64,000 bases of DNA from Actinomycetota bacterium (lineage in GTDB: Bacteria; Actinomycetota; Rubrobacteria; Rubrobacterales; Rubrobacteraceae): positions 1-64,000 of the forward strand of contig CADDYV010000001.1 in NCBI GenBank assembly GCA_902810695.1, written 5' to 3'. The notes below the pieces were generated by a model, which was not told where the DNA came from, made no database searches, and was given only the letters and a program-made list of their open reading frames with translations. Position 1 is the first letter of the stretch; every line of letters begins with the position of its first letter. Shown here piece after piece: positions 1-64,000 of this stretch. The translations under genes and the position numbers were made by a program.

Positions 1-2
1 GC

Positions 3-284
3 GGTGTGAATGTCTCTTCTAGCGATCCCAGCGATCCCAGCAGCTCCATGATGAGCAGTGGTAGCTCCGTAATGAGCAGCAGCTCTATGATGAGCAGCAG
101 CGCCATGATGAGCAGCTCTGCTGCCAGTGTTTCGGCTGCGGCTTCTAGCGCTTCGGTTGCTCCGTCGAGCAGTGCCAGCAGCGCCGCGGTTCTGCCGAAC
201 ACCGGTGGTGCCTCGCTGATTGCGATCGGGGCTGGAGTTCTTCTGGTTGGTGGTGGCCTGCTCGCCCGCAGGATCATCCGTTAA
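3..284 (+). CDS. LPxTG-anchored Ser/Met-rich surface protein, 5' end missing
   Basis: This is the C-terminal end of a cell-wall protein. The visible part is almost entirely Ser, Met, Ala and Val, then LPNTGG, a hydrophobic stretch of about 20 residues (ASLIAIGAGVLLVGGGLLA) and a basic RR tail. LPxTG, hydrophobic segment and positive tail together form the standard sortase sorting signal, so the protein should be cleaved between Thr and Gly and linked to peptidoglycan. The reading frame is open to the left edge, so although a GTG lies at 6, the gene probably begins outside the window. The Ser-rich part looks like an extended stalk with no fold of its own. No sortase gene is in the window. Confidence 0.75.
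   Translation, partial: GVNVSSSDPSDPSSSMMSSGSSVMSSSSMMSSSAMMSSSAASVSAAASSASVAPSSSASSAAVLPNTGGASLIAIGAGVLLVGGGLLARRIIR
48..121 (+). repeat. Short tandem repeat encoding Met-Met-Ser-Ser units
   Basis: The unit atgatgagcagc recurs three to four times with small changes (M-M-S-S, with a V-M-S-S variant) inside the LPxTG gene. Such in-frame microsatellite-like repeats in a wall-spanning region can change copy number by slippage. Confidence 0.6.
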
Positions 285-324
285 AGTCAGCTACTACACA
301 AACTTACCCATAGGAAGCGTTGTT

Positions 325-352
325 GGAGCGGCCTTTCGAGGCCGCTCCTTTT
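325..352 (+). terminator. Rho-independent terminator
   Basis: A perfect 10-bp GC-rich stem (ggagcggcct / aggccgctcc) with a ttcg tetraloop is followed by tttt. It lies 40 bp after the stop of the LPxTG gene and should end that transcript. The remaining sequence to the next gene end at 521 shows no other feature. Confidence 0.85.
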
Positions 353-520
353 CCATGCGCCGTGAATCACTGAACGGGTTGAGATAGAGAGTTGCGAGGA
401 TTTGTGGTAGCGAGAGGCTAGCGGAGCGCAAACGGGCAGCTTGTACCCCATCCTGAATTATTTAGCGGCAACCGCGATGCCGCAGGTTGCTCGGGTTTGT
501 TACGTGGATCGGGCCGCGAG

Positions 521-1444
521 TCACCGATAAGTGATGCCTTTCCGTAGCCTGTGCAGCTTTGCCGCCCTCGTTATGGAGTTGAAGTGGATCTCAACCGTGT
601 CTTTTATATCTCGCGCGTAGCCGCCGGCCATTGTCAGGGCAACCGGGATTCCGCGTTCCTGGCAGGATCCGAGAACCATCCGGTCGCGCTCGGCGAGGCC
701 GGCTTTGCTGACCGAGAGGCGTCCCAGCCTGTCGCCCTCGAAAGCGTCGGCTCCGGCGAGGTAGATAGCCAGCTCCGCATCTGCTGCTTCCAGCGCCCGC
801 TTTAAGCCGTGCTCCAGGGCGTCGAGGTAGGCTACATCATCGGCTCCGTCGGGAAGCTCCACGTCGAGGTCGCTCCTCTCCTTGTGGAAAGGGAAGTTCC
901 TGGCGCCGTGGATGGAGAAGGTGAAGATCGAAGGGTCCCCTTCGAGGATTTTCGCCGTCCCATTTCCCTGATGCACGTCGGTGTCTATGACGACGATGCG
1001 CCGCGCGAGCCCTTCGGCCTGCACCGCGCGGGCGGCGATGACGGTATCGTTGAAGATGCAGTAGCCCTCGCCGTGATCCGCGAAGGAGTGGTGGGTTCCG
1101 CCGGCGAGATTCGCGGCGAAGCCTTCCTCCAGGGCCGCCCGGCAGACTCCTATTGTTCCACCCGCGGACCGGCGCGAACGCTCGACCATCTTCTCCGACC
1201 AGGGAAAGCCGATGCGTCGGATCTCCTTCCTCGTCAGCTCTCCAGTGGAGACCCGGCGCACGTAATCCGGCTCGTGGGCACGCAGGATTTCTTTATCGGC
1301 AGCGGCGTCCGGAATCCGCAGCTCGCCGGGACCGCAGACATCCGACTCCTCGACGCGTTCGCGGAGCATCGAGTATTTAGCCATCGGGAACCTGTGCCCC
1401 TCCGGAAGCGGGAGTACGAAATGGTCGCTGTAGTAAACCTTCAA
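521..1444 (-). CDS. Histone deacetylase family hydrolase (AcuC/AphA-like)
   Basis: Zinc-dependent deacetylase of the arginase/deacetylase fold, 307 aa, the usual length for the bacterial single-domain family. The active-site signatures are all present: GGTHHSF with tandem His 118-119, DTDVHQGNGT with zinc ligands Asp156 and His158, and GADAFEGD with the third ligand Asp233. Bacterial members act on acetylated proteins such as acetyl-CoA synthetase, or on acetylpolyamines; the sequence does not decide which. The TTG start at 1444 is preceded by GGAGG at a good distance. It is transcribed away from the DUF72 gene, from which 111 bp separate it, so the two could share a divergent promoter region. 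Confidence 0.85.
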   Translation of the reverse strand: MKVYYSDHFVLPLPEGHRFPMAKYSMLRERVEESDVCGPGELRIPDAAADKEILRAHEPDYVRRVSTGELTRKEIRRIGFPWSEKMVERSRRSAGGTIGVCRAALEEGFAANLAGGTHHSFADHGEGYCIFNDTVIAARAVQAEGLARRIVVIDTDVHQGNGTAKILEGDPSIFTFSIHGARNFPFHKERSDLDVELPDGADDVAYLDALEHGLKRALEAADAELAIYLAGADAFEGDRLGRLSVSKAGLAERDRMVLGSCQERGIPVALTMAGGYARDIKDTVEIHFNSITRAAKLHRLRKGITYR

Positions 1445-1555
1445 GTACGCCTCCAGAATTCGCTATCTCAAAGTGATACCCGCAAGCGCGGGCGAGGAAA
1501 AGTATTCATACCATCGCAGCAGACGCTGTGATAGCATCCATTTTCTACGGTAGTT

Positions 1556-2371
1556 ATGGAAGATTCCTTGCAAGAACGCCTGTTCGCAAACACCCCGGGG
1601 ACGGTTTCTCCGCCGGAGCCGGGGCTGTATTTGGGAACCTCCGGCTGGTCGTACGCCGACTGGGAGGGAACCCTCTACCCGCGAGGGCTGCCGCCGGGGA
1701 GCCGGCTCGCCGAGTACGCCAAAAAATACTCCACCGTCGAGATAGACTCGACCTTCTACGGGATACCGCGTCGCCAGACCGTCGAGCGCTGGCGGGATAT
1801 CGTACCGGAAGGATTTCTGTTCGCCGCGAAGTTTCCGCGCGATATCACGCACGAAAGGGCCCTCGGAGGCTCTGAGAGTCTGGCAAAGGAGTTTATCGGC
1901 ACGATGCGCCTGCTCGGCGACCGTCTCGGACCGCTCCTGGTGCAGCTTCCGCCGTCATTTGAGGCGAGGGAAATAGATAACCTGAAAAGCTTCCTCTCGA
2001 CACTTCCGGAGGGAGTCCGATATGCCGTCGAGGTGCGTCACCGCAGTTGGGTGAATTCAGACCTGATGGACCTGCTGCGCGAGCGGGGGATTGCACTCGC
2101 GCTCGTGGACCGTCCCGGGATGCCGCGGCTGCAAGAGGCGACGGCGGATTTCGTGTACGCGCGCCTGCTCGGCAACCGTCGCGAGTTCCCCTCGGATCAC
2201 ACGCATCCCAAGCGGGACCGCGCAGAAGACCTTGCGTGGTGGTCCGAACTGGCGAGCGGGTTCCTCTCCGAAGGAAGAGAGGTCTTCCTCTACGCCAACA
2301 ACCACTACCAGAACCACTCTCCCTCGACGCTGGAGCAGTTTCTGGAGATTCGCCGGGGCGGGGGAGAGTAG
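1556..2371 (+). CDS. DUF72 (YecE-like) family protein
   Basis: 271 aa with the N-terminal hallmark of the DUF72 family, LYLGTSGWSYADW, followed by STFYGIP, AAKFPRDITHE and an EVRHRSW motif, as expected for its TIM-barrel fold. The biochemical role of DUF72 is not established. The ATG at 1556 has only a weak ribosome site. The stop codon abuts the GTG of the next gene, so the two are probably co-translated. Confidence 0.85.
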   Translation: MEDSLQERLFANTPGTVSPPEPGLYLGTSGWSYADWEGTLYPRGLPPGSRLAEYAKKYSTVEIDSTFYGIPRRQTVERWRDIVPEGFLFAAKFPRDITHERALGGSESLAKEFIGTMRLLGDRLGPLLVQLPPSFEAREIDNLKSFLSTLPEGVRYAVEVRHRSWVNSDLMDLLRERGIALALVDRPGMPRLQEATADFVYARLLGNRREFPSDHTHPKRDRAEDLAWWSELASGFLSEGREVFLYANNHYQNHSPSTLEQFLEIRRGGGE

Positions 2372-3172
2372 GTGGGCGTTCCGGTAGTTTTCAGCACCGG
2401 CTCGCTGTACACATTCGGGCTGGACCGGGTCTACGGTTGGGCGGCTGAGGCCGGATACGACGGGGTGGAGGTCATGATGGACGACTGCTGGGACACCCAT
2501 CAGGAAGGTTATCTGAAGCACCTCATCGAGAAGCACGGAATACCCATCGTAGCGGTACATCCGCCGCTGGGTCGCGGGGCGTGGGGGCTTGAAGCGGACG
2601 AGACCTTGATCCGAACCGCCGCCCTTGCCGCCAGGGTCGGGGCGAAGGTCGTCCCCGCCCATCCGCCACCGCCCGAAAAATCTCTCGAAAGATGGTATAA
2701 GGAAGTTCTCGCCCGCGCTCGCACAGAGGGCGTTACGGTGGCGGTCGAGAATATGCCCCGGAATCGGGTCAAAAAGTTCTTCAGAATCCGCGAGAAACAC
2801 CGGTGCTACCTGCCAGAGCAGCTTGAGGGCCTGGGAGATCTAACGGTGGATACCAGTCACTACGGGGCGAGCCGGGTGGACATCATACAGGCGTTCCACA
2901 CTCTCGGAGATCGCATCCGGCACGTCCACCTCTCCGACTCCAGGCTCTCCGGGCGCGACGAGCACCGCCTACCCGGACAGGGCAAGCTCCCACTCAAATA
3001 CTTTCTGTCCTTGCTGGGGAACAGCGGTTATTCCGGCGCCGTGAGCCTGGAGCTAAAACCGTGGCCGCTGGGGGCGCCGGACCCCGAGAAGATCCTCTTC
3101 AGGATGCGGGCCTCGCTGGAGTTCGTCCGCGAGGGTCTCGCCTCGCATACGCCGCGTCCGACCTCTCTGTAG
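2372..3172 (+). CDS. Sugar phosphate isomerase/epimerase family TIM barrel
   Basis: 266 aa of the xylose isomerase-like/AP-endonuclease 2 superfamily (PF01261 type). Visible are the strand motifs GYDGVEVM, VAVHPPLG, VTVAVENMPRN and TVDTSHYGAS, the metal-type motif RHVHLSDS with a downstream H, and SLELKPWP at the last strand. These supply the usual Glu/Asp/His metal ligands. The GTG start follows the DUF72 stop without a gap, a sign of translational coupling. Its substrate cannot be read from the sequence. Confidence 0.8.
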   Translation: MGVPVVFSTGSLYTFGLDRVYGWAAEAGYDGVEVMMDDCWDTHQEGYLKHLIEKHGIPIVAVHPPLGRGAWGLEADETLIRTAALAARVGAKVVPAHPPPPEKSLERWYKEVLARARTEGVTVAVENMPRNRVKKFFRIREKHRCYLPEQLEGLGDLTVDTSHYGASRVDIIQAFHTLGDRIRHVHLSDSRLSGRDEHRLPGQGKLPLKYFLSLLGNSGYSGAVSLELKPWPLGAPDPEKILFRMRASLEFVREGLASHTPRPTSL

Positions 3173-3314
3173 CCTATGTTCGGTCACGATGGGTTTACAC
3201 ATGGTCGCTCTCAGGTGGTTTGCGGTCCGGCACCGGCTCTGGTGTGAGCTGCGGTTCGGATGGACAATGTGGTCAACACGCGAGAAAGAGGTCTTTTCCG
3301 ATTCGTAAACCGTG

Positions 3315-4226
3315 TCATGTGCCGTGCTGGTGGTCAGCGAGGACTTCATCGAGTACACGCCGGGCCTTTACTGCTTCTAAAGGGGTTGGTATTTTGTGCT
3401 CGGCAAGCGTAATCAGAGCCTTCCACAACGTCCAACCCCGACCCCGCGCCCAGGTTGCGTCATCTAGCTGAAGAGCCGCGCGGAACGCGTTCCGGCTTTC
3501 CTCTTTAAAGAGAGTCCACGCAATCGCCAGATCGCATGCGGGGTCGCCCACGCCGGATGTCCCGAAGTCGATGACGGCGCTTAACCGGCCCTCCTTGACC
3601 AGCAGGTTTCCTACACTGATGTCACCGTGAAACCAGACAGGTGAGCCGCGCCATGTTGGCTTGAGGGCTACCTCCCACACCGCACTTGCGGCGCCGGTGT
3701 CGATCTCGCCGTCGAGGGCGGCAATCGCCTGCCGGGTTTCGGCATCATAGACTGCCAGAGGTCCGCCGCGAAAGAAGTTGTGCCGTCCCGGCGGCGGTCC
3801 ACCGGTGGGATCGATCCGCTGCAGGGCACTCAGGAACCGGGCCAGCTCGGTCGCAAACTCACGCAAATCGGCGATACGCCCGGTCGAGGCAGCCTCGCCT
3901 TCGATCCAGCGGTAGACGGACCAGTGCCAGGGGTAGCCCCCGGCGGGTTTCCCCTTCGCGAGCGGGACAGGGATAGGAAGTGGCAGGAGCGGAGCAAGCT
4001 TCGGCAGCCATTCTTGCTCCTTTTCAACCTGGAGCGCATACCACGAACCACTCGGCAGTCGCACCGTCATTTCCTCGCCAAGATGAAAAGTCCTGTTGTC
4101 CCACCCGCCGAACTCAACTGGCTTGATAGGAAGGTCCGCCCACTGGGGAAACTGCGTTACGACAAGGCGGCGCACGAGAGATACGTTGATGTCTACCTCG
4201 TCGGCGTGTGTTTTATGGGCGGGCAT
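3315..4226 (-). CDS. Aminoglycoside phosphotransferase (APH) family kinase
   Basis: Small-molecule kinase of the APH/choline kinase superfamily, about 303 aa. The catalytic loop WFHGDISVGNLLV and the metal-binding IDFGTSGVGDPACDLA are intact, so it is likely active. N-terminal GGWDNRTF and VRLPS fit the nucleotide-binding lobe. The frame is open upstream to 4325, but I chose the ATG at 4226 because AAAGGTAG precedes it and the family N-terminus starts there. The substrate is unknown; this branch often occurs as chromosomal genes without a proven resistance role. It is convergent with the isomerase gene, and the 142 bp between them show no clear terminator. Confidence 0.8.
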   Translation of the reverse strand: MPAHKTHADEVDINVSLVRRLVVTQFPQWADLPIKPVEFGGWDNRTFHLGEEMTVRLPSGSWYALQVEKEQEWLPKLAPLLPLPIPVPLAKGKPAGGYPWHWSVYRWIEGEAASTGRIADLREFATELARFLSALQRIDPTGGPPPGRHNFFRGGPLAVYDAETRQAIAALDGEIDTGAASAVWEVALKPTWRGSPVWFHGDISVGNLLVKEGRLSAVIDFGTSGVGDPACDLAIAWTLFKEESRNAFRAALQLDDATWARGRGWTLWKALITLAEHKIPTPLEAVKARRVLDEVLADHQHGT

Positions 4227-4503
4227 AAGCACTACCTTTATACTGAATCGCCGCGTGACACGCAGCAGGTATTGTTTGCGGTCGAGGTTGCATCCCAGCA
4301 CGTCTCCGCCACGGGTCGGCGCCAAAGATGTTGCTGCAACTTGTGGAACTGAGCTGTCGGAACCTCACCTTCCATCATGCACGGCGAACCTCGTATCTCC
4401 TGCGTTTGCGGGACAGCGCTTAGCTGTGCCAGTATGGGCCTGTCGCTCTGAATGCGTCTGCGGTGATCTCGCAGGATGGAAGCGGTGGATCGGCTCGCAC
4501 ACC

Positions 4504-6234
4504 CTAGTGCTGGCCCGCGTTGTGGTTGTGAGATTTCTTTTTGTGTTGCCTGGACGGCTTCTCTGGACGCTGACCTTTCTCGTACTGGTAGAGGGTTTCG
4601 CCCGACTCTGCGAGCCAGATGGACCTGGAGACGTCGGCGAGCAGGTTGCCTCCCTGCTGGAGGTTGTTGGGACCGTACTTGGTGAAGGTGGCGAGCACGT
4701 AGGGACGTTTTTTGTACTCGACGATCCCGGCGTCGTTGAAGGTGCTGTCCAGCCACCCGCCCTTGTTGGCGACCTTGACGCTGGGTGGGACGCCGGCTTC
4801 CATCCACCACTCCATGTTGTTGTGGCGCAGGAGGTCCACCATCTCTTTGCAACTGTGCTTGCTGGCGGCTTTTCCTTCGTAGATCTTGGCGAGGATGGTA
4901 GCCATGTCGCGCGGGGTGGTCCTGTTGTCGAGGCTCGGGACGACGGCACGGTTGTCGCTGAGCTTCTGGTGGAGCACCGTATCGCGAGCCCCCAGAGAGC
5001 GGGCGACCTTGTTGACATAGTCCCTGCCGCCCACGGCGCGGGTAAGGACGTTGGTGGCCACGTTGTCGGAGCGCGTGATCATGAGCCACAGGTAATCCTC
5101 GACGGTGTGTGATGTTCCTGCGGGCTCCCACTGCAGGTTGCCGGAGCCGGGAGCTTTGTCCTGTTTGGTGATCTTTATCTTGTCTTTGTAGTGGAGCTTG
5201 CCCTGATCTATCCTGTGGTAGACGGCCACCATCACCGCAACCTTTATGACCGAGGCGCTGAAAAAAGGCTCGTCGGGGCGGACACCGTAACCTGAGCCGC
5301 TCCTGAGATCCAGGACATAAAAGCCCGCGATGCCGGGGTAGTTCTTTACGTAAAGCTCGGCTTTTTTTAGCCCGCGTCCTACCCTGCCTTTATCAACGTC
5401 CCCGTTGAAGACCGGCTTTGCGGGTTCGATGTGGGCCCGCTCCGGAGTGTACCTCGGGGTCTTTTTGACCAGCTTCTCCGGGAAATCCGGCAGATCGGCG
5501 TTCGTGAGGTTTTGCCCGATTCCGGCGACGGAGAAGTCTCCTTTCTCGCCGGTTATGTAGACTTTGGTGCTCTGCGCTTTGTGCTTTTCGTTCTGGAGTT
5601 GGACTACGTGATAGCGACCGCTGTCTTCTTCGGAGGTCGCTTTCCACTTGCCGTCTTTGGGAACGTCCTGTTTCATCGCCTCTACGGCCTGGACTCTGGG
5701 CGTGTCTGCGAGGGATGAAGTCTGGTAGTTTGGGCTTAGTTCAATCGTGAGGTCTTCGGGCACATCTTCGACGACAGCTTTCACGTCCTTGGGGTTGGCA
5801 TCTTGCAGGCTGTAATCCCGCTGGACCAGGACCGATCTTTTGGGGCGCCAGATGTCTGCGGTCTTGTGCAGGAAGACGGCGTAGTAGCCATCCTTGCCCG
5901 GCGCCTGCACCTGGACAGAGGCCCACGAGGGGTTCAGCACGCTCTGGTGCGCATCCCACACTCCCCCCGTCCGCAGGTTGGGAAGTTCCGGGGAGACCGC
6001 CTCGTATGCCGCGTTCGTGATGCTGGACGCGAGTGGTTTCGGAAGATGCGGCTGACTTATGGCGGGAGAAAGAACCTTGGAGTAACGGTGATGCTCGTTG
6101 TGAGATGATGTGTTCTTCTCACCCGAAAAAAGGCCCAGGTTCAGTGCCGCTGAACCTGCCGCCAGAGCAGCCAGGATCATGAAAACCGCCAGTTTGAGCC
6201 GCTTCGATTTTCGAGAAGTGCTCTTCATCCTCAC
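4504..6234 (-). CDS. Membrane-anchored serine hydrolase of the class A beta-lactamase fold
   Basis: 576 aa. A basic N-terminus and a hydrophobic segment at about residues 13-36 anchor it or export it. Residues 90-245 hold two similar extracellular segments (around DGYYAVFLHK and SGRYHVVQLQ) resembling beta-rich repeats. The C-terminal domain has the beta-lactamase/transpeptidase triad of motifs: S328-V-I-K331, S389-D-N391 and K491-G-G493. The omega-loop Glu of class A beta-lactamases (ExxLN) is not visible in KLSDNRAVVPSLDN, so deacylation of beta-lactams is doubtful; a cell-wall peptidase or binding role is as likely. The tail is rich in Lys and His. The start is GTG at 6234 or ATG at 6228; neither has a well-spaced ribosome site. 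Confidence 0.75.
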   Translation of the reverse strand: MRMKSTSRKSKRLKLAVFMILAALAAGSAALNLGLFSGEKNTSSHNEHHRYSKVLSPAISQPHLPKPLASSITNAAYEAVSPELPNLRTGGVWDAHQSVLNPSWASVQVQAPGKDGYYAVFLHKTADIWRPKRSVLVQRDYSLQDANPKDVKAVVEDVPEDLTIELSPNYQTSSLADTPRVQAVEAMKQDVPKDGKWKATSEEDSGRYHVVQLQNEKHKAQSTKVYITGEKGDFSVAGIGQNLTNADLPDFPEKLVKKTPRYTPERAHIEPAKPVFNGDVDKGRVGRGLKKAELYVKNYPGIAGFYVLDLRSGSGYGVRPDEPFFSASVIKVAVMVAVYHRIDQGKLHYKDKIKITKQDKAPGSGNLQWEPAGTSHTVEDYLWLMITRSDNVATNVLTRAVGGRDYVNKVARSLGARDTVLHQKLSDNRAVVPSLDNRTTPRDMATILAKIYEGKAASKHSCKEMVDLLRHNNMEWWMEAGVPPSVKVANKGGWLDSTFNDAGIVEYKKRPYVLATFTKYGPNNLQQGGNLLADVSRSIWLAESGETLYQYEKGQRPEKPSRQHKKKSHNHNAGQH

Positions 6235-6376
6235 GCCGATCGCTACATTTTATACATCTTGACGCTGTTGCTTGCGAGGGACAAAGGATGCCACAAATCC
6301 TGATGGGATGCAGTCAGGGAAGAGGATGAATAAGTGTTAAGCTCTCACAAAAAGCGCATGAGAAGAGGAGCAGGTT

Positions 6377-7477
6377 GTGAGAGATGAGCGTCTGAAAAAG
6401 CTGGCGAGGGTTCTGGTTGACTATTCGCTGGAAGTTCGGGCGGGGGAGCAGGTGATAATAAACAGCGAGGCCTCTGCCGAACCTCTCATAAAGGAGGTAT
6501 ACGCCCGGCTTCTCCAGGTTGGTGCGAGCCCCGTCATGCAGGTCTCCGTGCCCGGAACCCAGGAGCTGTTCTTCGAATACGCGCAGGACATTCACTACGA
6601 GAAAATACCTTCGATCAGGCGCTTTACCTACGAGGAGGCTGACGCCCAGATCGGTATTCTGGCTCCCACGAACACCCGGGCTCTGGCGAACGTGGACCCT
6701 GAAAAGCAGCAGGCACTCGGCAAGCTGAACCAGCCGTTGCAGGAGATCATGCTGCAAAAAGACCGCTGGGTGCTCACGCTATTTCCAACCACCGCCCTGG
6801 CGCAAGAGTCCGACATGGGCCTTGAGGAATATGAGGAATTCGTCTTCGAGGCCATGGCCCTGGGAGAGGAAGACCCGGTCGAGTTCTGGCGGAAGAAGGC
6901 CGGGAAGCAGGCCCGCCTGATAGAACGCCTGGAGCGGGCTCGCCAGATCCGGATCGTCGGTCCCGAAACGGACCTGAGGCTCTCCATCGAGGGCCGCAAG
7001 TTCGTAAACGGCGATGGGAAGCACAACATGCCATGTGGTGAGGTCTTCACGGGTCCCGTCGAGGACTCGGCGACGGGCCACATCTTCTTCGGGGTTCCGG
7101 TCGCGGTGGCCGGCAGAGAGGTCTCCGGGGTACGGATGCACTTCGAGGAAGGCAAGGTCGTCGAGGCGAGCGCGGAGAAGGGAGAGGAGTACCTGAACGC
7201 CATGCTCGACGCCGACGCGGGCTCCCGTTTTCTGGGGGAGCTGGGGATCGGGACGAACTACGGCATACCGCGTCCGAGCAGAAACATCCTCTTCGACGAG
7301 AAGCTTGGCGGAACGGTCCACCTCGCCGTCGGGAGATCCTACGCCCAGACCGGCGGCAAAAACGACTCCAGCGTGCACTGGGATCTCATCTGCGACCTGC
7401 ACGAAGGCGGTGAGATCTACGCCGACGACGAGCTTCTGCAAAGGGGCGGGGAGTTTGTCGGGTTGGATCTCGCGTAA
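6377..7477 (+). CDS. Aminopeptidase, M29 family (AmpS/PepS-like)
   Basis: Metal-dependent aminopeptidase of 366 aa, the normal length of the M29 thermophilic aminopeptidase family. It shows the family elements NMPCGEVFTGPVED (metal-ligand Glu), FLGELGIGTNYGI (second Glu), GTVHLAVGRSY (His and Tyr) and SVHWDLICDL (His and Asp). These are the cobalt/zinc ligands of the dinuclear site. It releases N-terminal amino acids in the cytoplasm. The GTG start has agaagaggag upstream. It is divergent from the beta-lactamase-fold gene and followed after 17 bp by a small gene. Confidence 0.88.
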   Translation: MRDERLKKLARVLVDYSLEVRAGEQVIINSEASAEPLIKEVYARLLQVGASPVMQVSVPGTQELFFEYAQDIHYEKIPSIRRFTYEEADAQIGILAPTNTRALANVDPEKQQALGKLNQPLQEIMLQKDRWVLTLFPTTALAQESDMGLEEYEEFVFEAMALGEEDPVEFWRKKAGKQARLIERLERARQIRIVGPETDLRLSIEGRKFVNGDGKHNMPCGEVFTGPVEDSATGHIFFGVPVAVAGREVSGVRMHFEEGKVVEASAEKGEEYLNAMLDADAGSRFLGELGIGTNYGIPRPSRNILFDEKLGGTVHLAVGRSYAQTGGKNDSSVHWDLICDLHEGGEIYADDELLQRGGEFVGLDLA

Positions 7478-7494
7478 GTAAACAAGGAGGTTGT

Positions 7495-7734
7495 GTGGAA
7501 GCGGGGGATACGCTTTTGCGTGTCGGTAACATCCAGGATGATGCTGGTATCGAGGTCGTGCGTGACATGCTGGATGACTTCGGCATAGATTACGAGTACG
7601 TGCGCTCCGAGCCGGAGGACTCCTATCCGCAGAGCGTCTACTTCTACGTGGCGTACAATTCGGCGGAGCACATGAGCCGGATGCTGGACGAGCTCTCCGA
7701 GAGGCACGGATACGACGCCGAGCTACTGGAGTAG
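7495..7734 (+). CDS. Small conserved-looking acidic protein, unknown function
   Basis: 79 aa, acidic, with a likely alpha/beta pattern (VVRDMLDDFGIDYEYV ... VYFYVAYNSAEHMSRML), perhaps a small ferredoxin-like fold. I do not recognise a family. An aaggagg ribosome site 8 bp before the GTG start and tight spacing after the aminopeptidase support a real gene in the same operon. Confidence 0.6.
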   Translation: MEAGDTLLRVGNIQDDAGIEVVRDMLDDFGIDYEYVRSEPEDSYPQSVYFYVAYNSAEHMSRMLDELSERHGYDAELLE

Positions 7735-7759
7735 CCTGATCGTTCACAGCCGCCGGATT

Positions 7760-8050
7760 TTGCGGAGCATATACTACGTCAAAACCGGACACAGAATGAG
7801 GATGCTTGAGAGGAACGAAGAAGTGGCGGGTTCTCACGGCAGGCTGTTCGGGGTTGTGCCTTACGACTTCAGGTTTCCGAGCCTGGAGCGGGTGCGACGC
7901 GCGCTCTGGAACCCGGACGACGAGCGTTTTCTGGTGCCGACTGTCTTCGGGGTAGGCTGGACCGTCAACGCTCGGAGCGTGGTGAGGCATTCCTTCCAGG
8001 CCGGGCTGCTCGCGTACCTTATCTTGTGGAGAAGGCGGAGGAGACGCTAA
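7760..8050 (+). CDS. Small protein with a DUF5808-like motif
   Basis: 96 aa. The central part, WNPDDERFLVPTVFGVGWTVN, resembles the short DUF5808 motif (x-VPKRFGxGWTxN). It ends in a hydrophobic stretch LLAYLILW followed by six arginines, so it may be attached to the membrane by a C-terminal helix. The TTG at 7760 has little ribosome site; the ATG at 7796 is an alternative start. The stop codon immediately precedes the HAD gene. Confidence 0.55.
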   Translation: MRSIYYVKTGHRMRMLERNEEVAGSHGRLFGVVPYDFRFPSLERVRRALWNPDDERFLVPTVFGVGWTVNARSVVRHSFQAGLLAYLILWRRRRRR

Positions 8051-8740
8051 TTGCGCTACGACACCGTTTTCCTGGATATAGACGGAACACTTCTGTGGGT
8101 GGACCTCGACATTGAGGGCTACGTGCGGGATCTCGACCGGTACTCCAATGGTGGGCGGCTTACCGTCGAAAAGGCTGCGGACCCTATTCGGGAGAGCATG
8201 AGAACGCACATAAACGAGAACATAAACTATCCGACGAGGGAGCAACTCGCCGCTTTCAAACGTGCCAACGCGGAGAGGACCGCACGCGCTCTGGGGCTCG
8301 AAGCACCGGCGGGTGCGCTCGCCGATATCACCGACCGGCGGATATCCTTCAACCCTTACCCGGAGTCCGAGCGGGTGATGGAGGAGTTACGGGATATGGG
8401 CTGCCGGCTGTATGCCGTTTCGAACTGGGACGTTTTGCTGGAAGAGGTGCTCGAAGATCTGGGCTGGATGCGCTACTTCGAGGCCTTAGTTGTTTCGGCG
8501 CTCGTCGGGACCGAGAAGCCGGGGAGGGACATCTTCGAGGAGGCGCTCAGGGTTAGCGGCAGGGCGGAAACAAGGGAGAAGGTGGTGCATGTAGGAAACG
8601 ATCCCATCGCGGACATCCAGGGCGCGGCGGAGGCCGGGATAGACGCCGTGCTTGTGGACCGCAGGGGGAATCTGGAGGCTCCAGAGGCGATAAAGGTTAT
8701 CCGGGATCTCGATCCTCTACCGGAGATAGTCCGTGGCTGA
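8051..8740 (+). CDS. HAD superfamily hydrolase, subfamily IA
   Basis: 229-aa phosphatase of the haloacid dehalogenase family. Motif I DIDGTL (nucleophile and acid Asp near residues 9-11), motif II VSNWD, motif [13 protein letters not shown] with the Lys, and motif [15 protein letters not shown] are all present, and the helical cap lies between motifs I and II. The substrate is not predictable. TTG start with no gap after the previous gene; the end overlaps folE by 8 bp, so the genes are translationally linked. Confidence 0.88.
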
Positions 8741-9335
8741 AGGCGTGCCTCAAGAGCCCTGGCGCAGGCCCGGCGTGGACAAGCCGCGCATCGAGCGCGC
8801 CGTGCGCGAGATCCTGCTGGCCATCGGCGAGAACCCGGAGCGCGAGGGGCTTCTGTACACCCCACAGCGCGTGGCCGAAGCCTACGAGTATTTCTTCGCG
8901 GGACTGCGCGAGGACCCTCTGAAGCATCTGGAAGTAGGGTTCTCCGAAGAGTACAAGGGGCTGGTGCTCGTCCGGAACATAGACCTTCACAGCCTGTGTG
9001 AGCATCACCTGGTCCCCTTCGTCGGCAAGGCTCACGTAGGATACGTGCCGGGTGAGAAGGTGGTTGGTATCTCCAAGATAGCCCGGCTCATGGAGGGATA
9101 TGCGCGCAGGCCGCAGCTCCAGGAGAGGCTTACGGACCAGATCGCCGACGGCCTCTACGAGCACCTGGGCTCGAAGGGTTCGATCGTGGTCATCGAGGCC
9201 GAACATCTTTGCATGACGGCGAGAGGCGTCCAGAAACCGGGCAGCATCACCGTTACTTCGGCGGTGAGGGGCATCTTCGCGGAGGACGAGTCACAGCGGG
9301 CCGAGGTGATGGCTCTTATCCGCAGCCAGCGGTAG
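8733..9335 (+). CDS. folE: GTP cyclohydrolase I
   Basis: Converts GTP to 7,8-dihydroneopterin triphosphate, the first step of folate and tetrahydrobiopterin synthesis. The 200 aa match the family in length. Zinc ligands are Cys89 and His92 in LCEHHLVPF, and Cys160 in [14 protein letters not shown]. Other family motifs are [25 protein letters not shown] and [14 protein letters not shown]. The canonical zinc-dependent FolE1 form is indicated. No other folate gene is adjacent; the upstream HAD phosphatase could act on a pterin intermediate, but that is only a positional guess. Confidence 0.95.
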
Positions 9336-9350
9336 GTTCCCGGGAAGAAG

Positions 9351-10115
9351 TTACTCCACAGTGGATGGCGGGCGCGCCGAGAGGTCGAGCGTTGCCGCGA
9401 GCGCGGCCCCCGCGATGCCGGCTTCGTTCTGCATCCGGGCCGGTACGACTTTGGTGCGCGCCGTAAGGTGGGGGAGGAACTTCTCGGATTTCTTGCTGAT
9501 CCCGCCTCCAACAATGATGAGGTCCGGCCAGAGTAGATCTTCGATCGTGCGTACGTATTCGTCCAGGCGCTTCGACCACTTCTTCCAGCCCAGGTTTTCC
9601 CGCTTGCGGGCGCCGTCGGAGGCGCGGCTCTCGGCGTCTTTGCCCTGGATTTCGATGTGTCCCAGCTCGGTATTGGGCACGAGTTTTCCGTCCACGAACA
9701 GCGCCGTCCCGATGCCGGTCCCCAGGGTGAGCATCAGCACCACGCCCTCGACCTCCCTCCCTGCTCCCCAGCGTACCTCCGCGAGCCCCGCCGCGTCGGC
9801 GTCGTTTATGACCCGCGCCGTGCTACCAAGTTCCTGCTCCAGTCTACTTTGCAGGTCGAAGCCGAGGTTTGAGTCGTCAACGTTGGCCGCTGTCTGGATG
9901 ATGCCGCCTTTCACAACTCCCGGAAACCCGCATCCTACGAGCCCGTCCCAGCCCGAGCGGGAGACGACATCCAGGGCGGTCCTCAGTATCGCCTCCGATG
10001 TTGCGGGTTGAGGGGTCTCGATGCGCACGCGCCCTTCTACAAGCTCGCCTGTCATAACGTCAACAGGAGCGCCCTTGATCCCGGATCCGCCAACATCCAG
10101 CCCGAATACGTTCAT
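9351..10115 (-). CDS. ppgK: Polyphosphate glucokinase (ROK fold)
   Basis: Phosphorylates glucose using polyphosphate and/or ATP. 254 aa, with the actinobacterial PpgK layout: [13 protein letters not shown] phosphate motif, [18 protein letters not shown] with the catalytic Asp, [12 protein letters not shown], then NTELGHIEI and a [10 protein letters not shown] segment typical of strictly polyphosphate-type enzymes. [18 protein letters not shown] closes the fold. The ATG has GAGGAGGG upstream. It faces folE tail to tail, with only 15 bp between stops. Confidence 0.88.
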
Positions 10116-10471
10116 GCGCCCTCCTCAGCGAGTGGACCTGGATCCATTCTAGATAGACGCACAGTATAAGACCAGGACACAGGCGAAAGATGCGTGGGCA
10201 GTTAAAGCCCGAGTGCAGCCTGACGCGAGGCGTTGCGCTTCGAGTAGCAGCCACAGCAGGTTCTCATAGCCGGGAGGGTCCGCTTTTGGCGGCCCTTCTC
10301 TTTTGCCATAAGGAGCCCGGTGCTTCCAGGGAGTGGAGCTTTCAATCGCCTCTCGGCGTGGTTTGATCGCGGGGCCTTATCCGTCGAAAGTCCTAGACAG
10401 GGTTCCGCCTGGCGCCCGATGTTCCCCGCGGGCTCCGAACGCAGAATGAGTGCGCAGAGAGAAGGAAGATC
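10116..10471. other. 356-bp divergent intergenic region, ppgK / multicopper oxidase
   Basis: Contains the upstream regions of both flanking genes. I found no convincing -35/-10 pair. An imperfect hairpin followed by tttt at 10272-10304 looks like a terminator on the plus strand, but no gene precedes it. The minus strand carries a 35-codon frame at 10202-10309 whose product is basic and has a CCGC cluster; it lacks a good ribosome site, so I do not call it a gene. Confidence 0.4.
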
Positions 10472-12226
10472 ATGAAAGGGGTCCGAATGGATTCTAACGA
10501 CGTGTTTACTACTGAAACCCTGGGGCTCCCGGAGGCATCGAGTCCGAACGTCGTCCGGTTGCGCGACGGAGACGTGTTCAACCTCCGCATTTATCCTGTA
10601 CGCAAGCGCGTCGGCGACGCCGTGGTGCGCATGCTCGGGTACAACGGTTCGATCCCCGGTCCCACCATGCATGTAGATCAGGGCTCCGAGATCACCGTGA
10701 ACGTGAGAAACGACGGCGATGTCGAGACGACCGTTCACTGGCACGGCCTCAGGCTGGACAACCGCTACGATGGGGTGCCCGAAGAGACGCAGGCGCCGAT
10801 CCCACCCGGAGGGGCCTTCACCTACAAGGTCCAGTTTCCCGACGCCGGGATCTACTGGTATCACCCGCACATTCGGGAAGACTTCGCCCAGGAGATGGGC
10901 CTGTACGCCCCTATTATCGTGGAGCCCTCTGATCCCACCTACTGGCCTCACGCCGACCGGCAGTTGAGCATCACGCTGGACGACGTGCTCATCGAGGACG
11001 GGCGGATGGCGCCCTTCCACCATTCCGGGCCGACCTTCACCGCTATGGGACGGTTCGGAAACGTAATGCTTGTAAATGGGGAGAGCAAGTTTTCGGGCGA
11101 GGCGGCGGCGGGAGAGGTGGTGCGCGTCTATCTGGTGAATACGGCGAACACGCGCATCTTCAACTTCGCCCTCCGTGGCGCCCGCATGAAACTGGTCGGG
11201 GGCGACAGCGGCCGCTACGAGCACGAGAGGTTCGTAGAGGAGGTGCTGCTCTCGCCCTCAGAGCGAGCGGTAGTTGACGTTATGTTCGAGGCCCCTGGAG
11301 AGGTGCATCTCGAGCATCGCACCCCGGATCACATCTACGATCTCGGCGCGTTCTCCATTGTGGGCGTTGCGAAAGGCGATGCCGCCGCATCGTTCGAGGT
11401 GCTGCGTTCCGACCCGGAACTGATCGCCGAGCGTCAGGAGATTGAAGCCGACCTCAGGCGTGAGCCAGATAAGGTGCTCTCTTTCGTCGCTTCCATGCCG
11501 CTTCTATACGGAGAAGAAGTCCCGCCAGCTTCCTCCTATGTCTGCCCGATGCACGCAGAGGTTACATCCCCGGAGCCGGACGCATGCCCGAAATGCGGGA
11601 TGAGGTTGGTGCCCGCGCAGACGCCGGCTCCCGGTTCCTACACCTGTCCCATGCACCCGGAGGTCACAACCTCCGAGCCACAGGCGTGCCCGAAGTGCGG
11701 GATGAAACTGGTGCCCTCGACTACCCTGCCAGCCGACGGGTCGGAGTCACACGAAGGCCACGATATGCACGGCGACCACGATCATGGCGACGGCCTGGAG
11801 TGGGAGGATTTGATGCCGGAGATCAACCGCGCTTCGAACCCCACCAACATGATCTGGAAGCTCATAGATCGGGAGAGCGGTGCAGAGAACCACGCCATCT
11901 CCTGGAAGTTCAAGGTGGGCGAGAGGGTGAAAATCCGCTTGGTCAACGAGATGGACTCCGACCACCCGATGCACCACCCGTTCCACATCCACGGAGCCGG
12001 ACGATTCCTCATCCTTTCAAGAGATGGACTGTTGGAGCCCAACCTCGTGTGGAAAGACACCGTGCTCCTGCGTGCCGGGGAAACCGTGGACATCCTGCTC
12101 TATGTAACCAATCCGGGGCTGTGGATGGCGCACTGCCACATCGCCGAGCATACCGAGAGCGGGATGATGTTCAGCTTCGAAGTCGAAGAGGCCGCCTCTA
12201 ACGGCTCCAGCAAGGAGAGAAACTGA
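10472..12226 (+). CDS. Multicopper oxidase with two internal heavy-metal-binding motifs
   Basis: 584 aa. All copper-site motifs of a three-cupredoxin oxidase are present: HWHG, WYHPH, HPMHHPFHIHG and AHCHIAEHTESGMM, so type 1, 2 and 3 copper sites should form. Between cupredoxin domains 2 and 3, at about residues 359-415, lie two copies of a CPMHxEV-x8-CPKCGMxLVP unit, the heavy-metal-binding domain seen at the N-terminus of copper ATPases. A His-rich linker (HEGHDMHGDHDHGDG) follows. Likely roles are copper or other metal-ion oxidation and tolerance. No signal peptide is visible, so it may be cytoplasmic or exported another way. The ATG at 10472 has gagaaggaagat upstream. The end overlaps the next gene by 1 bp. 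Confidence 0.9.
   Translation: MKGVRMDSNDVFTTETLGLPEASSPNVVRLRDGDVFNLRIYPVRKRVGDAVVRMLGYNGSIPGPTMHVDQGSEITVNVRNDGDVETTVHWHGLRLDNRYDGVPEETQAPIPPGGAFTYKVQFPDAGIYWYHPHIREDFAQEMGLYAPIIVEPSDPTYWPHADRQLSITLDDVLIEDGRMAPFHHSGPTFTAMGRFGNVMLVNGESKFSGEAAAGEVVRVYLVNTANTRIFNFALRGARMKLVGGDSGRYEHERFVEEVLLSPSERAVVDVMFEAPGEVHLEHRTPDHIYDLGAFSIVGVAKGDAAASFEVLRSDPELIAERQEIEADLRREPDKVLSFVASMPLLYGEEVPPASSYVCPMHAEVTSPEPDACPKCGMRLVPAQTPAPGSYTCPMHPEVTTSEPQACPKCGMKLVPSTTLPADGSESHEGHDMHGDHDHGDGLEWEDLMPEINRASNPTNMIWKLIDRESGAENHAISWKFKVGERVKIRLVNEMDSDHPMHHPFHIHGAGRFLILSRDGLLEPNLVWKDTVLLRAGETVDILLYVTNPGLWMAHCHIAEHTESGMMFSFEVEEAASNGSSKERN
11552..11720 (+). repeat. Tandem heavy-metal-binding motif repeat within the oxidase gene
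   Basis: Two consecutive in-frame copies of a unit of about 30 codons with the pattern C-P-M-H-x-E-V ... C-P-K-C-G-M. They differ at scattered codons, consistent with an old internal duplication. Confidence 0.8.
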
Positions 12227-12933
12227 TGGCAAAGAGAAAACAAAGCGAGGGGCAGATCGCGGTCGTGATGTATCCCGGACTGACGACGCTCGAGTTGGTC
12301 GGTACTGTCTCGGTTCTGAGCGGATTGGGACTCAGGACTGGTTTTCGGACCATTACCGTAGCGGAGCGCAGAGAACCCGTTGAGACCGACACACCGGCGA
12401 AGCTAGTCCCCGAGAGTACGTTTGAAGAGGTATCTGAACCCTTCGGGATCCTCGTTCCGGGCGGTGGGTCGAACACCATCGCCGCCATAGGAGATGAGGC
12501 TCTGCTCGAGCACGTGCGCCGTGCGGCAGAGAATGCAAAGCTCGTATGCTCGGTGGGCACCGGGTCTCTGATTCTGGCAGCAGCGGGGCTACTCAAGGGC
12601 CGGCAAGCCACAACCCACTGGGCTTACCGGAGGGTCCTCGAGAACCTTGGAGCCACGTACGTAGAGAAGCGATGGGTCGAGGATGGCAAGTTCGTCACCT
12701 CTGGCGGCACTTCAGGCGGCCTCGACATGGGGCTGCACCTGGTCGGGAAACGCAGGAACGAGCACAGCGCGCGTCAGGTACAGATCTGGGTCGAATACGA
12801 CCCGCAGCCACCATTCGGCCTCATCAACCGTAGTAGCGACCTGCTCGAAGCTGTACAGGGAGCGAACCAGCTACACCCAGGGAAAGCACACGCTACAGAA
12901 AGGAAGACAGATGTCCGCAGAAGGACACAATGA
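12226..12933 (+). CDS. DJ-1/PfpI family protein, catalytic Cys displaced
   Basis: 235 aa, related to the isonitrile-hydratase/GlxA N-terminal branch of DJ-1/PfpI (MYPGLTTLELVG, FGILVPGG, RQATTHW, YDPQPPFG). At the nucleophile elbow the family has V-C-T-G; here it is C108-S-V-G111-T-G, so the usual Cys is Gly and a Cys appears three residues earlier. Enzyme activity is therefore doubtful. Starts with ATG overlapping the oxidase stop. The next gene is a paralogue about half identical by eye, so a tandem duplication is likely. It lacks the C-terminal AraC domain of GlxA-type regulators. Confidence 0.8.
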   Translation: MAKRKQSEGQIAVVMYPGLTTLELVGTVSVLSGLGLRTGFRTITVAERREPVETDTPAKLVPESTFEEVSEPFGILVPGGGSNTIAAIGDEALLEHVRRAAENAKLVCSVGTGSLILAAAGLLKGRQATTHWAYRRVLENLGATYVEKRWVEDGKFVTSGGTSGGLDMGLHLVGKRRNEHSARQVQIWVEYDPQPPFGLINRSSDLLEAVQGANQLHPGKAHATERKTDVRRRTQ

Positions 12934-13645
12934 GAAGACGATCGCCTTCGTACTGTACCCGGGGCTCACGGCGTTCGACCTTGCCGGACCGCTACAGGTG
13001 ATCTCGCAGCTGGCACTCGCGCATCCGAAGATTCGGCCGGTGGTCGTGGGCGAGCGCGTCGAGCCGATGGACACAGACGCGGGGGTGCAAATGGTCCCGG
13101 ACAAGACCTTCGACGAGGTGCCACATCCCTTCGCGTTTGTCGTTCCGGGCGGCACGCGGCCCACGTTCAAGGCGATGAGTAATCATGCCATACGCGACTA
13201 CGTCCGGAGTGCAGCCGAGACGGCCGAGATAGTAGGGTCGGTATGTACCGGCGCCCTGATTCTGGCATCCGTCGGGCTGCTCGAGGGCCGGCAGGCGACT
13301 ACTCACTGGGCGTGCCACAAGGTCCTGGAGAGTTTCGGAGCAAAGTACCAGCGCAGGCGGTGGGTCGAAGACGGCAAGTTCATCACGTCGGCGGGCGTGT
13401 CGGCAGGGATAGATATGGGTCTAAACCTCGCGGCCAGGTTGACGGACGAGGTGAGTGCTAGGCAGGTGCAACTCTGGCTCGACTATGACCCGCAGCCACC
13501 ATTCGGCAGGCTCGACTACGACGACATGGGATTGACCCTCCGCGCCGGGCGTGCGTGGGTGTCACTTACCGCACCATTGCTGACTGCCCGCCCCAAGCGG
13601 CTCACGAGGCAGGAGCGGACAAACAGCTCGCACCTATGGAGCTAA
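12911..13645 (+). CDS. DJ-1/PfpI family protein, isonitrile-hydratase-like, intact Cys
   Basis: 244 aa, paralogue of the preceding gene, with the intact nucleophile elbow G109-S-V-C112-T-G-A and the preceding acidic residue in YPGLTAFDLAG. RQATTHWACH and YDPQPPFG follow. It is probably the active member of the pair. The frame is open upstream to 12683, but the ATG at 12911 has gaaaggaagac and matches the paralogue's N-terminus; the true genes overlap by 23 bp. A tail of about 35 residues past the common core is basic and low in similarity. Confidence 0.82.
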   Translation: MSAEGHNEKTIAFVLYPGLTAFDLAGPLQVISQLALAHPKIRPVVVGERVEPMDTDAGVQMVPDKTFDEVPHPFAFVVPGGTRPTFKAMSNHAIRDYVRSAAETAEIVGSVCTGALILASVGLLEGRQATTHWACHKVLESFGAKYQRRRWVEDGKFITSAGVSAGIDMGLNLAARLTDEVSARQVQLWLDYDPQPPFGRLDYDDMGLTLRAGRAWVSLTAPLLTARPKRLTRQERTNSSHLWS

Positions 13646-13664
13646 CCGAGTAAGGAGGAAGGAA

Positions 13665-14774
13665 ATGATGGATCACAACCTGGATATTCTGGTGATCGGC
13701 GGTGGCCAGGCAGGGCTCGCTATGGGCTACCATCTGAAACAGGCAGAACACCGCTTCCAGGTCATCGAGCGCCACCCAAGGATCGGGGATAGCTGGCGCA
13801 ACCGCTACGAATCGCTGACCCTCTTTACGCCGCGGGCCTACAGCGTCCTGCCGGGGTTGGCGGTGCCGGGTGATCCCGACGGTTACCCGACCAAAGACGA
13901 AATCGCCGATTATCTGGAAAGCTACGCCCGTCACTTCGAGCTTCCCGTAATGCTCGAAACCAGCATCGAGTCACTCGAGCGCATGAACGGAGGCTTTCGC
14001 GCCATAACAGGGGCGGGGGAGTTGATCTACAGCCGGGCTGTCGTGCTGGCTACGGGAGCGTATCAGCAACCTGCCGTTCCGGCGATCTCAAAAGACCTAT
14101 CGTCCGAGGTCCTGCAGATCACCCCGGAGAGCTACAAAGCTCCATCTCAACTCCCATCTGGAAGAGTTCTGGTTGTGGGCGACGGGGCTACCGGCAGGCA
14201 GATCGCCGTGGAGCTGGGCGCCACCCACGAGGTCCTTCTCGCAACCGGACGTCCTCGACGGGTGAGCCCGGAGCGGATACTCGGCAAGAGCATCTTCTGG
14301 TGGCTGGACAAGCTGGGGATTTTGGGAGCCTCTCGCGAAAGTGCGATCGGGCGCTACCTTATGAAAACCGACCCTTTCCCTGGCAAAGCCCTGGAACTCA
14401 AACGGCTGCAGCGGCGAGGCGTAGCCGTGGTAGGCCGCGTGGTCCAAGCTGATGGAAAGAACGTCATCTTCGCGGATGGAAGAACGACGGAAGTGGATGT
14501 GGTGCTCTGGGCAACCGGATACAGGGATGCTGCCGACTGGTTAGAGATCCCCGAAGCTAAAAACGAGGATGGAAACCTGCTTCATCAGCGTGGAGTCTCT
14601 TCCGTCCCGAACCTGTACTTCGTCGGACGAAGCTGGCAGTGGACGCGCGGATCGGCGTTGCTTGCCGGGGTTGGTGCGGACGCGGCGTATCTGGCGGAGC
14701 GGATCGTCCAGCGTCTCGACACGGGTGTGATGGACGAGGCGGGCGAGAGGACTAACCCTAGCTACGCCCATTAA
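13665..14774 (+). CDS. Flavin-containing monooxygenase / NAD(P)-binding oxidoreductase
   Basis: 369-aa FAD- and NAD(P)H-dependent enzyme of the CzcO/YUCCA-like class. FAD site IGGGQAGLAMG at residues 11-21, then GDSWRNRYESLTLFTPR, NAD(P) site VVGDGATGRQIA, and the ATGYRDAADW motif near the C-terminus. These enzymes oxygenate small nucleophilic or carbonyl substrates. A strong taaggaggaagga site precedes the ATG pair. Nineteen bp after the DJ-1 gene, it probably ends the multicopper-oxidase operon. A role in oxidative or xenobiotic stress would fit the neighbours, but this is inference. Confidence 0.82.
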   Translation: MMDHNLDILVIGGGQAGLAMGYHLKQAEHRFQVIERHPRIGDSWRNRYESLTLFTPRAYSVLPGLAVPGDPDGYPTKDEIADYLESYARHFELPVMLETSIESLERMNGGFRAITGAGELIYSRAVVLATGAYQQPAVPAISKDLSSEVLQITPESYKAPSQLPSGRVLVVGDGATGRQIAVELGATHEVLLATGRPRRVSPERILGKSIFWWLDKLGILGASRESAIGRYLMKTDPFPGKALELKRLQRRGVAVVGRVVQADGKNVIFADGRTTEVDVVLWATGYRDAADWLEIPEAKNEDGNLLHQRGVSSVPNLYFVGRSWQWTRGSALLAGVGADAAYLAERIVQRLDTGVMDEAGERTNPSYAH

Positions 14775-14804
14775 GCGAGTTCTTGACCCTCGGCGCAGCT
14801 ATAC

Positions 14805-15647
14805 CTACTCGCGGATCTCTGCCGGGTGGGTAGTCTTCTCCGCCGGGAGCGGGGGCGGGCGCAGGAAGGCGTACCCGACCGAGAAGAGGTAGATGGCCCA
14901 CGCGGCGAACTCCAGGATGTCGGGCTTGGGATCCCAGCCGAGGAAGGACCCCAAAAGCCCGCCGACCACGCTTCCCTCGCCCAGGATCGGCGAGCCACCG
15001 AGGTTCCATAGCGGGAAAATCTCGGGGATTACGCCAGCTTCTGCGAACTCTGCTACGCCGTGGGCCAGAAGCCCCGCCGCGACCAGGATCAGAAACGCCC
15101 CCGTGTACTTGAAGAAAGCCCCGAGATTTATCCTCTTTCCGCCAGCGTAAACCGCGTAACCCAGCCCAACTGCGCCCGCTATTCCAGCCAGGGCACCCAC
15201 CGCTACCTGAAGCGGCGACGAGGCTTCGGTGATGCCGAAGATGAAAAGGCCGGTCTCGATCCCCTCGCGCACGATCATCACGAATACGAGCGAGGCCAGC
15301 GCGAGGCGACCGCCTCCCTCGACCGCGCTATCAACCCCCCGGCGAATCCCCTGGGCAACGGTGCGCGACTCCCGCCGCATCCAGAGGATCATGTACGTGA
15401 GAAACCCCACGGCAACCCACATCGCCGTGCCCTCGAAGACCTTCTCCGCCGTACCCTCCAGCTCACCCGCGGTGGCAAACAGTATCCCTGCTGCCGCGAG
15501 CGATATCACAACCCCGGCTCCTACCCCATACCAGACCTGCCGGAAGCTTCCTTTCTGCCCGATCTTCGCCAGATACGCCAGCACGATGGCGACCAGCAAC
15601 GTCGCCTCGAACCCTTCCCGCAAAAGCGTTACAAAAGCGCCCAACAC
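14805..15647 (-). CDS. FTR1 family iron permease (EfeU-like)
   Basis: 280-aa membrane protein with about seven hydrophobic helices. The two Fe-binding REGxE motifs of the FTR1/EfeU family are at residues 10-14 (REGFE) and 127-131 (REGIE), each within a predicted helix. It imports ferric iron, normally with a partner oxidase or EfeO/EfeB; neither is adjacent, although the convergent operon has a multicopper oxidase. The GTG start has AGGAGG 11 bp upstream. A perfect palindrome overlaps its promoter, pointing to iron-dependent repression. Confidence 0.88.
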   Translation of the reverse strand: MLGAFVTLLREGFEATLLVAIVLAYLAKIGQKGSFRQVWYGVGAGVVISLAAAGILFATAGELEGTAEKVFEGTAMWVAVGFLTYMILWMRRESRTVAQGIRRGVDSAVEGGGRLALASLVFVMIVREGIETGLFIFGITEASSPLQVAVGALAGIAGAVGLGYAVYAGGKRINLGAFFKYTGAFLILVAAGLLAHGVAEFAEAGVIPEIFPLWNLGGSPILGEGSVVGGLLGSFLGWDPKPDILEFAAWAIYLFSVGYAFLRPPPLPAEKTTHPAEIRE

Positions 15648-15668
15648 CTGGAGCCGCGCCTCCTCTCA

Positions 15669-15698
15669 CAAATGATAATCATTTGCAATAGCTGTCAA
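15669..15698 (-). promoter_or_regulatory. Promoter with Fur/DtxR-like palindrome for the FTR1 gene
   Basis: On the minus strand a perfect TTGACA (15698-15693) is followed by a 17-bp perfect inverted repeat caaatgat-a-atcatttg (15669-15685). The palindrome covers the expected -10 (TATCAT). It resembles the Fur box core (AATGATAATCATT). Its position 22 bp before an iron permease start supports iron-responsive repression. Confidence 0.75.
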
Positions 15699-15831
15699 GC
15701 AAAGGATAGAGCATACGGCATCGGGGGGTCAAGGATTCTGGGATGGGGGTGTGAGCTAGATCAAAAACCCGGCGCGGCCGCTATGGAGCTACGCCAGGTT
15801 TTGCTTCGTGGTGAGAGCTTTATGCGGGGTC

Positions 15832-16353
15832 TTACTTTCTGCGAGCGGCTAGCTGGCGTACCATGACCGAGGCCAGAAACAGCGCCGCCATCCTCACCAG
15901 CCCCTGCAGGAACGCTTCCGTGAGATCGTCTTTTATACCTCTGCGCTCCGGTATCTCCTTTGAGATGTAGCGGGTGATCGGCTGGCTCAGCCCCATGGCG
16001 ATGGCTATGGACAGAGCGGTAACCAGCCGCCTCTGCATCTTCTCGCTCATACCTCTCCTTTCCTCGGGCTCTTCGAGTCCCCGCATCAGCCTGACCCGGT
16101 CTATACCGGGCGCGTTCAGGGTGTAGGAAGATGGGTCTTCTGCTGCCGGTTTGATGTAGTTCTGGTTCAGCAGGTATCTGAGTGCCACTGCGCATTCGGT
16201 GGAGCGGGGATCCAGGTTCGCCCTGTTCGCGACGCTCTGCTTGCCCGGCTCTCCGCCGTCTATTGGCATGGCGATGCCCAGACTCCCCCCGGCTGTGTCG
16301 TAGAAGGCTTCCAGGAGCCTCATGGCGCTCTGCTCGATCCCGCTAGATGGCAT
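15832..16353 (-). CDS. Hypothetical protein, winged-helix-like N-terminus and membrane-like C-terminus
   Basis: 173 aa, no family recognised. Residues 1-95 have a winged-helix look: a helical start, then AVALRYLLNQNYIKP and a short SSYTLNAPGIDRVR segment typical of a wing followed by a helix. Residues 108-170 hold two hydrophobic stretches (ALSIAIAMGLS and GLVRMAALFLASVMVRQL) that could insert in or lie on the membrane. The start is 2 bp after the BrkB-family stop, so the pair forms an operon and may work together at the membrane. Confidence 0.6.
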   Translation of the reverse strand: MPSSGIEQSAMRLLEAFYDTAGGSLGIAMPIDGGEPGKQSVANRANLDPRSTECAVALRYLLNQNYIKPAAEDPSSYTLNAPGIDRVRLMRGLEEPEERRGMSEKMQRRLVTALSIAIAMGLSQPITRYISKEIPERRGIKDDLTEAFLQGLVRMAALFLASVMVRQLAARRK

Positions 16354-16355
16354 GT

Positions 16356-17303
16356 TTAAGATCCCCCCTCGCTATCTTGTTCGTCTTTCGGAACTTTCTC
16401 TCCCTCGTCCTTTCCTTCGGGGATATATTGCCACTCGATCACCTGGTTCATCTCGGCTCCGATCAGCATGATGACCGTCGAGTAGTAGATGTAGAGCAAG
16501 AGGATTATGATCCCGGCGAAGGAGCCGTAGGTTGCGCTGTAGGAGCCGAAGGTGGAGACGTAGAACGAGAAGAGCAGCGAGAACCCTATCCAGAAGATGA
16601 GCGCCACCACCGAACCAGGGCTGATCCAGCGCCACCGCTGAACAACCGCCGGGGCGTAGTAGTAGATCAGGGCGAAGGCGAAGAGTACGAAACAGGCCAG
16701 TATGGGCCATTGCACCACGCTCCAAACCTTCTGGAAGACGGGGCCCAGCCCCACCAGTGAGGCCAATCCTCCGCCCACCGAACTACCGGAGACAACGAGT
16801 CCGAGCGCAACGAGCAGGAGTATGATGACCGCCAGCGAGACGAAGATCGAAATGCCGTAAACCTTCCAGAACGGGCGGTCCTCCTTTACCTCGTACATCA
16901 CGTTCATCGCCTCCATCACCGAGCGAAACGCCCCGGAGATGCCCCACAGAGCCAGAAGGATCGAGATGACGGCTCCGATTGTCAGGGCGCCGCTTGCCTG
17001 GCTGCTGGCGATGGAGAGAAGTTGCGTGCGGATCAACTGCGTGGCCGAGGAAGGCATCACACCGGAGAGGCTGTTGACCAGGGTCTTGACCAGGTCGGTC
17101 GCACCGAAGATCCCCAGAAGCGAGAGAAGAAAGATGAAGAACGGGAAAAGAGCGAAGAATGCCTTGTAGGTGAGGTTGCCCGCGAAGGCCATGACATGGT
17201 CCTCGCCCACCTCTTTGAAGGTCAACTTGAAGAATTCCACTATCCCGGGTCTCTCGGTTCTGCGAACTTTGCTCCCGTGACCCTTGCGTTCTTCTCTCTC
17301 CAT
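16356..17303 (-). CDS. YihY/BrkB family inner membrane protein
   Basis: About 315 aa with six predicted membrane helices and the family motifs FAGNLTYKAFFALFPFF, ALWGISGAFRSVMEAMNVMYE and GSYSATYGSFAGIIILLLYIYY. Members were called ribonuclease BN by mistake; their function remains uncertain, perhaps transport or envelope maintenance. The frame extends to a GTG at 17327, but the ATG at 17303 has GGGAGGA at a proper distance, so I chose it. The C-terminus is acidic and disordered. Confidence 0.85.
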   Translation of the reverse strand: MEREERKGHGSKVRRTERPGIVEFFKLTFKEVGEDHVMAFAGNLTYKAFFALFPFFIFLLSLLGIFGATDLVKTLVNSLSGVMPSSATQLIRTQLLSIASSQASGALTIGAVISILLALWGISGAFRSVMEAMNVMYEVKEDRPFWKVYGISIFVSLAVIILLLVALGLVVSGSSVGGGLASLVGLGPVFQKVWSVVQWPILACFVLFAFALIYYYAPAVVQRWRWISPGSVVALIFWIGFSLLFSFYVSTFGSYSATYGSFAGIIILLLYIYYSTVIMLIGAEMNQVIEWQYIPEGKDEGEKVPKDEQDSEGGS

Positions 17304-17579
17304 CGGTTGGTCCTCCCGACCAGACACTAACTAATCTTTTATGCTACAAATGTGCACATATTCATACCCGAATATGCCCAAAGAAACAAGGCGCAAAACA
17401 AGAACAGCGCGTTTCACTGATCATAGACATTTCAAAGGCTGGCCGCCCGGTCTCCGGCTGTGGTGCATTCAAGGTAACTACTGATCTTTGAGACGATCGT
17501 TTCTCTTACAAGCACTGTCTAAAATAAGAAGAAATCTGCAGCAGCAAATCAGACTTTTGATTTTTTGTGGTAAAAGCTA
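17304..17579. other. Upstream region between BrkB-family and ROK genes
   Basis: About 276 bp, AT-rich compared with its surroundings, especially after 17500. It separates divergent genes. Apart from the ROK promoter at its right end I see no gene, hairpin with T-tract or repeat. Confidence 0.5.
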
Positions 17580-17609
17580 TTGACAGAATGCAAAAAGTTC
17601 GTCAATAAT
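17580..17609 (+). promoter_or_regulatory. ROK gene promoter with inverted repeat; leaderless start likely
   Basis: TTGACA (17580-17585), an 18-bp spacer and AATAAT (17604-17609). Transcription would begin about 7 bp later, at the ATG at 17617, and there is no ribosome site, so the mRNA is probably leaderless. TTGAC and GTCAA form an inverted repeat around the spacer, a possible autoregulatory operator. Confidence 0.6.
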
Positions 17610-17616
17610 AAACATA

Positions 17617-18849
17617 ATGACGAAAGGGGAGACAAAAGCGACGTTTTCCAACCCTGGCTATCCGCTGGTCGAGAATCGGGTTCAGGCGGAGATCATGGTG
17701 TTCGTGCGGGATGAGGTGGGATCGGTGTCACGGGCAAAATTGACGGAAGTCCTTGGAGTTAGCCGGAGCAAGGTCTCTAACGAGGTCGGTCGCTTGATTG
17801 AAGCTGGGCTTCTTGTGGAGGATGGGTTGGCCGAATCGGAGGGAGGACGGCGTTCTTCCCTTCTAAGTATTCCGCGGGGGGCGGGGGTGGTCGCTGCCAT
17901 AGACCTCGGGGCAACGTCCATTGACGTTGCTCTTACCACGCTTGGCAGTGAGATCCTCTCCCACCGGAGCGAACCCGCGGATATAAGAGATGGGCCGCGG
18001 TCCATCTTGGGGCGGGTGAAGCTACTTCTGGCGCAGCTTTTGGAAGAGCAAGATTCAAAAGCCCAGGATGTGCTGGCTATAGGGATAGGAGTTCCGGGGC
18101 CCGTCGAGCAAGCAGCCGGGGTGCTCAGGGTCCCGCCGCTGATGCCCGGATGGGATCGCTTCCCGATCCGCGACGCCTTCGCTGGAGAGTACGCCGCTCC
18201 CGTATTCGTAGACAACGACGTGAACATCATGGCTCTGGGAGAGCACTGGGGAGGGGTAGGGAAGGGCGTTGACAACATGCTCTTTGTGAAAGTAGGTACT
18301 GGAATAGGCGGCGGAATTATCGCGGATGGCCGCCTTTACAGGGGAACGCAGGGATGCGCGGGAGACATAGGTCACATCTCGGTAGACCCTGAAGGACCGG
18401 TTTGTACCTGCGGAAATCTGGGATGTCTAGAGGCGATGGCCGGCGCGCCGGCCATCGCCCTCGAAGCCGAACGCCGGGCGCGGGAAGGGAAGTCCTCGGT
18501 CCTCGCAGACATTCTCGCCGAAAAAGGAGAGCTTACGGCAGTAGATGTCGGCAAGGCGGCGAGCCTGGGTGATTACGAAGCCTTGAATGTCATCAGGCGC
18601 GCCGGGTGGATCGTTGGAAGGGTCCTGGCTACCTTGGTCAGCGTGCTCAATCCCTCGCTGATCGTGGTTGGGGGTGGGGTTTCGCAGATCGGGCACTCGT
18701 TTCTGGCTGAAATCCGCAGCGCGGTGTACCGGCGCTCGTTACCGCTCGCCACGCGCAACCTTCCCATAGTCTTGAGCGAGCTCGACCAGACTGCCGGTGT
18801 TACCGGAGCCAGCGTCTTGGCGGCAGAGGGAGTGTTGCAGGTGCAGTGA
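17617..18849 (+). CDS. ROK family transcriptional regulator
   Basis: 410 aa: N-terminal winged helix (residues 18-75, with SRAKLTEVLGVSRSKVSNEVGRLIEAGLL) joined to a ROK sugar-kinase-like domain. The latter has AIDLGATSIDVAL, IGVPGPV, DNDVNIMALGEHW, the KVGTGIGGGII loop, a zinc-type CTCGNLGCLEAMAG and the HIS of GDIGHISVDP. Such proteins are sugar-responsive repressors (NagC/XylR type). It sits directly before an ABC sugar importer and catabolic genes, which it likely controls. A perfect 28-bp palindrome occurs inside the gene. Confidence 0.88.
   Translation: MTKGETKATFSNPGYPLVENRVQAEIMVFVRDEVGSVSRAKLTEVLGVSRSKVSNEVGRLIEAGLLVEDGLAESEGGRRSSLLSIPRGAGVVAAIDLGATSIDVALTTLGSEILSHRSEPADIRDGPRSILGRVKLLLAQLLEEQDSKAQDVLAIGIGVPGPVEQAAGVLRVPPLMPGWDRFPIRDAFAGEYAAPVFVDNDVNIMALGEHWGGVGKGVDNMLFVKVGTGIGGGIIADGRLYRGTQGCAGDIGHISVDPEGPVCTCGNLGCLEAMAGAPAIALEAERRAREGKSSVLADILAEKGELTAVDVGKAASLGDYEALNVIRRAGWIVGRVLATLVSVLNPSLIVVGGGVSQIGHSFLAEIRSAVYRRSLPLATRNLPIVLSELDQTAGVTGASVLAAEGVLQVQ
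18432..18459. repeat. Perfect 28-bp palindrome inside the ROK gene
   Basis: Fourteen bases (ggcgatggccggcg) are followed by their exact reverse complement. It encodes the Ala-rich AMAGAPAIA segment just after the zinc motif. It could form a strong hairpin in mRNA; no T-tract follows. Confidence 0.7.
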
Positions 18850-18931
18850 GCAGGTCAAAGCTAGCTCTTTATAAGGGCAACATCAATATGAATTGTCGGG
18901 GATGTTTGTACGCGGGAAAGGAGAGGCGCGA

Positions 18932-20263
18932 GTGTCGAAGCTTATGAGAGGAGTGAGCCGGAAGGAGTTTCTGAAACTTGGTGGCGCGGGGCTTGCAGGC
19001 GCGGCACTCCTGGGCGTCGCGGGCTGTGGTGGGGGAGCCCAGGGCAACAAGAAGGTTGTCCGCTACTTTACCGGGACCTCGGAAACGACAGCCCTGGAGA
19101 GAGTGGCGCAAGAAATACAGGTCGACAGGTTCGAGAAACAATATCCCAAGTACGACATGCAGCGCGAGGCGATACCGCCCGACGACGTCCGCACGGTCAT
19201 AAAGACCAGGCTGCAATCCGACAACCCTCCTGACGTCTTCTCCTACGATACCGGACCGGGCTTCGGCGGCGTGCTGGCCGACGCGGGCCTGCTGTATCCC
19301 CTGGAGAAGGCTTACAAACAGAAGGGCTGGGACATCTATGAGTGGGCGAAGCAGCGGGCCACCTACAATGGCAAGGTCTACGGGGTTCCGGATCAGGTCG
19401 AAGAGATAGTCGTCTACTACAACAAGGACCTCTTCGACAAGCTCGGCTTCAATGAGCCAAAGACCGTAGACGAGCTTCGGAAGATCGCCGACGAGTTCAA
19501 GGGGCGGGGCAAGATCCCACTCGCCTTCGGCGATAAAGAACAGTGGGAAGCGGGCCACCTGTTCAGCATGGGAGTCAGCAACGTGCTGGGCAGGAAGGGG
19601 ATGGACGACATCTTCTACGGAAACGGCAGGTGGGACACCCCAGAGGTAACAAAAACCATAAACCTCTTGTTCAGAGATTTTGTGAAGGGTGGTTACTACC
19701 CAAATGGCGCGAACGCCATCAACTACAACGACGCCAACACGCTCTTCTACTCCGGCAAAGCCGCGATGCTGCCGACCGGCACGTGGCTGGTCTCGGAGAT
19801 CGTACAGACGGTGCGCGATTTCGAGGTTGGTTTCTTCCCCTTCCCGTCCATAGACGGGTCTGGTATCTCACCCCCAGCCGGCGTGGGAACGGGGCTGTTC
19901 GTGGCCGCGGATGCGAAGGATAAGGAAGGTGCGATCACTTTCATAGATTATCTGTTGCAGGACGACACCGCCCGCCTGGTGATGGAGAAGTTCAATACGA
20001 TACCCGCTCACCCGGTTGATACCAGGGGGCTCAAAGTCCCGGGACTCTTCAAGCAAGTGCTCACCGATCTCTCCCAGTCGTCGCAGGACAGGGATTTTGG
20101 CTACAACATAGACGTTCTGACTCCGCAGAACTTCAACGAGGTGATGTACTCAGGCTTCCAGGACGTCATAAACGGCAACAGATCCGCCAGGGAGCAGGCA
20201 CACGCGTTGCAGGCGGCCTGGGCGAAGGCCAAGAAGGCGGGACACGTGCTTACGCAGGGATAA
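18932..20263 (+). CDS. Sugar ABC transporter substrate-binding lipoprotein
   Basis: 443 aa, family 1 extracellular solute-binding protein. The N-terminus SRKEFLKLGGAGLAGAALLG followed by GVAGC is a lipoprotein signal with a Tat-like SRKxFLK pattern; Cys is the lipid-modified residue, followed by a Gly-rich linker. Mature-domain motifs include DVFSYDTGPG, YGVPDQVEEIVVYYNKDLF and AAMLPTGTWLVSEI. The frame extends upstream to 18893, but the GTG at 18932 follows aaaggag and gives a proper signal peptide. First structural gene of the importer, 82 bp after the regulator. Confidence 0.88.
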   Translation: MSKLMRGVSRKEFLKLGGAGLAGAALLGVAGCGGGAQGNKKVVRYFTGTSETTALERVAQEIQVDRFEKQYPKYDMQREAIPPDDVRTVIKTRLQSDNPPDVFSYDTGPGFGGVLADAGLLYPLEKAYKQKGWDIYEWAKQRATYNGKVYGVPDQVEEIVVYYNKDLFDKLGFNEPKTVDELRKIADEFKGRGKIPLAFGDKEQWEAGHLFSMGVSNVLGRKGMDDIFYGNGRWDTPEVTKTINLLFRDFVKGGYYPNGANAINYNDANTLFYSGKAAMLPTGTWLVSEIVQTVRDFEVGFFPFPSIDGSGISPPAGVGTGLFVAADAKDKEGAITFIDYLLQDDTARLVMEKFNTIPAHPVDTRGLKVPGLFKQVLTDLSQSSQDRDFGYNIDVLTPQNFNEVMYSGFQDVINGNRSAREQAHALQAAWAKAKKAGHVLTQG

Positions 20264-20269
20264 TCGAGC

Positions 20270-21247
20270 ATGAGGGGGACTACCAGCACGCGAACCAGGC
20301 CGAAGGGCGGAACTGCGCAGACACCAGTGCCTCGGCGCAAGCGCGGTTTCCTTGGGCGGGCTTTAGATCTGCCGGCGCTGCACCGCCAGCAGAGATACAA
20401 CGCGATCTTTTTCATACTCCCCGGCCTGCTTGTTTACCTGGCTTTCATGGTCTATCCCTTCCTCGACACGATCTACCTCAGCTTCACGAACTGGAACGGC
20501 GTTGCGGACACCAAGCACTGGGTAGGTCTGGCGAACTACGCGAGAATGTTTGGGGATGGGACAGTTCTCAAGGCGTTCTGGAACAACGTGATATGGGTGG
20601 TCATAGGGACGATCTCACCGGTCATTATCGGGTTGCTCCTGGCGCTTCTTCTGTGGAGCGGAGTCCGCGGGTCACTGTTGTTTCGTACGATCTACTTCTT
20701 GCCGTTCATCCTTCCTCTGGTTGTCGTGGGCATCGTGTGGCAGTGGATCTACCACCCGCTATTCGGTGTTTTGAACAAGGCCCTCAATGCCGTCGGTCTC
20801 AAAGGACTCGCTCGCGGCTGGCTGGGTGACCCGCACACTGCGCTCTACGCGGTCCTGGCCGCAGCTATCTGGGCGACCTTCGGGTTCGTTGTGGTGGTCC
20901 TTCTGGCGGCGCTGCAGAACGTTGATATGAGCCTCGTGGAGGCCGCAATGATAGACGGCGCCAACTGGTTCCAGCGGGCGAGGCATATCGTTATTCCGCA
21001 GATCGCCCCGGTGCTCACGATGGTTACAACCATCACGCTCATAGGAGGGTTCAGCGTCTTCGACATCGTCTTCGTCATGACCGGAGGTGGACCAGGGCAC
21101 TCGAGTGAGGTGCTCGCCACATACACCTACAAGACGGCCTTCCAGCAGAACGAAGCGGGCTACGGCTCCGCGCTCTCGATGCTGATCACCGCGCTGTCGT
21201 TCGTTTCGGCGGTCGTCTTCGTCCGGCTGAGGGAGCGTCAGAGATGA
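20270..21247 (+). CDS. Sugar ABC transporter permease, MalF/UgpA type
   Basis: 325 aa. A basic N-terminal stretch of about 40 residues precedes six predicted membrane helices. The cytoplasmic EAA loop EAAMIDGANWFQRARHIVIPQI identifies a binding-protein-dependent permease. It pairs with the next gene. It begins 6 bp after the binding-protein stop. Confidence 0.9.
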   Translation: MRGTTSTRTRPKGGTAQTPVPRRKRGFLGRALDLPALHRQQRYNAIFFILPGLLVYLAFMVYPFLDTIYLSFTNWNGVADTKHWVGLANYARMFGDGTVLKAFWNNVIWVVIGTISPVIIGLLLALLLWSGVRGSLLFRTIYFLPFILPLVVVGIVWQWIYHPLFGVLNKALNAVGLKGLARGWLGDPHTALYAVLAAAIWATFGFVVVVLLAALQNVDMSLVEAAMIDGANWFQRARHIVIPQIAPVLTMVTTITLIGGFSVFDIVFVMTGGGPGHSSEVLATYTYKTAFQQNEAGYGSALSMLITALSFVSAVVFVRLRERQR

Positions 21248-21290
21248 GGCTGAAAACGTCGTTGCCGGTAGCAGGGAGGTATCGTACCAA

Positions 21291-22127
21291 ATGACTTCAC
21301 GCTGGTTGGGTTCGTTCCTCAAGTACCTGGTGCTCGGGCTCTTCGCGGTGCTCGTCCTGTATCCGCTACTTCTGATCGTCTCGACTTCCGTCAAAGATCC
21401 GCTGGATGTAACCGCGGACCCGTTCTCGCTATTCACCTCGGTGCGGTTTGCGAACTTCGTTGATGCGTGGACGCTGGGAGGGTTCGGCAAATACTTCTGG
21501 AACACGGTAATCATCACCGCGTTTACTCTGCTCGGCGTGCTGAGCCTGTCGGTGCTGGCCGGTTACGCCCTCGCCCGCTTCCATTTTCCGGGGCGCAACA
21601 TAGTTTTCTTCACCTTCATGCTGGGGCTGATGATCCCGTTCTTCTCGGTGATGATTCCGCTCTTCTACGAGCTTAAAGACCTTCACCTCATCGGCACCAA
21701 AGCAGCAGTAATCCTGCCCGCCATAGCGGGGGCCAGCGGATTTGGCCTGCCTCTGGGCGTGTTCTTGATGCGGTCGTTTTACCTGGATCTGCCGGAGGAG
21801 CTGGCTGATGCTGCCAGGGTGGAAGGCTGCACCGAATTTCAGGTCTTCCGATACGTGATGCTTCCTCTGTCGGCACCGGGCGTGGCGGTTCTCGCGGTGC
21901 TGGTGTTCTTCCAGACCTGGAACGTCTTTATCCTGCCGCTGCTGTACCTGCCCGGTTCCGAAAACCAGACGCTCGCTACGGGACTGTATCTGTTCGCGAG
22001 CGGACGAACCCAGGAGACCGAGATGATCGCAGCGGGAAGCCTGATCATGGTCATCCCGGTGGTTATCTTCTTCTTGATCTTCCAGCGGCAGTTCATCAAG
22101 GGCCTGACCGCCGGAGCTTTCAAGTGA
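21291..22127 (+). CDS. Sugar ABC transporter permease, MalG/UgpE type
   Basis: 278 aa, six predicted helices, with the EAA motif at ELADAARVEGCTEFQVFRYVMLPLSAPG and the typical N-terminus of the second permease. The operon has no ATPase gene, so the importer probably uses a shared MsmK-like ATPase encoded elsewhere. Confidence 0.9.
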   Translation: MTSRWLGSFLKYLVLGLFAVLVLYPLLLIVSTSVKDPLDVTADPFSLFTSVRFANFVDAWTLGGFGKYFWNTVIITAFTLLGVLSLSVLAGYALARFHFPGRNIVFFTFMLGLMIPFFSVMIPLFYELKDLHLIGTKAAVILPAIAGASGFGLPLGVFLMRSFYLDLPEELADAARVEGCTEFQVFRYVMLPLSAPGVAVLAVLVFFQTWNVFILPLLYLPGSENQTLATGLYLFASGRTQETEMIAAGSLIMVIPVVIFFLIFQRQFIKGLTAGAFK

Positions 22128-22178
22128 CCGGTGCACAAATAGATATGCAAACGCAATAAGAAGGGGAGGAGTTTTTTA

Positions 22179-23216
22179 TTGACAGGCCGTGTGGTGACTT
22201 TCGAAGGGCCGAGAAAGGTCGGGCTCAAGGAGTACGAAGAACCACCTCTGAGGTCGCACGAGGTCAGGCTGCAGACGCTCTACTCAGGCATCTCTGCGGG
22301 TACCGAGCTTACGGCTTACAGGGGCTCGAACCCCTACCTCTCGAAGCGGTGGGAAGACAAACGCCGCCTGTTCCTGGAGGGAGAGGTTACGTTCCACTAT
22401 CCGGTGGAAGGGTGGGGCTACGAGGAAGTGGGCGAGGTGGTGGAGGTAGGGTCTGAAGTCAGCACGGTACAACTCGGAGAGACTGTCTGGGGGACCTGGG
22501 GCCACAAGAGCACCACGGTAGTCGAGGAGAGTTGGGCGGCGAAGAGGAGACTGCCGTCAGGAGTGGATCCATTGCTCGGGGTCTTTTCGAGGATCGGGGC
22601 CATCGCGCTCAACGCTGTGCTCGATGCGGACATTCACGTCGGAGAATATGTCGCGGTGTTCGGGCAGGGAGTTCCGGGTCTGATCGCAGCGCAACTCGCC
22701 CGGCTCAACGGTGCGAACGTGATCGCGGTGGAAGGCATCCCGAACCGGCTGAAACTTGCAGAAGAACTCGGGGCTGCCCACATCATCGACTTCACCAGGC
22801 AGAGCCCCGCCGAAGAGATCAAACACCTCACGGAAGGTAGAGGCGCTGACGTCTGTATAGAGTTCAGTGGTTCCTACCGCGCCCTCCACGAGGCGATCAG
22901 GGCGACCGCCTACAACTCGAAGGTTGTATCCGCCGGGTTCTTTCAAGGACAGGGAGAGGGTCTGTTTCTGGGAGAAGAGTTCCACCACAACCGCATCCGG
23001 GTGGAGTGCTCGCAGATCTCCGGGGTGAACCCCAGGCTTGACCACCGGTGGAACCTGGAACGGCTCGAAGGCACGGCTATGACGCTGGCGGCAGAGGAGA
23101 AGCTCAGGCTAAGGCCGCTCGTGACGCATACGTTCGAGGTGGATCAGGCTGGCGAAGCCTTCCGGCAGCTGGACGAAAACCCGGCTGAGGTTGTGCAGGT
23201 TGTATTGAAGTTTTGA
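22179..23216 (+). CDS. Medium-chain dehydrogenase/reductase family oxidoreductase
   Basis: 345 aa of the zinc alcohol dehydrogenase-like MDR superfamily. N-terminal catalytic domain with SGISAGTELTAYRG and EGWGYEEVGEVVEVG, then a Rossmann domain with VFGQGVPGLIAAQLARLNGAN. The catalytic Cys of classic zinc enzymes is not at its usual place (Ser/Gly-rich instead), so it may not bind zinc or may use other ligands. The TTG at 22179 has ggggagga upstream. It likely oxidises the imported sugar or a derivative. Confidence 0.8.
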   Translation: MTGRVVTFEGPRKVGLKEYEEPPLRSHEVRLQTLYSGISAGTELTAYRGSNPYLSKRWEDKRRLFLEGEVTFHYPVEGWGYEEVGEVVEVGSEVSTVQLGETVWGTWGHKSTTVVEESWAAKRRLPSGVDPLLGVFSRIGAIALNAVLDADIHVGEYVAVFGQGVPGLIAAQLARLNGANVIAVEGIPNRLKLAEELGAAHIIDFTRQSPAEEIKHLTEGRGADVCIEFSGSYRALHEAIRATAYNSKVVSAGFFQGQGEGLFLGEEFHHNRIRVECSQISGVNPRLDHRWNLERLEGTAMTLAAEEKLRLRPLVTHTFEVDQAGEAFRQLDENPAEVVQVVLKF

Positions 23217-23227
23217 GAGGAGGGGAA

Positions 23228-24019
23228 GTGAAGCTGGCGTGCCAGGAGCAACTTCTTCCAGGCGACGACCTCTTCGAGAAGTGGGAGTTTGCCGCATCTG
23301 CGGGCTTCGACGGCATCGAACTGCAGGGAACAGCCAACTGGAATGAGCGCCTGGACGAGTTGAGGGCTGCGCGGGAGCGTGGTGTAGTATTTTCGAGCGT
23401 CTGCATGATCTACGACCGGTTCATAGGCGATTTCGACGAAAAGCGCCGCCGCGACGCCATAGAACATGTGAAGGCGCTGCTCTCGGGTATCGCTGAACTG
23501 GGGGGCGTCGGCGCGATAACGCCCGCAGCATATGGTATTGCCTCCAGGCGATTGCCGCCCTTCGAGGTTCCGCGCGCCCCGGAAGAAGACTGGCGCGTGC
23601 TGCTCGACGCACTCGGGGAACTCGGCGAACACGCCGATAAGGAAGGCACGCTGGTGCTCCTCGAACCCCTCAACCGCTACGAAGACCACATGCTGAACAC
23701 GTTGGATCAGGCGACCGGGCTGGCCGAAACCGCAGGGTGGGATTCCATTAAGGTGATGGGAGATATCTTCCACATGAACATCGAAGAGGACGATATCGGC
23801 GAGTCCATCCGCCGCGCAAGCGGGCATTTGGCCCACGTTCACCTCGCCGACAGCAACCGCGCGCATCCGGGGGCCGGGCACACTGACTTTGCGTCAGCTT
23901 TTGAAGCGTTACAGGATATTGAATTCGACGGCTATCTGGCGATGGAATGCGGAATCAGGGGTGATGCGAGAACCGTGCTCCCCAGGGTCATACGGTTCTT
24001 GCGGCCACTGATGAAGTAG
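23228..24019 (+). CDS. Sugar phosphate isomerase/epimerase family TIM barrel (first copy)
   Basis: About 263 aa, PF01261 type. Motifs: GFDGIELQG, LVLLEPLNRYEDHMLNT (metal Glu), VMGDIFHMNIEEDDIGES (Asp/His pair), HLAHVHLADSNR and YLAMECGIRG (last metal Glu). The ligand set Glu, Asp/His, His, Glu is intact. The GTG at 23228 is preferred because gaggagggg precedes it. Family members include ketose 3-epimerases, inosose isomerases and 3-keto-glycoside eliminases. Confidence 0.82.
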   Translation: MKLACQEQLLPGDDLFEKWEFAASAGFDGIELQGTANWNERLDELRAARERGVVFSSVCMIYDRFIGDFDEKRRRDAIEHVKALLSGIAELGGVGAITPAAYGIASRRLPPFEVPRAPEEDWRVLLDALGELGEHADKEGTLVLLEPLNRYEDHMLNTLDQATGLAETAGWDSIKVMGDIFHMNIEEDDIGESIRRASGHLAHVHLADSNRAHPGAGHTDFASAFEALQDIEFDGYLAMECGIRGDARTVLPRVIRFLRPLMK

Positions 24020-24067
24020 AGGTTAAGGAGAATCTCTGGGAACCGTAACGAAGAAGGAAGAGATCCG

Positions 24068-25030
24068 ATGAAAATTGGGATGTTCGCGGTGCTTCTGGCC
24101 GACAGACCTCTTGAGGAAGCCCTGGACTACGCAAAGGCAGCAGGCTGCGAAACGGTTGAGATAGGATGTGGGGGCTACCCGGGAGACGCCCACTGCAAGC
24201 CCAAAGAGTTGCTTGGCGATGCTCTGGCGCTCCAGAAATTCCGCCAGGAAGTAGAGAGGCGAGGGCTGGAGATAAGCGCGCTCTCGTGCCACGGCAACCC
24301 TTTGCATCCTGATGGTGCGGTAGCCGGAGCCCACGATGAGCAGTTCAGGGATACGGTGCGGCTCGCGGCGGAACTCGGCGTCGAGCAGGTGATTACCTTC
24401 TCCGGCTGTCCGGGTGACTCAGAAGGCTCGAAGAGACCCTGCTGGGTTGTCTGCCCCTGGCCCGCCGATTTTCTAGAAACCTTGGAGTGGCAGTGGAACG
24501 GGCGCGTCGCACCGTACTGGCAGGAAGCCGCCTCTTTCGCTCAAAGTCAAGGCGTCAGGGTAGCCATAGAGCTTCACCCCGGCTTCGTTGCCTACAACAC
24601 CGACTCGTTCTGGCAGCTCAGAGAGGTAGGGGGCGAGACGCTCGGGGTCAACTTCGATCCCTCGCACCTCTTCTGGCAGCAGATGGAGCCGCTCGTATGC
24701 ATAAGGGAACTGAAAGACGCCATCTTCCACGTGCACGCCAAGGACACCTGGGTTGACCCGCAGAACACCCGCAGAAACGGCGTGCTCGACACCAGAGAGT
24801 ACACGGACGAGATAAACCGCTCCTGGATCTTCCGCACGGTGGGATACGGGCACGGTCTCGACTTCTGGCGCGCTCTCGTAAGCGAGCTCAGGCTGGCCGG
24901 TTACGACGGTGCGATCTCCATCGAGCACGAGGATTCTCTGATGAGCGTGAACGAGGGATTCATCAGAGCCGTCGGTTTCCTCAAGGATGCTGTGATCGCC
25001 GAGAAGCCGGGCGAAGCCTGGTGGGTATGA
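24068..25030 (+). CDS. Sugar phosphate isomerase/epimerase family TIM barrel (second copy)
   Basis: 320 aa, longer than the preceding paralogue. Motifs: GCETVEIGCGGYPGDAHC, SALSCHGNPLHP, VAIELHPGF (metal Glu), GVNFDPSHLFWQ, HVHAKDTW and GAISIEHEDSLM. The pattern, especially EHEDS near the end, resembles enzymes coupled to Gfo/Idh/MocA dehydrogenases in glycoside catabolism. The start has aaggaagag. It lies between the first copy and the Gfo/Idh gene in one operon. Confidence 0.82.
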   Translation: MKIGMFAVLLADRPLEEALDYAKAAGCETVEIGCGGYPGDAHCKPKELLGDALALQKFRQEVERRGLEISALSCHGNPLHPDGAVAGAHDEQFRDTVRLAAELGVEQVITFSGCPGDSEGSKRPCWVVCPWPADFLETLEWQWNGRVAPYWQEAASFAQSQGVRVAIELHPGFVAYNTDSFWQLREVGGETLGVNFDPSHLFWQQMEPLVCIRELKDAIFHVHAKDTWVDPQNTRRNGVLDTREYTDEINRSWIFRTVGYGHGLDFWRALVSELRLAGYDGAISIEHEDSLMSVNEGFIRAVGFLKDAVIAEKPGEAWWV

Positions 25031-25118
25031 TCTGCGTGGAGAAACGAGGGCTAATAAGCACAAGGCTCAGAGATGAAAGTACGCGTTCCTGGGGGAGTCC
25101 GCTTGGTGGTGAGGGAGA

Positions 25119-26276
25119 ATGAGAAAGATCAGGCTGGGCATGGTCGGCGGCGGCAAGGATGCGTTTATCGGGGCGGTACATCGCAAAGCCGCTCTTATGG
25201 ACGGTCAGATAGAACTCGCCGCTGGAGCCCTCTCCTCGACCAAAGAAAAGGCGCTGGCATCCGGGCGCGAGCTTGGGCTGCCCGATGATCGAAACTACGC
25301 AACCTGGGAGGAGATGCTGGAGAGCGAGGTCTCCCTGCCGGAAGAGGAGCGTATCGAATTAATCAGCATCGTAACCCCAAACCATCTCCACTTTCCGGTA
25401 GCTTCTGCCTTCGTGGACGCCGGCTTCCACGTCGTGCTAGATAAACCCATGGTGCATACCTCGACAGAGGCGCGGGAGCTTATCCGGCTCGTGGAGAAAA
25501 CAGGAATTATCTTCGCCGTCACCTACAACTACATCGGCTACCCGATGGTCAGGCAGGCGAGGCATATGGTTCGCCGAGGAGTTCTCGGGGAGATTCGCAA
25601 GGTGATCGTCGAGTACAACCAGGGATGGCTGGCAAGTAAGGTCGAAGAGAGCGGCAACAAGCAGGCCGCGTGGCGTACTGATCCGGAGAAATCGGGGATA
25701 TCCGGTGCCGTTGGGGACATCGGGTCGCACGCCGAAAACCTGGTGTCTACGATCACGGGTCTTGAGGTCTCGGAACTCTGTGCCGACCTGGAATCTTTCG
25801 TCCCAGGAAGGCTCCTCGATGATGACGCCAACCTGCTGATCCGCTACGAAGGCGGTGCAAAGGGCGTACTTATTGCTTCGCAAGTGTCTACCGGTGAGGA
25901 GAACGCCCTAAGTATCCGAGTCTATGGAACAGAAGGCAGCTTGAAGTGGTCTCAGGAAACGCCCAACCTCCTGGTGTTCAAGCCGATTGAAGCTCCTTTG
26001 CAGGTGCTTACGAGGGGCAGTAATTACCTCTGCGAAGAGGCAAAAAAAGCAACGAGGTTGCCACCGGGGCACCCGGAAGGGTTTATCGAAGCATTCGCCA
26101 ACATCTATGCGAGCGTTGCCGCGGCGATCCGGGTCAGGCGCGGGGAGATGGATCCGGATGGCAGCTTGTGGAACTTTCCCACGGTCTACGACGGAGCAAG
26201 GGGGGTTCACTTTATCGAGAAGACGGTAGAGAGCAGCCGAAGTGACAAAAAGTGGTTGAACGCCCGGTGGAAGTGA
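25119..26276 (+). CDS. Gfo/Idh/MocA family oxidoreductase
   Basis: 385 aa, NAD(P)-dependent sugar or cyclitol dehydrogenase. N-terminal Rossmann motif [17 protein letters not shown] (G-G-G variant), then [13 protein letters not shown] and the family Lys-Pro dipeptide in VVLDKPM. The C-terminal domain carries [15 protein letters not shown] with the catalytic-type Asp/His. It ends the operon that began at the ROK gene; a 95-bp gap with no clear terminator precedes the convergent aminotransferase. Confidence 0.88.
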
Positions 26277-26371
26277 GTTGGTAGCCAGGCTCACCCCGAT
26301 GAGCGTGTCGTGACCGCTACGCCTACTAGCAACCGAAAGAGGGCTCTCCCTATTATTTTCGATTCCTCTTG

Positions 26372-27733
26372 CTAGCCTCTTCCGGTCGGCAAATCTCCAA
26401 CGGATTCTCTCAGCGTGGCGGCGATGAATCTCAGGTCTTCGTCCGTCACGTTCAGCGGCGGGGCAAGTGTGATCACATTGTTGAACCCTGCAACCGTGTC
26501 GCCGTTCTTGCCCACTATGAGGCCCCGCTTCTGACAGTCGGAGATTACGGCGGTGACTTCGTCTGGGGAAGCAGGTTTCCTGCTCTCCTTGTCTCCTACC
26601 AGCTCTATGCCGAAGAGGAGTCCCTTGCTCCTGATGTCTCCGACGTTGGGATGGTCTTCGAGTTCCGCGAGTTCCTCACGCAATTTTTCACCCATCTCCC
26701 TGGAACGCGCGGGCAGGTCCTCTTGTTCCATGATCTCCAGGTTCTTTATCGCGACGGCGCAGCCGCCGGGGTGTCCCCCGAAAGTGTTGACGTGCCTCAA
26801 GCGTTCGTACCCGCCGTCTCCGGCGAAGGTCTCGTAGATGTCGCGGCGGACGGCGGTGGCCGAGAGCGGGAAGTAGGCGCTGGTTATGCCTTTTGCCATC
26901 GTGACGATGTCAGGCTTTACGCCGTAGTGCTGGTAGCCGAACTTTTTGCCGGTTCTGCCGAAGCCGCAGATGACCTCATCCACGATGAGGAGCACGCCGT
27001 TCTCTTCGCAGAGCCGCTTTACGGCTGCGAGGTAGTCATCGTGGGGGATGATGACTCCGCCGCCGGTGATGATGGGCTCCACGATCACACCCGCCACCGT
27101 CTCGGGCAGCTCCCAGGCTATGACGCGGGCTATTTCTTCGGCGCACTGCAGGTTGCAGGACTCTTCATGTCCGCAGAGGTGGCAGCGATAACGGTCTGGG
27201 GGGACGACTTGCAGGAAGCCCGGGCTCAAGGGCTCGTAGCGATACTTGCGCTCGGCCTGCCCGGTAGCCGCCAGAGCCGCCATGGTCTGGCCGTGGTAGG
27301 CCCTGTAACGGCTTACGAACTTCCACCGGTCTGGCTCGCCGTTTTGCTGGTGGTACTGGCGGGCGATCTTGAAGGCCGTCTCGTTGGCCTCCGAGCCGGA
27401 GTTGGAGTAGAAGAAGACGTAATCGCCCTCCAGCCACTCGTTGAGTTTTTCTCCGAGTTCGATCGCCGGAAGGTGACTTTTGGTTAGCGGATAGTAGGGC
27501 ATTTCTTTGAGTTGTTCGTAGGCGGCGCGGGCCAGCTCCTCTCGACCATAACCAGCGTTGACGCACCACAGCCCCGACATGCCATCGAGATAGCGGTTGC
27601 CCTCGGCGTCGGTGATCCAGGCCCCATCTCCCTTCGCCGCCACCATGGTCGAGGATCCGGGAGAGTATCCGCCCATCGCGTGCCACACGTAGCGGCGGTC
27701 TTTCTCGGCCAACCTCTGAGCATCTTCGAGCAT
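26372..27733 (-). CDS. Class III pyridoxal-phosphate aminotransferase
   Basis: 453 aa. Hallmarks: FYSNSGSEANETAFK, YHGQTMAALAATG, the Asp-containing LIVDEVICGFGRTGK, the PLP-Lys in TMAKGITSAYFPL and HVNTFGGHPGGCAVA. A Cys-containing segment CHLCGHEESCNLQCAEE at about residues 183-199 is unusual and resembles the insertion of taurine:pyruvate-type aminotransferases. Beta-alanine, taurine, diaminobutyrate or similar omega-amino donors are possible. AAGGAGGATAG precedes the ATG. Divergent from the MHS transporter, with shared operator-like repeats between them. Confidence 0.88.
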   Translation of the reverse strand: MLEDAQRLAEKDRRYVWHAMGGYSPGSSTMVAAKGDGAWITDAEGNRYLDGMSGLWCVNAGYGREELARAAYEQLKEMPYYPLTKSHLPAIELGEKLNEWLEGDYVFFYSNSGSEANETAFKIARQYHQQNGEPDRWKFVSRYRAYHGQTMAALAATGQAERKYRYEPLSPGFLQVVPPDRYRCHLCGHEESCNLQCAEEIARVIAWELPETVAGVIVEPIITGGGVIIPHDDYLAAVKRLCEENGVLLIVDEVICGFGRTGKKFGYQHYGVKPDIVTMAKGITSAYFPLSATAVRRDIYETFAGDGGYERLRHVNTFGGHPGGCAVAIKNLEIMEQEDLPARSREMGEKLREELAELEDHPNVGDIRSKGLLFGIELVGDKESRKPASPDEVTAVISDCQKRGLIVGKNGDTVAGFNNVITLAPPLNVTDEDLRFIAATLRESVGDLPTGRG

Positions 27734-27902
27734 CGCCTATCCTCCTTACGCTACCTGATCCCAGTTACCCCAAACCTGCCTAGAGCCATCCACCAGCATC
27801 ACCCCCGGCTCTGCGCACGCCCCGAGAGAACGTCTTTTGTTTCGCTACCGCCTTCGAGCAGAACTGAACACTCCTTTACCCCTTACTATCCAGAATAACA
27901 TT

Positions 27903-27931
27903 ACTGTAAATTGTTGACAAAATATCGTCAA
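27903..27931 (-). promoter_or_regulatory. Promoter for the aminotransferase gene
   Basis: On the minus strand TTGACG (27931-27926), a 17-bp spacer and TACAGT (27908-27903). The spacer contains an ATTGTTGACAA element (27910-27920 on the plus strand), so a repressor bound there would block RNA polymerase. Confidence 0.5.
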
Positions 27932-27948
27932 GGAAAAGCAATAGTCTA

Positions 27949-27977
27949 TTGTCAACAATTATACGATGTGCTATGCT
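27949..27977 (+). promoter_or_regulatory. Promoter for the transporter, with inverted ATTGTTGACAA element
   Basis: TTGTCA (27949-27954), 17-bp spacer, TATGCT (27972-27977). TTGTCAACAAT at 27949-27959 is the exact reverse complement of ATTGTTGACAA at 27910-27920. The TTGT-N2-ACAA symmetry is like operators of FadR-type GntR proteins, and such a regulator is encoded at 35481. Confidence 0.6.
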
Positions 27978-28005
27978 AAATATTGGCGGCGGGAAGGAGG
28001 GATTG

Positions 28006-28206
28006 ATGTATGTACGGCCTTTGCAAGCGAGGCGTGATTCTGGGGATATCGGCTTTTACTCCGCGTCCCGCTCTGATCTGCGCGGTTCTTCTCCCTGCAG
28101 AAGATCGGGTGGCGAACGTAATCGAGTCGGTAGAAGAATCAGCTTACATTCCTGGCAGTTTATCTCGAAGAGGGGCGTGATGGCGACCAGCAAAAACAAG
28201 GGGTAG
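28006..28206 (+). CDS. Possible small leader protein before the transporter
   Basis: A 66-codon frame beginning with ATG and preceded by a strong ggaaggaggg site, ending 6 bp before the transporter start. The product is rich in Arg and Ser with no family or membrane segment recognised, and codon use is less GC-biased than in its neighbours. It may be a regulatory leader, a small protein or a fortuitous frame. Confidence 0.3.
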   Translation: MYVRPLQARRDSGDIGFYSASRSDLRGSSPCRRSGGERNRVGRRISLHSWQFISKRGVMATSKNKG

Positions 28207-28212
28207 GCGATC

Positions 28213-29541
28213 ATGGAAACACAGGCGCAAGCGGCACCGAGGGTCGAGGGCTCGGAGATGCGGCGGGCTATCGCCGCCGCTGTAATGGGCAATGGCATGG
28301 AGTGGTACGACTTCGGAACGTACGCCTACCTGGCGGGCACGCTCGGTGCCGTCTTCTTCCCATCCAGCAATCCTACCGTCTCGACTATTGAGGCGTTCGC
28401 GGCCTTTGCCATATCTTTTGTCATACGGCCCTTCGGGGGGTTCTTCTTCGGGCCGTTGGGTGATAAGTTGGGTCGCCAGCGCATCCTGGCGGTAACCATC
28501 CTGCTCATGTCGGGATCTACCTTTATCATTGGCCTCTTGCCGGGCTACGGCACGATCGGCATACTCGCTCCGATCCTGCTCGTCCTTTGCCGCATGCTAG
28601 AGGGATTTTCTACGGGCGGGGAGTACGGCGGTGCCTCTACGTTCATAGCGGAATATGCGTCAGACAGGCGCAGGGGGTTCCTGTGCAGCTGGCTCGAATT
28701 CGGAACCCTCTCGGGATACGTACTGGGCGCGATCATAACCACGGGGCTCACGTTCGTTCTCTCGCATGACGCCATGATCTCCTGGGGATGGCGCATACCG
28801 TTCCTGATCGCAGGTCCTTTGGGCATCATCGGACTCTATCTGAGGCTCAGGCTGGAGGATACCCCCAAGTTCAGGAAACTGGAAGACGCTGGAGAAGTCT
28901 CCCGATCCCCGCTCAAGGAAACCTGCACGCAGAACTGGAGACCGATACTCCTGTGTATAGGGATGGTCATCGTCTACAACGTCATTGACTACACCGTTCT
29001 CTCCTACATGCCGACCTATCTCTCGCAGGTCCTGAATATCGGGGACACCACCTCCTTGATGATCATCGTGATCCTCATGCTCGTTTTGATGGCGATCATC
29101 ACGTTTGTGGGCCGCCTCTCCGATCGCGTCGGGCGCAAGCCCGTGCTGGTAGGAGCGTGTATCGGGATGATAGTGTTGCCGTACCCGGCGTTCTGGGTCA
29201 TGTCGCAGGGCAACATATTCCTGACGATGGCCGGGTTGCTGGTACTCGGGCTGTTGCTCGTACTGCTGCTGGGCACGATGCCGGCGGCGCTGCCCGAGTT
29301 GTTCCCCACCCGCGTGCGCTACGGAGGTTTCGCCATCGGGTACAACCTCTCTACTTCGGCCTTCGGGGGGACCGCTCCCCTGGTGTTGTCTTCCCTGATC
29401 GCCGCGACCGGCAACAATTTCATGCCGGCCTTCTACGTGATGGCCGCGGCTCTGGTTTCACTCGTGCCGTTCTTGCTGATCAAAGAATCCGCCAGAGTCC
29501 CGTTGAGGGAGTCCGGCGAAGTTCAGCCTCAGGAAGCGTGA
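28213..29541 (+). CDS. MFS transporter, metabolite:H+ symporter (ProP/KgtP) family
   Basis: 442 aa, 12 predicted helices. N-terminal GNGMEWYDFGTYAYLAG and the signature RPFGGFFFGPLGDKLGRQRIL (cut by a helix turn) mark the MHS family, as do RMLEGFSTGGEYGG and GRLSDRVGRKPVL between helices 8 and 9. Family members import carboxylates, betaines or ectoine-like solutes with protons. Its place beside an aminotransferase, an M24 hydrolase and an amidase suggests uptake of an amino or amido acid. Confidence 0.9.
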   Translation: METQAQAAPRVEGSEMRRAIAAAVMGNGMEWYDFGTYAYLAGTLGAVFFPSSNPTVSTIEAFAAFAISFVIRPFGGFFFGPLGDKLGRQRILAVTILLMSGSTFIIGLLPGYGTIGILAPILLVLCRMLEGFSTGGEYGGASTFIAEYASDRRRGFLCSWLEFGTLSGYVLGAIITTGLTFVLSHDAMISWGWRIPFLIAGPLGIIGLYLRLRLEDTPKFRKLEDAGEVSRSPLKETCTQNWRPILLCIGMVIVYNVIDYTVLSYMPTYLSQVLNIGDTTSLMIIVILMLVLMAIITFVGRLSDRVGRKPVLVGACIGMIVLPYPAFWVMSQGNIFLTMAGLLVLGLLLVLLLGTMPAALPELFPTRVRYGGFAIGYNLSTSAFGGTAPLVLSSLIAATGNNFMPAFYVMAAALVSLVPFLLIKESARVPLRESGEVQPQEA

Positions 29542-29620
29542 GGATGGGAATAAGCGAGCGAGGGGTTCGGCTCTCCCAGAGGTGACTCGGTGCTCGCGGA
29601 TGACTTTGCCGCTCCTCGTC

Positions 29621-30811
29621 TTACCCGGCTACCGTCGGGGTGCGTGCTGTTGAGGTGAGAAGCTCGGCTCCCTTCTCTGTTACGAGGGCGGTGTCGGAGA
29701 TCACGTAGTCGGCTGGTCCCTGCCCGATCAGCCAGGGCAGCAGATGGAAGACCATCCCCTGGCGGATCGGCATGTTGCTGCCCGGACGGAGCCCGACGGG
29801 CACGCCACCGCCTGACCAACTCGGGGGAAACCCGATGCCGACCATGTAGCCGCAGTGGTGGCGGTGATAATCACGGTGTCCGAGTGCCTCGTCAATTACC
29901 GCCTTCCAGGCGGCGTACACCTCGCCCGCGAGAGCTCCGGGGCGCAGGGCGCCGCAGATTGCCTCCAGGCTGGCGAGTACGATCTCCGCCGCCTCACCTA
30001 CTCCCCTGGGAGCGTGTTCGATGTAGGCCATCCGGGTGAGTGGAGCGTGGTAGCGGTTTACGCAGCCCGAGAGTTCCAGGAACAGGCAATCGCCGGAGTG
30101 CAGGAGGCGATCCCGCCAGGTCGTATGCTCGTGCAGGAGCCGGTCGCGGGTGCGGATCAGCGGCGCAAATCCCGGATACTCGCTGCCGCTCGCAACCAGC
30201 GTCCGGTAGACCTCGGCTGCCACCTCCCGCTCGTTCACGCCCACGCCGGCTGCGGCGAGTCCGCTCTGCATCGCCCGGTCAGAGATCTCCGCCGCCTGCC
30301 GGATACAGCCGATCTCAGCCGGAGACTTGACGGCCCTAATGCCCTCGACGATCCCCGACCCATCCTTCCAGCGCACCCGCGGAGTCCGTTCCACAACCCC
30401 TTCCCACACGCTGATGGGGAAGGACATCGTGTGCTTCTCGATGCCGATCCGTCCCTGCTCCAGCCCGCCTGCGCGGATAGTGCGTGCGACTACCCCGGCG
30501 GGGTCCTCGCCATCACCGAACAGAACGTGCTCGCAGCCTGTAGCCTGTGCTGCTAGGGTCTCGCGTTCCATGGCGCGGGCGACGAGCAAACGCTCACCGT
30601 CCGCCTTGAGGATCAAAGCGGTGAACGCGAAGTGTCCCTGATGGTTCAAACCGGTGAGATAGAAGATGTCCTCTGGACCCGAGAGGAGCAACGCATCGAG
30701 TCCCTGCTCTCGCATGGCAGCCTGCACCGCCGCGATGCGGGCGGCGTACTCGGAGGCGGTAAAGGGTTTCAATCGTCCGCCTGAACCATCTCCATGTTGG
30801 CCGAAAACCAT
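29621..30811 (-). CDS. M24 (creatinase/aminopeptidase P fold) hydrolase with altered metal site
   Basis: 396 aa with the two-domain pita-bread fold: N-terminal creatinase-like domain (residues 15-150), then the catalytic domain. The five metal ligands of prolidase-type enzymes (Asp, Asp, His, Glu, Glu) correspond here to Glu246, Pro257, His319, Leu358 and Ser372, so only His is kept. The segment ELSGCVNRYHAPLTR recalls ectoine-hydrolase (DoeA)-like and creatinase-like members, which need no metal. Cleavage of a non-peptide C-N bond is therefore more likely than dipeptidase activity. No good ribosome site marks the ATG at 30811; TTG at 30769 is another possibility. Confidence 0.75.
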   Translation of the reverse strand: MVFGQHGDGSGGRLKPFTASEYAARIAAVQAAMREQGLDALLLSGPEDIFYLTGLNHQGHFAFTALILKADGERLLVARAMERETLAAQATGCEHVLFGDGEDPAGVVARTIRAGGLEQGRIGIEKHTMSFPISVWEGVVERTPRVRWKDGSGIVEGIRAVKSPAEIGCIRQAAEISDRAMQSGLAAAGVGVNEREVAAEVYRTLVASGSEYPGFAPLIRTRDRLLHEHTTWRDRLLHSGDCLFLELSGCVNRYHAPLTRMAYIEHAPRGVGEAAEIVLASLEAICGALRPGALAGEVYAAWKAVIDEALGHRDYHRHHCGYMVGIGFPPSWSGGGVPVGLRPGSNMPIRQGMVFHLLPWLIGQGPADYVISDTALVTEKGAELLTSTARTPTVAG

Positions 30812-30937
30812 ACCGTAAATAGCGAGTTGACTCGCCCGTGCCGCTCGCTTCGCGGTATGTACTCTATGCTCCTTTTCTCCACCCTCATCCCGGAATCCAT
30901 ACTCCCTTCCCCGACACCAGAGACACTACCAGAGTAA

Positions 30938-30970
30938 ATTGTTGACAATACTACGTCAAGAGATGAGAAT
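30938..30970 (+). promoter_or_regulatory. Promoter of the glutamate-type dehydrogenase with ATTGTTGACAA-N5-CGTCAAG
   Basis: TTGACA (30942-30947), 17-bp spacer, GAGAAT (30965-30970). ATTGTTGACAA (30938-30948), five bases, then CGTCAAG repeats the arrangement at 27910-27932 with the same spacing. An 11-bp block CGTCAAGAGAT (30954-30964) also occurs twice before the DUF3830 gene. Confidence 0.6.
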
Positions 30971-31043
30971 AACTGCCCGGCAGGTCCGATAATCGGACAT
31001 CCTTGCAGTGGTGCGGTTAGATTGGGGAAGGAGCGCAGAACCG

Positions 31044-32231
31044 ATGGCTTTGGAAGATCCATTTTTGAGCGTGGTGTGGACGGATCCCGTTACCGGGACG
31101 AAGGGTTATGTGGTAATAGACCGGCTGGTGGGCGGTATAGCCACGGGCGGGACGCGCATGCGCTCCGGCTGCACGTTGGATGAGGTTGCGGATCTCGCGA
31201 GCAGGATGTCCTACAAGACCGGCGCGCTGAACATTCCGGTGGGTGGCGCCAAGGGGGGGATAGACTACGAGCCATCAGATCCCGGAGCGAGAGAGGTACT
31301 CCGACGCTTCGTCGAGGGGGTCAGACCCTTGCTCGACCATTACTGGGTTACCGCCGAGGATCTGGGAGTTCCCCAGCCCTTGCTCGATGCCGTCTTCGAG
31401 GAGGCCGGTCTGGGCATGTCCCTGCACGCCGCTTTGATGCGCAGCACCGATCCTGATCGCACGCTGCGCCGGGTAAAAGAAGCTTTCGCTACCGAGGTAG
31501 AGGGGATTCCGCTGCCGGATGTGATCGGGGGCTACGGGGTGGCTGAGGCGGCAGGTGCGGCGATCGAGCATCTCGGGTGGTCTCCCGGCGAGAGCTGTGC
31601 GGTCGTCCAGGGCTTCGGCTCGATGGGTGGCTCGACCGCCCGATACTTGGCTCGCCAGGGCGTGCGCGTCGTCGGTGTCGCAGACGCCAGGGGCGTTATC
31701 GTCAACCAGGAAAAGGGCCTCGACGTTGAACGGCTGCTGCGCGCCCGCAACGACTACGGGGAGATAGACAGGGCGGCGCTGCGACCAGGTGACGATGAGC
31801 TTCCCGTCGAGGAGTGGCTGTCGGTCGAGGCCGAGGTGCTCGTACCGGCGGCGATTTCCTACGCCATAACCGCGGATAACTGCGACTCGGTACACGCGAC
31901 GCTCATCGTGGAGGCCGCCAACGTCCCGATCACCGAAGAGGCTGAAAGCAGGCTGTTGGAGCGAGGGGTTGTGATCATCCCCGACTTCATAGCCAACTCC
32001 GGTGCGGCGGGGTGGGCCTGGTGGACACTATTCGGTGACGTTTCAGCCAGGCCCGCGGACTCTTTCGAGAAGCTCTCCTCGGAGATGCGGTGGGTGGTCA
32101 GGCGGCTGCTGGAATCGTGGGAATCCGGGAAGGGTACCCCGCGACAAGTTGCCCGGGAGATATCTCAACGCAACCTCGACAGGTTCGCAGCCGAGTACGG
32201 CGAGGCGAAATCCTCGCACCCAATCTTCTGA
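31044..32231 (+). CDS. Glu/Leu/Phe/Val family dehydrogenase
   Basis: 395-aa NAD(P)-dependent amino-acid dehydrogenase. Substrate-binding Lys in GALNIPVGGAKGGIDYEP, catalytic Asp in WVTAEDLGVP, and Rossmann motif VQGFGSMGGSTARYLA are intact; IVEAANVPITEEAE and IPDFIANSGAAGW close the active site. It interconverts an amino acid and a 2-oxo acid; glutamate specificity is plausible but not certain. The frame opens at 31008, but the ATG at 31044 follows ggaaggag. In this cluster it could regenerate the amino acceptor of the aminotransferase. Confidence 0.88.
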   Translation: MALEDPFLSVVWTDPVTGTKGYVVIDRLVGGIATGGTRMRSGCTLDEVADLASRMSYKTGALNIPVGGAKGGIDYEPSDPGAREVLRRFVEGVRPLLDHYWVTAEDLGVPQPLLDAVFEEAGLGMSLHAALMRSTDPDRTLRRVKEAFATEVEGIPLPDVIGGYGVAEAAGAAIEHLGWSPGESCAVVQGFGSMGGSTARYLARQGVRVVGVADARGVIVNQEKGLDVERLLRARNDYGEIDRAALRPGDDELPVEEWLSVEAEVLVPAAISYAITADNCDSVHATLIVEAANVPITEEAESRLLERGVVIIPDFIANSGAAGWAWWTLFGDVSARPADSFEKLSSEMRWVVRRLLESWESGKGTPRQVAREISQRNLDRFAAEYGEAKSSHPIF

Positions 32232-32234
32232 AGG

Positions 32235-32738
32235 CTACCGCTCCAGCCGGCTGAACGACAGACGCTCTCCGACTACGCCTTTCTTCCACATATCCTGCGC
32301 CGCGGCGGCGATATCTTCGAGGCCTTCTTCGATGGTGGCGAACACATTCGCGGGCACGAACCCGTAGTCGGGGTTGAGAAGAAGGTTGTTCCTCTCGTAG
32401 AAGAGGGCGAGGTCCACGATCCTCTCCAGCCCACCGAGGTTGTCGTTCTCGTCGTAGCCGTGGGAGCCGGTTATGAGCTGCCAGGGCTCGAAGGAGAAGT
32501 AGACCACGTCTCCAGGGATAGGCGTGATGGTAGGGTTCTCCCGTCCCGGCTCGGGATCTGCGAAGGCCGGGATGAGGCCGTAGATCTCATTGCGCGCGTA
32601 CTTGGCGTGGTAGGCGTCTCCACCGATCGGCAACGCGTTCCACACGGCCTCGCAGGTGCGCGGAGCTTCATCCTCCAGCAGCCGGGCCACGCACCTCACG
32701 CCCCGCTTCTCCAGTTTGATCTCCACGAATCTGGCCAT
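32235..32738 (-). CDS. DUF3830 family protein (copy in the amidase cluster)
   Basis: 167 aa, a family with a cyclophilin-like beta-barrel fold and no assigned function. Recognisable features are the N-terminal beta hairpin VEIKLEKRGVRCVARLLEDEAPRTCEAVWNALP (first half), GDAYHAKYARNEIY, and PGDVVYFSFEPW followed by a Tyr-Gly region. Ribosome site AGAGGAGGAAC precedes the ATG. A tandem 14-bp repeat lies 26-53 bp upstream. A second, shorter DUF3830 gene lies in the purine operon at 50378. Convergent with the dehydrogenase, with 3 bp between stops. Confidence 0.8.
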   Translation of the reverse strand: MARFVEIKLEKRGVRCVARLLEDEAPRTCEAVWNALPIGGDAYHAKYARNEIYGLIPAFADPEPGRENPTITPIPGDVVYFSFEPWQLITGSHGYDENDNLGGLERIVDLALFYERNNLLLNPDYGFVPANVFATIEEGLEDIAAAAQDMWKKGVVGERLSFSRLER

Positions 32739-32763
32739 AATTTAGTTCCTCCTCTTTAGAATC

Positions 32764-32791
32764 TATCTCTTGACGAATATCTCTTGACGAA
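32764..32791 (-). repeat. Tandem 14-bp direct repeat upstream of DUF3830
   Basis: TATCTCTTGACGAA occurs twice with no gap. Read on the minus strand each unit contains CGTCAAGAGAT, identical to 11 bases in the dehydrogenase promoter region at 30954-30964. The placement between the amidase stop and the DUF3830 start suggests a regulatory role. Confidence 0.75.
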
Positions 32792-32799
32792 CCGGCGGG

Positions 32800-34242
32800 T
32801 CAGGGAAGGTTCGCACCTCGCTGCTTACGCTCTCCATCATTGGCCAGCGTCGGGGGCTTGTGAGCGGAGAGCGGGGCGGCGATCTGGTAGGCGTGGGCGG
32901 CACGCAAGACCAGCGCGTCCGCGTACTTGGCTCCGACTATCTGCAATCCTATGGGAAGACCGGAGCCCGTGAAACCGCAGGGGACGCTGGCCGCGGGTTG
33001 CTGGGTCAGGTTGAACGGGTAGGTAAACGGGGTCCAGCTCGTCCAGCGCTGACCCGACCAGCCCTCGGGAACTTCGCGACCGGCTCCGAAGGCCGGGATC
33101 GGAAGTGTAGGGCTGAGCAGCAGGTCGTAGGTCTGGTGGAACTCGCTCATGTGGATGCTCAGATCGCTCCGCCGATCGTTGGTTTCGAGATAATCCAGTA
33201 CCGGATATTTGGCCCCCTCTTCTGCGATCTCTACGAGTCCAGGGTCCATGAGCTTGCGGGCCTCTTCATCGAAAGGACGCAGCGCGTTGGCCACAGCCGC
33301 GTACCAGTGGACCCTGAAGCACTCTATGGGATCCTCGAATCCGGGGTCCAGCTTCTCCACTGATGCGCCAAGCTCCTCGAACACCCGGACGGCAGCCTCG
33401 ACGCTCCGCCTTACCTCGGGGTCCACATCCACGTACCCGAAGTCGGGACTGAACGCGATTCTCAATCCTCGCACACCATCTTCGAGGGCTTCCAGATAAT
33501 CCACATCCTCGGGTGGCGGTGCTGAAGGATCTCTCGCGTCGGGCTGCGACATTACCTGCAGCATCAGCGCCGCGTCGGAGACCGTGTTGGTCATCGGTCC
33601 GGCATGTGAGAGCGTCCCGAAAGGGCTCGGCGGCCACAGCGGTATGCGCCCGTATGTTGGTTTCAAGCCGAAGATACCGCAGAATGCGGCGGGGATTCTG
33701 ATAGAACCCCCACCGTCGTTTCCCACCGAGAGCGGCCCCATCCCGAGCGCCACCGCCGCGGCGCTGCCGCCGCTGGAACCCCCGGCCGTGCGCGTCGTGT
33801 CCCAGGGGTTGACCGTAACGCCGGTGAGCGGGCTGTCCGTAACACCCTTCCACCCCAGCTCGGGCGTGGTGGTCTTTCCCAGAAGCACCGCGCCGTGCTC
33901 CCTGAGACGGGCCACCAGAGGCGCGTCTTCTTCCCAGGGCTGTTCGGGGTTGATGGCCCGCGAACCGCGTAGCGTGGGCCATCCTCTGGTCAGCAGTACG
34001 TCTTTGATAGAGGTGGGAACCCCGTCGAGCAGTCCCGCGGGCTCTCCACTTGCGTAACGCGCCTCAGAGTCGCGGGCCTGGGAGAGGGCACTCTTCTCAT
34101 CCACCAGGCAGAAGGCGTTGACCTGGGGGTTGTAGCGGGTGATCTGCCGTAGGGCGGCTTCAGTTGCCTCAACGGGAGACAGATCGCGCGATCTGTACAG
34201 CCTCAGCAGTTCGGTCGCCGGCAGGAAAGCAATCTCACTCAT
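32800..34242 (-). CDS. Amidase, amidase-signature family
   Basis: 480 aa. The Ser-cisSer-Lys triad is present: Lys in PTSIKDVLLT, cis-Ser in TAGGSSGGSAAAVA and the nucleophile Ser in GNDGGGSIRIPAAFCG. ASVPCGFTGSGLPIGLQIVG near the C-terminus is also typical. It hydrolyses a carboxamide to acid and ammonia. GGCGGAGATAA precedes the ATG. It lies on the same strand between the D-2-hydroxyacid dehydrogenase and DUF3830, probably in one operon of three genes. Confidence 0.9.
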   Translation of the reverse strand: MSEIAFLPATELLRLYRSRDLSPVEATEAALRQITRYNPQVNAFCLVDEKSALSQARDSEARYASGEPAGLLDGVPTSIKDVLLTRGWPTLRGSRAINPEQPWEEDAPLVARLREHGAVLLGKTTTPELGWKGVTDSPLTGVTVNPWDTTRTAGGSSGGSAAAVALGMGPLSVGNDGGGSIRIPAAFCGIFGLKPTYGRIPLWPPSPFGTLSHAGPMTNTVSDAALMLQVMSQPDARDPSAPPPEDVDYLEALEDGVRGLRIAFSPDFGYVDVDPEVRRSVEAAVRVFEELGASVEKLDPGFEDPIECFRVHWYAAVANALRPFDEEARKLMDPGLVEIAEEGAKYPVLDYLETNDRRSDLSIHMSEFHQTYDLLLSPTLPIPAFGAGREVPEGWSGQRWTSWTPFTYPFNLTQQPAASVPCGFTGSGLPIGLQIVGAKYADALVLRAAHAYQIAAPLSAHKPPTLANDGERKQRGANLP

Positions 34243-34319
34243 GTTTATCTCCGCCTCTTATCTCCCGAAATTCTTTGACGCTCATCGGCATGATATTCGT
34301 GGCCATGTATAACTCCTCT

Positions 34320-35309
34320 CTAGCCAGGAGAGGCGTATCCCTGCTTCTTGTCAACGATATTGACCAGCGCTTCTCCTTGCTGCCACCGCCGGAAGTTCCC
34401 GGCAAAGAGCTTGCCGAGTGCTTTATGCCACCCCACAAAGTCCCCGGACATGTGCGGCGAGATGAAAACCTGGGGCATGTCCCACAGCGGGTGGTCTTCG
34501 GGCAAAGGCTCTTCCTGGAACACGTCGAGGGCCGCGCCCGATATCCAACCGTCACGCAACGCTTTTACCAACGCCGTTTCGTCAACTATGGGCCCGCGCC
34601 CGATGTTGATGAAACGGGCGCTTCTTTTCATCCGCCTGAACTGTTCGGAGCCGAACATGCCTTTCGTCTGGGCCGTGAGCGGAGCCGCAACGACGACGTA
34701 ATCCGCCTCGGGAAGCGCCCGGTCGAGATCCCCGGAGCCGAACACCCGCTCGAAATCCGGGTCCAGATCCCGCGCTCTCCGGGCTACCGCATTCGTTTCC
34801 ATCCCCACGCAGCGGGCGAGCCTGGCTATCTCCCGCCCTATGGGGCCGGCTCCCACGACCAGCAGCTTCTTGCCGACGAGCATCCCGGTCTCCCGGTGCA
34901 TCCAACGGCGTTTTTGCTGCAGCTCGAAACTCGTATGGAAATCCTTGACGAACAGGAGCATCAACCCGAGCACGTACTCCGCGATCGGGCGGTCGAAAAC
35001 CCCGCGCGAGTTGGTCACGACGACCGCGCTCTCTACGAGCTCCGGAAAGAGAACGGCATCCACGCCCGCACCGGCCACATGGACCCACCTGAGCCTGTCC
35101 GCCCGGTGCCAGGCATCCCGCAACTCCGTAGAGCGGAAATCCCATACCAAGAGCGCCTCCGCGCCACCGATCGCCCGCTCCAGCTCAGACGCATCTACAG
35201 CGAAGCGAACCTCTGCACCCTCCAGCACAGGGCCGATCCCGGGCGGCGGCTCCTCCCCAGTTGCGCCCAAAATCACCACGATGGCTGACCGATGGTTTTT
35301 ATTGCCCAT
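34320..35309 (-). CDS. D-2-hydroxyacid dehydrogenase
   Basis: 329 aa, NAD-dependent. Rossmann motif LLVVGAGPIGREIARLAR, catalytic Arg in INIGRGPIVDE, Glu in DVFQEEPLPEDHPLW and His in ISPHMSGD are all in place. The N-terminal catalytic half carries HVAGAGVDAVLF, typical of glyoxylate/hydroxypyruvate-type and branched 2-oxoacid reductases. It may reduce the oxo acid produced by the aminotransferase. Divergent from the GntR gene; the shared region holds TTGACA-containing repeats. Confidence 0.85.
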   Translation of the reverse strand: MGNKNHRSAIVVILGATGEEPPPGIGPVLEGAEVRFAVDASELERAIGGAEALLVWDFRSTELRDAWHRADRLRWVHVAGAGVDAVLFPELVESAVVVTNSRGVFDRPIAEYVLGLMLLFVKDFHTSFELQQKRRWMHRETGMLVGKKLLVVGAGPIGREIARLARCVGMETNAVARRARDLDPDFERVFGSGDLDRALPEADYVVVAAPLTAQTKGMFGSEQFRRMKRSARFINIGRGPIVDETALVKALRDGWISGAALDVFQEEPLPEDHPLWDMPQVFISPHMSGDFVGWHKALGKLFAGNFRRWQQGEALVNIVDKKQGYASPG

Positions 35310-35384
35310 GATTTATTCCGGCGTACTCCCCACCGAATCGTGTCCTGCCTCCAGAGTGCTTACCGTAGCCGAAAATTGTATGAT

Positions 35385-35423
35385 CGTCAACAGTTGTCAA
35401 AATACGAATAGGTAGGATACACT
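35385..35423 (+). promoter_or_regulatory. GntR gene promoter with GTCAA-type repeats
   Basis: CGTCAACAGTTGTCAA at 35385-35400 is a pair of GTCAA half-sites in direct order. TTGTCA (35394-35399), 18-bp spacer and TACACT (35418-35423) form a promoter for the regulator. The overlap suggests autoregulation and joint control of the divergent D-2-hydroxyacid dehydrogenase gene. Confidence 0.5.
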
Positions 35424-35480
35424 TACTTTAGGAGACCTCTTGAGGATGGTTTTTTCGGGGGCAGTAAAGCGACGGCTTAG

Positions 35481-36173
35481 GTGGTTATAAGGGTAATGCG
35501 AGGTTTGGAGAAGCTTGAGCCTGTAAACCGCGAGACCACGCCGGGGGTGATCGCGGCCCAGATCCGGGCCCGGATCATGGACGGCACGTTTCCGCCCGGT
35601 TCTCAGCTTGGAGAGGCGCAGCTTGCGTCCCGGCTCGGGGTGAGCAGGGGGCCTGTGAGGGAGGCGCTTCAGCGGTTGATCCAGGAGGGGCTGCTCGTCG
35701 GCAGGCGCAACCGGGGCGTGTTCGTCATCTCGCTCGATGAAGACGACATAGCCGACGTCTACCTGGCGCGGGGGGTGATCGAGCGTGAGGCAGCGAGGAT
35801 CCTGGTTCGTCAGGCTGACGCCGAAGCCCTGGATCGTTTAGAAGAGACGGTTGACCGGATGACAGAGGCCGCCAGAAAAGGTGAGTGGCCGGCGCTCGCG
35901 GATTTCGACCTGCAGTTCCATGAGGTGCTCGTTGGTTCCTCCGGTAGCAAGAGGCTGCAGAGAATGTACGGGACGCTCCTAGTAGAGACCAGGGTGTGCC
36001 TTTCGGCCCTGGAGTCCGCCTACCCCGTCCACGAGCGACTTGCCAGGGAGCACGGGAACATCCTGGCGGCCATGCGCCGCGGAGACGAGCAGGGAACCCT
36101 GGATCTTCTCGAAGCCCACCTCCGTGATGCGCTAGAAGATCTGGTCAACAACAGCAAAAATGATCCAGGTTGA
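35481..36173 (+). CDS. GntR family transcriptional regulator, FadR/FCD subfamily
   Basis: 230 aa. Winged helix at residues 20-85 (VIAAQIRARIMDGTFPPG, then EAQLASRLGVSRGPVREAL and LIQEGLL), followed by the all-helical FCD ligand-binding domain with DFDLQFHEVLVGSSGS and an H near HLRDALEDL, which supply metal and ligand contacts in this subfamily. Ligands are commonly carboxylates. Likely regulator of the surrounding amino/amido cluster. The start is GTG at 35481 or ATG at 35496. The end overlaps the next gene by 14 bp. Confidence 0.88.
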   Translation: MVIRVMRGLEKLEPVNRETTPGVIAAQIRARIMDGTFPPGSQLGEAQLASRLGVSRGPVREALQRLIQEGLLVGRRNRGVFVISLDEDDIADVYLARGVIEREAARILVRQADAEALDRLEETVDRMTEAARKGEWPALADFDLQFHEVLVGSSGSKRLQRMYGTLLVETRVCLSALESAYPVHERLAREHGNILAAMRRGDEQGTLDLLEAHLRDALEDLVNNSKNDPG

Positions 36174-36915
36174 CCTGAGCGGGGAAGCAGTCCTGGAAGA
36201 TAGAACCGGGGAAGCCGGTATCGGCATAATCGCGCCGTTCGATCTCGTGCTCGACCGGGAGTACTGGCAGTGGGTACCCGAGGGGGTCTCGATCCACCTG
36301 ACGCGGACTCCCAATCGGGATCTACCGGTGGGGATGGAGCTTGCCAGGGCGGTTAGCGACCTCAAAGTGGTGGCGCAGGCCACTCGCGACCTGTCCGTCG
36401 CCGCTCCGGAGATTATCGTCTACGCGTGCACCTCCGGAAGCTTCGCGGACGGGTTGGCCGGGGAGGCGCGCCTGCGGACAACCATGGAGCAGGCGGGGGC
36501 CAGACGCGCCATAACGACGAGCGGCGCGCTTCTCGAAGCCCTCGAAGCGTTGAGAGCCGGGCGGGTAGCAATCGGCACGCCCTATGACGCCGAGGTTACG
36601 ACAAAACTCGTGCAGTTTCTCGCTGAGGCGGGATACGTGCCCATCTCGAATGCATTCTTCGGCCTGAGCGGCGACATCTTCCGGGTCGGTCCGGCCAGCG
36701 TTCGCAAGCTGGCGTTGGCCGCAGATCATCCCGAGGCCGATGTTATTTTCCTCAGCTGCACGAACCTTCGCACCTTCGGTCTTCTGGAGGGGATCCAGCG
36801 CGAACTGGGTAAACCTGTGCTCTCCGCCAACCAGGTAACGGTGTGGGCGGCGCTGAGAACTCTGGGTCTGGCGGATGATTGGCGGGTGCCGCCACCCGCC
36901 CCGGAATGGTGCTGA
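36160..36915 (+). CDS. Asp/Glu racemase superfamily protein, maleate isomerase-like
   Basis: 251 aa, with the two-Cys active site of the superfamily: Cys90 in YACTSGSF and Cys200 in FLSCTNLRT. The N-terminal IGIIAPFDLVLDREYW is typical of maleate cis-trans isomerase and arylmalonate decarboxylase relatives. With both Cys it should catalyse an isomerisation or racemisation through an enol(ate) intermediate. Overlap with the regulator gene implies translational coupling. The following gene is a paralogue without these Cys. Confidence 0.82.
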   Translation: MIQVDLSGEAVLEDRTGEAGIGIIAPFDLVLDREYWQWVPEGVSIHLTRTPNRDLPVGMELARAVSDLKVVAQATRDLSVAAPEIIVYACTSGSFADGLAGEARLRTTMEQAGARRAITTSGALLEALEALRAGRVAIGTPYDAEVTTKLVQFLAEAGYVPISNAFFGLSGDIFRVGPASVRKLALAADHPEADVIFLSCTNLRTFGLLEGIQRELGKPVLSANQVTVWAALRTLGLADDWRVPPPAPEWC

Positions 36916-37005
36916 TAAACCTCGACGACTAACTTTATGTATGCTGCGCGGGTATTCTGGCGAAGGTTGCAAGGTGAGATTCCAGCGTGGTTCGGAGGAC
37001 CATTT

Positions 37006-37755
37006 ATGACGCAAGCTGGCGCTGATGTTCCTGGAGTCGGGTTTCTCTATCCCGGATATGCCGCTGAGGATGACTTTCCCCGTCTCGCGGCGGCTGTGCG
37101 GCCGCCCGTGAGGGCCGAGGTGGTGCATACGACGATAGGGGAGGATGCCCACCGCGTGGATGCTCTGCGTGATATGGGAGGACTTCCCCGGCTACGCGAG
37201 GGAGCCCTGGCGCTCGCCGGGCGCGACGTGAAATCCGCCGTGTGGTCTTCTACCAGCGCGAGCTTCGTGTTTGGTTGGGAGGGGGCCAAAAAGCAGGCGG
37301 CCACCCTCGAAGAAGAGCTCGGGGTGCCAGCGTCCACGACGGCGCTCGCCTTCATTGCCGCCCTCGGTGCGATCGGTGCTTCCAGGGTCGTAGTCGTGGC
37401 GACCTACCCGGAGGATATAGCAAACCTTTTCCGCCAGTTCCTCAACCACGAAGGCATAGAGGTCCTGCAGATCAAAAGCCAGGGAATCATGACCGCAACC
37501 GAAGTCGGGACGCTGGGCAGAGACGAGGTGCTGGAGATGGTTGCGAGTAATGACCATGAAGAGGCCGAGGTCGTGCTGGTGCCCGACACCGCGCTGCACA
37601 CCGCCGCGTGGATAGAAGAGATCGAGGGCGCGGTAGGAAAGCCCGTTCTAACGGCCAACCAGGTTACTTTCTGGGAGGCGCTCCGCCTGGCTGGACATCT
37701 CCGGCCCCAGGATGGACTCGGCAGCCTTTTCCGCGCTCGCAAGATAATATGGTAA
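37006..37755 (+). CDS. Asp/Glu racemase superfamily protein lacking both catalytic Cys
   Basis: 249 aa, same fold and length as the preceding gene (VGFLYPGYAAEDDF at the N-terminus). The two Cys motifs read W-S-S-T-S-A-S-F and V-P-D-T-A-L-H-T: the first Cys is Ser82 and the second Asp194. It cannot use the usual two-Cys chemistry and may be a decarboxylase-like, binding or regulatory partner. The frame extends upstream to 36937, but the ATG at 37006 follows CGGAGGACC. The 90-bp gap from the preceding gene shows no terminator. Confidence 0.78.
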   Translation: MTQAGADVPGVGFLYPGYAAEDDFPRLAAAVRPPVRAEVVHTTIGEDAHRVDALRDMGGLPRLREGALALAGRDVKSAVWSSTSASFVFGWEGAKKQAATLEEELGVPASTTALAFIAALGAIGASRVVVVATYPEDIANLFRQFLNHEGIEVLQIKSQGIMTATEVGTLGRDEVLEMVASNDHEEAEVVLVPDTALHTAAWIEEIEGAVGKPVLTANQVTFWEALRLAGHLRPQDGLGSLFRARKIIW

Positions 37756-37804
37756 GCCGGGTTCTGCCATAGGAGCTGTTTCGTGGAGGAGTGGAGGCGT
37801 AATC

Positions 37805-38389
37805 ATGAGATACCCGCTGGTTAAACTGCGTCTTCCTGATTGGATAGAGGAGTTTCTCTCGGATCCCGACCGCGATTACCCGACGGAAGAGGATCGCATG
37901 CGGCTCGTGATCGAACTGTCGTGGTTGAACGTGGAGCACGGGACCGGCGGGCCTTTTGGCGCGGGTATATTCGACCTGAGCACGAATCGCCTGCTCTCCC
38001 CCGGAGTGAACCTGGTTACCACGGCCAACCTCTCCACTGCCCACGCGGAGATGGTAGCCATCATGGTTGCCCAGCAGATTGTCGGGCACTTCGACCTCGG
38101 CGGCTCGGGCCGCCCGCCTTACGAACTGGTGGCCAGCACCGAACCCTGCGCGCAGTGCTTCGGGGCAACGCCGTGGTCAGGCATCCGGCGGCTCGTGTGC
38201 GGGGCGCGCGACGAGGACGCACGCAGCATCGGCTTCGACGAGGGACCCAAGATGCCAGACTGGCCGGCCGCACTCGAAGAACGTGGTATCTCCGTGGTGC
38301 GGGATGTCTGCCGCGAAGAGGCCGCAGCAGTGCTCCAGCATTACGCCGCGAGCGGCGGCATGATCTACAACGCCCGCCAGGGCGACTAG
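37805..38389 (+). CDS. Nucleobase/nucleoside deaminase (guanine deaminase-like)
   Basis: 194 aa of the cytidine deaminase fold. Zinc site: His and Glu in STAHAEMVAIMVAQ and the two Cys in STEPCAQCFGATPWSG. The C-terminal extension to GGMIYNARQGD and the G-P-F-G-A-G segment resemble bacterial guanine deaminases, which make xanthine from guanine. It lies just before the promoter of the xanthine dehydrogenase operon, which fits a role in feeding that pathway. Substrate assignment is moderate only; no ribosome site of note apart from ggaggag 15 bp upstream. Confidence 0.78.
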   Translation: MRYPLVKLRLPDWIEEFLSDPDRDYPTEEDRMRLVIELSWLNVEHGTGGPFGAGIFDLSTNRLLSPGVNLVTTANLSTAHAEMVAIMVAQQIVGHFDLGGSGRPPYELVASTEPCAQCFGATPWSGIRRLVCGARDEDARSIGFDEGPKMPDWPAALEERGISVVRDVCREEAAAVLQHYAASGGMIYNARQGD

Positions 38390-38436
38390 ACGAACCGGGC
38401 AGGCGCAGCTTTGCGAAAAAATAAGCCCCATAGAGC

Positions 38437-38480
38437 TTGACACGCATAAAATAATCGCGATACAATCCGCAAAGTAGAAT
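38437..38480 (+). promoter_or_regulatory. Purine operon promoter with candidate IclR site
   Basis: TTGACA (38437-38442), 18-bp spacer, TACAAT (38461-38466). ATCCGCAAAGTAGAAT at 38465-38480 overlaps the -10 and start site and shares TCCGCAAA with sites near the IclR gene. The following leader to the TTG at 38582 has no other feature. Confidence 0.65.
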
Positions 38481-38581
38481 TATAAATCCGTTTGGTGGAA
38501 GTTAGGGGAAAAGGAAAAGGCGCGCCATCGGCGATCACCTGGCCGGATCTCCCGGGCGAATAAGCCGAAAAGGAGGAGAGG

Positions 38582-39451
38582 TTGGAGTTTCTGCAACCCG
38601 CTACCTGGCGAGAGGCGCTGGAAGCCAAGTCGGCCCATCATGAAGCCGTGCCCATATTTGGCGGGACGGATGTAATGGTTGAGATGAATTTCGACCGGCG
38701 GCGGCCCGGTTATGTCCTGGACCTGACGCGGGTACCCGAGATACAGGTGTGGGAGAGGGAGAATGGGAAGTTCAGGGTTGGGGCCGGGGTTACCTACACC
38801 CGCATCATCACCGATTTGAAAAATGAGCTGCCGGCTCTTGCGATGGCCTCGCGCACGGTGGGCTCTCCCCAGATCCGCAACCGTGGCACCGTTGGGGGCA
38901 ACTTGGGCACCTCTTCTCCGGCAGGAGACGCGCTGCCGCCGCTCTACGCATCGGACGCCGAGGTGGAGTTGGCTTCGGTTGAGGGCATCCGGCGCGTGCC
39001 GGTGGGGGAATTCGTTACCGGACCCAAGAGGAATGTTTTGAGGCGTGAGGAGTTGATCTGGGGTTTCATTATCCCGGAGGCCGAAGGTCCGCAGCAGTAC
39101 GCCAAGATCGGGACCAGAAACGCGATGGTCATCGCGGTCTGCTCCTTCGGGTTGGCACTGCATCCGGCGCGGAGAAAAGTCGGGACCTGCATAGGCTCGG
39201 CGGCGCCCACGCCCGTTAGGGCCAAAGAAGCCGAAGAGTTCATAGAGGGTGTTCTGGCGGAGGGAGACCTCTGGGAGACGCGAGGAGCAATAAGCGAGGC
39301 GGCGCTGAGGCGCTTCGGTGAGATGGTCGAGATGTCCGCCCGTCCCATAAGCGATGTGCGCGGTACGGCGGAGTACCGCAGAAGGGCGGTGGGCGTGCTG
39401 GCCCGGCGGACGCTCTCGTGGGCGTGGGCGGAGTACCGGGATGGGAGGTAG
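38582..39451 (+). CDS. Xanthine dehydrogenase-type FAD-binding subunit
   Basis: 289-aa medium subunit of a molybdenum hydroxylase. FAD-binding motifs VPIFGGTDVMVEM near residues 23-35 and IRNRGTVGGNLGTSSPAGD, followed by the CO-dehydrogenase flavoprotein C-terminal domain. It passes electrons from the 2Fe-2S subunit to NAD or another acceptor. The TTG start follows aggaggag. First gene of the long plus-strand purine operon; the iron-sulfur gene begins 3 bp after its stop. Confidence 0.9.
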   Translation: MEFLQPATWREALEAKSAHHEAVPIFGGTDVMVEMNFDRRRPGYVLDLTRVPEIQVWERENGKFRVGAGVTYTRIITDLKNELPALAMASRTVGSPQIRNRGTVGGNLGTSSPAGDALPPLYASDAEVELASVEGIRRVPVGEFVTGPKRNVLRREELIWGFIIPEAEGPQQYAKIGTRNAMVIAVCSFGLALHPARRKVGTCIGSAAPTPVRAKEAEEFIEGVLAEGDLWETRGAISEAALRRFGEMVEMSARPISDVRGTAEYRRRAVGVLARRTLSWAWAEYRDGR

Positions 39452-39454
39452 AAG

Positions 39455-39925
39455 GTGCGCCTGAGTTGCACGGTAAACGGGGAGAAGCGCGAGGTAGAGA
39501 ACGTCTGGGAGGGCGAGAGCCTGCTTTACGTGCTGCGCGAGCGGATGGGACTCTACGGCTCCAAGAACGCCTGCGAGCAGGGTGAGTGCGGGTCGTGCTC
39601 GGTCTACCTGGACGGTACGCTCGTGTGCTCCTGCCTGGTTCTCGCCGGCCAGGCGGAAGGATGTGAGATCCTGACGGTCGAGGGGCTCGCCGAAGACGAG
39701 AGATTGCATCCGGTGCAGGAGGCTTTCGTCGAGGCAGGCGCGGTGCAGTGCGGCTTCTGCACGCCGGGGTTTGTCGTGGCTACCCATGACCTCTTGCAGC
39801 GCAATATTACGCCTTCCGAGGCGGAGATCCGGGAGGCCCTGGCGGGCAACCTCTGCCGCTGCACCGGCTACGAGAAGATCCTGGACGCCGTGCGCCTCGC
39901 TGCCGAGAGAATGGCTGCTTCGTGA
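39455..39925 (+). CDS. Xanthine dehydrogenase-type 2Fe-2S subunit
   Basis: 156-aa small subunit. Plant-type cluster Cys in ACEQGECGSCSVYLDGTLVCSC, and the second cluster Cys in VQCGFCTPGF and NLCRCTGYEKIL. This is the full set for both 2Fe-2S clusters of the family. GTG start with gggaggtagaa. The stop overlaps the next gene by 4 bp. Confidence 0.93.
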   Translation: MRLSCTVNGEKREVENVWEGESLLYVLRERMGLYGSKNACEQGECGSCSVYLDGTLVCSCLVLAGQAEGCEILTVEGLAEDERLHPVQEAFVEAGAVQCGFCTPGFVVATHDLLQRNITPSEAEIREALAGNLCRCTGYEKILDAVRLAAERMAAS

Positions 39926-41295
39926 GCGGGCGGATCGCCATCGAGCGGTGCGCGATCGCTACCGTGGACGCCGCCGGAACGGAGCATGGCTCCGGGCACA
40001 TCGTGGTCGAGGGAGACCGTATCCTCGCGGTGGGAGAAGGTCCTGTGCCGGATGAACTGGAGTCTTCTGCCAGGCGGATAGACGGCTCGGGTTGTCTGGC
40101 GACGCCGGGGCTGGTGAACTGCCACCACCATCTCTACCAGTGGGCTACCCGCGGGCTCGCCCAGCAGGCGACGCTCTTCGAGTGGCTGACGAAGCTCTAC
40201 CCCATCTGGGCTCTGGTGGACGAGGAGATCGAGCACGCCGTAGCCCGAGCGGGACTGGCTGCCCTCGCGCTCTCCGGCTGCTCGACCTCGATGGATCACC
40301 ACTACGTGTTCCCGCGAGGGGGTGGGGATCTACTGGCGGCGGAGATCACAGCCGCAAGGGAGGTCGGACTCCGGTTCCATCCCTGCCGCGGTTCTATGGA
40401 CCTGGGAGAGTCAGATGGCGGCCTGCCCCCCGACAGCGTGGTCGAAGACCGGGACGAGATACTGGCCGCGAGCGAGGAGGCTATTACTCGCTACCACGAC
40501 CCCGCGCCAGACTCCATGCTCCGCATTGCCCTCGCCCCCTGCTCTCCGTTTTCGGTTACGAAGGTGCTGATGGCCGAATCGGCAGAACTGGCGCGAAAGA
40601 GAGGCGTTAGGTTGCACACCCACCTCGCCGAGACGGAAGAGGAGGAGGAATTCTGCCGGGAACGGTTCGGCGTTCGCCCCGCCGAGTATCTGGAGGAGAT
40701 GGGCTGGCTCGGCGAGGACGTGTGGCTCGCCCACTGCGTCCATCTCAGCGAGGCCGAAGTCCGGCAGTTCGGCGAAACGGAAACGGGAGTTGCCCACTGC
40801 CCGAGCTCCAACGCCAGGTTGGGAGCCGGGATATCACCCGTCGCGGCGCTCGTGGGGGCGGGCGTTCCGGTAGGTCTGGGGGTGGATGGCGCGGCTTCCA
40901 ACGAGGCGGGGCAACTGGCCCCCGAGATGCGGCAGGCGCTCTTCCTTGCCCGCCTTGCCGGGGGAGCGGAGGCGCTCACGGTCCGGCAGCCCCTCGCGCT
41001 GGCGACCATCCACGGAGCGCGCTGCCTGGGGCGGCAGGATGAGATCGGCTCTCTGGAAGTGGGCAAGCTGGCCGACATCGCACTGTGGCGGCTGGACGAT
41101 CTCGGGCATGCGGGCATCGAGGATCCCGTGGCCGCCCTGGTCCTCGGCCCCACACCACGGGTAGGGCTGCTGCTCGTGGGTGGCCGCCCGGTAGTCGAAA
41201 ACGGCGAACTCAAGACAGCCGGTGAAGGTGAAATCGCAGACGAGATAGCGGCGGCGAGCCGCAGGCTCGCTGGAAAAGCGGAGGTTGCTTCATGA
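39922..41295 (+). CDS. Amidohydrolase, 8-oxoguanine deaminase-like
   Basis: 457 aa of the cytosine deaminase/ATZ-like branch. Metal ligands in TPGLVNCHHHLYQ, the His of LHTHLAETEEE, the His of WLAHCVHLSE, and Asp in GVDGAASNEAGQ. The HHHLYQW context and HCPSSNARLGAG match the 8-oxoguanine deaminase group, whose product is urate, which would place it directly in this pathway. Guanine as substrate cannot be excluded. The gene sits between the iron-sulfur and molybdenum subunit genes and overlaps both by 4 bp, so it is tightly co-translated. Confidence 0.85.
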   Translation: MSGRIAIERCAIATVDAAGTEHGSGHIVVEGDRILAVGEGPVPDELESSARRIDGSGCLATPGLVNCHHHLYQWATRGLAQQATLFEWLTKLYPIWALVDEEIEHAVARAGLAALALSGCSTSMDHHYVFPRGGGDLLAAEITAAREVGLRFHPCRGSMDLGESDGGLPPDSVVEDRDEILAASEEAITRYHDPAPDSMLRIALAPCSPFSVTKVLMAESAELARKRGVRLHTHLAETEEEEEFCRERFGVRPAEYLEEMGWLGEDVWLAHCVHLSEAEVRQFGETETGVAHCPSSNARLGAGISPVAALVGAGVPVGLGVDGAASNEAGQLAPEMRQALFLARLAGGAEALTVRQPLALATIHGARCLGRQDEIGSLEVGKLADIALWRLDDLGHAGIEDPVAALVLGPTPRVGLLLVGGRPVVENGELKTAGEGEIADEIAAASRRLAGKAEVAS

Positions 41296-43676
41296 CACGC
41301 GCAGAGACGATCCCGACGACCCCGACCCGCGAACGCCCCGAAACCCCGGTCTCGACCCCTGGCAGAGTCGGGGAGAGCACTACCCGCGCCGACGGCGTCC
41401 CCAAGGTTACAGGCGAGTTCGAGTACTCCTCAGACCTCTGGATGGACGGCATGCTCTACGGCGCGACGCTCCGCAGCCCCCATCCCCACGCCAACATCTG
41501 GTCCGTAGACACCTCTGAGGCTGAAGCGGTGCCGGGCATCTTCGCCGTTCTCACGCATGAAGATGTGCCAGGACGCAAGGTGTGTGGCATGGAGGTTCCC
41601 GACCAGCCGGTGCTGGCGTGGGAGCGCGTCCGCTACCAGGGAGAGCCCATAGCCCTGGTCGCCGCGGACCATCCCGAGACGGCTCGCCGGGCGCTGGAGA
41701 AAATCTCCGTCGAGTACGAGGTCCTGGACCCGATCACGGACGCCGAGGAAGCGATGCGCGAGGACACGCCGAAGCTGCACCTCTCCGGCAACTTGCTCAG
41801 GCATATCCATGTCGTACACGGTGATGTTGACACCGCCGAGGCCGATGTCGTGGTCGAAGGGGAGTACGAGGTTGGGATGCAGGATCAGGCGTTCCTCGGT
41901 CCCGAGTCCGGGCTGGCGGTGCCCGATGGCCGGGGCGGGGTGGACCTGTACATCTCCACCCAGTGGTTGCATATTGACCGGGATCAGGTCGCCGAAAGTC
42001 TCGGGCTTGAGCCGGATCAGGTGCGGCTCCATCTCTCCGGCGTGGGGGGTGCGTTCGGCGGGCGCGAGGATCTCTCGATGCAGATCCACTCCTGCCTTCT
42101 CGCGCTTCACACGGGCCGTCCGGTAAAGATGATGTACAACCGCGAGGAGTCCTTCTACGGCCACGTGCACCGCCACCCGGCTCGCATGCGCTACGAGCAC
42201 GGCGCAACCCGCGATGGCAAGCTCGTCTACATCAAGGCCCGCCTCGTGTTCGACGGGGGCGCCTACGCCTCCAGCTCCAACGCGGTGTGCCTCAACGCCG
42301 GCACCTTCGCCTGCGGCCCCTACGACGTGCCCAATGCGCTCGTAGACTCCTACATGCTCTACACCAACAACCCGCCCTGCGGCGCGATGCGGGGCTTCGG
42401 GGCGGTGCAGGTCTGCTTCGCGCACGAGGCGCAGATGGACAAACTCGCGAAAGCTCTGGGGATGGACCCTGTCGAACTCCGCATCAAGAACGCCATAAAG
42501 CCTGGCGACAGATTCCCCTTCGGGCAGGAGGTGCCGCCGCCCGCACCGGTGGCCGAACTTCTGGAGCGTCTGAAAGCCATGCCCATGCCCGAGGAGGAAG
42601 ATATCACGGGCCGCGACCTGCGACGGCTCCCGGGTGGTGTCTCCAACGTCACCCACGGCGAGGGCGTCAGACGCGGCGTCGGCTACGCCGTCGGCTACAA
42701 GAACGTCGGCTTCTCCGCGGGCTTCGACGACTACTCGACGGCTAAAGTCACGCTCTCTGTCGAGGGCGGCGAACCTCTCGTGCGGGTCCATACGGCGGCG
42801 GCGGAGGTCGGGCAGGGTATTGTCACGCTGGAGGCCCAGATCGCCCGCACCGAGCTTGGTGTAAACAAAATAGCCGTGCTGCCCGCGGATACCAGCATAG
42901 ACTCCGCCGGCTCCACCTCCGCCTCGCGCCAGAGCTACGTCACCGGGGCCGCGGTCAAAGCTGCCTGCGAGGCGGTGCGCGAGAAGGTGTTTGCGCGGGT
43001 GCGTGAGGAGTTCGGGGAGGACCCGGATGGTCTCTCTATCGAGGACGGCAACGTTGTGGCCGAGGGACACGGGATCGTGGTCCCGCTCGCCGAGCTGCTG
43101 GACGGAGAGGAGATCGGGGAGCTGGTCAAGTACCGCCACAAACCCACCTACCCATTGGATGAGAACGGGCAGGGTGATGCTCACGTCCAGTTCGCCTTCG
43201 CCGCCCAACGGGCGATAGTGGAGGTGGACGAGGAGCTCGGGCTGGTCCGCGTCGTCGAGGTCGCCACGACCCAGGATGTAGGAAAAGCCATGAACCCGCA
43301 GGCTCTGGAGGGCCAGATCGAGGGCGGTATCGCCCAGGGGCTGGGGCTCGCGCTTCTGGAGGAGATCCAGGTGAAGGAAGGCAGGATCCAGAACGCCTCC
43401 TTCACGGACTACCTGCTGCCGACCATCCTGGACATGCCGCCGGTGAAGATGGAGATCCTGGAGCTCGCGGACCCCGACGCCCCCTACGGCCTCAAGGGCG
43501 TGGGCGAGCCGCCGACCATCGCCTCGACCCCGGCGATCGTAGCCGCCCTGCGTGATGCCACGGGGAGGGAGTTGAATCGGGTGCCCGTAAAACCAGAGCA
43601 TATCGTGGGAATATCCGGTCCCACCGGGCAGCCGCCGCAGCCGGGGAGCCGTGGTCCTGCGGCGGAGAGGGCGTGA
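41292..43676 (+). CDS. Xanthine dehydrogenase-type molybdenum-binding subunit
   Basis: 794-aa large subunit. Molybdopterin and substrate-channel motifs: VGGAFGGREDLSMQ, PPCGAMRGFGAVQVCF with the Arg expected for purine binding, EVGQGIVTLEAQ and the catalytic Glu in GLKGVGEPPTIAS. It oxidises hypoxanthine/xanthine to urate with water as the oxygen source. The two partner subunits lie upstream; the XdhC-type maturation factor is not in the window. The N-terminal 35 residues are Pro/Thr-rich and probably disordered. Confidence 0.92.
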   Translation: MTRAETIPTTPTRERPETPVSTPGRVGESTTRADGVPKVTGEFEYSSDLWMDGMLYGATLRSPHPHANIWSVDTSEAEAVPGIFAVLTHEDVPGRKVCGMEVPDQPVLAWERVRYQGEPIALVAADHPETARRALEKISVEYEVLDPITDAEEAMREDTPKLHLSGNLLRHIHVVHGDVDTAEADVVVEGEYEVGMQDQAFLGPESGLAVPDGRGGVDLYISTQWLHIDRDQVAESLGLEPDQVRLHLSGVGGAFGGREDLSMQIHSCLLALHTGRPVKMMYNREESFYGHVHRHPARMRYEHGATRDGKLVYIKARLVFDGGAYASSSNAVCLNAGTFACGPYDVPNALVDSYMLYTNNPPCGAMRGFGAVQVCFAHEAQMDKLAKALGMDPVELRIKNAIKPGDRFPFGQEVPPPAPVAELLERLKAMPMPEEEDITGRDLRRLPGGVSNVTHGEGVRRGVGYAVGYKNVGFSAGFDDYSTAKVTLSVEGGEPLVRVHTAAAEVGQGIVTLEAQIARTELGVNKIAVLPADTSIDSAGSTSASRQSYVTGAAVKAACEAVREKVFARVREEFGEDPDGLSIEDGNVVAEGHGIVVPLAELLDGEEIGELVKYRHKPTYPLDENGQGDAHVQFAFAAQRAIVEVDEELGLVRVVEVATTQDVGKAMNPQALEGQIEGGIAQGLGLALLEEIQVKEGRIQNASFTDYLLPTILDMPPVKMEILELADPDAPYGLKGVGEPPTIASTPAIVAALRDATGRELNRVPVKPEHIVGISGPTGQPPQPGSRGPAAERA

Positions 43677-43682
43677 TCCGTG

Positions 43683-43967
43683 ATGCCGGGATACACGAGG
43701 GCGGAGCTTACCGCCGAGTTGAAAGTTCTTCCGTCCCGAGAGGGCGGGAAGGCTCCGAGAGAGCAGATCGAAGCTGCGAGGCAGGCGGCCAGCGAGTCGG
43801 GGCTGGCGCACGAGGCGGGGCCCGATGCTACGGTACTCGCCGGGGACCGCGGGGAAGTTCTCGGAGCCATGATGAAGGTCATAGAGGCGTCGCTCGATGC
43901 CGGAGCGCACGCCGTAGAGGTGAAGGTGGAGGCTGAGGCGGATGCCCCGCGGTTCGGCAGGGGATAG
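43683..43967 (+). CDS. MTH1187/YqgV-like thiamine-binding family protein
   Basis: About 94 aa. The segment ESGLAHEAGPDATVLAGDRG and EASLDAGAHAVEVKVEAEAD follow the pattern of the MTH1187 (DUF77) family: 'ESGL...P..T...GD..EV...I..A.EA...GA'. These small ferredoxin-like proteins bind thiamine or related pyrimidine compounds. Placed between the dehydrogenase and the permease, it may sense or carry a purine-related ligand; that is inference. The start may be GTG at 43680 or ATG at 43683. Confidence 0.65.
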   Translation: MPGYTRAELTAELKVLPSREGGKAPREQIEAARQAASESGLAHEAGPDATVLAGDRGEVLGAMMKVIEASLDAGAHAVEVKVEAEADAPRFGRG

Positions 43968-44003
43968 CTGTTCTCATCGAGAGTAAAGCGAGGTAAGGAA
44001 ACG

Positions 44004-45986
44004 ATGTCGGCAACGACCGTCGAACAAACGCCCCGTACACGTCGCCATCCGGTGGATGAGGTGCTGCCCGCCGGGAAACTCGCGGTCTACGGGTTGCAGC
44101 ACGTGCTGGCGTTCTACGCGGGCGCGGTGATAGTGCCGATCCTGCTGGCGAGCGCTATCGGGCTCACCAGATCCCAGCTCGTCTACCTTATAAGCGCGGA
44201 CCTTTTTACGTGTGGGATCGCCTCGCTCATCCAGTCCGTGGGCTTCTGGGAGGTCGGGGTCAGGCTGCCGCTCCTGCAGGGGGTAACGTTCACGGCGGTG
44301 GCCCCGATGATCGCCATCGGCAACGCGAACGGCGGCGGTGTTAAAGGTCTTCTGGTGATCTACGGCTCCATCATCGTCGCCGGAGTTTTCACCTTCCTCT
44401 TCGCCCCTTACTTCAGCCGCATCGTCCGCTTCTTCCCGCCGGTGGTCATAGGGACGGTTATCACCGTCATCGGTGTTACGCTGGTGCCGGTGGCGATTCA
44501 GGACGCCGGCGGCGGGAATCCGAAAGCCCCCGACTTCGGTAGCCCGCAGAACATCGCCCTCGCCCTGGGGGTGCTCATCCTGATCCTGATCCTCTACCGG
44601 GTGTTCCGGGACAGGTTCTTGAGCACCGTGGCTGTCCTGATCGGGCTGATCGTTGGCACGGCGGTCGCCGCGGCGCTGGGGATAGCGGATTTCAGCCAGG
44701 TCTCGAAGTCCGGGTGGGTGGGCGTAACCACGCCTTTTCACTACGGGCTGCCGCACTTCCAGGTGGCGGCGATCATCTCCATGGTCATCGTCATGCTGAT
44801 AACCATGATCGAGACTACCGGCGACACCTTCGCCACCGGTGAGATCGTCGGCAAGCGGCTCGCCACAAGGGACATCGCCCGCGCGCTGCGCTCCGACGGG
44901 CTCTCGACCCTGCTCGGGGGGATCTTGAACTCCTTCCCCTACACCTGCTTCGCGGAGAATATCGGGCTGGTCCGGCTGACCAGGGTCAGGAGCCGCTGGG
45001 TGGTCGCCACGGCCGGCGGGATCATGATAATCCTCGGGCTCCTTCCCAAGCTGGCCGCGATGGTCGCTTCCATACCGACCCCGGTTATCGGCGGCGCGGC
45101 GCTGGCCCTCTTCGGGACGGTGGCGGCCATAGGCATCCAGACGCTGCAGCGGGTGGACCTCACCCGCACGGGAAACGTGCTCATCGTGGCCGTGAGCCTC
45201 GGCTTCGCCCTCACCCCCGTGGTCTTTCCGCAGTTCTTCCAGCACTTCCCCAACTCGGTGCAGGTCGTGCTGGGGAGCGGCATTACCCTGGGAAGCATTT
45301 GCGCCTTCGTACTCAACTTCATCTTCAACGTCCTGGGCGGAGGCGAGCACCGCGAGGCGGCCGCGGGCCGCGGGGAGGAGAGGCTCTCGCTCGGGCGCAT
45401 CAACGAGATGAGCCGAGAGGAGTTTGCGGAGCACTTCGGCCGTCTCTTCGAGGGCGGGCGCTGGGTCGCGGAGGAGACCTACGACCGCAGGCCCTTCTCC
45501 AGCGTCTATCAGTTGCGCTGCGCTTTCCAGGATACTCTCCTTGAGGCTCCGCCTGAGCGCCAGATCGAGCTCATCCGCTCCTACCCGCCGCTCGGCGTCA
45601 TAGACCTCTCCGATGAGTCTCTGCCCGAGGAGCTCGGCCTCACCCCTGAGGAGTACGAGGCGATCACCAGCGTCGCCGCCGGAGGGATACTGGGGCCGGA
45701 GTCGCTGCGCGACCGCGTCTCGGCAGGTCTCGACTCACTCAGCCCCGCCGAACACGACGAGTTCATGCGGCTCAACCGGGCCTACCGGGAGAAGTTCGGC
45801 TTCCCGCTCATCATCGCTCTGCGGGAGCGCGAGGGCAAGGGGGAGGTCCTCGAGTCCGGCCGGGCCCGGCTGGAGAACTCCCCGACCCAGGAGAGGATGG
45901 CCGCAATCGTCGAGATCGCCAAGATAGCCAACTTCAGGCTGCAGGATCTGGTAGAAGAGCCCGAGCTTGAAGTACAAAGAGGTTAG
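44004..45986 (+). CDS. NCS2 xanthine/urate permease fused to an inactive-looking OHCU decarboxylase domain
   Basis: 660 aa. Residues 1-450 form a nucleobase:cation symporter-2 with about 12-14 helices, including LQGVTFTAVAPM, ETTGDTFATGEIVGKRLATRDI and the NCS2 motif FPYTCFAENIGLVRLTRVRSR. A Gly/Glu-rich linker leads to residues 464-655, homologous to OHCU decarboxylase (UraD). In that domain the catalytic His of the AHPDL motif is Tyr527 (SYPPL), the Glu of the REQ motif is Asp570 (RDRVSAGL), and about 23 extra residues lie between them. Catalysis is therefore unlikely; binding, sensing or docking of the adjacent active UraD is possible. It should import urate or xanthine. The ATG follows aggtaaggaa. 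Confidence 0.88.
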   Translation: MSATTVEQTPRTRRHPVDEVLPAGKLAVYGLQHVLAFYAGAVIVPILLASAIGLTRSQLVYLISADLFTCGIASLIQSVGFWEVGVRLPLLQGVTFTAVAPMIAIGNANGGGVKGLLVIYGSIIVAGVFTFLFAPYFSRIVRFFPPVVIGTVITVIGVTLVPVAIQDAGGGNPKAPDFGSPQNIALALGVLILILILYRVFRDRFLSTVAVLIGLIVGTAVAAALGIADFSQVSKSGWVGVTTPFHYGLPHFQVAAIISMVIVMLITMIETTGDTFATGEIVGKRLATRDIARALRSDGLSTLLGGILNSFPYTCFAENIGLVRLTRVRSRWVVATAGGIMIILGLLPKLAAMVASIPTPVIGGAALALFGTVAAIGIQTLQRVDLTRTGNVLIVAVSLGFALTPVVFPQFFQHFPNSVQVVLGSGITLGSICAFVLNFIFNVLGGGEHREAAAGRGEERLSLGRINEMSREEFAEHFGRLFEGGRWVAEETYDRRPFSSVYQLRCAFQDTLLEAPPERQIELIRSYPPLGVIDLSDESLPEELGLTPEEYEAITSVAAGGILGPESLRDRVSAGLDSLSPAEHDEFMRLNRAYREKFGFPLIIALREREGKGEVLESGRARLENSPTQERMAAIVEIAKIANFRLQDLVEEPELEVQRG

Positions 45987-45992
45987 AGGAGG

Positions 45993-46538
45993 ATGCCGGA
46001 GAAGCTCTCGGTGGATCAGGTGAACGAGCTTGACAGGGAAGCTTTCGTAAAGCGATTCGGTGCTCTCTACGAGCACTCGCCCTGGGTGGCTGAAAGAGCG
46101 TGGAAACGCCGTCCTTTCGAGGGCTTCGAGGCTCTGCACAAAGCGTTCGAGGACGAGCTGTACGCCGCTCCCCGCGACATGTGGCTGGATATCATCCGGG
46201 CGCACCCTGACCTGGCGGGTGAAGATGCGCTCGCCGGGAAGCTTACGGAGGAGTCCGCGCGCGAGCAGTCTTCAGCGGGCCTCGACCGTCTCTCGCCGAA
46301 AGAGTTCGAGGCGCTTGCGAAGGTGAACCGCGAGTACCGCGAGAAGTTCGGCATCCCGTTCGTCGTCTACGTGCGCGAACACACCAGGGAGTCCATTCTG
46401 CAGAACGCGAAGCGGCGGCTCGGCAACACCAGAGAGCAGGAGATACAGACCGCTCTTGGGGAAATCTCCAAGATAGCGCGATACCGGTTGCAGGAGATCG
46501 TCGAGTGGGAAGGAGATCACAAGAATGACCGAAACTAA
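45993..46538 (+). CDS. uraD: OHCU decarboxylase
   Basis: 2-oxo-4-hydroxy-4-carboxy-5-ureidoimidazoline decarboxylase, 181 aa, giving S-allantoin. Catalytic His71 in RAHPDLAG and Glu91 in SAREQSSAGL are present, as are NREYREKFGIPF and the C-terminal helix EISKIARYRLQEIV. It begins 6 bp after the permease fusion, whose C-terminal domain is its degenerate paralogue. It overlaps the uricase gene by 14 bp. Confidence 0.93.
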   Translation: MPEKLSVDQVNELDREAFVKRFGALYEHSPWVAERAWKRRPFEGFEALHKAFEDELYAAPRDMWLDIIRAHPDLAGEDALAGKLTEESAREQSSAGLDRLSPKEFEALAKVNREYREKFGIPFVVYVREHTRESILQNAKRRLGNTREQEIQTALGEISKIARYRLQEIVEWEGDHKNDRN

Positions 46539-47391
46539 GACCACGGGCAGGGTAGTTCTCGGGCAGAACAACTACGGCAAGTCCGACGTGCGGCTGGTCA
46601 AGGTCTTCCGGGATACTCGGCGGCACGATATCACCGAGGTTCGGGTGGACGTGGCGCTCTTCGGCGACTTCACCGCCGCCCACGTCGAGGGAGACAACAC
46701 CGCCCTTCTGGCGACCGACACGATGCGCAACACCGTCTACGCGCTTGCCAAAGACCACCTGACAGGGAGCGTGGAGGAGTTCGGGATGAAGCTCATCAGG
46801 CATTTTGTCGAGGCGGGACCAACTGTCGAGCGCGCCCGCATCCGCATGACCGAACACCTGTGGAACCGCATCGTGGTGGACGGCGAGGAACACGAACACT
46901 CCTTCGTCCGCGCCGCTGGCAAACACACAGCAACCGTCGAGGGCGACGGGAGCGAGTTCAGCATCACGTCCGGAGTAGACGACCTGATGGTGCTCAAGAC
47001 CACCAACTCCGGCTGGGAGGGCTATCTCCACGAGCGGTTCACCACCCTGCCCGAGACCAGCGACCGCATCCTCTCCACCGTCATAACGGCCAACTGGCTC
47101 TACAACACCACCGAGGTGGATTTCAACGGGACGTGGAATGCGGTGAAGGACCGGATCCTCGCCACCTTCACCGACCACTACAGCCCCTCGGCGCAGAATA
47201 CTCTCTACCGGATCGGCAAGGCGGTTCTGGAGAACTTCCCGCAGATAGAGAAGATACATCTCTCCTTACCCAACAGGCACCACCTCCTCTACGACCTCTC
47301 TCGCTTCGGGATGGAAAATAACAACGAGATCTTCCACGCCGACGCCGAGCCCTTCGGCCTGATCGAAGGCTGGGTGGAGAGGTCTTCTTGA
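46525..47391 (+). CDS. Urate oxidase (uricase)
   Basis: 288 aa, cofactor-free oxidation of urate to 5-hydroxyisourate. Active-site residues by family pattern: Lys19 in NNYGKSDVR, Thr64 in LLATDTMRN, Arg171 in HERFTTL, Gln224 in SAQNTLY and His252 in [11 protein letters not shown]. Length is that of a stand-alone uricase with two T-fold domains, no OHCU domain being fused to it. AAGGAGATC lies before the ATG inside the end of uraD. Confidence 0.95.
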
Positions 47392-47732
47392 GCGGCTTTC
47401 TGACCACCCACGTCCTGGATACCGCCCACGGCAGGCCCGCCGCCGGATTACGGGTAGAGCTGTTCAAAATTGAGGACGACGAGCGGAAGCTCCTCAAGAC
47501 GCTGCGCACCAACTCCGACGGCAGGACGGACGAACCGCTTATCCTGGAAGGCGAATTCGAGCGTGGGGTGTACGAGATAGTCTTTTTCGTCGGCGAGTAT
47601 TTCGGCGAGGGTGGGGACATTCCGTTTCTGGACGAGGTCCCGATCCGGTTCGGGATCTCCAGTCCCGAGGAGCACTATCACGTGCCCCTGCTCGCCTCTC
47701 CGTGGTCCTACAGCACCTACAGGGGGAGCTAG
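47388..47732 (+). CDS. uraH: 5-hydroxyisourate hydrolase (transthyretin-like)
   Basis: 114 aa. Family motifs: [15 protein letters not shown] with the catalytic His8, [11 protein letters not shown] with the Arg, and [21 protein letters not shown], including the C-terminal YRGS tetrapeptide that marks hydrolases rather than true transthyretins. It converts 5-hydroxyisourate to OHCU. TTG start overlaps the uricase stop. All three urate-ring-opening enzymes are thus encoded as one overlapping block. Confidence 0.95.
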
Positions 47733-47733
47733 A

Positions 47734-48957
47734 GTGAAAGATGCGGCAACCATAGCGATGGAGCGATGCGACTTCCTGGGCGGAATCAGCGAGGAGAACG
47801 GGCTTCTGGTCCGTCCTTTCGGTTCGCAGGCGATGCAAAGAGCGCAGGACGCCGTCTCCGGCTGGATGCAAGAGGCGAGTATGAGCGTCCGGCGGGACGC
47901 CATCGGCAACCTCATAGGCCGCTACGAGGGAACCGGGGAGAAGACCCTCATCCTCGGCTCTCACCTGGACACCGTGCGCGATGCTGGCAGGTACGACGGC
48001 ATCCTCGGCGTAATGGTGGCGCTGGCCTGCGTGGAGCTTCTGCGCGAGCGGGGCGAGCGTCTGCCGTTCGCCATCGAGGTGGCAGGCTTCGCCGACGAGG
48101 AGGGGCTGCGCTTCGGCACCACCTATCTGGGAAGCTCCGTGTTTGCGGGTACCTTCGAGGAGGAACTTCTGGGTTACGAGGACCCCGATGGGATAACGAT
48201 AGCCGAGGCGGTGCGCACCGCCGGCGGCGACCCTGACGCTCTGACAGGCGCTGGACGCAGAAGAGACGATCTGCTCGGCTACTGCGAGGTTCACATAGAG
48301 CAGGGACCGGTGCTGGAGCGGTTGGGCGATCCGGTCGGAGTTGTCGCGGGGATTACCGGGCAGAGCCGGGTCAGGGTCGAGTTCTCCGGCGAGGCCGGTC
48401 ATGCCGGGACGGTTCCTATGAAGGGACGCAGGGACGCGCTGTGCGCCGCCGCCGAGTTCGTGCTGGCGGTGGAGGAAGCCGCGGGCAAGGAGTCCGATAT
48501 GGTTGCGACGGTGGGACATATATCGGTCCACCCGGATGCGCACAACGTGATCCCCGGCAAGGCGCTGCTCAGCCTGGATCTCCGCCACGGAGACGACGCC
48601 GTGCGCGGACGCGTCCTTCAGAGCCTGCGCGCGAGAGCCGGGAAGATAGCCAGAGGCCGCGGCGAGGAGCACGACTGGCGCGTGCAGCAGGAGAGTCGGG
48701 CGGTGCCGACCGACCCGGATCTCACGGCGCTGCTCGCGCGGGCCGTTGAGGAGATAGGGCATCCGGTGCACCGGATGCCGAGCGGCGCGGGCCACGACGC
48801 GGCGGCGGTGGCGGAGATCGCACCGGTAGCCATGCTGTTCGTGCGCTGCCGCGGCGGCATCAGCCACAACCCCGCAGAATCGGTCAACCGGGAGGACGTG
48901 GCGGTGGCGATAGACGCCATAAGCCACTTCCTCGAACTTCTCGCGGAGAACCGGTAG
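47734..48957 (+). CDS. allC: Allantoate amidohydrolase, M20 family
   Basis: 407 aa. Metal ligands of the M20/AllC family: His in GSHLDTVRD, Asp in GRYDGILG, Glu-Glu in ADEEGLRFG, His in VHIEQGPVL and His in GGISHNPAESV. GHAGTVPMKGRRDA marks the dimerisation/lid domain of allantoate and carbamoyl-amino acid hydrolases. It releases ammonia and CO2 from allantoate. The frame is open upstream into uraH, but the GTG at 47734 follows gggggag and matches the family start. Beta-ureidopropionase is the main alternative. Confidence 0.85.
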   Translation: MKDAATIAMERCDFLGGISEENGLLVRPFGSQAMQRAQDAVSGWMQEASMSVRRDAIGNLIGRYEGTGEKTLILGSHLDTVRDAGRYDGILGVMVALACVELLRERGERLPFAIEVAGFADEEGLRFGTTYLGSSVFAGTFEEELLGYEDPDGITIAEAVRTAGGDPDALTGAGRRRDDLLGYCEVHIEQGPVLERLGDPVGVVAGITGQSRVRVEFSGEAGHAGTVPMKGRRDALCAAAEFVLAVEEAAGKESDMVATVGHISVHPDAHNVIPGKALLSLDLRHGDDAVRGRVLQSLRARAGKIARGRGEEHDWRVQQESRAVPTDPDLTALLARAVEEIGHPVHRMPSGAGHDAAAVAEIAPVAMLFVRCRGGISHNPAESVNREDVAVAIDAISHFLELLAENR

Positions 48958-48972
48958 AGAGGATCCTGAGCT

Positions 48973-50346
48973 GTGGCAGAGTATGACTCCATAATTAGAG
49001 GAGGCAGACTTATCGGGATAGATGGATCAGAGGAGGCCGACTTCGCCATCGCTGACGGCAAGATCGTTGCCATAGATCCCGATCTCGGGGGGACGGCTGG
49101 CGAGGAAGTAGATGCTCGGGGGCTGTACATCTTTCCGGGTGCCATAGACGCCCACGCGCACTTCAACGAGCCGGGCCGCACGCGCTGGGAAGGCTTCGCC
49201 ACCGGCACGCGTGCGCTCGCCGCAGGCGGCATGACATCGTTTATGGAGATGCCGCTGAACGCCCATCCTCCCACCTGCGACACGCAGAGCTTCAACCTCA
49301 AGCTCGCCGCCGCCAGAGCCTCTTCGCTCGTGGACTACGCCTTTTACGGCGGGATCGTCCCCGGCAACGTGGACGGTCTGGAGGAGCTGGCCGGGTGCGG
49401 TGTTGCGGGCTTCAAGGCCTTCATGTCCACGACCGGCACGCCCGACTTCCAGGCCGCAGACGACCTGACGCTATACGAGGGAATGCAGAAGGCGGCAAAC
49501 CTCGGACTCCCCGTCCTCGTCCACGCGGAGAACAGGACGATAACGGACGAGCTGACCCGCCGCGCCGTCTCCACCCTGCGCACCTCGGTGCGAGACTACC
49601 TCGACTCGCGCCCGGTGGTGGCGGAACTGGAGGCGATAAACCGGGCGATCCTCTTCGCCGGAGAGACGGGATGCTCGCTGCACATCGTGCACGTAAGCAC
49701 GGGCCGGGGCGTGGCCCTCGTGGCCGCGGCTCGCGCCCGCGGGGTGGATGTAACCTGTGAGACCTGCCCGCACTACCTCTTGCTGACCGAGGATGATATG
49801 GAGGCTCTGGGTACGGTCGCCAAATGCGCCCCGCCCTTGAGACCGCGCCGGGAGCTGGAGTCGCTCTGGGAGCAGATCTTCGAGGGCAACGTCGGGTTCG
49901 TCGCCTCGGACCACTCACCCTGCCCGCCGGAGATGAAGGCCGGGGAGGACTTTTTCAGGGCCTGGGGCGGCATCTCGGGCTGCCAGTCGTTGCTGAACGT
50001 CATGCTCGACGAGGGATACCACAAGCGCGGGCTGCCGCTCGAAGAGATTGCGGCTCTAATGTCGAGAAACGTGGCTGACCGCTTCGGGTTTTTGGAGAAA
50101 GGGCGCCTCGAGGTCGGGGCTGACGCAGACATTGCTCTGGTAGACCTCGACGCGAGCTTCGGTCTGCGGACGCGGGATCTCCTGTACCGCCACAGGTTGA
50201 GCCCGTTCGTGGGCCGGACGTTCCGTGGACGCGTGGTCCGCACGATGGTGCGCGGGATGACCGTCTTCCAGGAGGGCAGAATAGTCTCGGCTCCAATAGG
50301 GCGGTTGCTCACGCCGCAGAAGAAGATCGCGAAAGGGAAGCTGTGA
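48973..50346 (+). CDS. allB: Allantoinase
   Basis: 457-aa cyclic amidohydrolase that opens allantoin to allantoate. Metal motif DAHAHFNEPGRTRWEG, carbamylated-Lys site GVAGFKAFMSTTG, His residues in LVHAENR and HIVHVSTGRG, and Asp in ASDHSPCPPEMK. The pattern FNEPG and DHSPCP is typical of allantoinase rather than dihydropyrimidinase. GTG start 15 bp after allC. Confidence 0.93.
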   Translation: MAEYDSIIRGGRLIGIDGSEEADFAIADGKIVAIDPDLGGTAGEEVDARGLYIFPGAIDAHAHFNEPGRTRWEGFATGTRALAAGGMTSFMEMPLNAHPPTCDTQSFNLKLAAARASSLVDYAFYGGIVPGNVDGLEELAGCGVAGFKAFMSTTGTPDFQAADDLTLYEGMQKAANLGLPVLVHAENRTITDELTRRAVSTLRTSVRDYLDSRPVVAELEAINRAILFAGETGCSLHIVHVSTGRGVALVAAARARGVDVTCETCPHYLLLTEDDMEALGTVAKCAPPLRPRRELESLWEQIFEGNVGFVASDHSPCPPEMKAGEDFFRAWGGISGCQSLLNVMLDEGYHKRGLPLEEIAALMSRNVADRFGFLEKGRLEVGADADIALVDLDASFGLRTRDLLYRHRLSPFVGRTFRGRVVRTMVRGMTVFQEGRIVSAPIGRLLTPQKKIAKGKL

Positions 50347-50377
50347 AGATTACTGAAAGAGAGCGGAGGAGGTGACG

Positions 50378-50791
50378 GTGGGTGACGTGAAGATAACGGT
50401 GGGACCGTACGAGTTTATGGCCCGGTGGGAAAGGGAGAGGTGTCCCAGGACGTGCGAAGCTTTCGAGAAGCTCTTGCCGTACCGCCAGAAGATCATCCAC
50501 GTCAGGTGGAGCGGAGAGGCGTGCTGGATCCCGCTTGGCGATTACGACCTGGGGGTGGGCTTCGAGGACGCCACCAGCGTGCCGCAGGCGGGTGAAATTC
50601 TGTTCTACCCCGGCGGCTACTCGGAGACCGAGATCCTCTTCCCCTACTACGGCACGGTCTTCAAGAGTAAGCTCGGCGTGATCGCCGGCAACCACCTGCT
50701 GACCGTTACCGAGGGACACGACAACCTGCGCCCGATGGGTGAGAAAGTCCTCTGGGAGGGCGCCCAGGACATCGTGTTCGAGAGCGCCTGA
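50378..50791 (+). CDS. DUF3830 family protein (copy in the purine operon)
   Basis: About 137 aa, cyclophilin-like family of unknown role. The pattern EFMARWERERCPRTCEAFEKLLP, HVRWSGEACWIPLG, PQAGEILFYPGGYSETEILFPY and GNHLLTV parallels the longer DUF3830 protein at 32235. I prefer the GTG at 50378, which has ggaggaggt at a good distance, over that at 50372. It is the last gene of the operon and lies 31 bp after allB. The repeated pairing of DUF3830 with amide/ureide hydrolases suggests it acts on, or protects, such metabolites. Confidence 0.8.
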   Translation: MGDVKITVGPYEFMARWERERCPRTCEAFEKLLPYRQKIIHVRWSGEACWIPLGDYDLGVGFEDATSVPQAGEILFYPGGYSETEILFPYYGTVFKSKLGVIAGNHLLTVTEGHDNLRPMGEKVLWEGAQDIVFESA

Positions 50792-50849
50792 TATCTGCTC
50801 TGTCCCGTGATGTGCAAAATCCCGGTTCCCAGGTAGAATATATCGGGAG

Positions 50850-50864
50850 TTCCGTAATACGAAA
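50850..50864 (+). promoter_or_regulatory. Candidate IclR operator before its own gene
   Basis: TTCCGTAATACGAAA, an almost perfect palindrome (TTCCGTA and TACGAAA), lies 21 bp before the IclR-family start. It is one of the two exact TTCCG-N5-CGAAA sites in this region. Confidence 0.6.
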
Positions 50865-50885
50865 AAATATTTCTGGAAAGCGAGC

Positions 50886-51680
50886 GTGGTTGTGGCGAAC
50901 GAGGTGAGGGGCAGACCTGCAGCGAGGAATAGCGGGGTCCAGTCGCTGGCGCGGGCGCTGGACATTCTGGAGCTGTTGGGCCGCTCGGGGGGCGAGCTGG
51001 GTGTAACGGAGATCGGGCCTGCGGTGGGGCTGCCGAACGGAACGGCTCACCGGTTGCTGGCTACGCTTACCCGGCGCGGCTACGCCCGGCAGGTTGGAGA
51101 GAGCAGGAAATACACTCTGGGTCCCAAGGCGCTGGTTCTGGCCTCTTCCGCGCGGGAGCATCTGGGATCGCTGGCCCGGCCGTTTCTCGAGGAGCTCATG
51201 GAGGTCAGCCAGGAGTCATCCAACCTGGCGGCCCTGGATAAGAACTCCGTGGTCTACATAGAACAGGTGCAGGCTCCGCGCATGGTGCGCATGTTCACCG
51301 AGCCCGGCAACCGGGTCCTGCCGCACGCCACCGGTACCGGCAAGGTCCTTCTGGCCTACCAGCCCGAAGAAGCGGTTGACGCCGTGATCCAGCAGACCGG
51401 CCTGCCCCGCTTCACCTCTCACACCATAACGGACGCTGCAACTCTCAAGCAGGAGTTGCGGATCGTGCGGCAGCGGGGCTACGCCCTGGACTCCGAGGAG
51501 ATGGAGGAAGGAGTCCGCTGCCTCGCCGCCCCGGTCTTCGGACCGGACGGCAAGATACTCGCGGCCATGAGTGTCTCCGGACCCGCAGGCAGGCTCGACC
51601 AGGACAGGCTCGAAGAGCTCATCCCTCACATCAAAAGGATATCTACCGCCTTCTCCGAGAGCATGGACGCCACCGCCTAA
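50886..51680 (+). CDS. IclR family transcriptional regulator
   Basis: 264 aa. Winged helix at residues 18-80 (SLARALDILELLG, VTEIGPAVGLPNGTAHRLLATL), then the IclR effector domain with SSNLAALDKNSVVYIEQV, LPHATGTGKVLLA and GYALDSEEMEEGVRCLAAPV with the conserved Cys. Family members AllR and similar respond to glyoxylate or allantoin. Position between the allantoin and glyoxylate genes fits such a role. GTG start; upstream ggaaagcgag is a weak site. Confidence 0.88.
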   Translation: MVVANEVRGRPAARNSGVQSLARALDILELLGRSGGELGVTEIGPAVGLPNGTAHRLLATLTRRGYARQVGESRKYTLGPKALVLASSAREHLGSLARPFLEELMEVSQESSNLAALDKNSVVYIEQVQAPRMVRMFTEPGNRVLPHATGTGKVLLAYQPEEAVDAVIQQTGLPRFTSHTITDAATLKQELRIVRQRGYALDSEEMEEGVRCLAAPVFGPDGKILAAMSVSGPAGRLDQDRLEELIPHIKRISTAFSESMDATA

Positions 51681-51705
51681 ATACCCCTTCCACCTCTCTT
51701 TCCCG

Positions 51706-51741
51706 GCCGGCCTGCAGAGCATATTCAGGCCGGCTCTTTTT
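51706..51741 (+). terminator. Rho-independent terminator after the IclR gene
   Basis: Nine-bp stem gccggcctg / caggccggc, 11-base loop, followed by tcttttt. It separates the IclR transcript from the glyoxylate operon. Confidence 0.85.
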
Positions 51742-51747
51742 ATATAT

Positions 51748-51762
51748 TTCCGCAAATGAGAA
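51748..51762 (+). promoter_or_regulatory. Candidate upstream IclR site
   Basis: TTCCGCAAATGAGAA, matching the 38465 site at 12 of 15 positions. It lies 22 bp before the -35 of the hydroxypyruvate isomerase promoter. Confidence 0.4.
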
Positions 51763-51783
51763 CAGCGATTTTCAAAGCAGCAC

Positions 51784-51831
51784 TTGACACCAGAGCAGCG
51801 CCTTTCCTATACTGCATTCTGCAAAATGAAA
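51784..51831 (+). promoter_or_regulatory. Promoter and candidate IclR operator of the glyoxylate operon
   Basis: TTGACA (51784-51789), 18-bp spacer, TATACT (51808-51813). TTCTGCAAAATGAAA at 51817-51831 fits TTCYG-N5-YGAAA and overlaps the start site. This is the best promoter match in the window. Confidence 0.7.
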
Positions 51832-51886
51832 TTATTTTTTTATATCCTGATAGAGTATGGGCAATTGGAGTGAGGTAGAAGGAGAG

Positions 51887-52699
51887 ATGAGGTTTTGCGC
51901 GAACGTCTCGATCCTGTTCAAAGAGGTCCCGTTTCTTGAACGCTTTGGGAGGGCTAAGGAGGCCGGTTTTTCGGCGGTGGAGTTCTGGTGGCCTTCTGGG
52001 GAGGATCTTGGAGAGGTCGAGGCGGCGATCGAGGACGCGGGTCTTGAGGCCGCTCTCTTCAACTTCGATGCGGGGGACATGCCCGGCGGGGATAGGGGAC
52101 TTCTGAGCAACCCGGACCGCATGTCGCAGTTCCGGGAGAACGTGCCCGTGGCACTGGAGCTCGCGGAGAGGTTGGGGTGCAGCAAGCTCAACGCCCTGGT
52201 GGGACACCGGTTGGAGAGCATGAGCCGCGAGGAGCAGATGGATCTGGTCCGGGAGAACATAGGTTGGGCGGCGGATCAGGCCACAGGACAGGGAGCACGG
52301 ATCATGATCGAAGCCTGCAACACCTTCGAGAACGGACCATATCTGCTGCATACCACAGAAGAGGCGGCAAAGTTCGTCGAGAGTGTGGGTAGGGAAAACG
52401 TCAAGCTGCAATACGACGTCTACCACATGCAGAGGATGGAGGGGAATCTGGTCGAGACCCTGCGCAAGCACATCGAAGAGATAGCCCACGTGCAGGTCGC
52501 CGACTCTCCGGGTCGCGGAGAGCCGGGGACGGGTGAGATCCACTACCCTTACGTGTTCGGCGTGCTGGAGGAGCTCGGCTACGACGGATATGTGGGTCTG
52601 GAATACAACCCCACTACGGAGAGAACAGAGGACAGCTTCGCTTGGATCCCGAAGGAGTTGCGCGGCGGAGACATGAGGGCCAAAGAACTGAACCTGTAG
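51887..52699 (+). CDS. hyi: Hydroxypyruvate isomerase-like protein
   Basis: 270 aa, xylose-isomerase-like TIM barrel. Family landmarks: MRFCANVSILFKEVPFLERF, GFSAVEFWWP, ALFNFDAGDMPGGDRG, GCSKLNALVG, IMIEACNTFENGPYLL (metal Glu), LQYDVYHMQRMEG (Asp/His), HVQVADSPGRGEPGTGEI and YVGLEYNP (last Glu). It interconverts hydroxypyruvate and tartronate semialdehyde. The frame is open to 51857, but the ATG at 51887 follows agaaggagag and starts at the family consensus. Confidence 0.9.
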   Translation: MRFCANVSILFKEVPFLERFGRAKEAGFSAVEFWWPSGEDLGEVEAAIEDAGLEAALFNFDAGDMPGGDRGLLSNPDRMSQFRENVPVALELAERLGCSKLNALVGHRLESMSREEQMDLVRENIGWAADQATGQGARIMIEACNTFENGPYLLHTTEEAAKFVESVGRENVKLQYDVYHMQRMEGNLVETLRKHIEEIAHVQVADSPGRGEPGTGEIHYPYVFGVLEELGYDGYVGLEYNPTTERTEDSFAWIPKELRGGDMRAKELNL

Positions 52700-52723
52700 G
52701 AAATCCTTGAAGGAGGAGGCGCG

Positions 52724-53614
52724 ATGGCGGAGAAGGTAGGGTTCATAGGACTGGGGATCATGGGCCGGCCAATGGCGGAGAATCTCGTCAAAGCCGGCTA
52801 CGACCTCGTGGTCCACAACCGCACCAGAGAGAAGGCAGAGGACTTCGCCTCAAAGACCGGGGCGCAGGCAGCAAAAAGCCCCAAAGAAGTCGCTCAAAAC
52901 AGCGAGATCATCATAACCATGCTCCCGGACTCGCCGGACGTGGAGCAGGTCGTCTCCGGGGAGGACGGTGTGCTGGAGGGCCTCGGGGAAGGCTCGCTGC
53001 TGGTGGACATGAGCACCATATCGCCGGTGGTTACCGAGGAACTGGCCAGAAAAGTCGAGGAGAAGGGCGCCTCGATGCTCGACGCTCCGGTTTCGGGGGG
53101 AGATGTGGGGGCGCAGCAGGGGACGCTCTCGATCATGGTCGGCGGCAGTAAGGAAGACTTCGAGCGCGCCAGGCCGCTTTTTGATGTGATGGGCGGCACC
53201 GTCAACCACGTCGGTCCCACGGGCGCCGGACAGGTCACCAAGGCGGCCAACCAGATCGTTGTGGCGCTAACCATCGAGGCGGTCTCGGAGGCGCTCGTGC
53301 TCGGCGCGAAGGGCGGGGTCGCTCCCGAGAAGATCCTGGACGTTCTCTCCGGGGGGCTCGCGGGGAACAAGGTCATGGAGGTCAAAAGAGAGAAGTTCCT
53401 CTCGCACACCTTCGACCCCGGCTTTCGCTCGGAGCTGCACCACAAGGATCTCGGCATAGCGCTGGCGGCGGGCAGGGAGTACGGCATCGCGCTGCCCGTA
53501 ACGGCGATAGTAGACCAGATGCTCCTCGCGATGCAGAAGAAGGGATGGGGAGGGGAGGACCACTCGGCCCTGCTGCGGGTCATAGAAGATCTCTCGCAGT
53601 ACGAGATCGGCTAG
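52724..53614 (+). CDS. glxR: 2-hydroxy-3-oxopropionate (tartronate semialdehyde) reductase
   Basis: 296 aa, beta-hydroxyacid dehydrogenase family. NAD(P) motif FIGLGIMGRPMAENL, substrate motif DAPVSGGDVGAQQGTLSIMVGG, catalytic Lys in GAGQVTKAANQIVVA and HHKDLGIAL near the end. It reduces tartronate semialdehyde from the Gcl reaction to glycerate. Position between hyi and gcl supports this over 3-hydroxyisobutyrate dehydrogenase. It follows aaggagg. Confidence 0.9.
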   Translation: MAEKVGFIGLGIMGRPMAENLVKAGYDLVVHNRTREKAEDFASKTGAQAAKSPKEVAQNSEIIITMLPDSPDVEQVVSGEDGVLEGLGEGSLLVDMSTISPVVTEELARKVEEKGASMLDAPVSGGDVGAQQGTLSIMVGGSKEDFERARPLFDVMGGTVNHVGPTGAGQVTKAANQIVVALTIEAVSEALVLGAKGGVAPEKILDVLSGGLAGNKVMEVKREKFLSHTFDPGFRSELHHKDLGIALAAGREYGIALPVTAIVDQMLLAMQKKGWGGEDHSALLRVIEDLSQYEIG

Positions 53615-53657
53615 GGGTCGAGCCTCAAAAAGGGCATTTCGTGAAAGGAGAGGCAGG

Positions 53658-55427
53658 ATGCCCAGGATGAACGTGATGGACGCCGTGGTGAAGGTAATGG
53701 AGGATGAGGGCGTAGAGGTCGTCTTCGGCGTGCCTGGAGCGGCCATCCTGCCTCTCTACAAGGCGCTGAGCAAGTCTACCCAGATCAGGCACTACTCCGT
53801 GCGCCACGAGGAGGGCGGTACGCACGCCGCCGACGGGTACACGCGGGTAACAGGCAAAGTCGGCGTCAACATCGGAACCTCGGGGCCCGCCGGGACGAAT
53901 ATGATCACCGGTCTCTACACCTGCATGGCCGACTCTATACCGCAGATTTGCATTACGGGCCAAGCTCCGACCGGCGTTCTGCACAAGGAAGCCTTCCAGG
54001 CGGTAGATATCGTCAGTATCGCCAGGCCGGTTACCAAATGGGCCGCGCAGGTCAGGGAGCCGGCCCAGCTCGTCTGGACCTTCAGGGAGGCGTTCCGCAT
54101 CGCCCGGGAGGGGCGCCCCGGTCCCGTCCTGATAGACCTGCCCCTCGATGTCCAGAAGGCGCAGGTGGAGGTGGACTTCGACCCCCGGCGCGGCGGTCCC
54201 CTGCGCTTCGAGAAGCCCGCGCCGAGGCCACGGGCCATCCGGCAGGTCGTGGAGATGATCCTGGAGGCCGAGCGGCCCCTGTTGATGCCCGGAGGCGGTG
54301 TGATTATCGCCGAAGCCTCCGAGGAACTGGTCGAGCTCGCCGAGTATTTACAGGTCCCGGTGAGCCCGACCTACATGGGAAAGGGAGCCATCCCCGAAGA
54401 CCACCCGCTCTACGCCGGGATCGTGGGCCTCCAGACCCAGCAGCGTTACGCCAACAAAATCTTCCTGGAGAGCGACCTGGTGGTAGGCATAGGCAACCGC
54501 TGGGCCGAGCGCCACACCGGCGACCTCGATGTCTACAGAGGAGAGAGGAAGTTCGTCCACATAGATATAGATCCGCGCCAGATAGGGCGCGTCTTCCCGC
54601 CGGATATCGCGGTAGTCTCCGACGCCAGGTTCGCCCTGGAGGCGATGATAGAAGTCGCCCACGAGATGATATCCCGCCGGGATGCCGGCGAGTGGGTCGA
54701 GAGGGTGGACGAGCTGCGCTCGACGCTCCTGCGGAAGATGGACTTCGACGATGTGCCCGTAAAGCCACAGCGGGTCTTCAAGGAGATAAACGAGTTTTTC
54801 GATGAGGACACCATCTTCGTCACTGCCATAGGGCTCTACCAGATCTTTAGCGGCCAGTTCCAGAAGACCTACAAACCGCGCCACTACCTCTGCTGCGGGC
54901 AGGCCGGACCTTTAGGCTGGGAGGTTCCGGCGTGCCTCGGCGTGAAGCTCGGCAAACCTGGCAACCTGGTGGTAGGCGTTGTCGGGGACTACTCGTTCCA
55001 GTTTCTCATAGAAGAGGTGGCAGTCGCCGTACAGTACAGGGTGCCCTACGTCCTCGTCATGCTCAACAACGCCTACATGGGCCTCATCCGCCAGTCGGAG
55101 CTGGGCTACGACATGAACTTCGCCGTGGACCTCGGCTACGACGGACCGAACAGCGAGTACGGCATAGATAACGTGGGCGTCATGGAAGCCATGGGCGCCC
55201 TCGGACGTCGGGTCGAAAGGCCGGAGGAGATAAAGGACGCTCTGGAGTGGGCCATTCGGGCCAGCGAGGAGCGGCAGGTTCCGGCGTTGGTCGAGATAAT
55301 GTGCGAGCGGGAGACGAACGCCGCGATGGGCCTCTCGATAGATAAGATCAACGAGTACGAACCCATCCTCGAAGGCGTGAGAGAGACGGCGGGGCAGATC
55401 GTCGGAGGAGTGCCAGAGAGGGACTAG
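53658..55427 (+). CDS. gcl: Glyoxylate carboligase with Glu at position 51
   Basis: 589-aa thiamine-diphosphate enzyme joining two glyoxylates to tartronate semialdehyde and CO2. Gcl-type sequence runs throughout: FGVPGAAILPLYKAL, NIGTSGPAGTNMITGLY, CITGQAPTGVLHKEAFQAVDI, and GDYSFQFLIEEVAVAVQY with the cofactor Asp. Characterised Gcl has Val51 in place of the canonical catalytic Glu (RHVEG); here residues 49-52 are R-H-E51-E, so the general ThDP-enzyme Glu is present. Activity may differ from classic Gcl. The ATG at 53658 follows aaaggagagg. No terminator is obvious before the next promoter. Confidence 0.88.
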   Translation: MPRMNVMDAVVKVMEDEGVEVVFGVPGAAILPLYKALSKSTQIRHYSVRHEEGGTHAADGYTRVTGKVGVNIGTSGPAGTNMITGLYTCMADSIPQICITGQAPTGVLHKEAFQAVDIVSIARPVTKWAAQVREPAQLVWTFREAFRIAREGRPGPVLIDLPLDVQKAQVEVDFDPRRGGPLRFEKPAPRPRAIRQVVEMILEAERPLLMPGGGVIIAEASEELVELAEYLQVPVSPTYMGKGAIPEDHPLYAGIVGLQTQQRYANKIFLESDLVVGIGNRWAERHTGDLDVYRGERKFVHIDIDPRQIGRVFPPDIAVVSDARFALEAMIEVAHEMISRRDAGEWVERVDELRSTLLRKMDFDDVPVKPQRVFKEINEFFDEDTIFVTAIGLYQIFSGQFQKTYKPRHYLCCGQAGPLGWEVPACLGVKLGKPGNLVVGVVGDYSFQFLIEEVAVAVQYRVPYVLVMLNNAYMGLIRQSELGYDMNFAVDLGYDGPNSEYGIDNVGVMEAMGALGRRVERPEEIKDALEWAIRASEERQVPALVEIMCERETNAAMGLSIDKINEYEPILEGVRETAGQIVGGVPERD

Positions 55428-55481
55428 GGTCAGAAACCACCCCGAACCCGAGAGAAAAAACGTGAAAACCCACCCCCAATA

Positions 55482-55542
55482 TTGACACATTAGATACTAA
55501 GTCTTATGCTGTGATCTGGCGTTTATGTTCCGCCTAACGAAA
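55482..55542 (+). promoter_or_regulatory. Promoter and exact candidate IclR operator before the NCS1 fragment
   Basis: TTGACA (55482-55487), 17-bp spacer, TATGCT (55505-55510), then TTCCGCCTAACGAAA at 55528-55542, matching TTCCG-N5-CGAAA exactly. The permease was thus probably part of the same regulon before truncation. Confidence 0.6.
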
Positions 55543-55571
55543 CTGCTTGGCTACCGGGGAAAGGTTGGGCG

Positions 55572-56537
55572 ATGGCAGATCAAGGCCAGCTTGCGGGCTA
55601 CAGCGAGCGGCTCTACAACGAGGATCTCGCGCCGGTCGAGGAGCGCAACTGGAGTACCTACAGTCTGTTCTGCACGTGGATGGCCGACGTGCACAGCATC
55701 GGCGGGTACACGTTCGCTGCGGGGTTATTTTTTCTGGGGCTCACGGGATGGCAGGTGTTCCTCGCGCTTATCGTGGGCATAACGGTGGTCTACTTCCTGA
55801 TGAACCTCACCAGTGTTGCGGGACAGAGGCATGGGATTCCGTATCCGGTTCTGGCTCGTATCAGCTTCGGGGTTTTCGGGGCCAATATCGCGGCTTTGAT
55901 CCGCGCGGCAGTTGCCATCGCCTGGTACGGCATCCAGACCTGGCTCGCCTCCGTGGCGGTCCTTGTTCTGGCGCTCAAGATATTTCCGGGGCTCAAGCCC
56001 CTGACCGGATCCTCTTTCCTGGGACTCTCGTATCTGGGGTGGATCTGCTTTCTCGCGCTTTGGGTAGTTCAGTTGTTCGTTCTCAGTCACGGCATGGAGT
56101 CTGTTCGGAGGCTGGTTGACTGGGCGGGTCCGGCTATATACGTTGCCATGTTCGCCCTCGCCGTATGGGTTTTCATCGAGGCTGGCGGGAAAATAGACTT
56201 CAGCCTCGGGTCCAAAAATCTTTCTATCGGCGGGGCCATCCTGACCTTCTTTACCGCCATTGCCCTGGTGGTGAACTACTTCTCCACGCTGCTTTTGAAC
56301 TTTACCGACTTCTCGCGGTTCGCTTCCAGCGAGCGCATGGTCAGGCAGGGGAACTTCTGGGGTCTCCCTGTCAACTTTATATTCTTTTCGGTTATCGTCG
56401 TGGTCGTTACCGCGGGGTCCATAGCCATCTACGGCAACGCTATCACCGACCCGGTGAAACTGGTTGGAAAGATCCCCAGTTTCGCCCGGCGCGGGCTGGA
56501 TGGTGCAAAGGGTTCTTCTGGCGTAAACTATCTCTAG
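55572..56537 (+). pseudogene. NCS1 nucleobase/allantoin permease, C-terminally truncated
   Basis: 321 aa against about 480-500 for the NCS1 family. N-terminal YNEDLAPVEERNWSTYSLFCTWMAD, GIPYPVLARISFGVFGAN and NFTDFSRFA are intact, covering about eight helices. After DPVKLVGKI the sequence departs from the family and stops; neither other frame continues the family before the next gene at 56749. About one third, including the last helices, is missing, apparently by deletion. The likely former substrate is allantoin or another purine-derived compound. A partly functional product cannot be excluded. Confidence 0.75.
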
Positions 56538-56748
56538 GGGTAGAGATCGGTGTGCGATCAGGCGACGCCTTCGGCCAGGGACAGATTGCTCGTGGTGTGG
56601 GGAGTCGAAAGCCGGAGGAACCAGAGCGAGCAGGCGGACGGCGATATACGGGTTGCGCGAGACTCGAATGTGGTAAACGGTGGGAAGAGGCGCAATCTAA
56701 ACACGTTTCCGGCCCGTGGTGGTGGAGACGCACGAAAGGAGTGTCTCG
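56538..56748. other. Region after the truncated permease
   Basis: About 211 bp without gene, T-tract hairpin or recognisable remnant of the permease C-terminus. It holds the AAAGGAG site of the next gene. Confidence 0.5.
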
Positions 56749-59700
56749 ATGGCTGTGAAAAAGGAGCTACTTGAAAAGGTAGTTGGCCGGGTCCGAGAGC
56801 AGTTGCCCGAGGATCAGGCGCGGCAGGCCGAGGAGTTCGTGCGCCAGTACTATTCCTGGGTTGCCGCAGAGGATCTGGCCGACCGCTCTTCCGTAGACGT
56901 ATACGGCGCGGCGATGGCCCACTGGCACTTCGCGCGCCGGCGGAGACCCGGCGAGGCGAAGATCCGGGTGTACAACCCCCAGTTCGAAGAGCACGGCTGG
57001 CAGTGCACGCACACCGCCATCGAGATCGTGGGCGATGACATGCCCTTTCTAGTGGACTCGACGCGCATGGAGATCAACCGCCAGGACCGCTCCATCCACC
57101 TGGTGCTGCACCCGATCATGCAGGTGCTGCGCGATGAGGAAGGCAACCTGATGGAGATCCTGCCCCCCGGCGCTACAGCCGAGGACTCGACGTCCGAGTC
57201 GGTAATACACGTGGAGGTGGACCGGCTGACCTCTCCTGAGGCGCTGGAGGAGTTGCGCGGCGGACTCGAACGGGTGCTTAAAGACGTGCGGGCGGCCGTC
57301 GAGGACTGGTCGAAGATGCGCGAGAGGGTGCGCGAGATCGCCTCGGAGCTGAACGAGGAGTCCGCGCCCGTGGACCCGGAGGTGATATCGGAGGTCAAGG
57401 CTTTTCTGGAGTGGATAGAGGACAATCACTTCACTTTTCTTGGCTACCGCGACTACGAGCTGGTGAGGGAGAACGGCGAGGACGTGCTGCGCACCGTACC
57501 CGGCTCCGGCCTGGGCATCCTGCGCGAGACGGAGCGGAAACCCATCTCTCACAGCTTCGCCAAGCTACCGCCCGAGGTGCGCAGGCTCGCCCGCGAGCCG
57601 AGGCTCCTCAACCTCACCAAAGCCAACTCGCGGGCCACGGTCCACCGGCCATCTTACCTGGATTACATCGGCATCAAGCGGTTCAACGAGGCAGGCGAGG
57701 CTGTCGGGGAGAGACGCTTCCTCGGCCTCTACACCTTCTCCGCCTACAGCACGAGCGTGATGGACATTCCGCTCGTACGCCGCAAGGTGCGCTACGTGCT
57801 CGACCGTGCCGGCTTTTTGCCTGCGAGCCACAACGAAAAGGACCTCGTCGAGATACTGGAGACCTACCCGCGCGACGAGCTGTTCCAGATCTCCAAGGAA
57901 GAGTTGTTCGACATCTCGATGGGGATACTCCACCTCCAGGAGCGCCAGCGCGTCCGGCTCTTCGTGCGGCGAGAGGACTTCGGGCGCTTTCTGTCGTGTC
58001 TGGTTTTCGTGCCGCGCGAGCGTTACAACACGACGACCCGCCACCGGATGCAGGACATACTGCGCGAGGCGTTCGGAGGTGTGAACGTGGAGTACGACGT
58101 CCGGCTCACCGAGTCGGTGCTCGCCCGGTTGCACTTTATCGTTTACACCCCTGGCGGTAAATTTCCCGACTACGACGTGGATGAGATCGAAGCGTGCCTC
58201 GCCGATGCGGTCCGCTCGTGGACGGACGATCTGTACGACGCGCTGGTCGAGCAGTGCGGCGAAGAGCGGGGGGTAGAACTCTTCCACCGCTACCGCGAGG
58301 CATTTCCCCCCGGTTATCGCGCAGGATTTCTGGCGCGGGCGGCCGTGGCCGACATCCGCAAGATCGAGGCCCTCAAGTCCGAGGACGACATAGGCATGAG
58401 CCTCTACCACCCGCTCGAAGAGCCCGAGAACTTCCTGGGGTTCAAGTTGTTCAGGTCCGGGGATCAAATCCCGCTCTCGAAGATCATGCCCCTGCTGGAG
58501 AATATGGGGGTCGAGGTCGTAGACGAGCGCCCGCACAAGATAAAGCCTGCCGATTCTCCGCAGGTCTGGATCCACGACTTCGGCCTCGTCCACCAGGCGC
58601 AGGACGAGTTCCAGACGAGCCAGATCAAGGAGAGCTTCCAGGACGTCTTCGCCCATGTGCTGCAGGGCGAGGCCGAGGACGACGGGTTCAACCGGCTGGT
58701 TCTGCTGGCCGGACTCTCCTGGCGCCAGATATCGGCTCTCAGGGCCTACTGCAAGTATCTGCGGCAGACCAACATCACCTTCAGCCAGGCCTACATGGAG
58801 GACACTCTGGCGGACAATCCACACATCACCCGCTTGCTGGTCGAGCTTCTTGAGAACCGCTTCGACCCGGACCATCAGGAGAGCGCCGAAGAGGAGACCG
58901 GGCGGCTCACCGGAAAGATAGAGGAGGCGCTGGAGGCGGTGGTGAGCCTGGACGAAGACCGCATACTCAGGAGTTTCCTGAACGTGATCCTGGCGACGGT
59001 GCGAACCAACTACTTCCAGAGGGATGAGCGGGGCGCGCCCAGGCCCTACATCTCGTTCAAGTTCGATCCCTCTCGCATCCCGGAGCTTCCGCTTCCCCGC
59101 CCCAAGTTCGAGATCTTCGTCTACTCCCCCAGGATGGAGGGCGTCCACCTGCGCGGCGGCGAGGTTGCGCGCGGTGGCATCCGGTGGTCCGACCGCAAGG
59201 AGGACTTCCGAACCGAGATCCTGGGGCTCATGAAGGCCCAGATGGTGAAGAACGCCGTGATCGTGCCCGTGGGAGCGAAGGGAGGATTTGTCGTCAAGAG
59301 GCCACCTGCAGGCGCCGACCGCGAAGCGATGATGCGGGAGGTCGTTCACTGCTACAAGACGCTCATCCGCGGCATGCTCGACCTCACCGACAATCTCACC
59401 GACGGACGTGTAGCCCATCCCCCGCAGGTAGTTCGCTACGATGGGGACGACCCCTACCTCGTGGTCGCCGCGGACAAGGGCACAGCCACTTTCTCTGACA
59501 TCGCCAACGGCATCTCCGGGGAGTACGGCTTCTGGCTCGGCGACGCCTTCGCCTCCGGCGGGAAGACCGGCTACGACCACAAGGAGATGGGCATAACGGC
59601 GAAAGGCGCGTGGGAGTCGGTCAAGCGGCACTTCCGCGAGTTGGGCAAGGACATCCAGAACGAGGACTTTACCGTGGTGGGGATCGGGGACATGTCCGGT

Positions 59701-61611
59701 GATGTGTTCGGCAACGGGATGCTTCTCAGCAGGCATATCAAGCTCGTCGGGGCCTTCGACCACCGCCACATTTTCCTGGACCCGGACCCCGACCCGGAGA
59801 CGAGCTACGCCGAGCGCGAGCGGCTCTTCAGGCTGCCGCGCTCCTCATGGGCCGACTACAACGTCGACCTCATCTCGGAGGGTGGCGGCGTATTCCCGCG
59901 CACCGCCAAGTCCGTCAGGCTCACGCCCCAGATCCAGGCTCTGCTCGACGTCGAAGCGGACCGTCTGGCCCCGAACGAGGTCATAAACGCGATGCTCAAG
60001 GCCAGGGTGGATCTGCTTTACAACGGCGGCATCGGAACCTACGTGAAGGCTTCGAGCGAGACCAACGCCGAGGTCGGGGACAAGACCAACGACGCGGTGA
60101 GGGTTGATGCCACCCAGCTCAGATGCAGCGTGGTCGGGGAAGGAGGCAACCTCGGTTTCACCCAGCGGGGTCGCATAGAGTACGCTCTAGGTGGAGGCCG
60201 GATCTACATGGACGCCATAGACAACTCCGCGGGCGTGGACTGCTCGGATCACGAGGTGAACATCAAGATCCTGCTCGACTCCATCGTGAAAAACGGCGAT
60301 ATGACCGAGAAGCAGCGCAACGAGCTTCTTACCAGGATGACCGACGAGGTATCGCGCCTCGTCCTGGGCCACAACTACCGTCAGACCCAGGCGATCAACA
60401 ACTCCGTCGCCCAGGCGAACTCGATGGCGGATGTGCACGCCCGCTACATCCGCGCCCTCGAAGCCGCCGGCAAGCTCAATAGAGAACTGGAATTCCTGCC
60501 GGACGGGGAGGAGATCGCGGATCGCAAATCGCGCGGCATCGGTCTCACCGCGCCCGAGTTCGCGATCCTGCTCTCCTACACCAAGATCACGCTCTACAAG
60601 GAACTTCTCGGCTCCGATGCCCTGGACGACCCGTATCTGACCGGGGAGCTGGAGCGGTACTTCCCGACGGCCCTGCGCGAGCGATTTCGCGATCAGATGA
60701 AAGAGCACCGGCTACGGCGTGAGATCACGGCCACCTACCTGACCGACGGCATGGTCAACCACTGCGGTACCACCTTCGTCTACCGGCTGGAGGACGAAAC
60801 CGGAGCCTCGGCGCCGGATATTGCCCGGGCATACGTCGCATCCCGCGACATCTTCGGTATGCGGCGGCTGTGGGAGCAGGTGGAAGCTCTGGACAATCAG
60901 GTTGCGGCGGAGGTGCAGACCAGGATGCACCTCGACGCGCGCAAGCTGGTCGAGCGGGCTACGCGCTGGCTGCTGCGCAACTATCGCGCTCCTCTCGACA
61001 TCGCCGATACGGTCTCCCGCTTCTCGGAAGGTGCGTCCGAGCTGTCGGACCGCATTCCCGAGCTGATGCTCGACCACGACCGCGAGGCCCTGGAGGAGTC
61101 GGCCAGTTCGCTCGCGGAGGAAGGCGTCCCGGAGGATCTGGCGCGGCGGGTAGCCGTCTTGAGCATGATGTTTTCCGCCCTGGACATCGTGGATGTGGCT
61201 TCCGCAACGGAACAAAGCCTGGAAGCCACCGCGGAGGTCTACTTCACCTTGGGCGACCGGTTGAAGCTCCACTGGCTGCGCCAGCACATCGAGGCCCTGC
61301 CTCGCGACAACCGCTGGCGTACGCTGGCCCGGGCCGCGCTGCGCGACGACCTCTACAACCAGCACGCCACGCTAACCAGGGAGGTCCTCCAGAGCACCTC
61401 CGGGGATATCTCCGCGTCCGAGCGCATCGAAGCCTGGATCGAGGTCAACCAGAGCCTGGTGGAGCGCACCCTGCAGGTCTTGAGGGACATCAACTCCAGC
61501 GGCACCTTTGATCTCTCTACCTTGCCGGTGGCGCTGCGCGAGGTCCGCAACCTCATAACGTCCGCCGAGGCTCCCTACGCTACCGCGGAGGTGGGGATCA
61601 CTTCTGATTGA
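56749..61611 (+). CDS. NAD-specific glutamate dehydrogenase, large (180-kDa) type
   Basis: About 1620 aa, oxidising glutamate to 2-oxoglutarate and ammonia. The large N-terminal regulatory part carries [16 protein letters not shown] and TLLGYRDY-like ACT-type segments ([11 protein letters not shown]). The catalytic core has the conserved [20 protein letters not shown] (RGG motif), [18 protein letters not shown] with the substrate-binding Lys, and [15 protein letters not shown]. The helical C-terminal region is complete. The frame opens at 56716, but the ATG at 56749 is preceded by aaaggag. It is distinct from the 395-aa dehydrogenase at 31044 and could dispose of nitrogen from purine breakdown. 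Confidence 0.95.
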   Translation: [1620 protein letters not shown]

Positions 61612-61896
61612 CCACCGTTTGGGAAAGACCTGATTGATAGCCTGGGCAGCCGCCGTGTAATCCGGTAATGATCTTACCGGGCTAACGCGAAGTGTCCGGC
61701 CGTTTGTGCGGTTCGGTCGGTGATCGCGAGAATTTAGCGGATTCAGCGCAGGGTAGCTCTTTTGGAAGTATTTGTGAAGGGGTTCTGCTCGGGCGGTGAA
61801 GCAATTTGCATTCTCGCTTTGAGGGCAAGCCTTTCGTAAGGTACATTCACGTGCGGATTTCGGAGAACGAGTTCTTGGGAAGCTAGCTCGGGGAGG
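61612..61896. other. Intergenic region before the MscS gene
   Basis: A 7-bp hairpin CCGGTAA/TTACCGG (61662-61680) has no T-tract. TTGAGG (61819-61824), 17-bp spacer and TACATT (61842-61847) form a weak promoter candidate for the channel gene. Nothing else is apparent. Confidence 0.4.
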
Positions 61897-62994
61897 TTGG
61901 AGATCGAAGGTTTCGGCTTGTCTAACGGTGCTCTGGCGAATATAGCGGCCATAGAGCCTAAAGACCTGATCACACCGCTCGGCTTCGTGGTCGGCGGTTT
62001 GTTGTTGGGATTCATCTTCGAGAAGATCGTGCTGAAGAAGCTCCGGGACTACCTCGGTCAGACGAAGTGGCACGGGAGTGGCATAGTGGTCAGGTCCATC
62101 CGGGGCGTGGTTACGCTGTGGTTCGGGATCGCCGGGGTCTATCTGGCGCTGGTCAAGCTGCCTCTGCAGCCGACAGTCGTCAGCGTTATGAAGACTATCC
62201 TGCTCGTGGCCCTGATCCTCTCCGGCGTTCTGGTGGTGACGAGGATCGCCGGTGATCTGGTGAGCGCCTACTCGCGCAGGGTACAGGGGTTGCCTTCATC
62301 TTCGCTTTTGCCGAACCTCACCCGCCTGACGATACTGGCGCTGGGCGTGATGATCATCCTGCAGTCTGTGGGGATCGCCATCTCGCCCATCATCGCCGCG
62401 TTGGGCGTCGGTGGGATCGCGGTCGCCCTCGCGCTGCAGGAGACGCTCTCCAATGTGATATCCGGCGTCCTCATAATCGCTTCGCGGCAGCTCAGGCCCG
62501 GCGACTACGTGAGCCTGGGGACGGGCACGGAAGGGTACGTCGTGGATGTAACCTGGCGCAACACCACCATCCGCTCGCTGGCGAACAACATGATCATCGT
62601 CCCCAACGAGACCATGAGCTCCTCGACCATCACCAATTACTACCAGCCCGAACGACAGATGTCGGTGATCGTGCCTCTACGCGTAGGTTACGAGAGCGAC
62701 CTCTCGCACGTCGAGGAGGTGACCATCGAGGTCGCAACTGGCGTGATGACCGACATCGAAGGCGGCGTGCCGGAGTTCCAGCCTTCTATCAGCTACAACA
62801 ATTTGGGCGACTACGGCGTGGATTTCAACGTGGTCATGCGCACCCGCGAGGTCGCCCAGCAGTATCGCATCAAGCACGAGTTCATAAAACGCATACACGC
62901 GCGCTTCAGTGAAGAAGGCATCGAGATTCCCTATCCCGTCGTCACAAATATCCACGCCAATAGATGGACTCCCGACGGCGTGAGCCAGGGATAA
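61897..62994 (+). CDS. Mechanosensitive ion channel, MscS family
   Basis: 365 aa. Four hydrophobic helices, then the pore helix with the Gly/Ala pattern LGVGGIAVALALQETLSNVISG and the beta domain RPGDYVSLGTGTEGYVVDVTWRNTTIRSLANNMIIVPNE. The C-terminal alpha/beta domain ends with EIPYPV. It opens under membrane tension to release solutes during osmotic downshock. The TTG at 61897 has ggggagg just upstream. Confidence 0.9.
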   Translation: MEIEGFGLSNGALANIAAIEPKDLITPLGFVVGGLLLGFIFEKIVLKKLRDYLGQTKWHGSGIVVRSIRGVVTLWFGIAGVYLALVKLPLQPTVVSVMKTILLVALILSGVLVVTRIAGDLVSAYSRRVQGLPSSSLLPNLTRLTILALGVMIILQSVGIAISPIIAALGVGGIAVALALQETLSNVISGVLIIASRQLRPGDYVSLGTGTEGYVVDVTWRNTTIRSLANNMIIVPNETMSSSTITNYYQPERQMSVIVPLRVGYESDLSHVEEVTIEVATGVMTDIEGGVPEFQPSISYNNLGDYGVDFNVVMRTREVAQQYRIKHEFIKRIHARFSEEGIEIPYPVVTNIHANRWTPDGVSQG

Positions 62995-63031
62995 ATCGGC
63001 GAAATACTGCGGTCTCGCCGGGTGATGGTCT

Positions 63032-63691
63032 ATGATTACTCCCATGAGAACCGACCAGGAAGCGCAACTGCGCGAGGCCGTCGCCCGCCCGCTCGAAGGC
63101 TGGCGCCGGATCTACGAGAGCTTCTCGCCGGTGGACCTGAAGACGGGAAAGAGGCGTTCGCGGGTTCCCCCGCCGGGAGCGGATGCGCGGCGAGCAGCCG
63201 TGCTGATCCCCATTCTGATGGAGCCCGATGGCCCCCGGATCGTCTACACCCTCAGAAAGAGCGACCTGCAGGATCACGCCGGGCAGATATCCTTCCCCGG
63301 TGGCAGCCTGGAGCCGAAAGATGACTCCCTGCTCGCGACCGCTCTGCGCGAGGCGCGAGAGGAGATACACCTCGACCCCTCCCTGGTCGAAGTCCTGGGC
63401 AAGCTCGAAGAGATGTACATCCACGTCTCCAACTTCCTGGTGAGTCCTTACGTCGGGCTGCTCGGGCCGGAGGCAGAACTCGCGCTGGCCCCCAACGAGG
63501 TGGAGGAGATCTTCACCGTCTCCCTGGAGACGCTTATGGCTCCCGAAACCTACCAGAAGGTCATCTGGCGCCGTGACGACGGACACGACTACGAAGTCCC
63601 CATCTTCAGCGCCGGGGGGTACAAGATATGGGGTGCCACCGCAGCCATGTCCGCCGCCCTGCTGGTCCGACTGGGCTGGGAACCCCGCTAG
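63032..63691 (+). CDS. Nudix hydrolase, CoA pyrophosphatase-type
   Basis: 219 aa. The Nudix box spans GGSLEPKDDSLLATALREAREEI with the metal-binding REAREE. The preceding HAGQISFPGG segment and a UPF0035-like region mark the CoA-cleaving branch (NudL/YeaB), which hydrolyses coenzyme A to phosphopantetheine and 3',5'-ADP. ATG at 63032 or 63044; neither has a strong ribosome site. Confidence 0.88.
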   Translation: MITPMRTDQEAQLREAVARPLEGWRRIYESFSPVDLKTGKRRSRVPPPGADARRAAVLIPILMEPDGPRIVYTLRKSDLQDHAGQISFPGGSLEPKDDSLLATALREAREEIHLDPSLVEVLGKLEEMYIHVSNFLVSPYVGLLGPEAELALAPNEVEEIFTVSLETLMAPETYQKVIWRRDDGHDYEVPIFSAGGYKIWGATAAMSAALLVRLGWEPR

Positions 63692-63723
63692 TCTCCGGCA
63701 CTCGTCTCTAGACCGTCCGCAGA

Positions 63724-63770
63724 AGTTATCCACAATATATTGTGGATAACTCGACAGAAACGGTGGATAA
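63724..63770. promoter_or_regulatory. Cluster of DnaA boxes in a 28-bp perfect palindrome
   Basis: TTATCCACA (63726-63734) and its inverse TGTGGATAA (63741-63749) are perfect DnaA boxes within a 28-bp exact palindrome (63724-63751). A third, one-mismatch box GGTGGATAA follows at 63762-63770. No dnaA, dnaN or AT-rich unwinding element is in the window, so this is more likely a regulatory or DnaA-titrating site than an origin. Confidence 0.65.
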
Positions 63771-63929
63771 CTGAGCCGTATGTAACAAGCCCGGACACTA
63801 CGGCCTGGCCGGGGTACGCCAGCGCGTCGAAGACGAATGGGTAGGAAACGTTGCCTGGAGCGTCGGGTGGAAAACCATACCAGGGCATTTACAATTACGG
63901 AGATAGCAAGCTAACAAGAGGTGAGAGAG

Positions 63930-64000
63930 GTGCTTACCGAGGAGCGCGTAAGGGACCAGCTAAGAAACGTTATAGACCCGGAGATCGGGATGGATCTCGT
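63930..64000 (+). CDS. DUF59/MIP18 family protein (Fe-S assembly factor), cut by window end
   Basis: The first 23 residues begin V-L-T-E-E-R-V-R-D-Q-L-R and continue N-V-I-D-P-E-I-G-M-D-L-V, the N-terminal signature of DUF59 proteins such as SufT/PaaD relatives involved in iron-sulfur cluster assembly. GTG start with gaggtgaga upstream. The rest lies outside the window. The DnaA-box palindrome is 160 bp upstream. Confidence 0.7.
   Translation, partial: MLTEERVRDQLRNVIDPEIGMDL

Follow-up and report, generated by a model that had tools for sequence, protein, structure and literature searches.

The analysed window, a stretch of 64,000 nucleotides from a bacterium of the Rubrobacteraceae (Actinomycetota; contig CADDYV010000001.1, positions 1 to 64,000), contains a purine-catabolism cluster (Table 1). 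Its upstream block spans 38582..43676 (+) and comprises xanthine dehydrogenase subunits and an amidohydrolase. A 95-residue open reading frame with no assigned function lies between xanthine dehydrogenase and the next large gene (43680-43967), and a DUF3830 protein is encoded within the cluster at 50372-50791. The large gene joins an NCS2 permease to a domain resembling the OHCU decarboxylase UraD. The preliminary description had proposed this joining within one reading frame, and the Pfam scan bears it out, with PF00860 at residues 25-409 (E 5e-106), PF09349 at residues 467-647 (E 2.5e-35), and no internal stop. An intact UraD starts 6 bp past the fused stop and has the His71 and Glu91 previously assigned to it. 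It is followed by the genes for urate oxidase and 5-hydroxyisourate (HIU) hydrolase.

Table 1. Coordinates of the fused gene, its parts, and the neighbouring purine-catabolism genes in the window.
Feature	Position	Strand	Basis
Xanthine dehydrogenase subunits, upstream	38582-39451, 39455-39925, 41292-43676	+	41292-43676: Pfam molybdopterin domains; the two small subunits (38582-39451, 39455-39925) named from sequence and neighbourhood only
Amidohydrolase, upstream purine-catabolism gene	39922-41295	+	Pfam
Fused NCS2 permease with C-terminal putative pseudo-UraD domain, 660 aa	44004..45986	+	Single open frame; PF00860 and PF09349; pbuX TIGR03173 above cut-off (NCBIfam)
NCS2/NAT transporter domain, residues 25-409	44076..45230	+	Pfam; model matches UraA, UapA and SVCT1 structures; motif ENIGLVRLTRV
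Linker past last membrane helix, about residues 445-462	45336..45389	+	Model confidence low at residues 447-457
Putative pseudo-UraD domain, about residues 463-650	45390..45953	+	Pfam; AF2 pLDDT 91.7; TM-score 0.92-0.93 to 2o70
Tyr527 codon, catalytic His position	45582..45584	+	Alignment and residue indexing
23-residue insert, about residues 532-554	45597..45665	+	Alignments; spacing census
Asp570 codon, catalytic Glu position	45711..45713	+	Alignment and residue indexing
Arg645 codon, conserved Arg of last helix	45936..45938	+	Common to all fused and separate domains
Intact OHCU decarboxylase UraD, His71 and Glu91	45993..46538	+	PF09349, 182 bits; TIGR03164 above cut-off
Urate oxidase (uricase)	46525..47391	+	PF01014, TIGR03383
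5-Hydroxyisourate hydrolase	47388..47732	+	PF00576, TIGR02962

The membrane part of the fused protein has the PF00860 domain and scores above the curated cut-off of the pbuX model, as expected of an NCS2/NAT protein, and its helices run on to about residue 444. It shares the complete membrane domain and the nucleobase-type motif of the NCS2/NAT purine permeases (PF00860, TIGR03173 pbuX; UraA, UapA), and differs from them in having an extra C-terminal domain of about 190 residues. The NAT signature motif opens with Gln or Glu (PMC5972032), and that of the window permease opens with Glu. The fused permeases of loci L035, L039, and L040 (Actinophytocola, Haloechinothrix) have ANAGLVRLT at the start of the motif; since Ala stands where Gln or Glu is usual, their substrate may differ. 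The SLC26/SulP transporters have a related membrane fold and a C-terminal soluble domain, STAS, at the same position. However, STAS is unrelated to UraD and the likeness is an analogy only; no STAS domain was found in the fused protein by the Pfam scan.

The C-terminal domain is predicted to keep a confident UraD fold, according to an AlphaFold2 model made from an alignment of the window and related sequences and a Foldseek match to the zebrafish OHCU decarboxylase (TM-score by target length). It thus resembles UraD (PF09349, TIGR03164/TIGR03180; 2o70, 2o8i, 3o7h) in fold, overall sequence, and the conserved Arg. The full-length model (pLDDT 83, pTM 0.64) leaves the interface and relative placement of the two parts unset; it matches UraA, SVCT1, and UapA in the membrane part, zebrafish UraD in the rest, and SLC26 transporters further down. 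By analogy with the topology of UraA and UapA, the UraD-like domain is expected on the cytosolic side.

Catalysis by OHCU decarboxylase depends on one His and one Glu. Residue indexing places Tyr527 at the His position of the fused domain and Asp570 at the Glu position, as the preliminary description had it, and the roughly 23 extra residues that it noted between them are also found: the two positions are 43 residues apart versus 20 in the intact UraD, which makes the insert 23 residues long. A search by domain architecture with alignment of the active sites, the check proposed at that stage, yields a class of 79 permease-fused UraD domains. His is present in 0/79 of these (Tyr 50, Phe 29), a set retrieved in part with fused queries and therefore possibly biased towards His-less domains; family-profile searches, which are free of this bias, likewise revealed none that is joined to a permease and has His, among the long frames read and the matches listed. 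Asp occupies the Glu position in 72/79. The class comprises 31 distinct domains (Tyr 28, Phe 3; Asp 27, Glu 4 at the second position) and a second set of 48 from one large family, not de-duplicated (Tyr 22, Phe 26). In contrast, the separate UraDs keep both His and Glu in 162/162 cases, 126/126 in the first set and all of a further 36 in the large-family set. After thinning at 90% identity, with the Corynebacterium-like sequences excluded from the fused set, 48 fused and 128 separate domains remain.

Other residues mark the fused domains as a class, namely 483Q, 505R, 509Q, 570D, and 602L, with the window domain itself retaining Glu at 483. The position of Arg645 is invariant across fused and separate domains, and the EKFGFP loop region is conserved in most fused domains. 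The 23-residue insert was considered as a class-defining feature and ruled out, being present in only 4/31 distinct fused domains (the window, two relatives, and the R. radiotolerans-type L007); it is a local trait of the window's lineage and of R. radiotolerans. Compared with the UraD enzyme, the fused domain lacks the catalytic His in all members, has Asp for Glu in most, and is joined to a transporter. Judged from these sequences, it is a conserved pseudoenzyme domain, and decarboxylase activity has presumably been lost; the preliminary description had already taken it for a catalytically degenerate pseudoenzyme.

All 79 permease-fused UraD domains are from Actinomycetota. Relatives in the window's own family carry the fusion, and a genome scan found it in Geodermatophilus, Klenkia, Pseudonocardia, Actinophytocola, Haloechinothrix, Kribbella, Flexivirga, Intrasporangium, Gordonia, and others. 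Outside the phylum, no fusion was seen in samples around Cohnella, Deinococcales, and Bradyrhizobium. The first two (299 genomes, 5 with UraD, and 86 genomes, 30 with UraD) have no UraD frame long enough for a fusion, two of their longer frames having been read. In the Bradyrhizobium-area sample (249 genomes, 95 with UraD), a permease is present in 0 of the 18 longest UraD frames read; the catalytic His is visible in 17 of these, and one motif was not resolved.

A domain tree built without three columns around the catalytic residues places all fused domains in one clade (support 100/99), beside the UraDs of the window's family. This points to a single origin of the fused domain from a Rubrobacter-type UraD. 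The domain is under purifying selection, with dN/dS values of 0.06-0.41 in 13 pairs. A corresponding single clade of the fused permeases was rejected (AU p 0.00013), so that the alternatives are loss of the domain in unfused relatives and a second capture. Close permease relatives without the fusion exist, and the domain is therefore not essential for this type of permease. Unfused permease and UraD genes are neighbours on Deinococcus and Priestia plasmids, an arrangement that could represent the starting point of the fusion.

The fused gene is linked to purine genes in most lineages, and 27/27 loci of the first set adjoin purine-catabolism genes. In one sister genus the order is fused permease, second unfused permease, and UraD (L033:5130-6650). 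A plasmid-borne R. radiotolerans protein, WP_084264147.1, has Tyr at the catalytic His position and is encoded beside a nucleoside deaminase, away from uricase (L162:7965-9962). In M. smegmatis, the permease msmeg_1293, the OHCU decarboxylase 1294, the transthyretin 1295, and the uricase 1296 are co-induced under nitrogen limitation (PMC4617892). This gene order is that of the Rhodococcus fused operon described below, and msmeg_1293 is only a candidate fused member.

One Corynebacterium-like genus (g249; genomes of 2.3-3.0 Mb, 99-100% complete) is an exception. Here PF09349 is represented by the fused protein alone in 7/7 genomes, and a family-profile search of the same seven found neither a PF01014 uricase nor a PF00576 HIU hydrolase. 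In Corynebacterium-like genomes, the fused permease lies beside RdgB/Ham1 and RNase PH (L246:2801-4741). Since even species that lack genes for urate breakdown keep the domain, its role probably concerns the transporter itself and not docking. The best explanation is that it acts in cis on the permease as a non-catalytic cytosolic accessory domain, probably a ligand-reading regulator, and from the sequence comparisons the chances that this is right are about even. The domain, placed after the last transmembrane helix of an NCS2 purine permease, goes back to a single descent from a Rubrobacter-type UraD. Its catalytic His gave way to Tyr or Phe and its Glu mostly to Asp, and it retained the fold and the conserved Arg and gained conserved residues of its own. 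The remodelled pocket would bind a purine or a metabolite of the urate pathway in the cytosol, and the bound domain would adjust transport, a role comparable to that of STAS in SLC26.

A purely structural role, in which the domain binds no ligand and lends stability to the permease, to the permease dimer, or to membrane insertion, is possible and on the unlikely side. It would fit the working form of NCS2/NAT proteins, which are dimers (PMC5972032). It would also fit the persistence of the domain in hosts without the urate pathway, where it evolves faster (branch 0.97), and a dN/dS that is mostly higher for the domain than for the permease part. The tolerated exchange of Tyr and Phe is of the same kind: many Mycobacteriaceae-type sequences have Phe in place of Tyr, and two Corynebacterium-like ones lack the Asp. 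These changes count against a sensor, as they indicate a pocket without strict conservation, an observation equally compatible with a structural role. However, Arg645 and the EKFGFP loop region are still conserved in most fused domains, and the class-specific changes affect the catalytic positions themselves, which suggests a remodelled pocket. Regulation by a ligand is favoured over the structural role because the pocket residues appear remodelled and not randomised.

The preliminary description put forward docking as one possible function, next to sensing of OHCU or urate and gating of transport; the latter two are the better-supported part of its proposal. In a docking scaffold, active UraD, perhaps together with uricase, would be brought to the permease by the dead domain to allow channelling. 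The gene order speaks for docking, since the intact UraD directly follows the fused gene in the window and many relatives, and the order in Rhodococcus (including Rhodococcus qingshengii) and Gordonia is fused gene, uraD, uraH, and uricase. As a general function, however, docking is disfavoured. Beyond the family of the window, most actinobacterial hosts carry a separate UraD of a different, distant subfamily, and 10/27 fused loci have xanthine dehydrogenase or a deaminase near and no UraD within about 4 kb. The genus that retains the fused protein without a separate UraD implies that the domain cannot, as a rule, depend on active UraD for its function. Docking is thus considered improbable.

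Still less probable is an altered enzyme, in which Tyr and Asp form an alternative catalytic pair acting on OHCU or a related compound. The Tyr-Asp pair is conserved in many families, and the Arg and the fold remain. In contrast, Phe, which is incapable of acid-base chemistry, occurs in 29/79, Ala replaces Asp in two sequences, and a separate PF09349 protein is also present in the examined genomes with other urate-pathway genes and in every genome of the first sets. The loss of the catalytic residues might also be read as a chance frame, a decaying remnant, or the sequencing error considered in the preliminary description, a negligible prospect that is ruled out by the confident fold, purifying selection, and the recurrence of the fusion, which is found across dozens of genomes independent of one another and is therefore no assembly error.

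Fusions of UraD to other purine-pathway proteins are known from the plant UraD-HIU hydrolase (TTL) and the proteobacterial PuuE-UraD. Those join enzyme to enzyme, whereas here the partner is a transporter. OHCU decarboxylase activity has been measured for plant TTL (PMC2834698), and the proteobacterial long UraD frames checked keep the catalytic His. For the Arabidopsis fusion, an interaction with the membrane receptor BRI1 has been reported (PMC2834698), a remote precedent for the placing of a UraD fold at a membrane protein. Both parts of the present fusion are known families, and the proteins are already in databases. The literature searched, with most subscription journals outside its scope, yielded no account of the fusion or of the inactive site.

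RefSeq gives the name uraD to the R. radiotolerans protein WP_084264147.1 and lists its Rhodococcus counterpart under solute carrier family 23. With at least one fused protein called UraD, a genome can seem to hold a decarboxylase that is possibly absent, and automated annotation of the fused proteins as UraD would be corrected. To our knowledge, pseudoenzyme domains within small-molecule transporters are rarely documented. The fusion offers a clean case with a single origin and a known parent enzyme, natural test cases in the genomes without the pathway, and tractable hosts in Rhodococcus, Gordonia, and R. radiotolerans. A tentative reading of the sequences, with rather less than an even chance, is that an enzyme of the urate pathway was converted once into a built-in allosteric sensor, through which cytosolic purine catabolites would control uptake, and that this sensor spread through the Actinomycetota and may have outlived the pathway in one genus.
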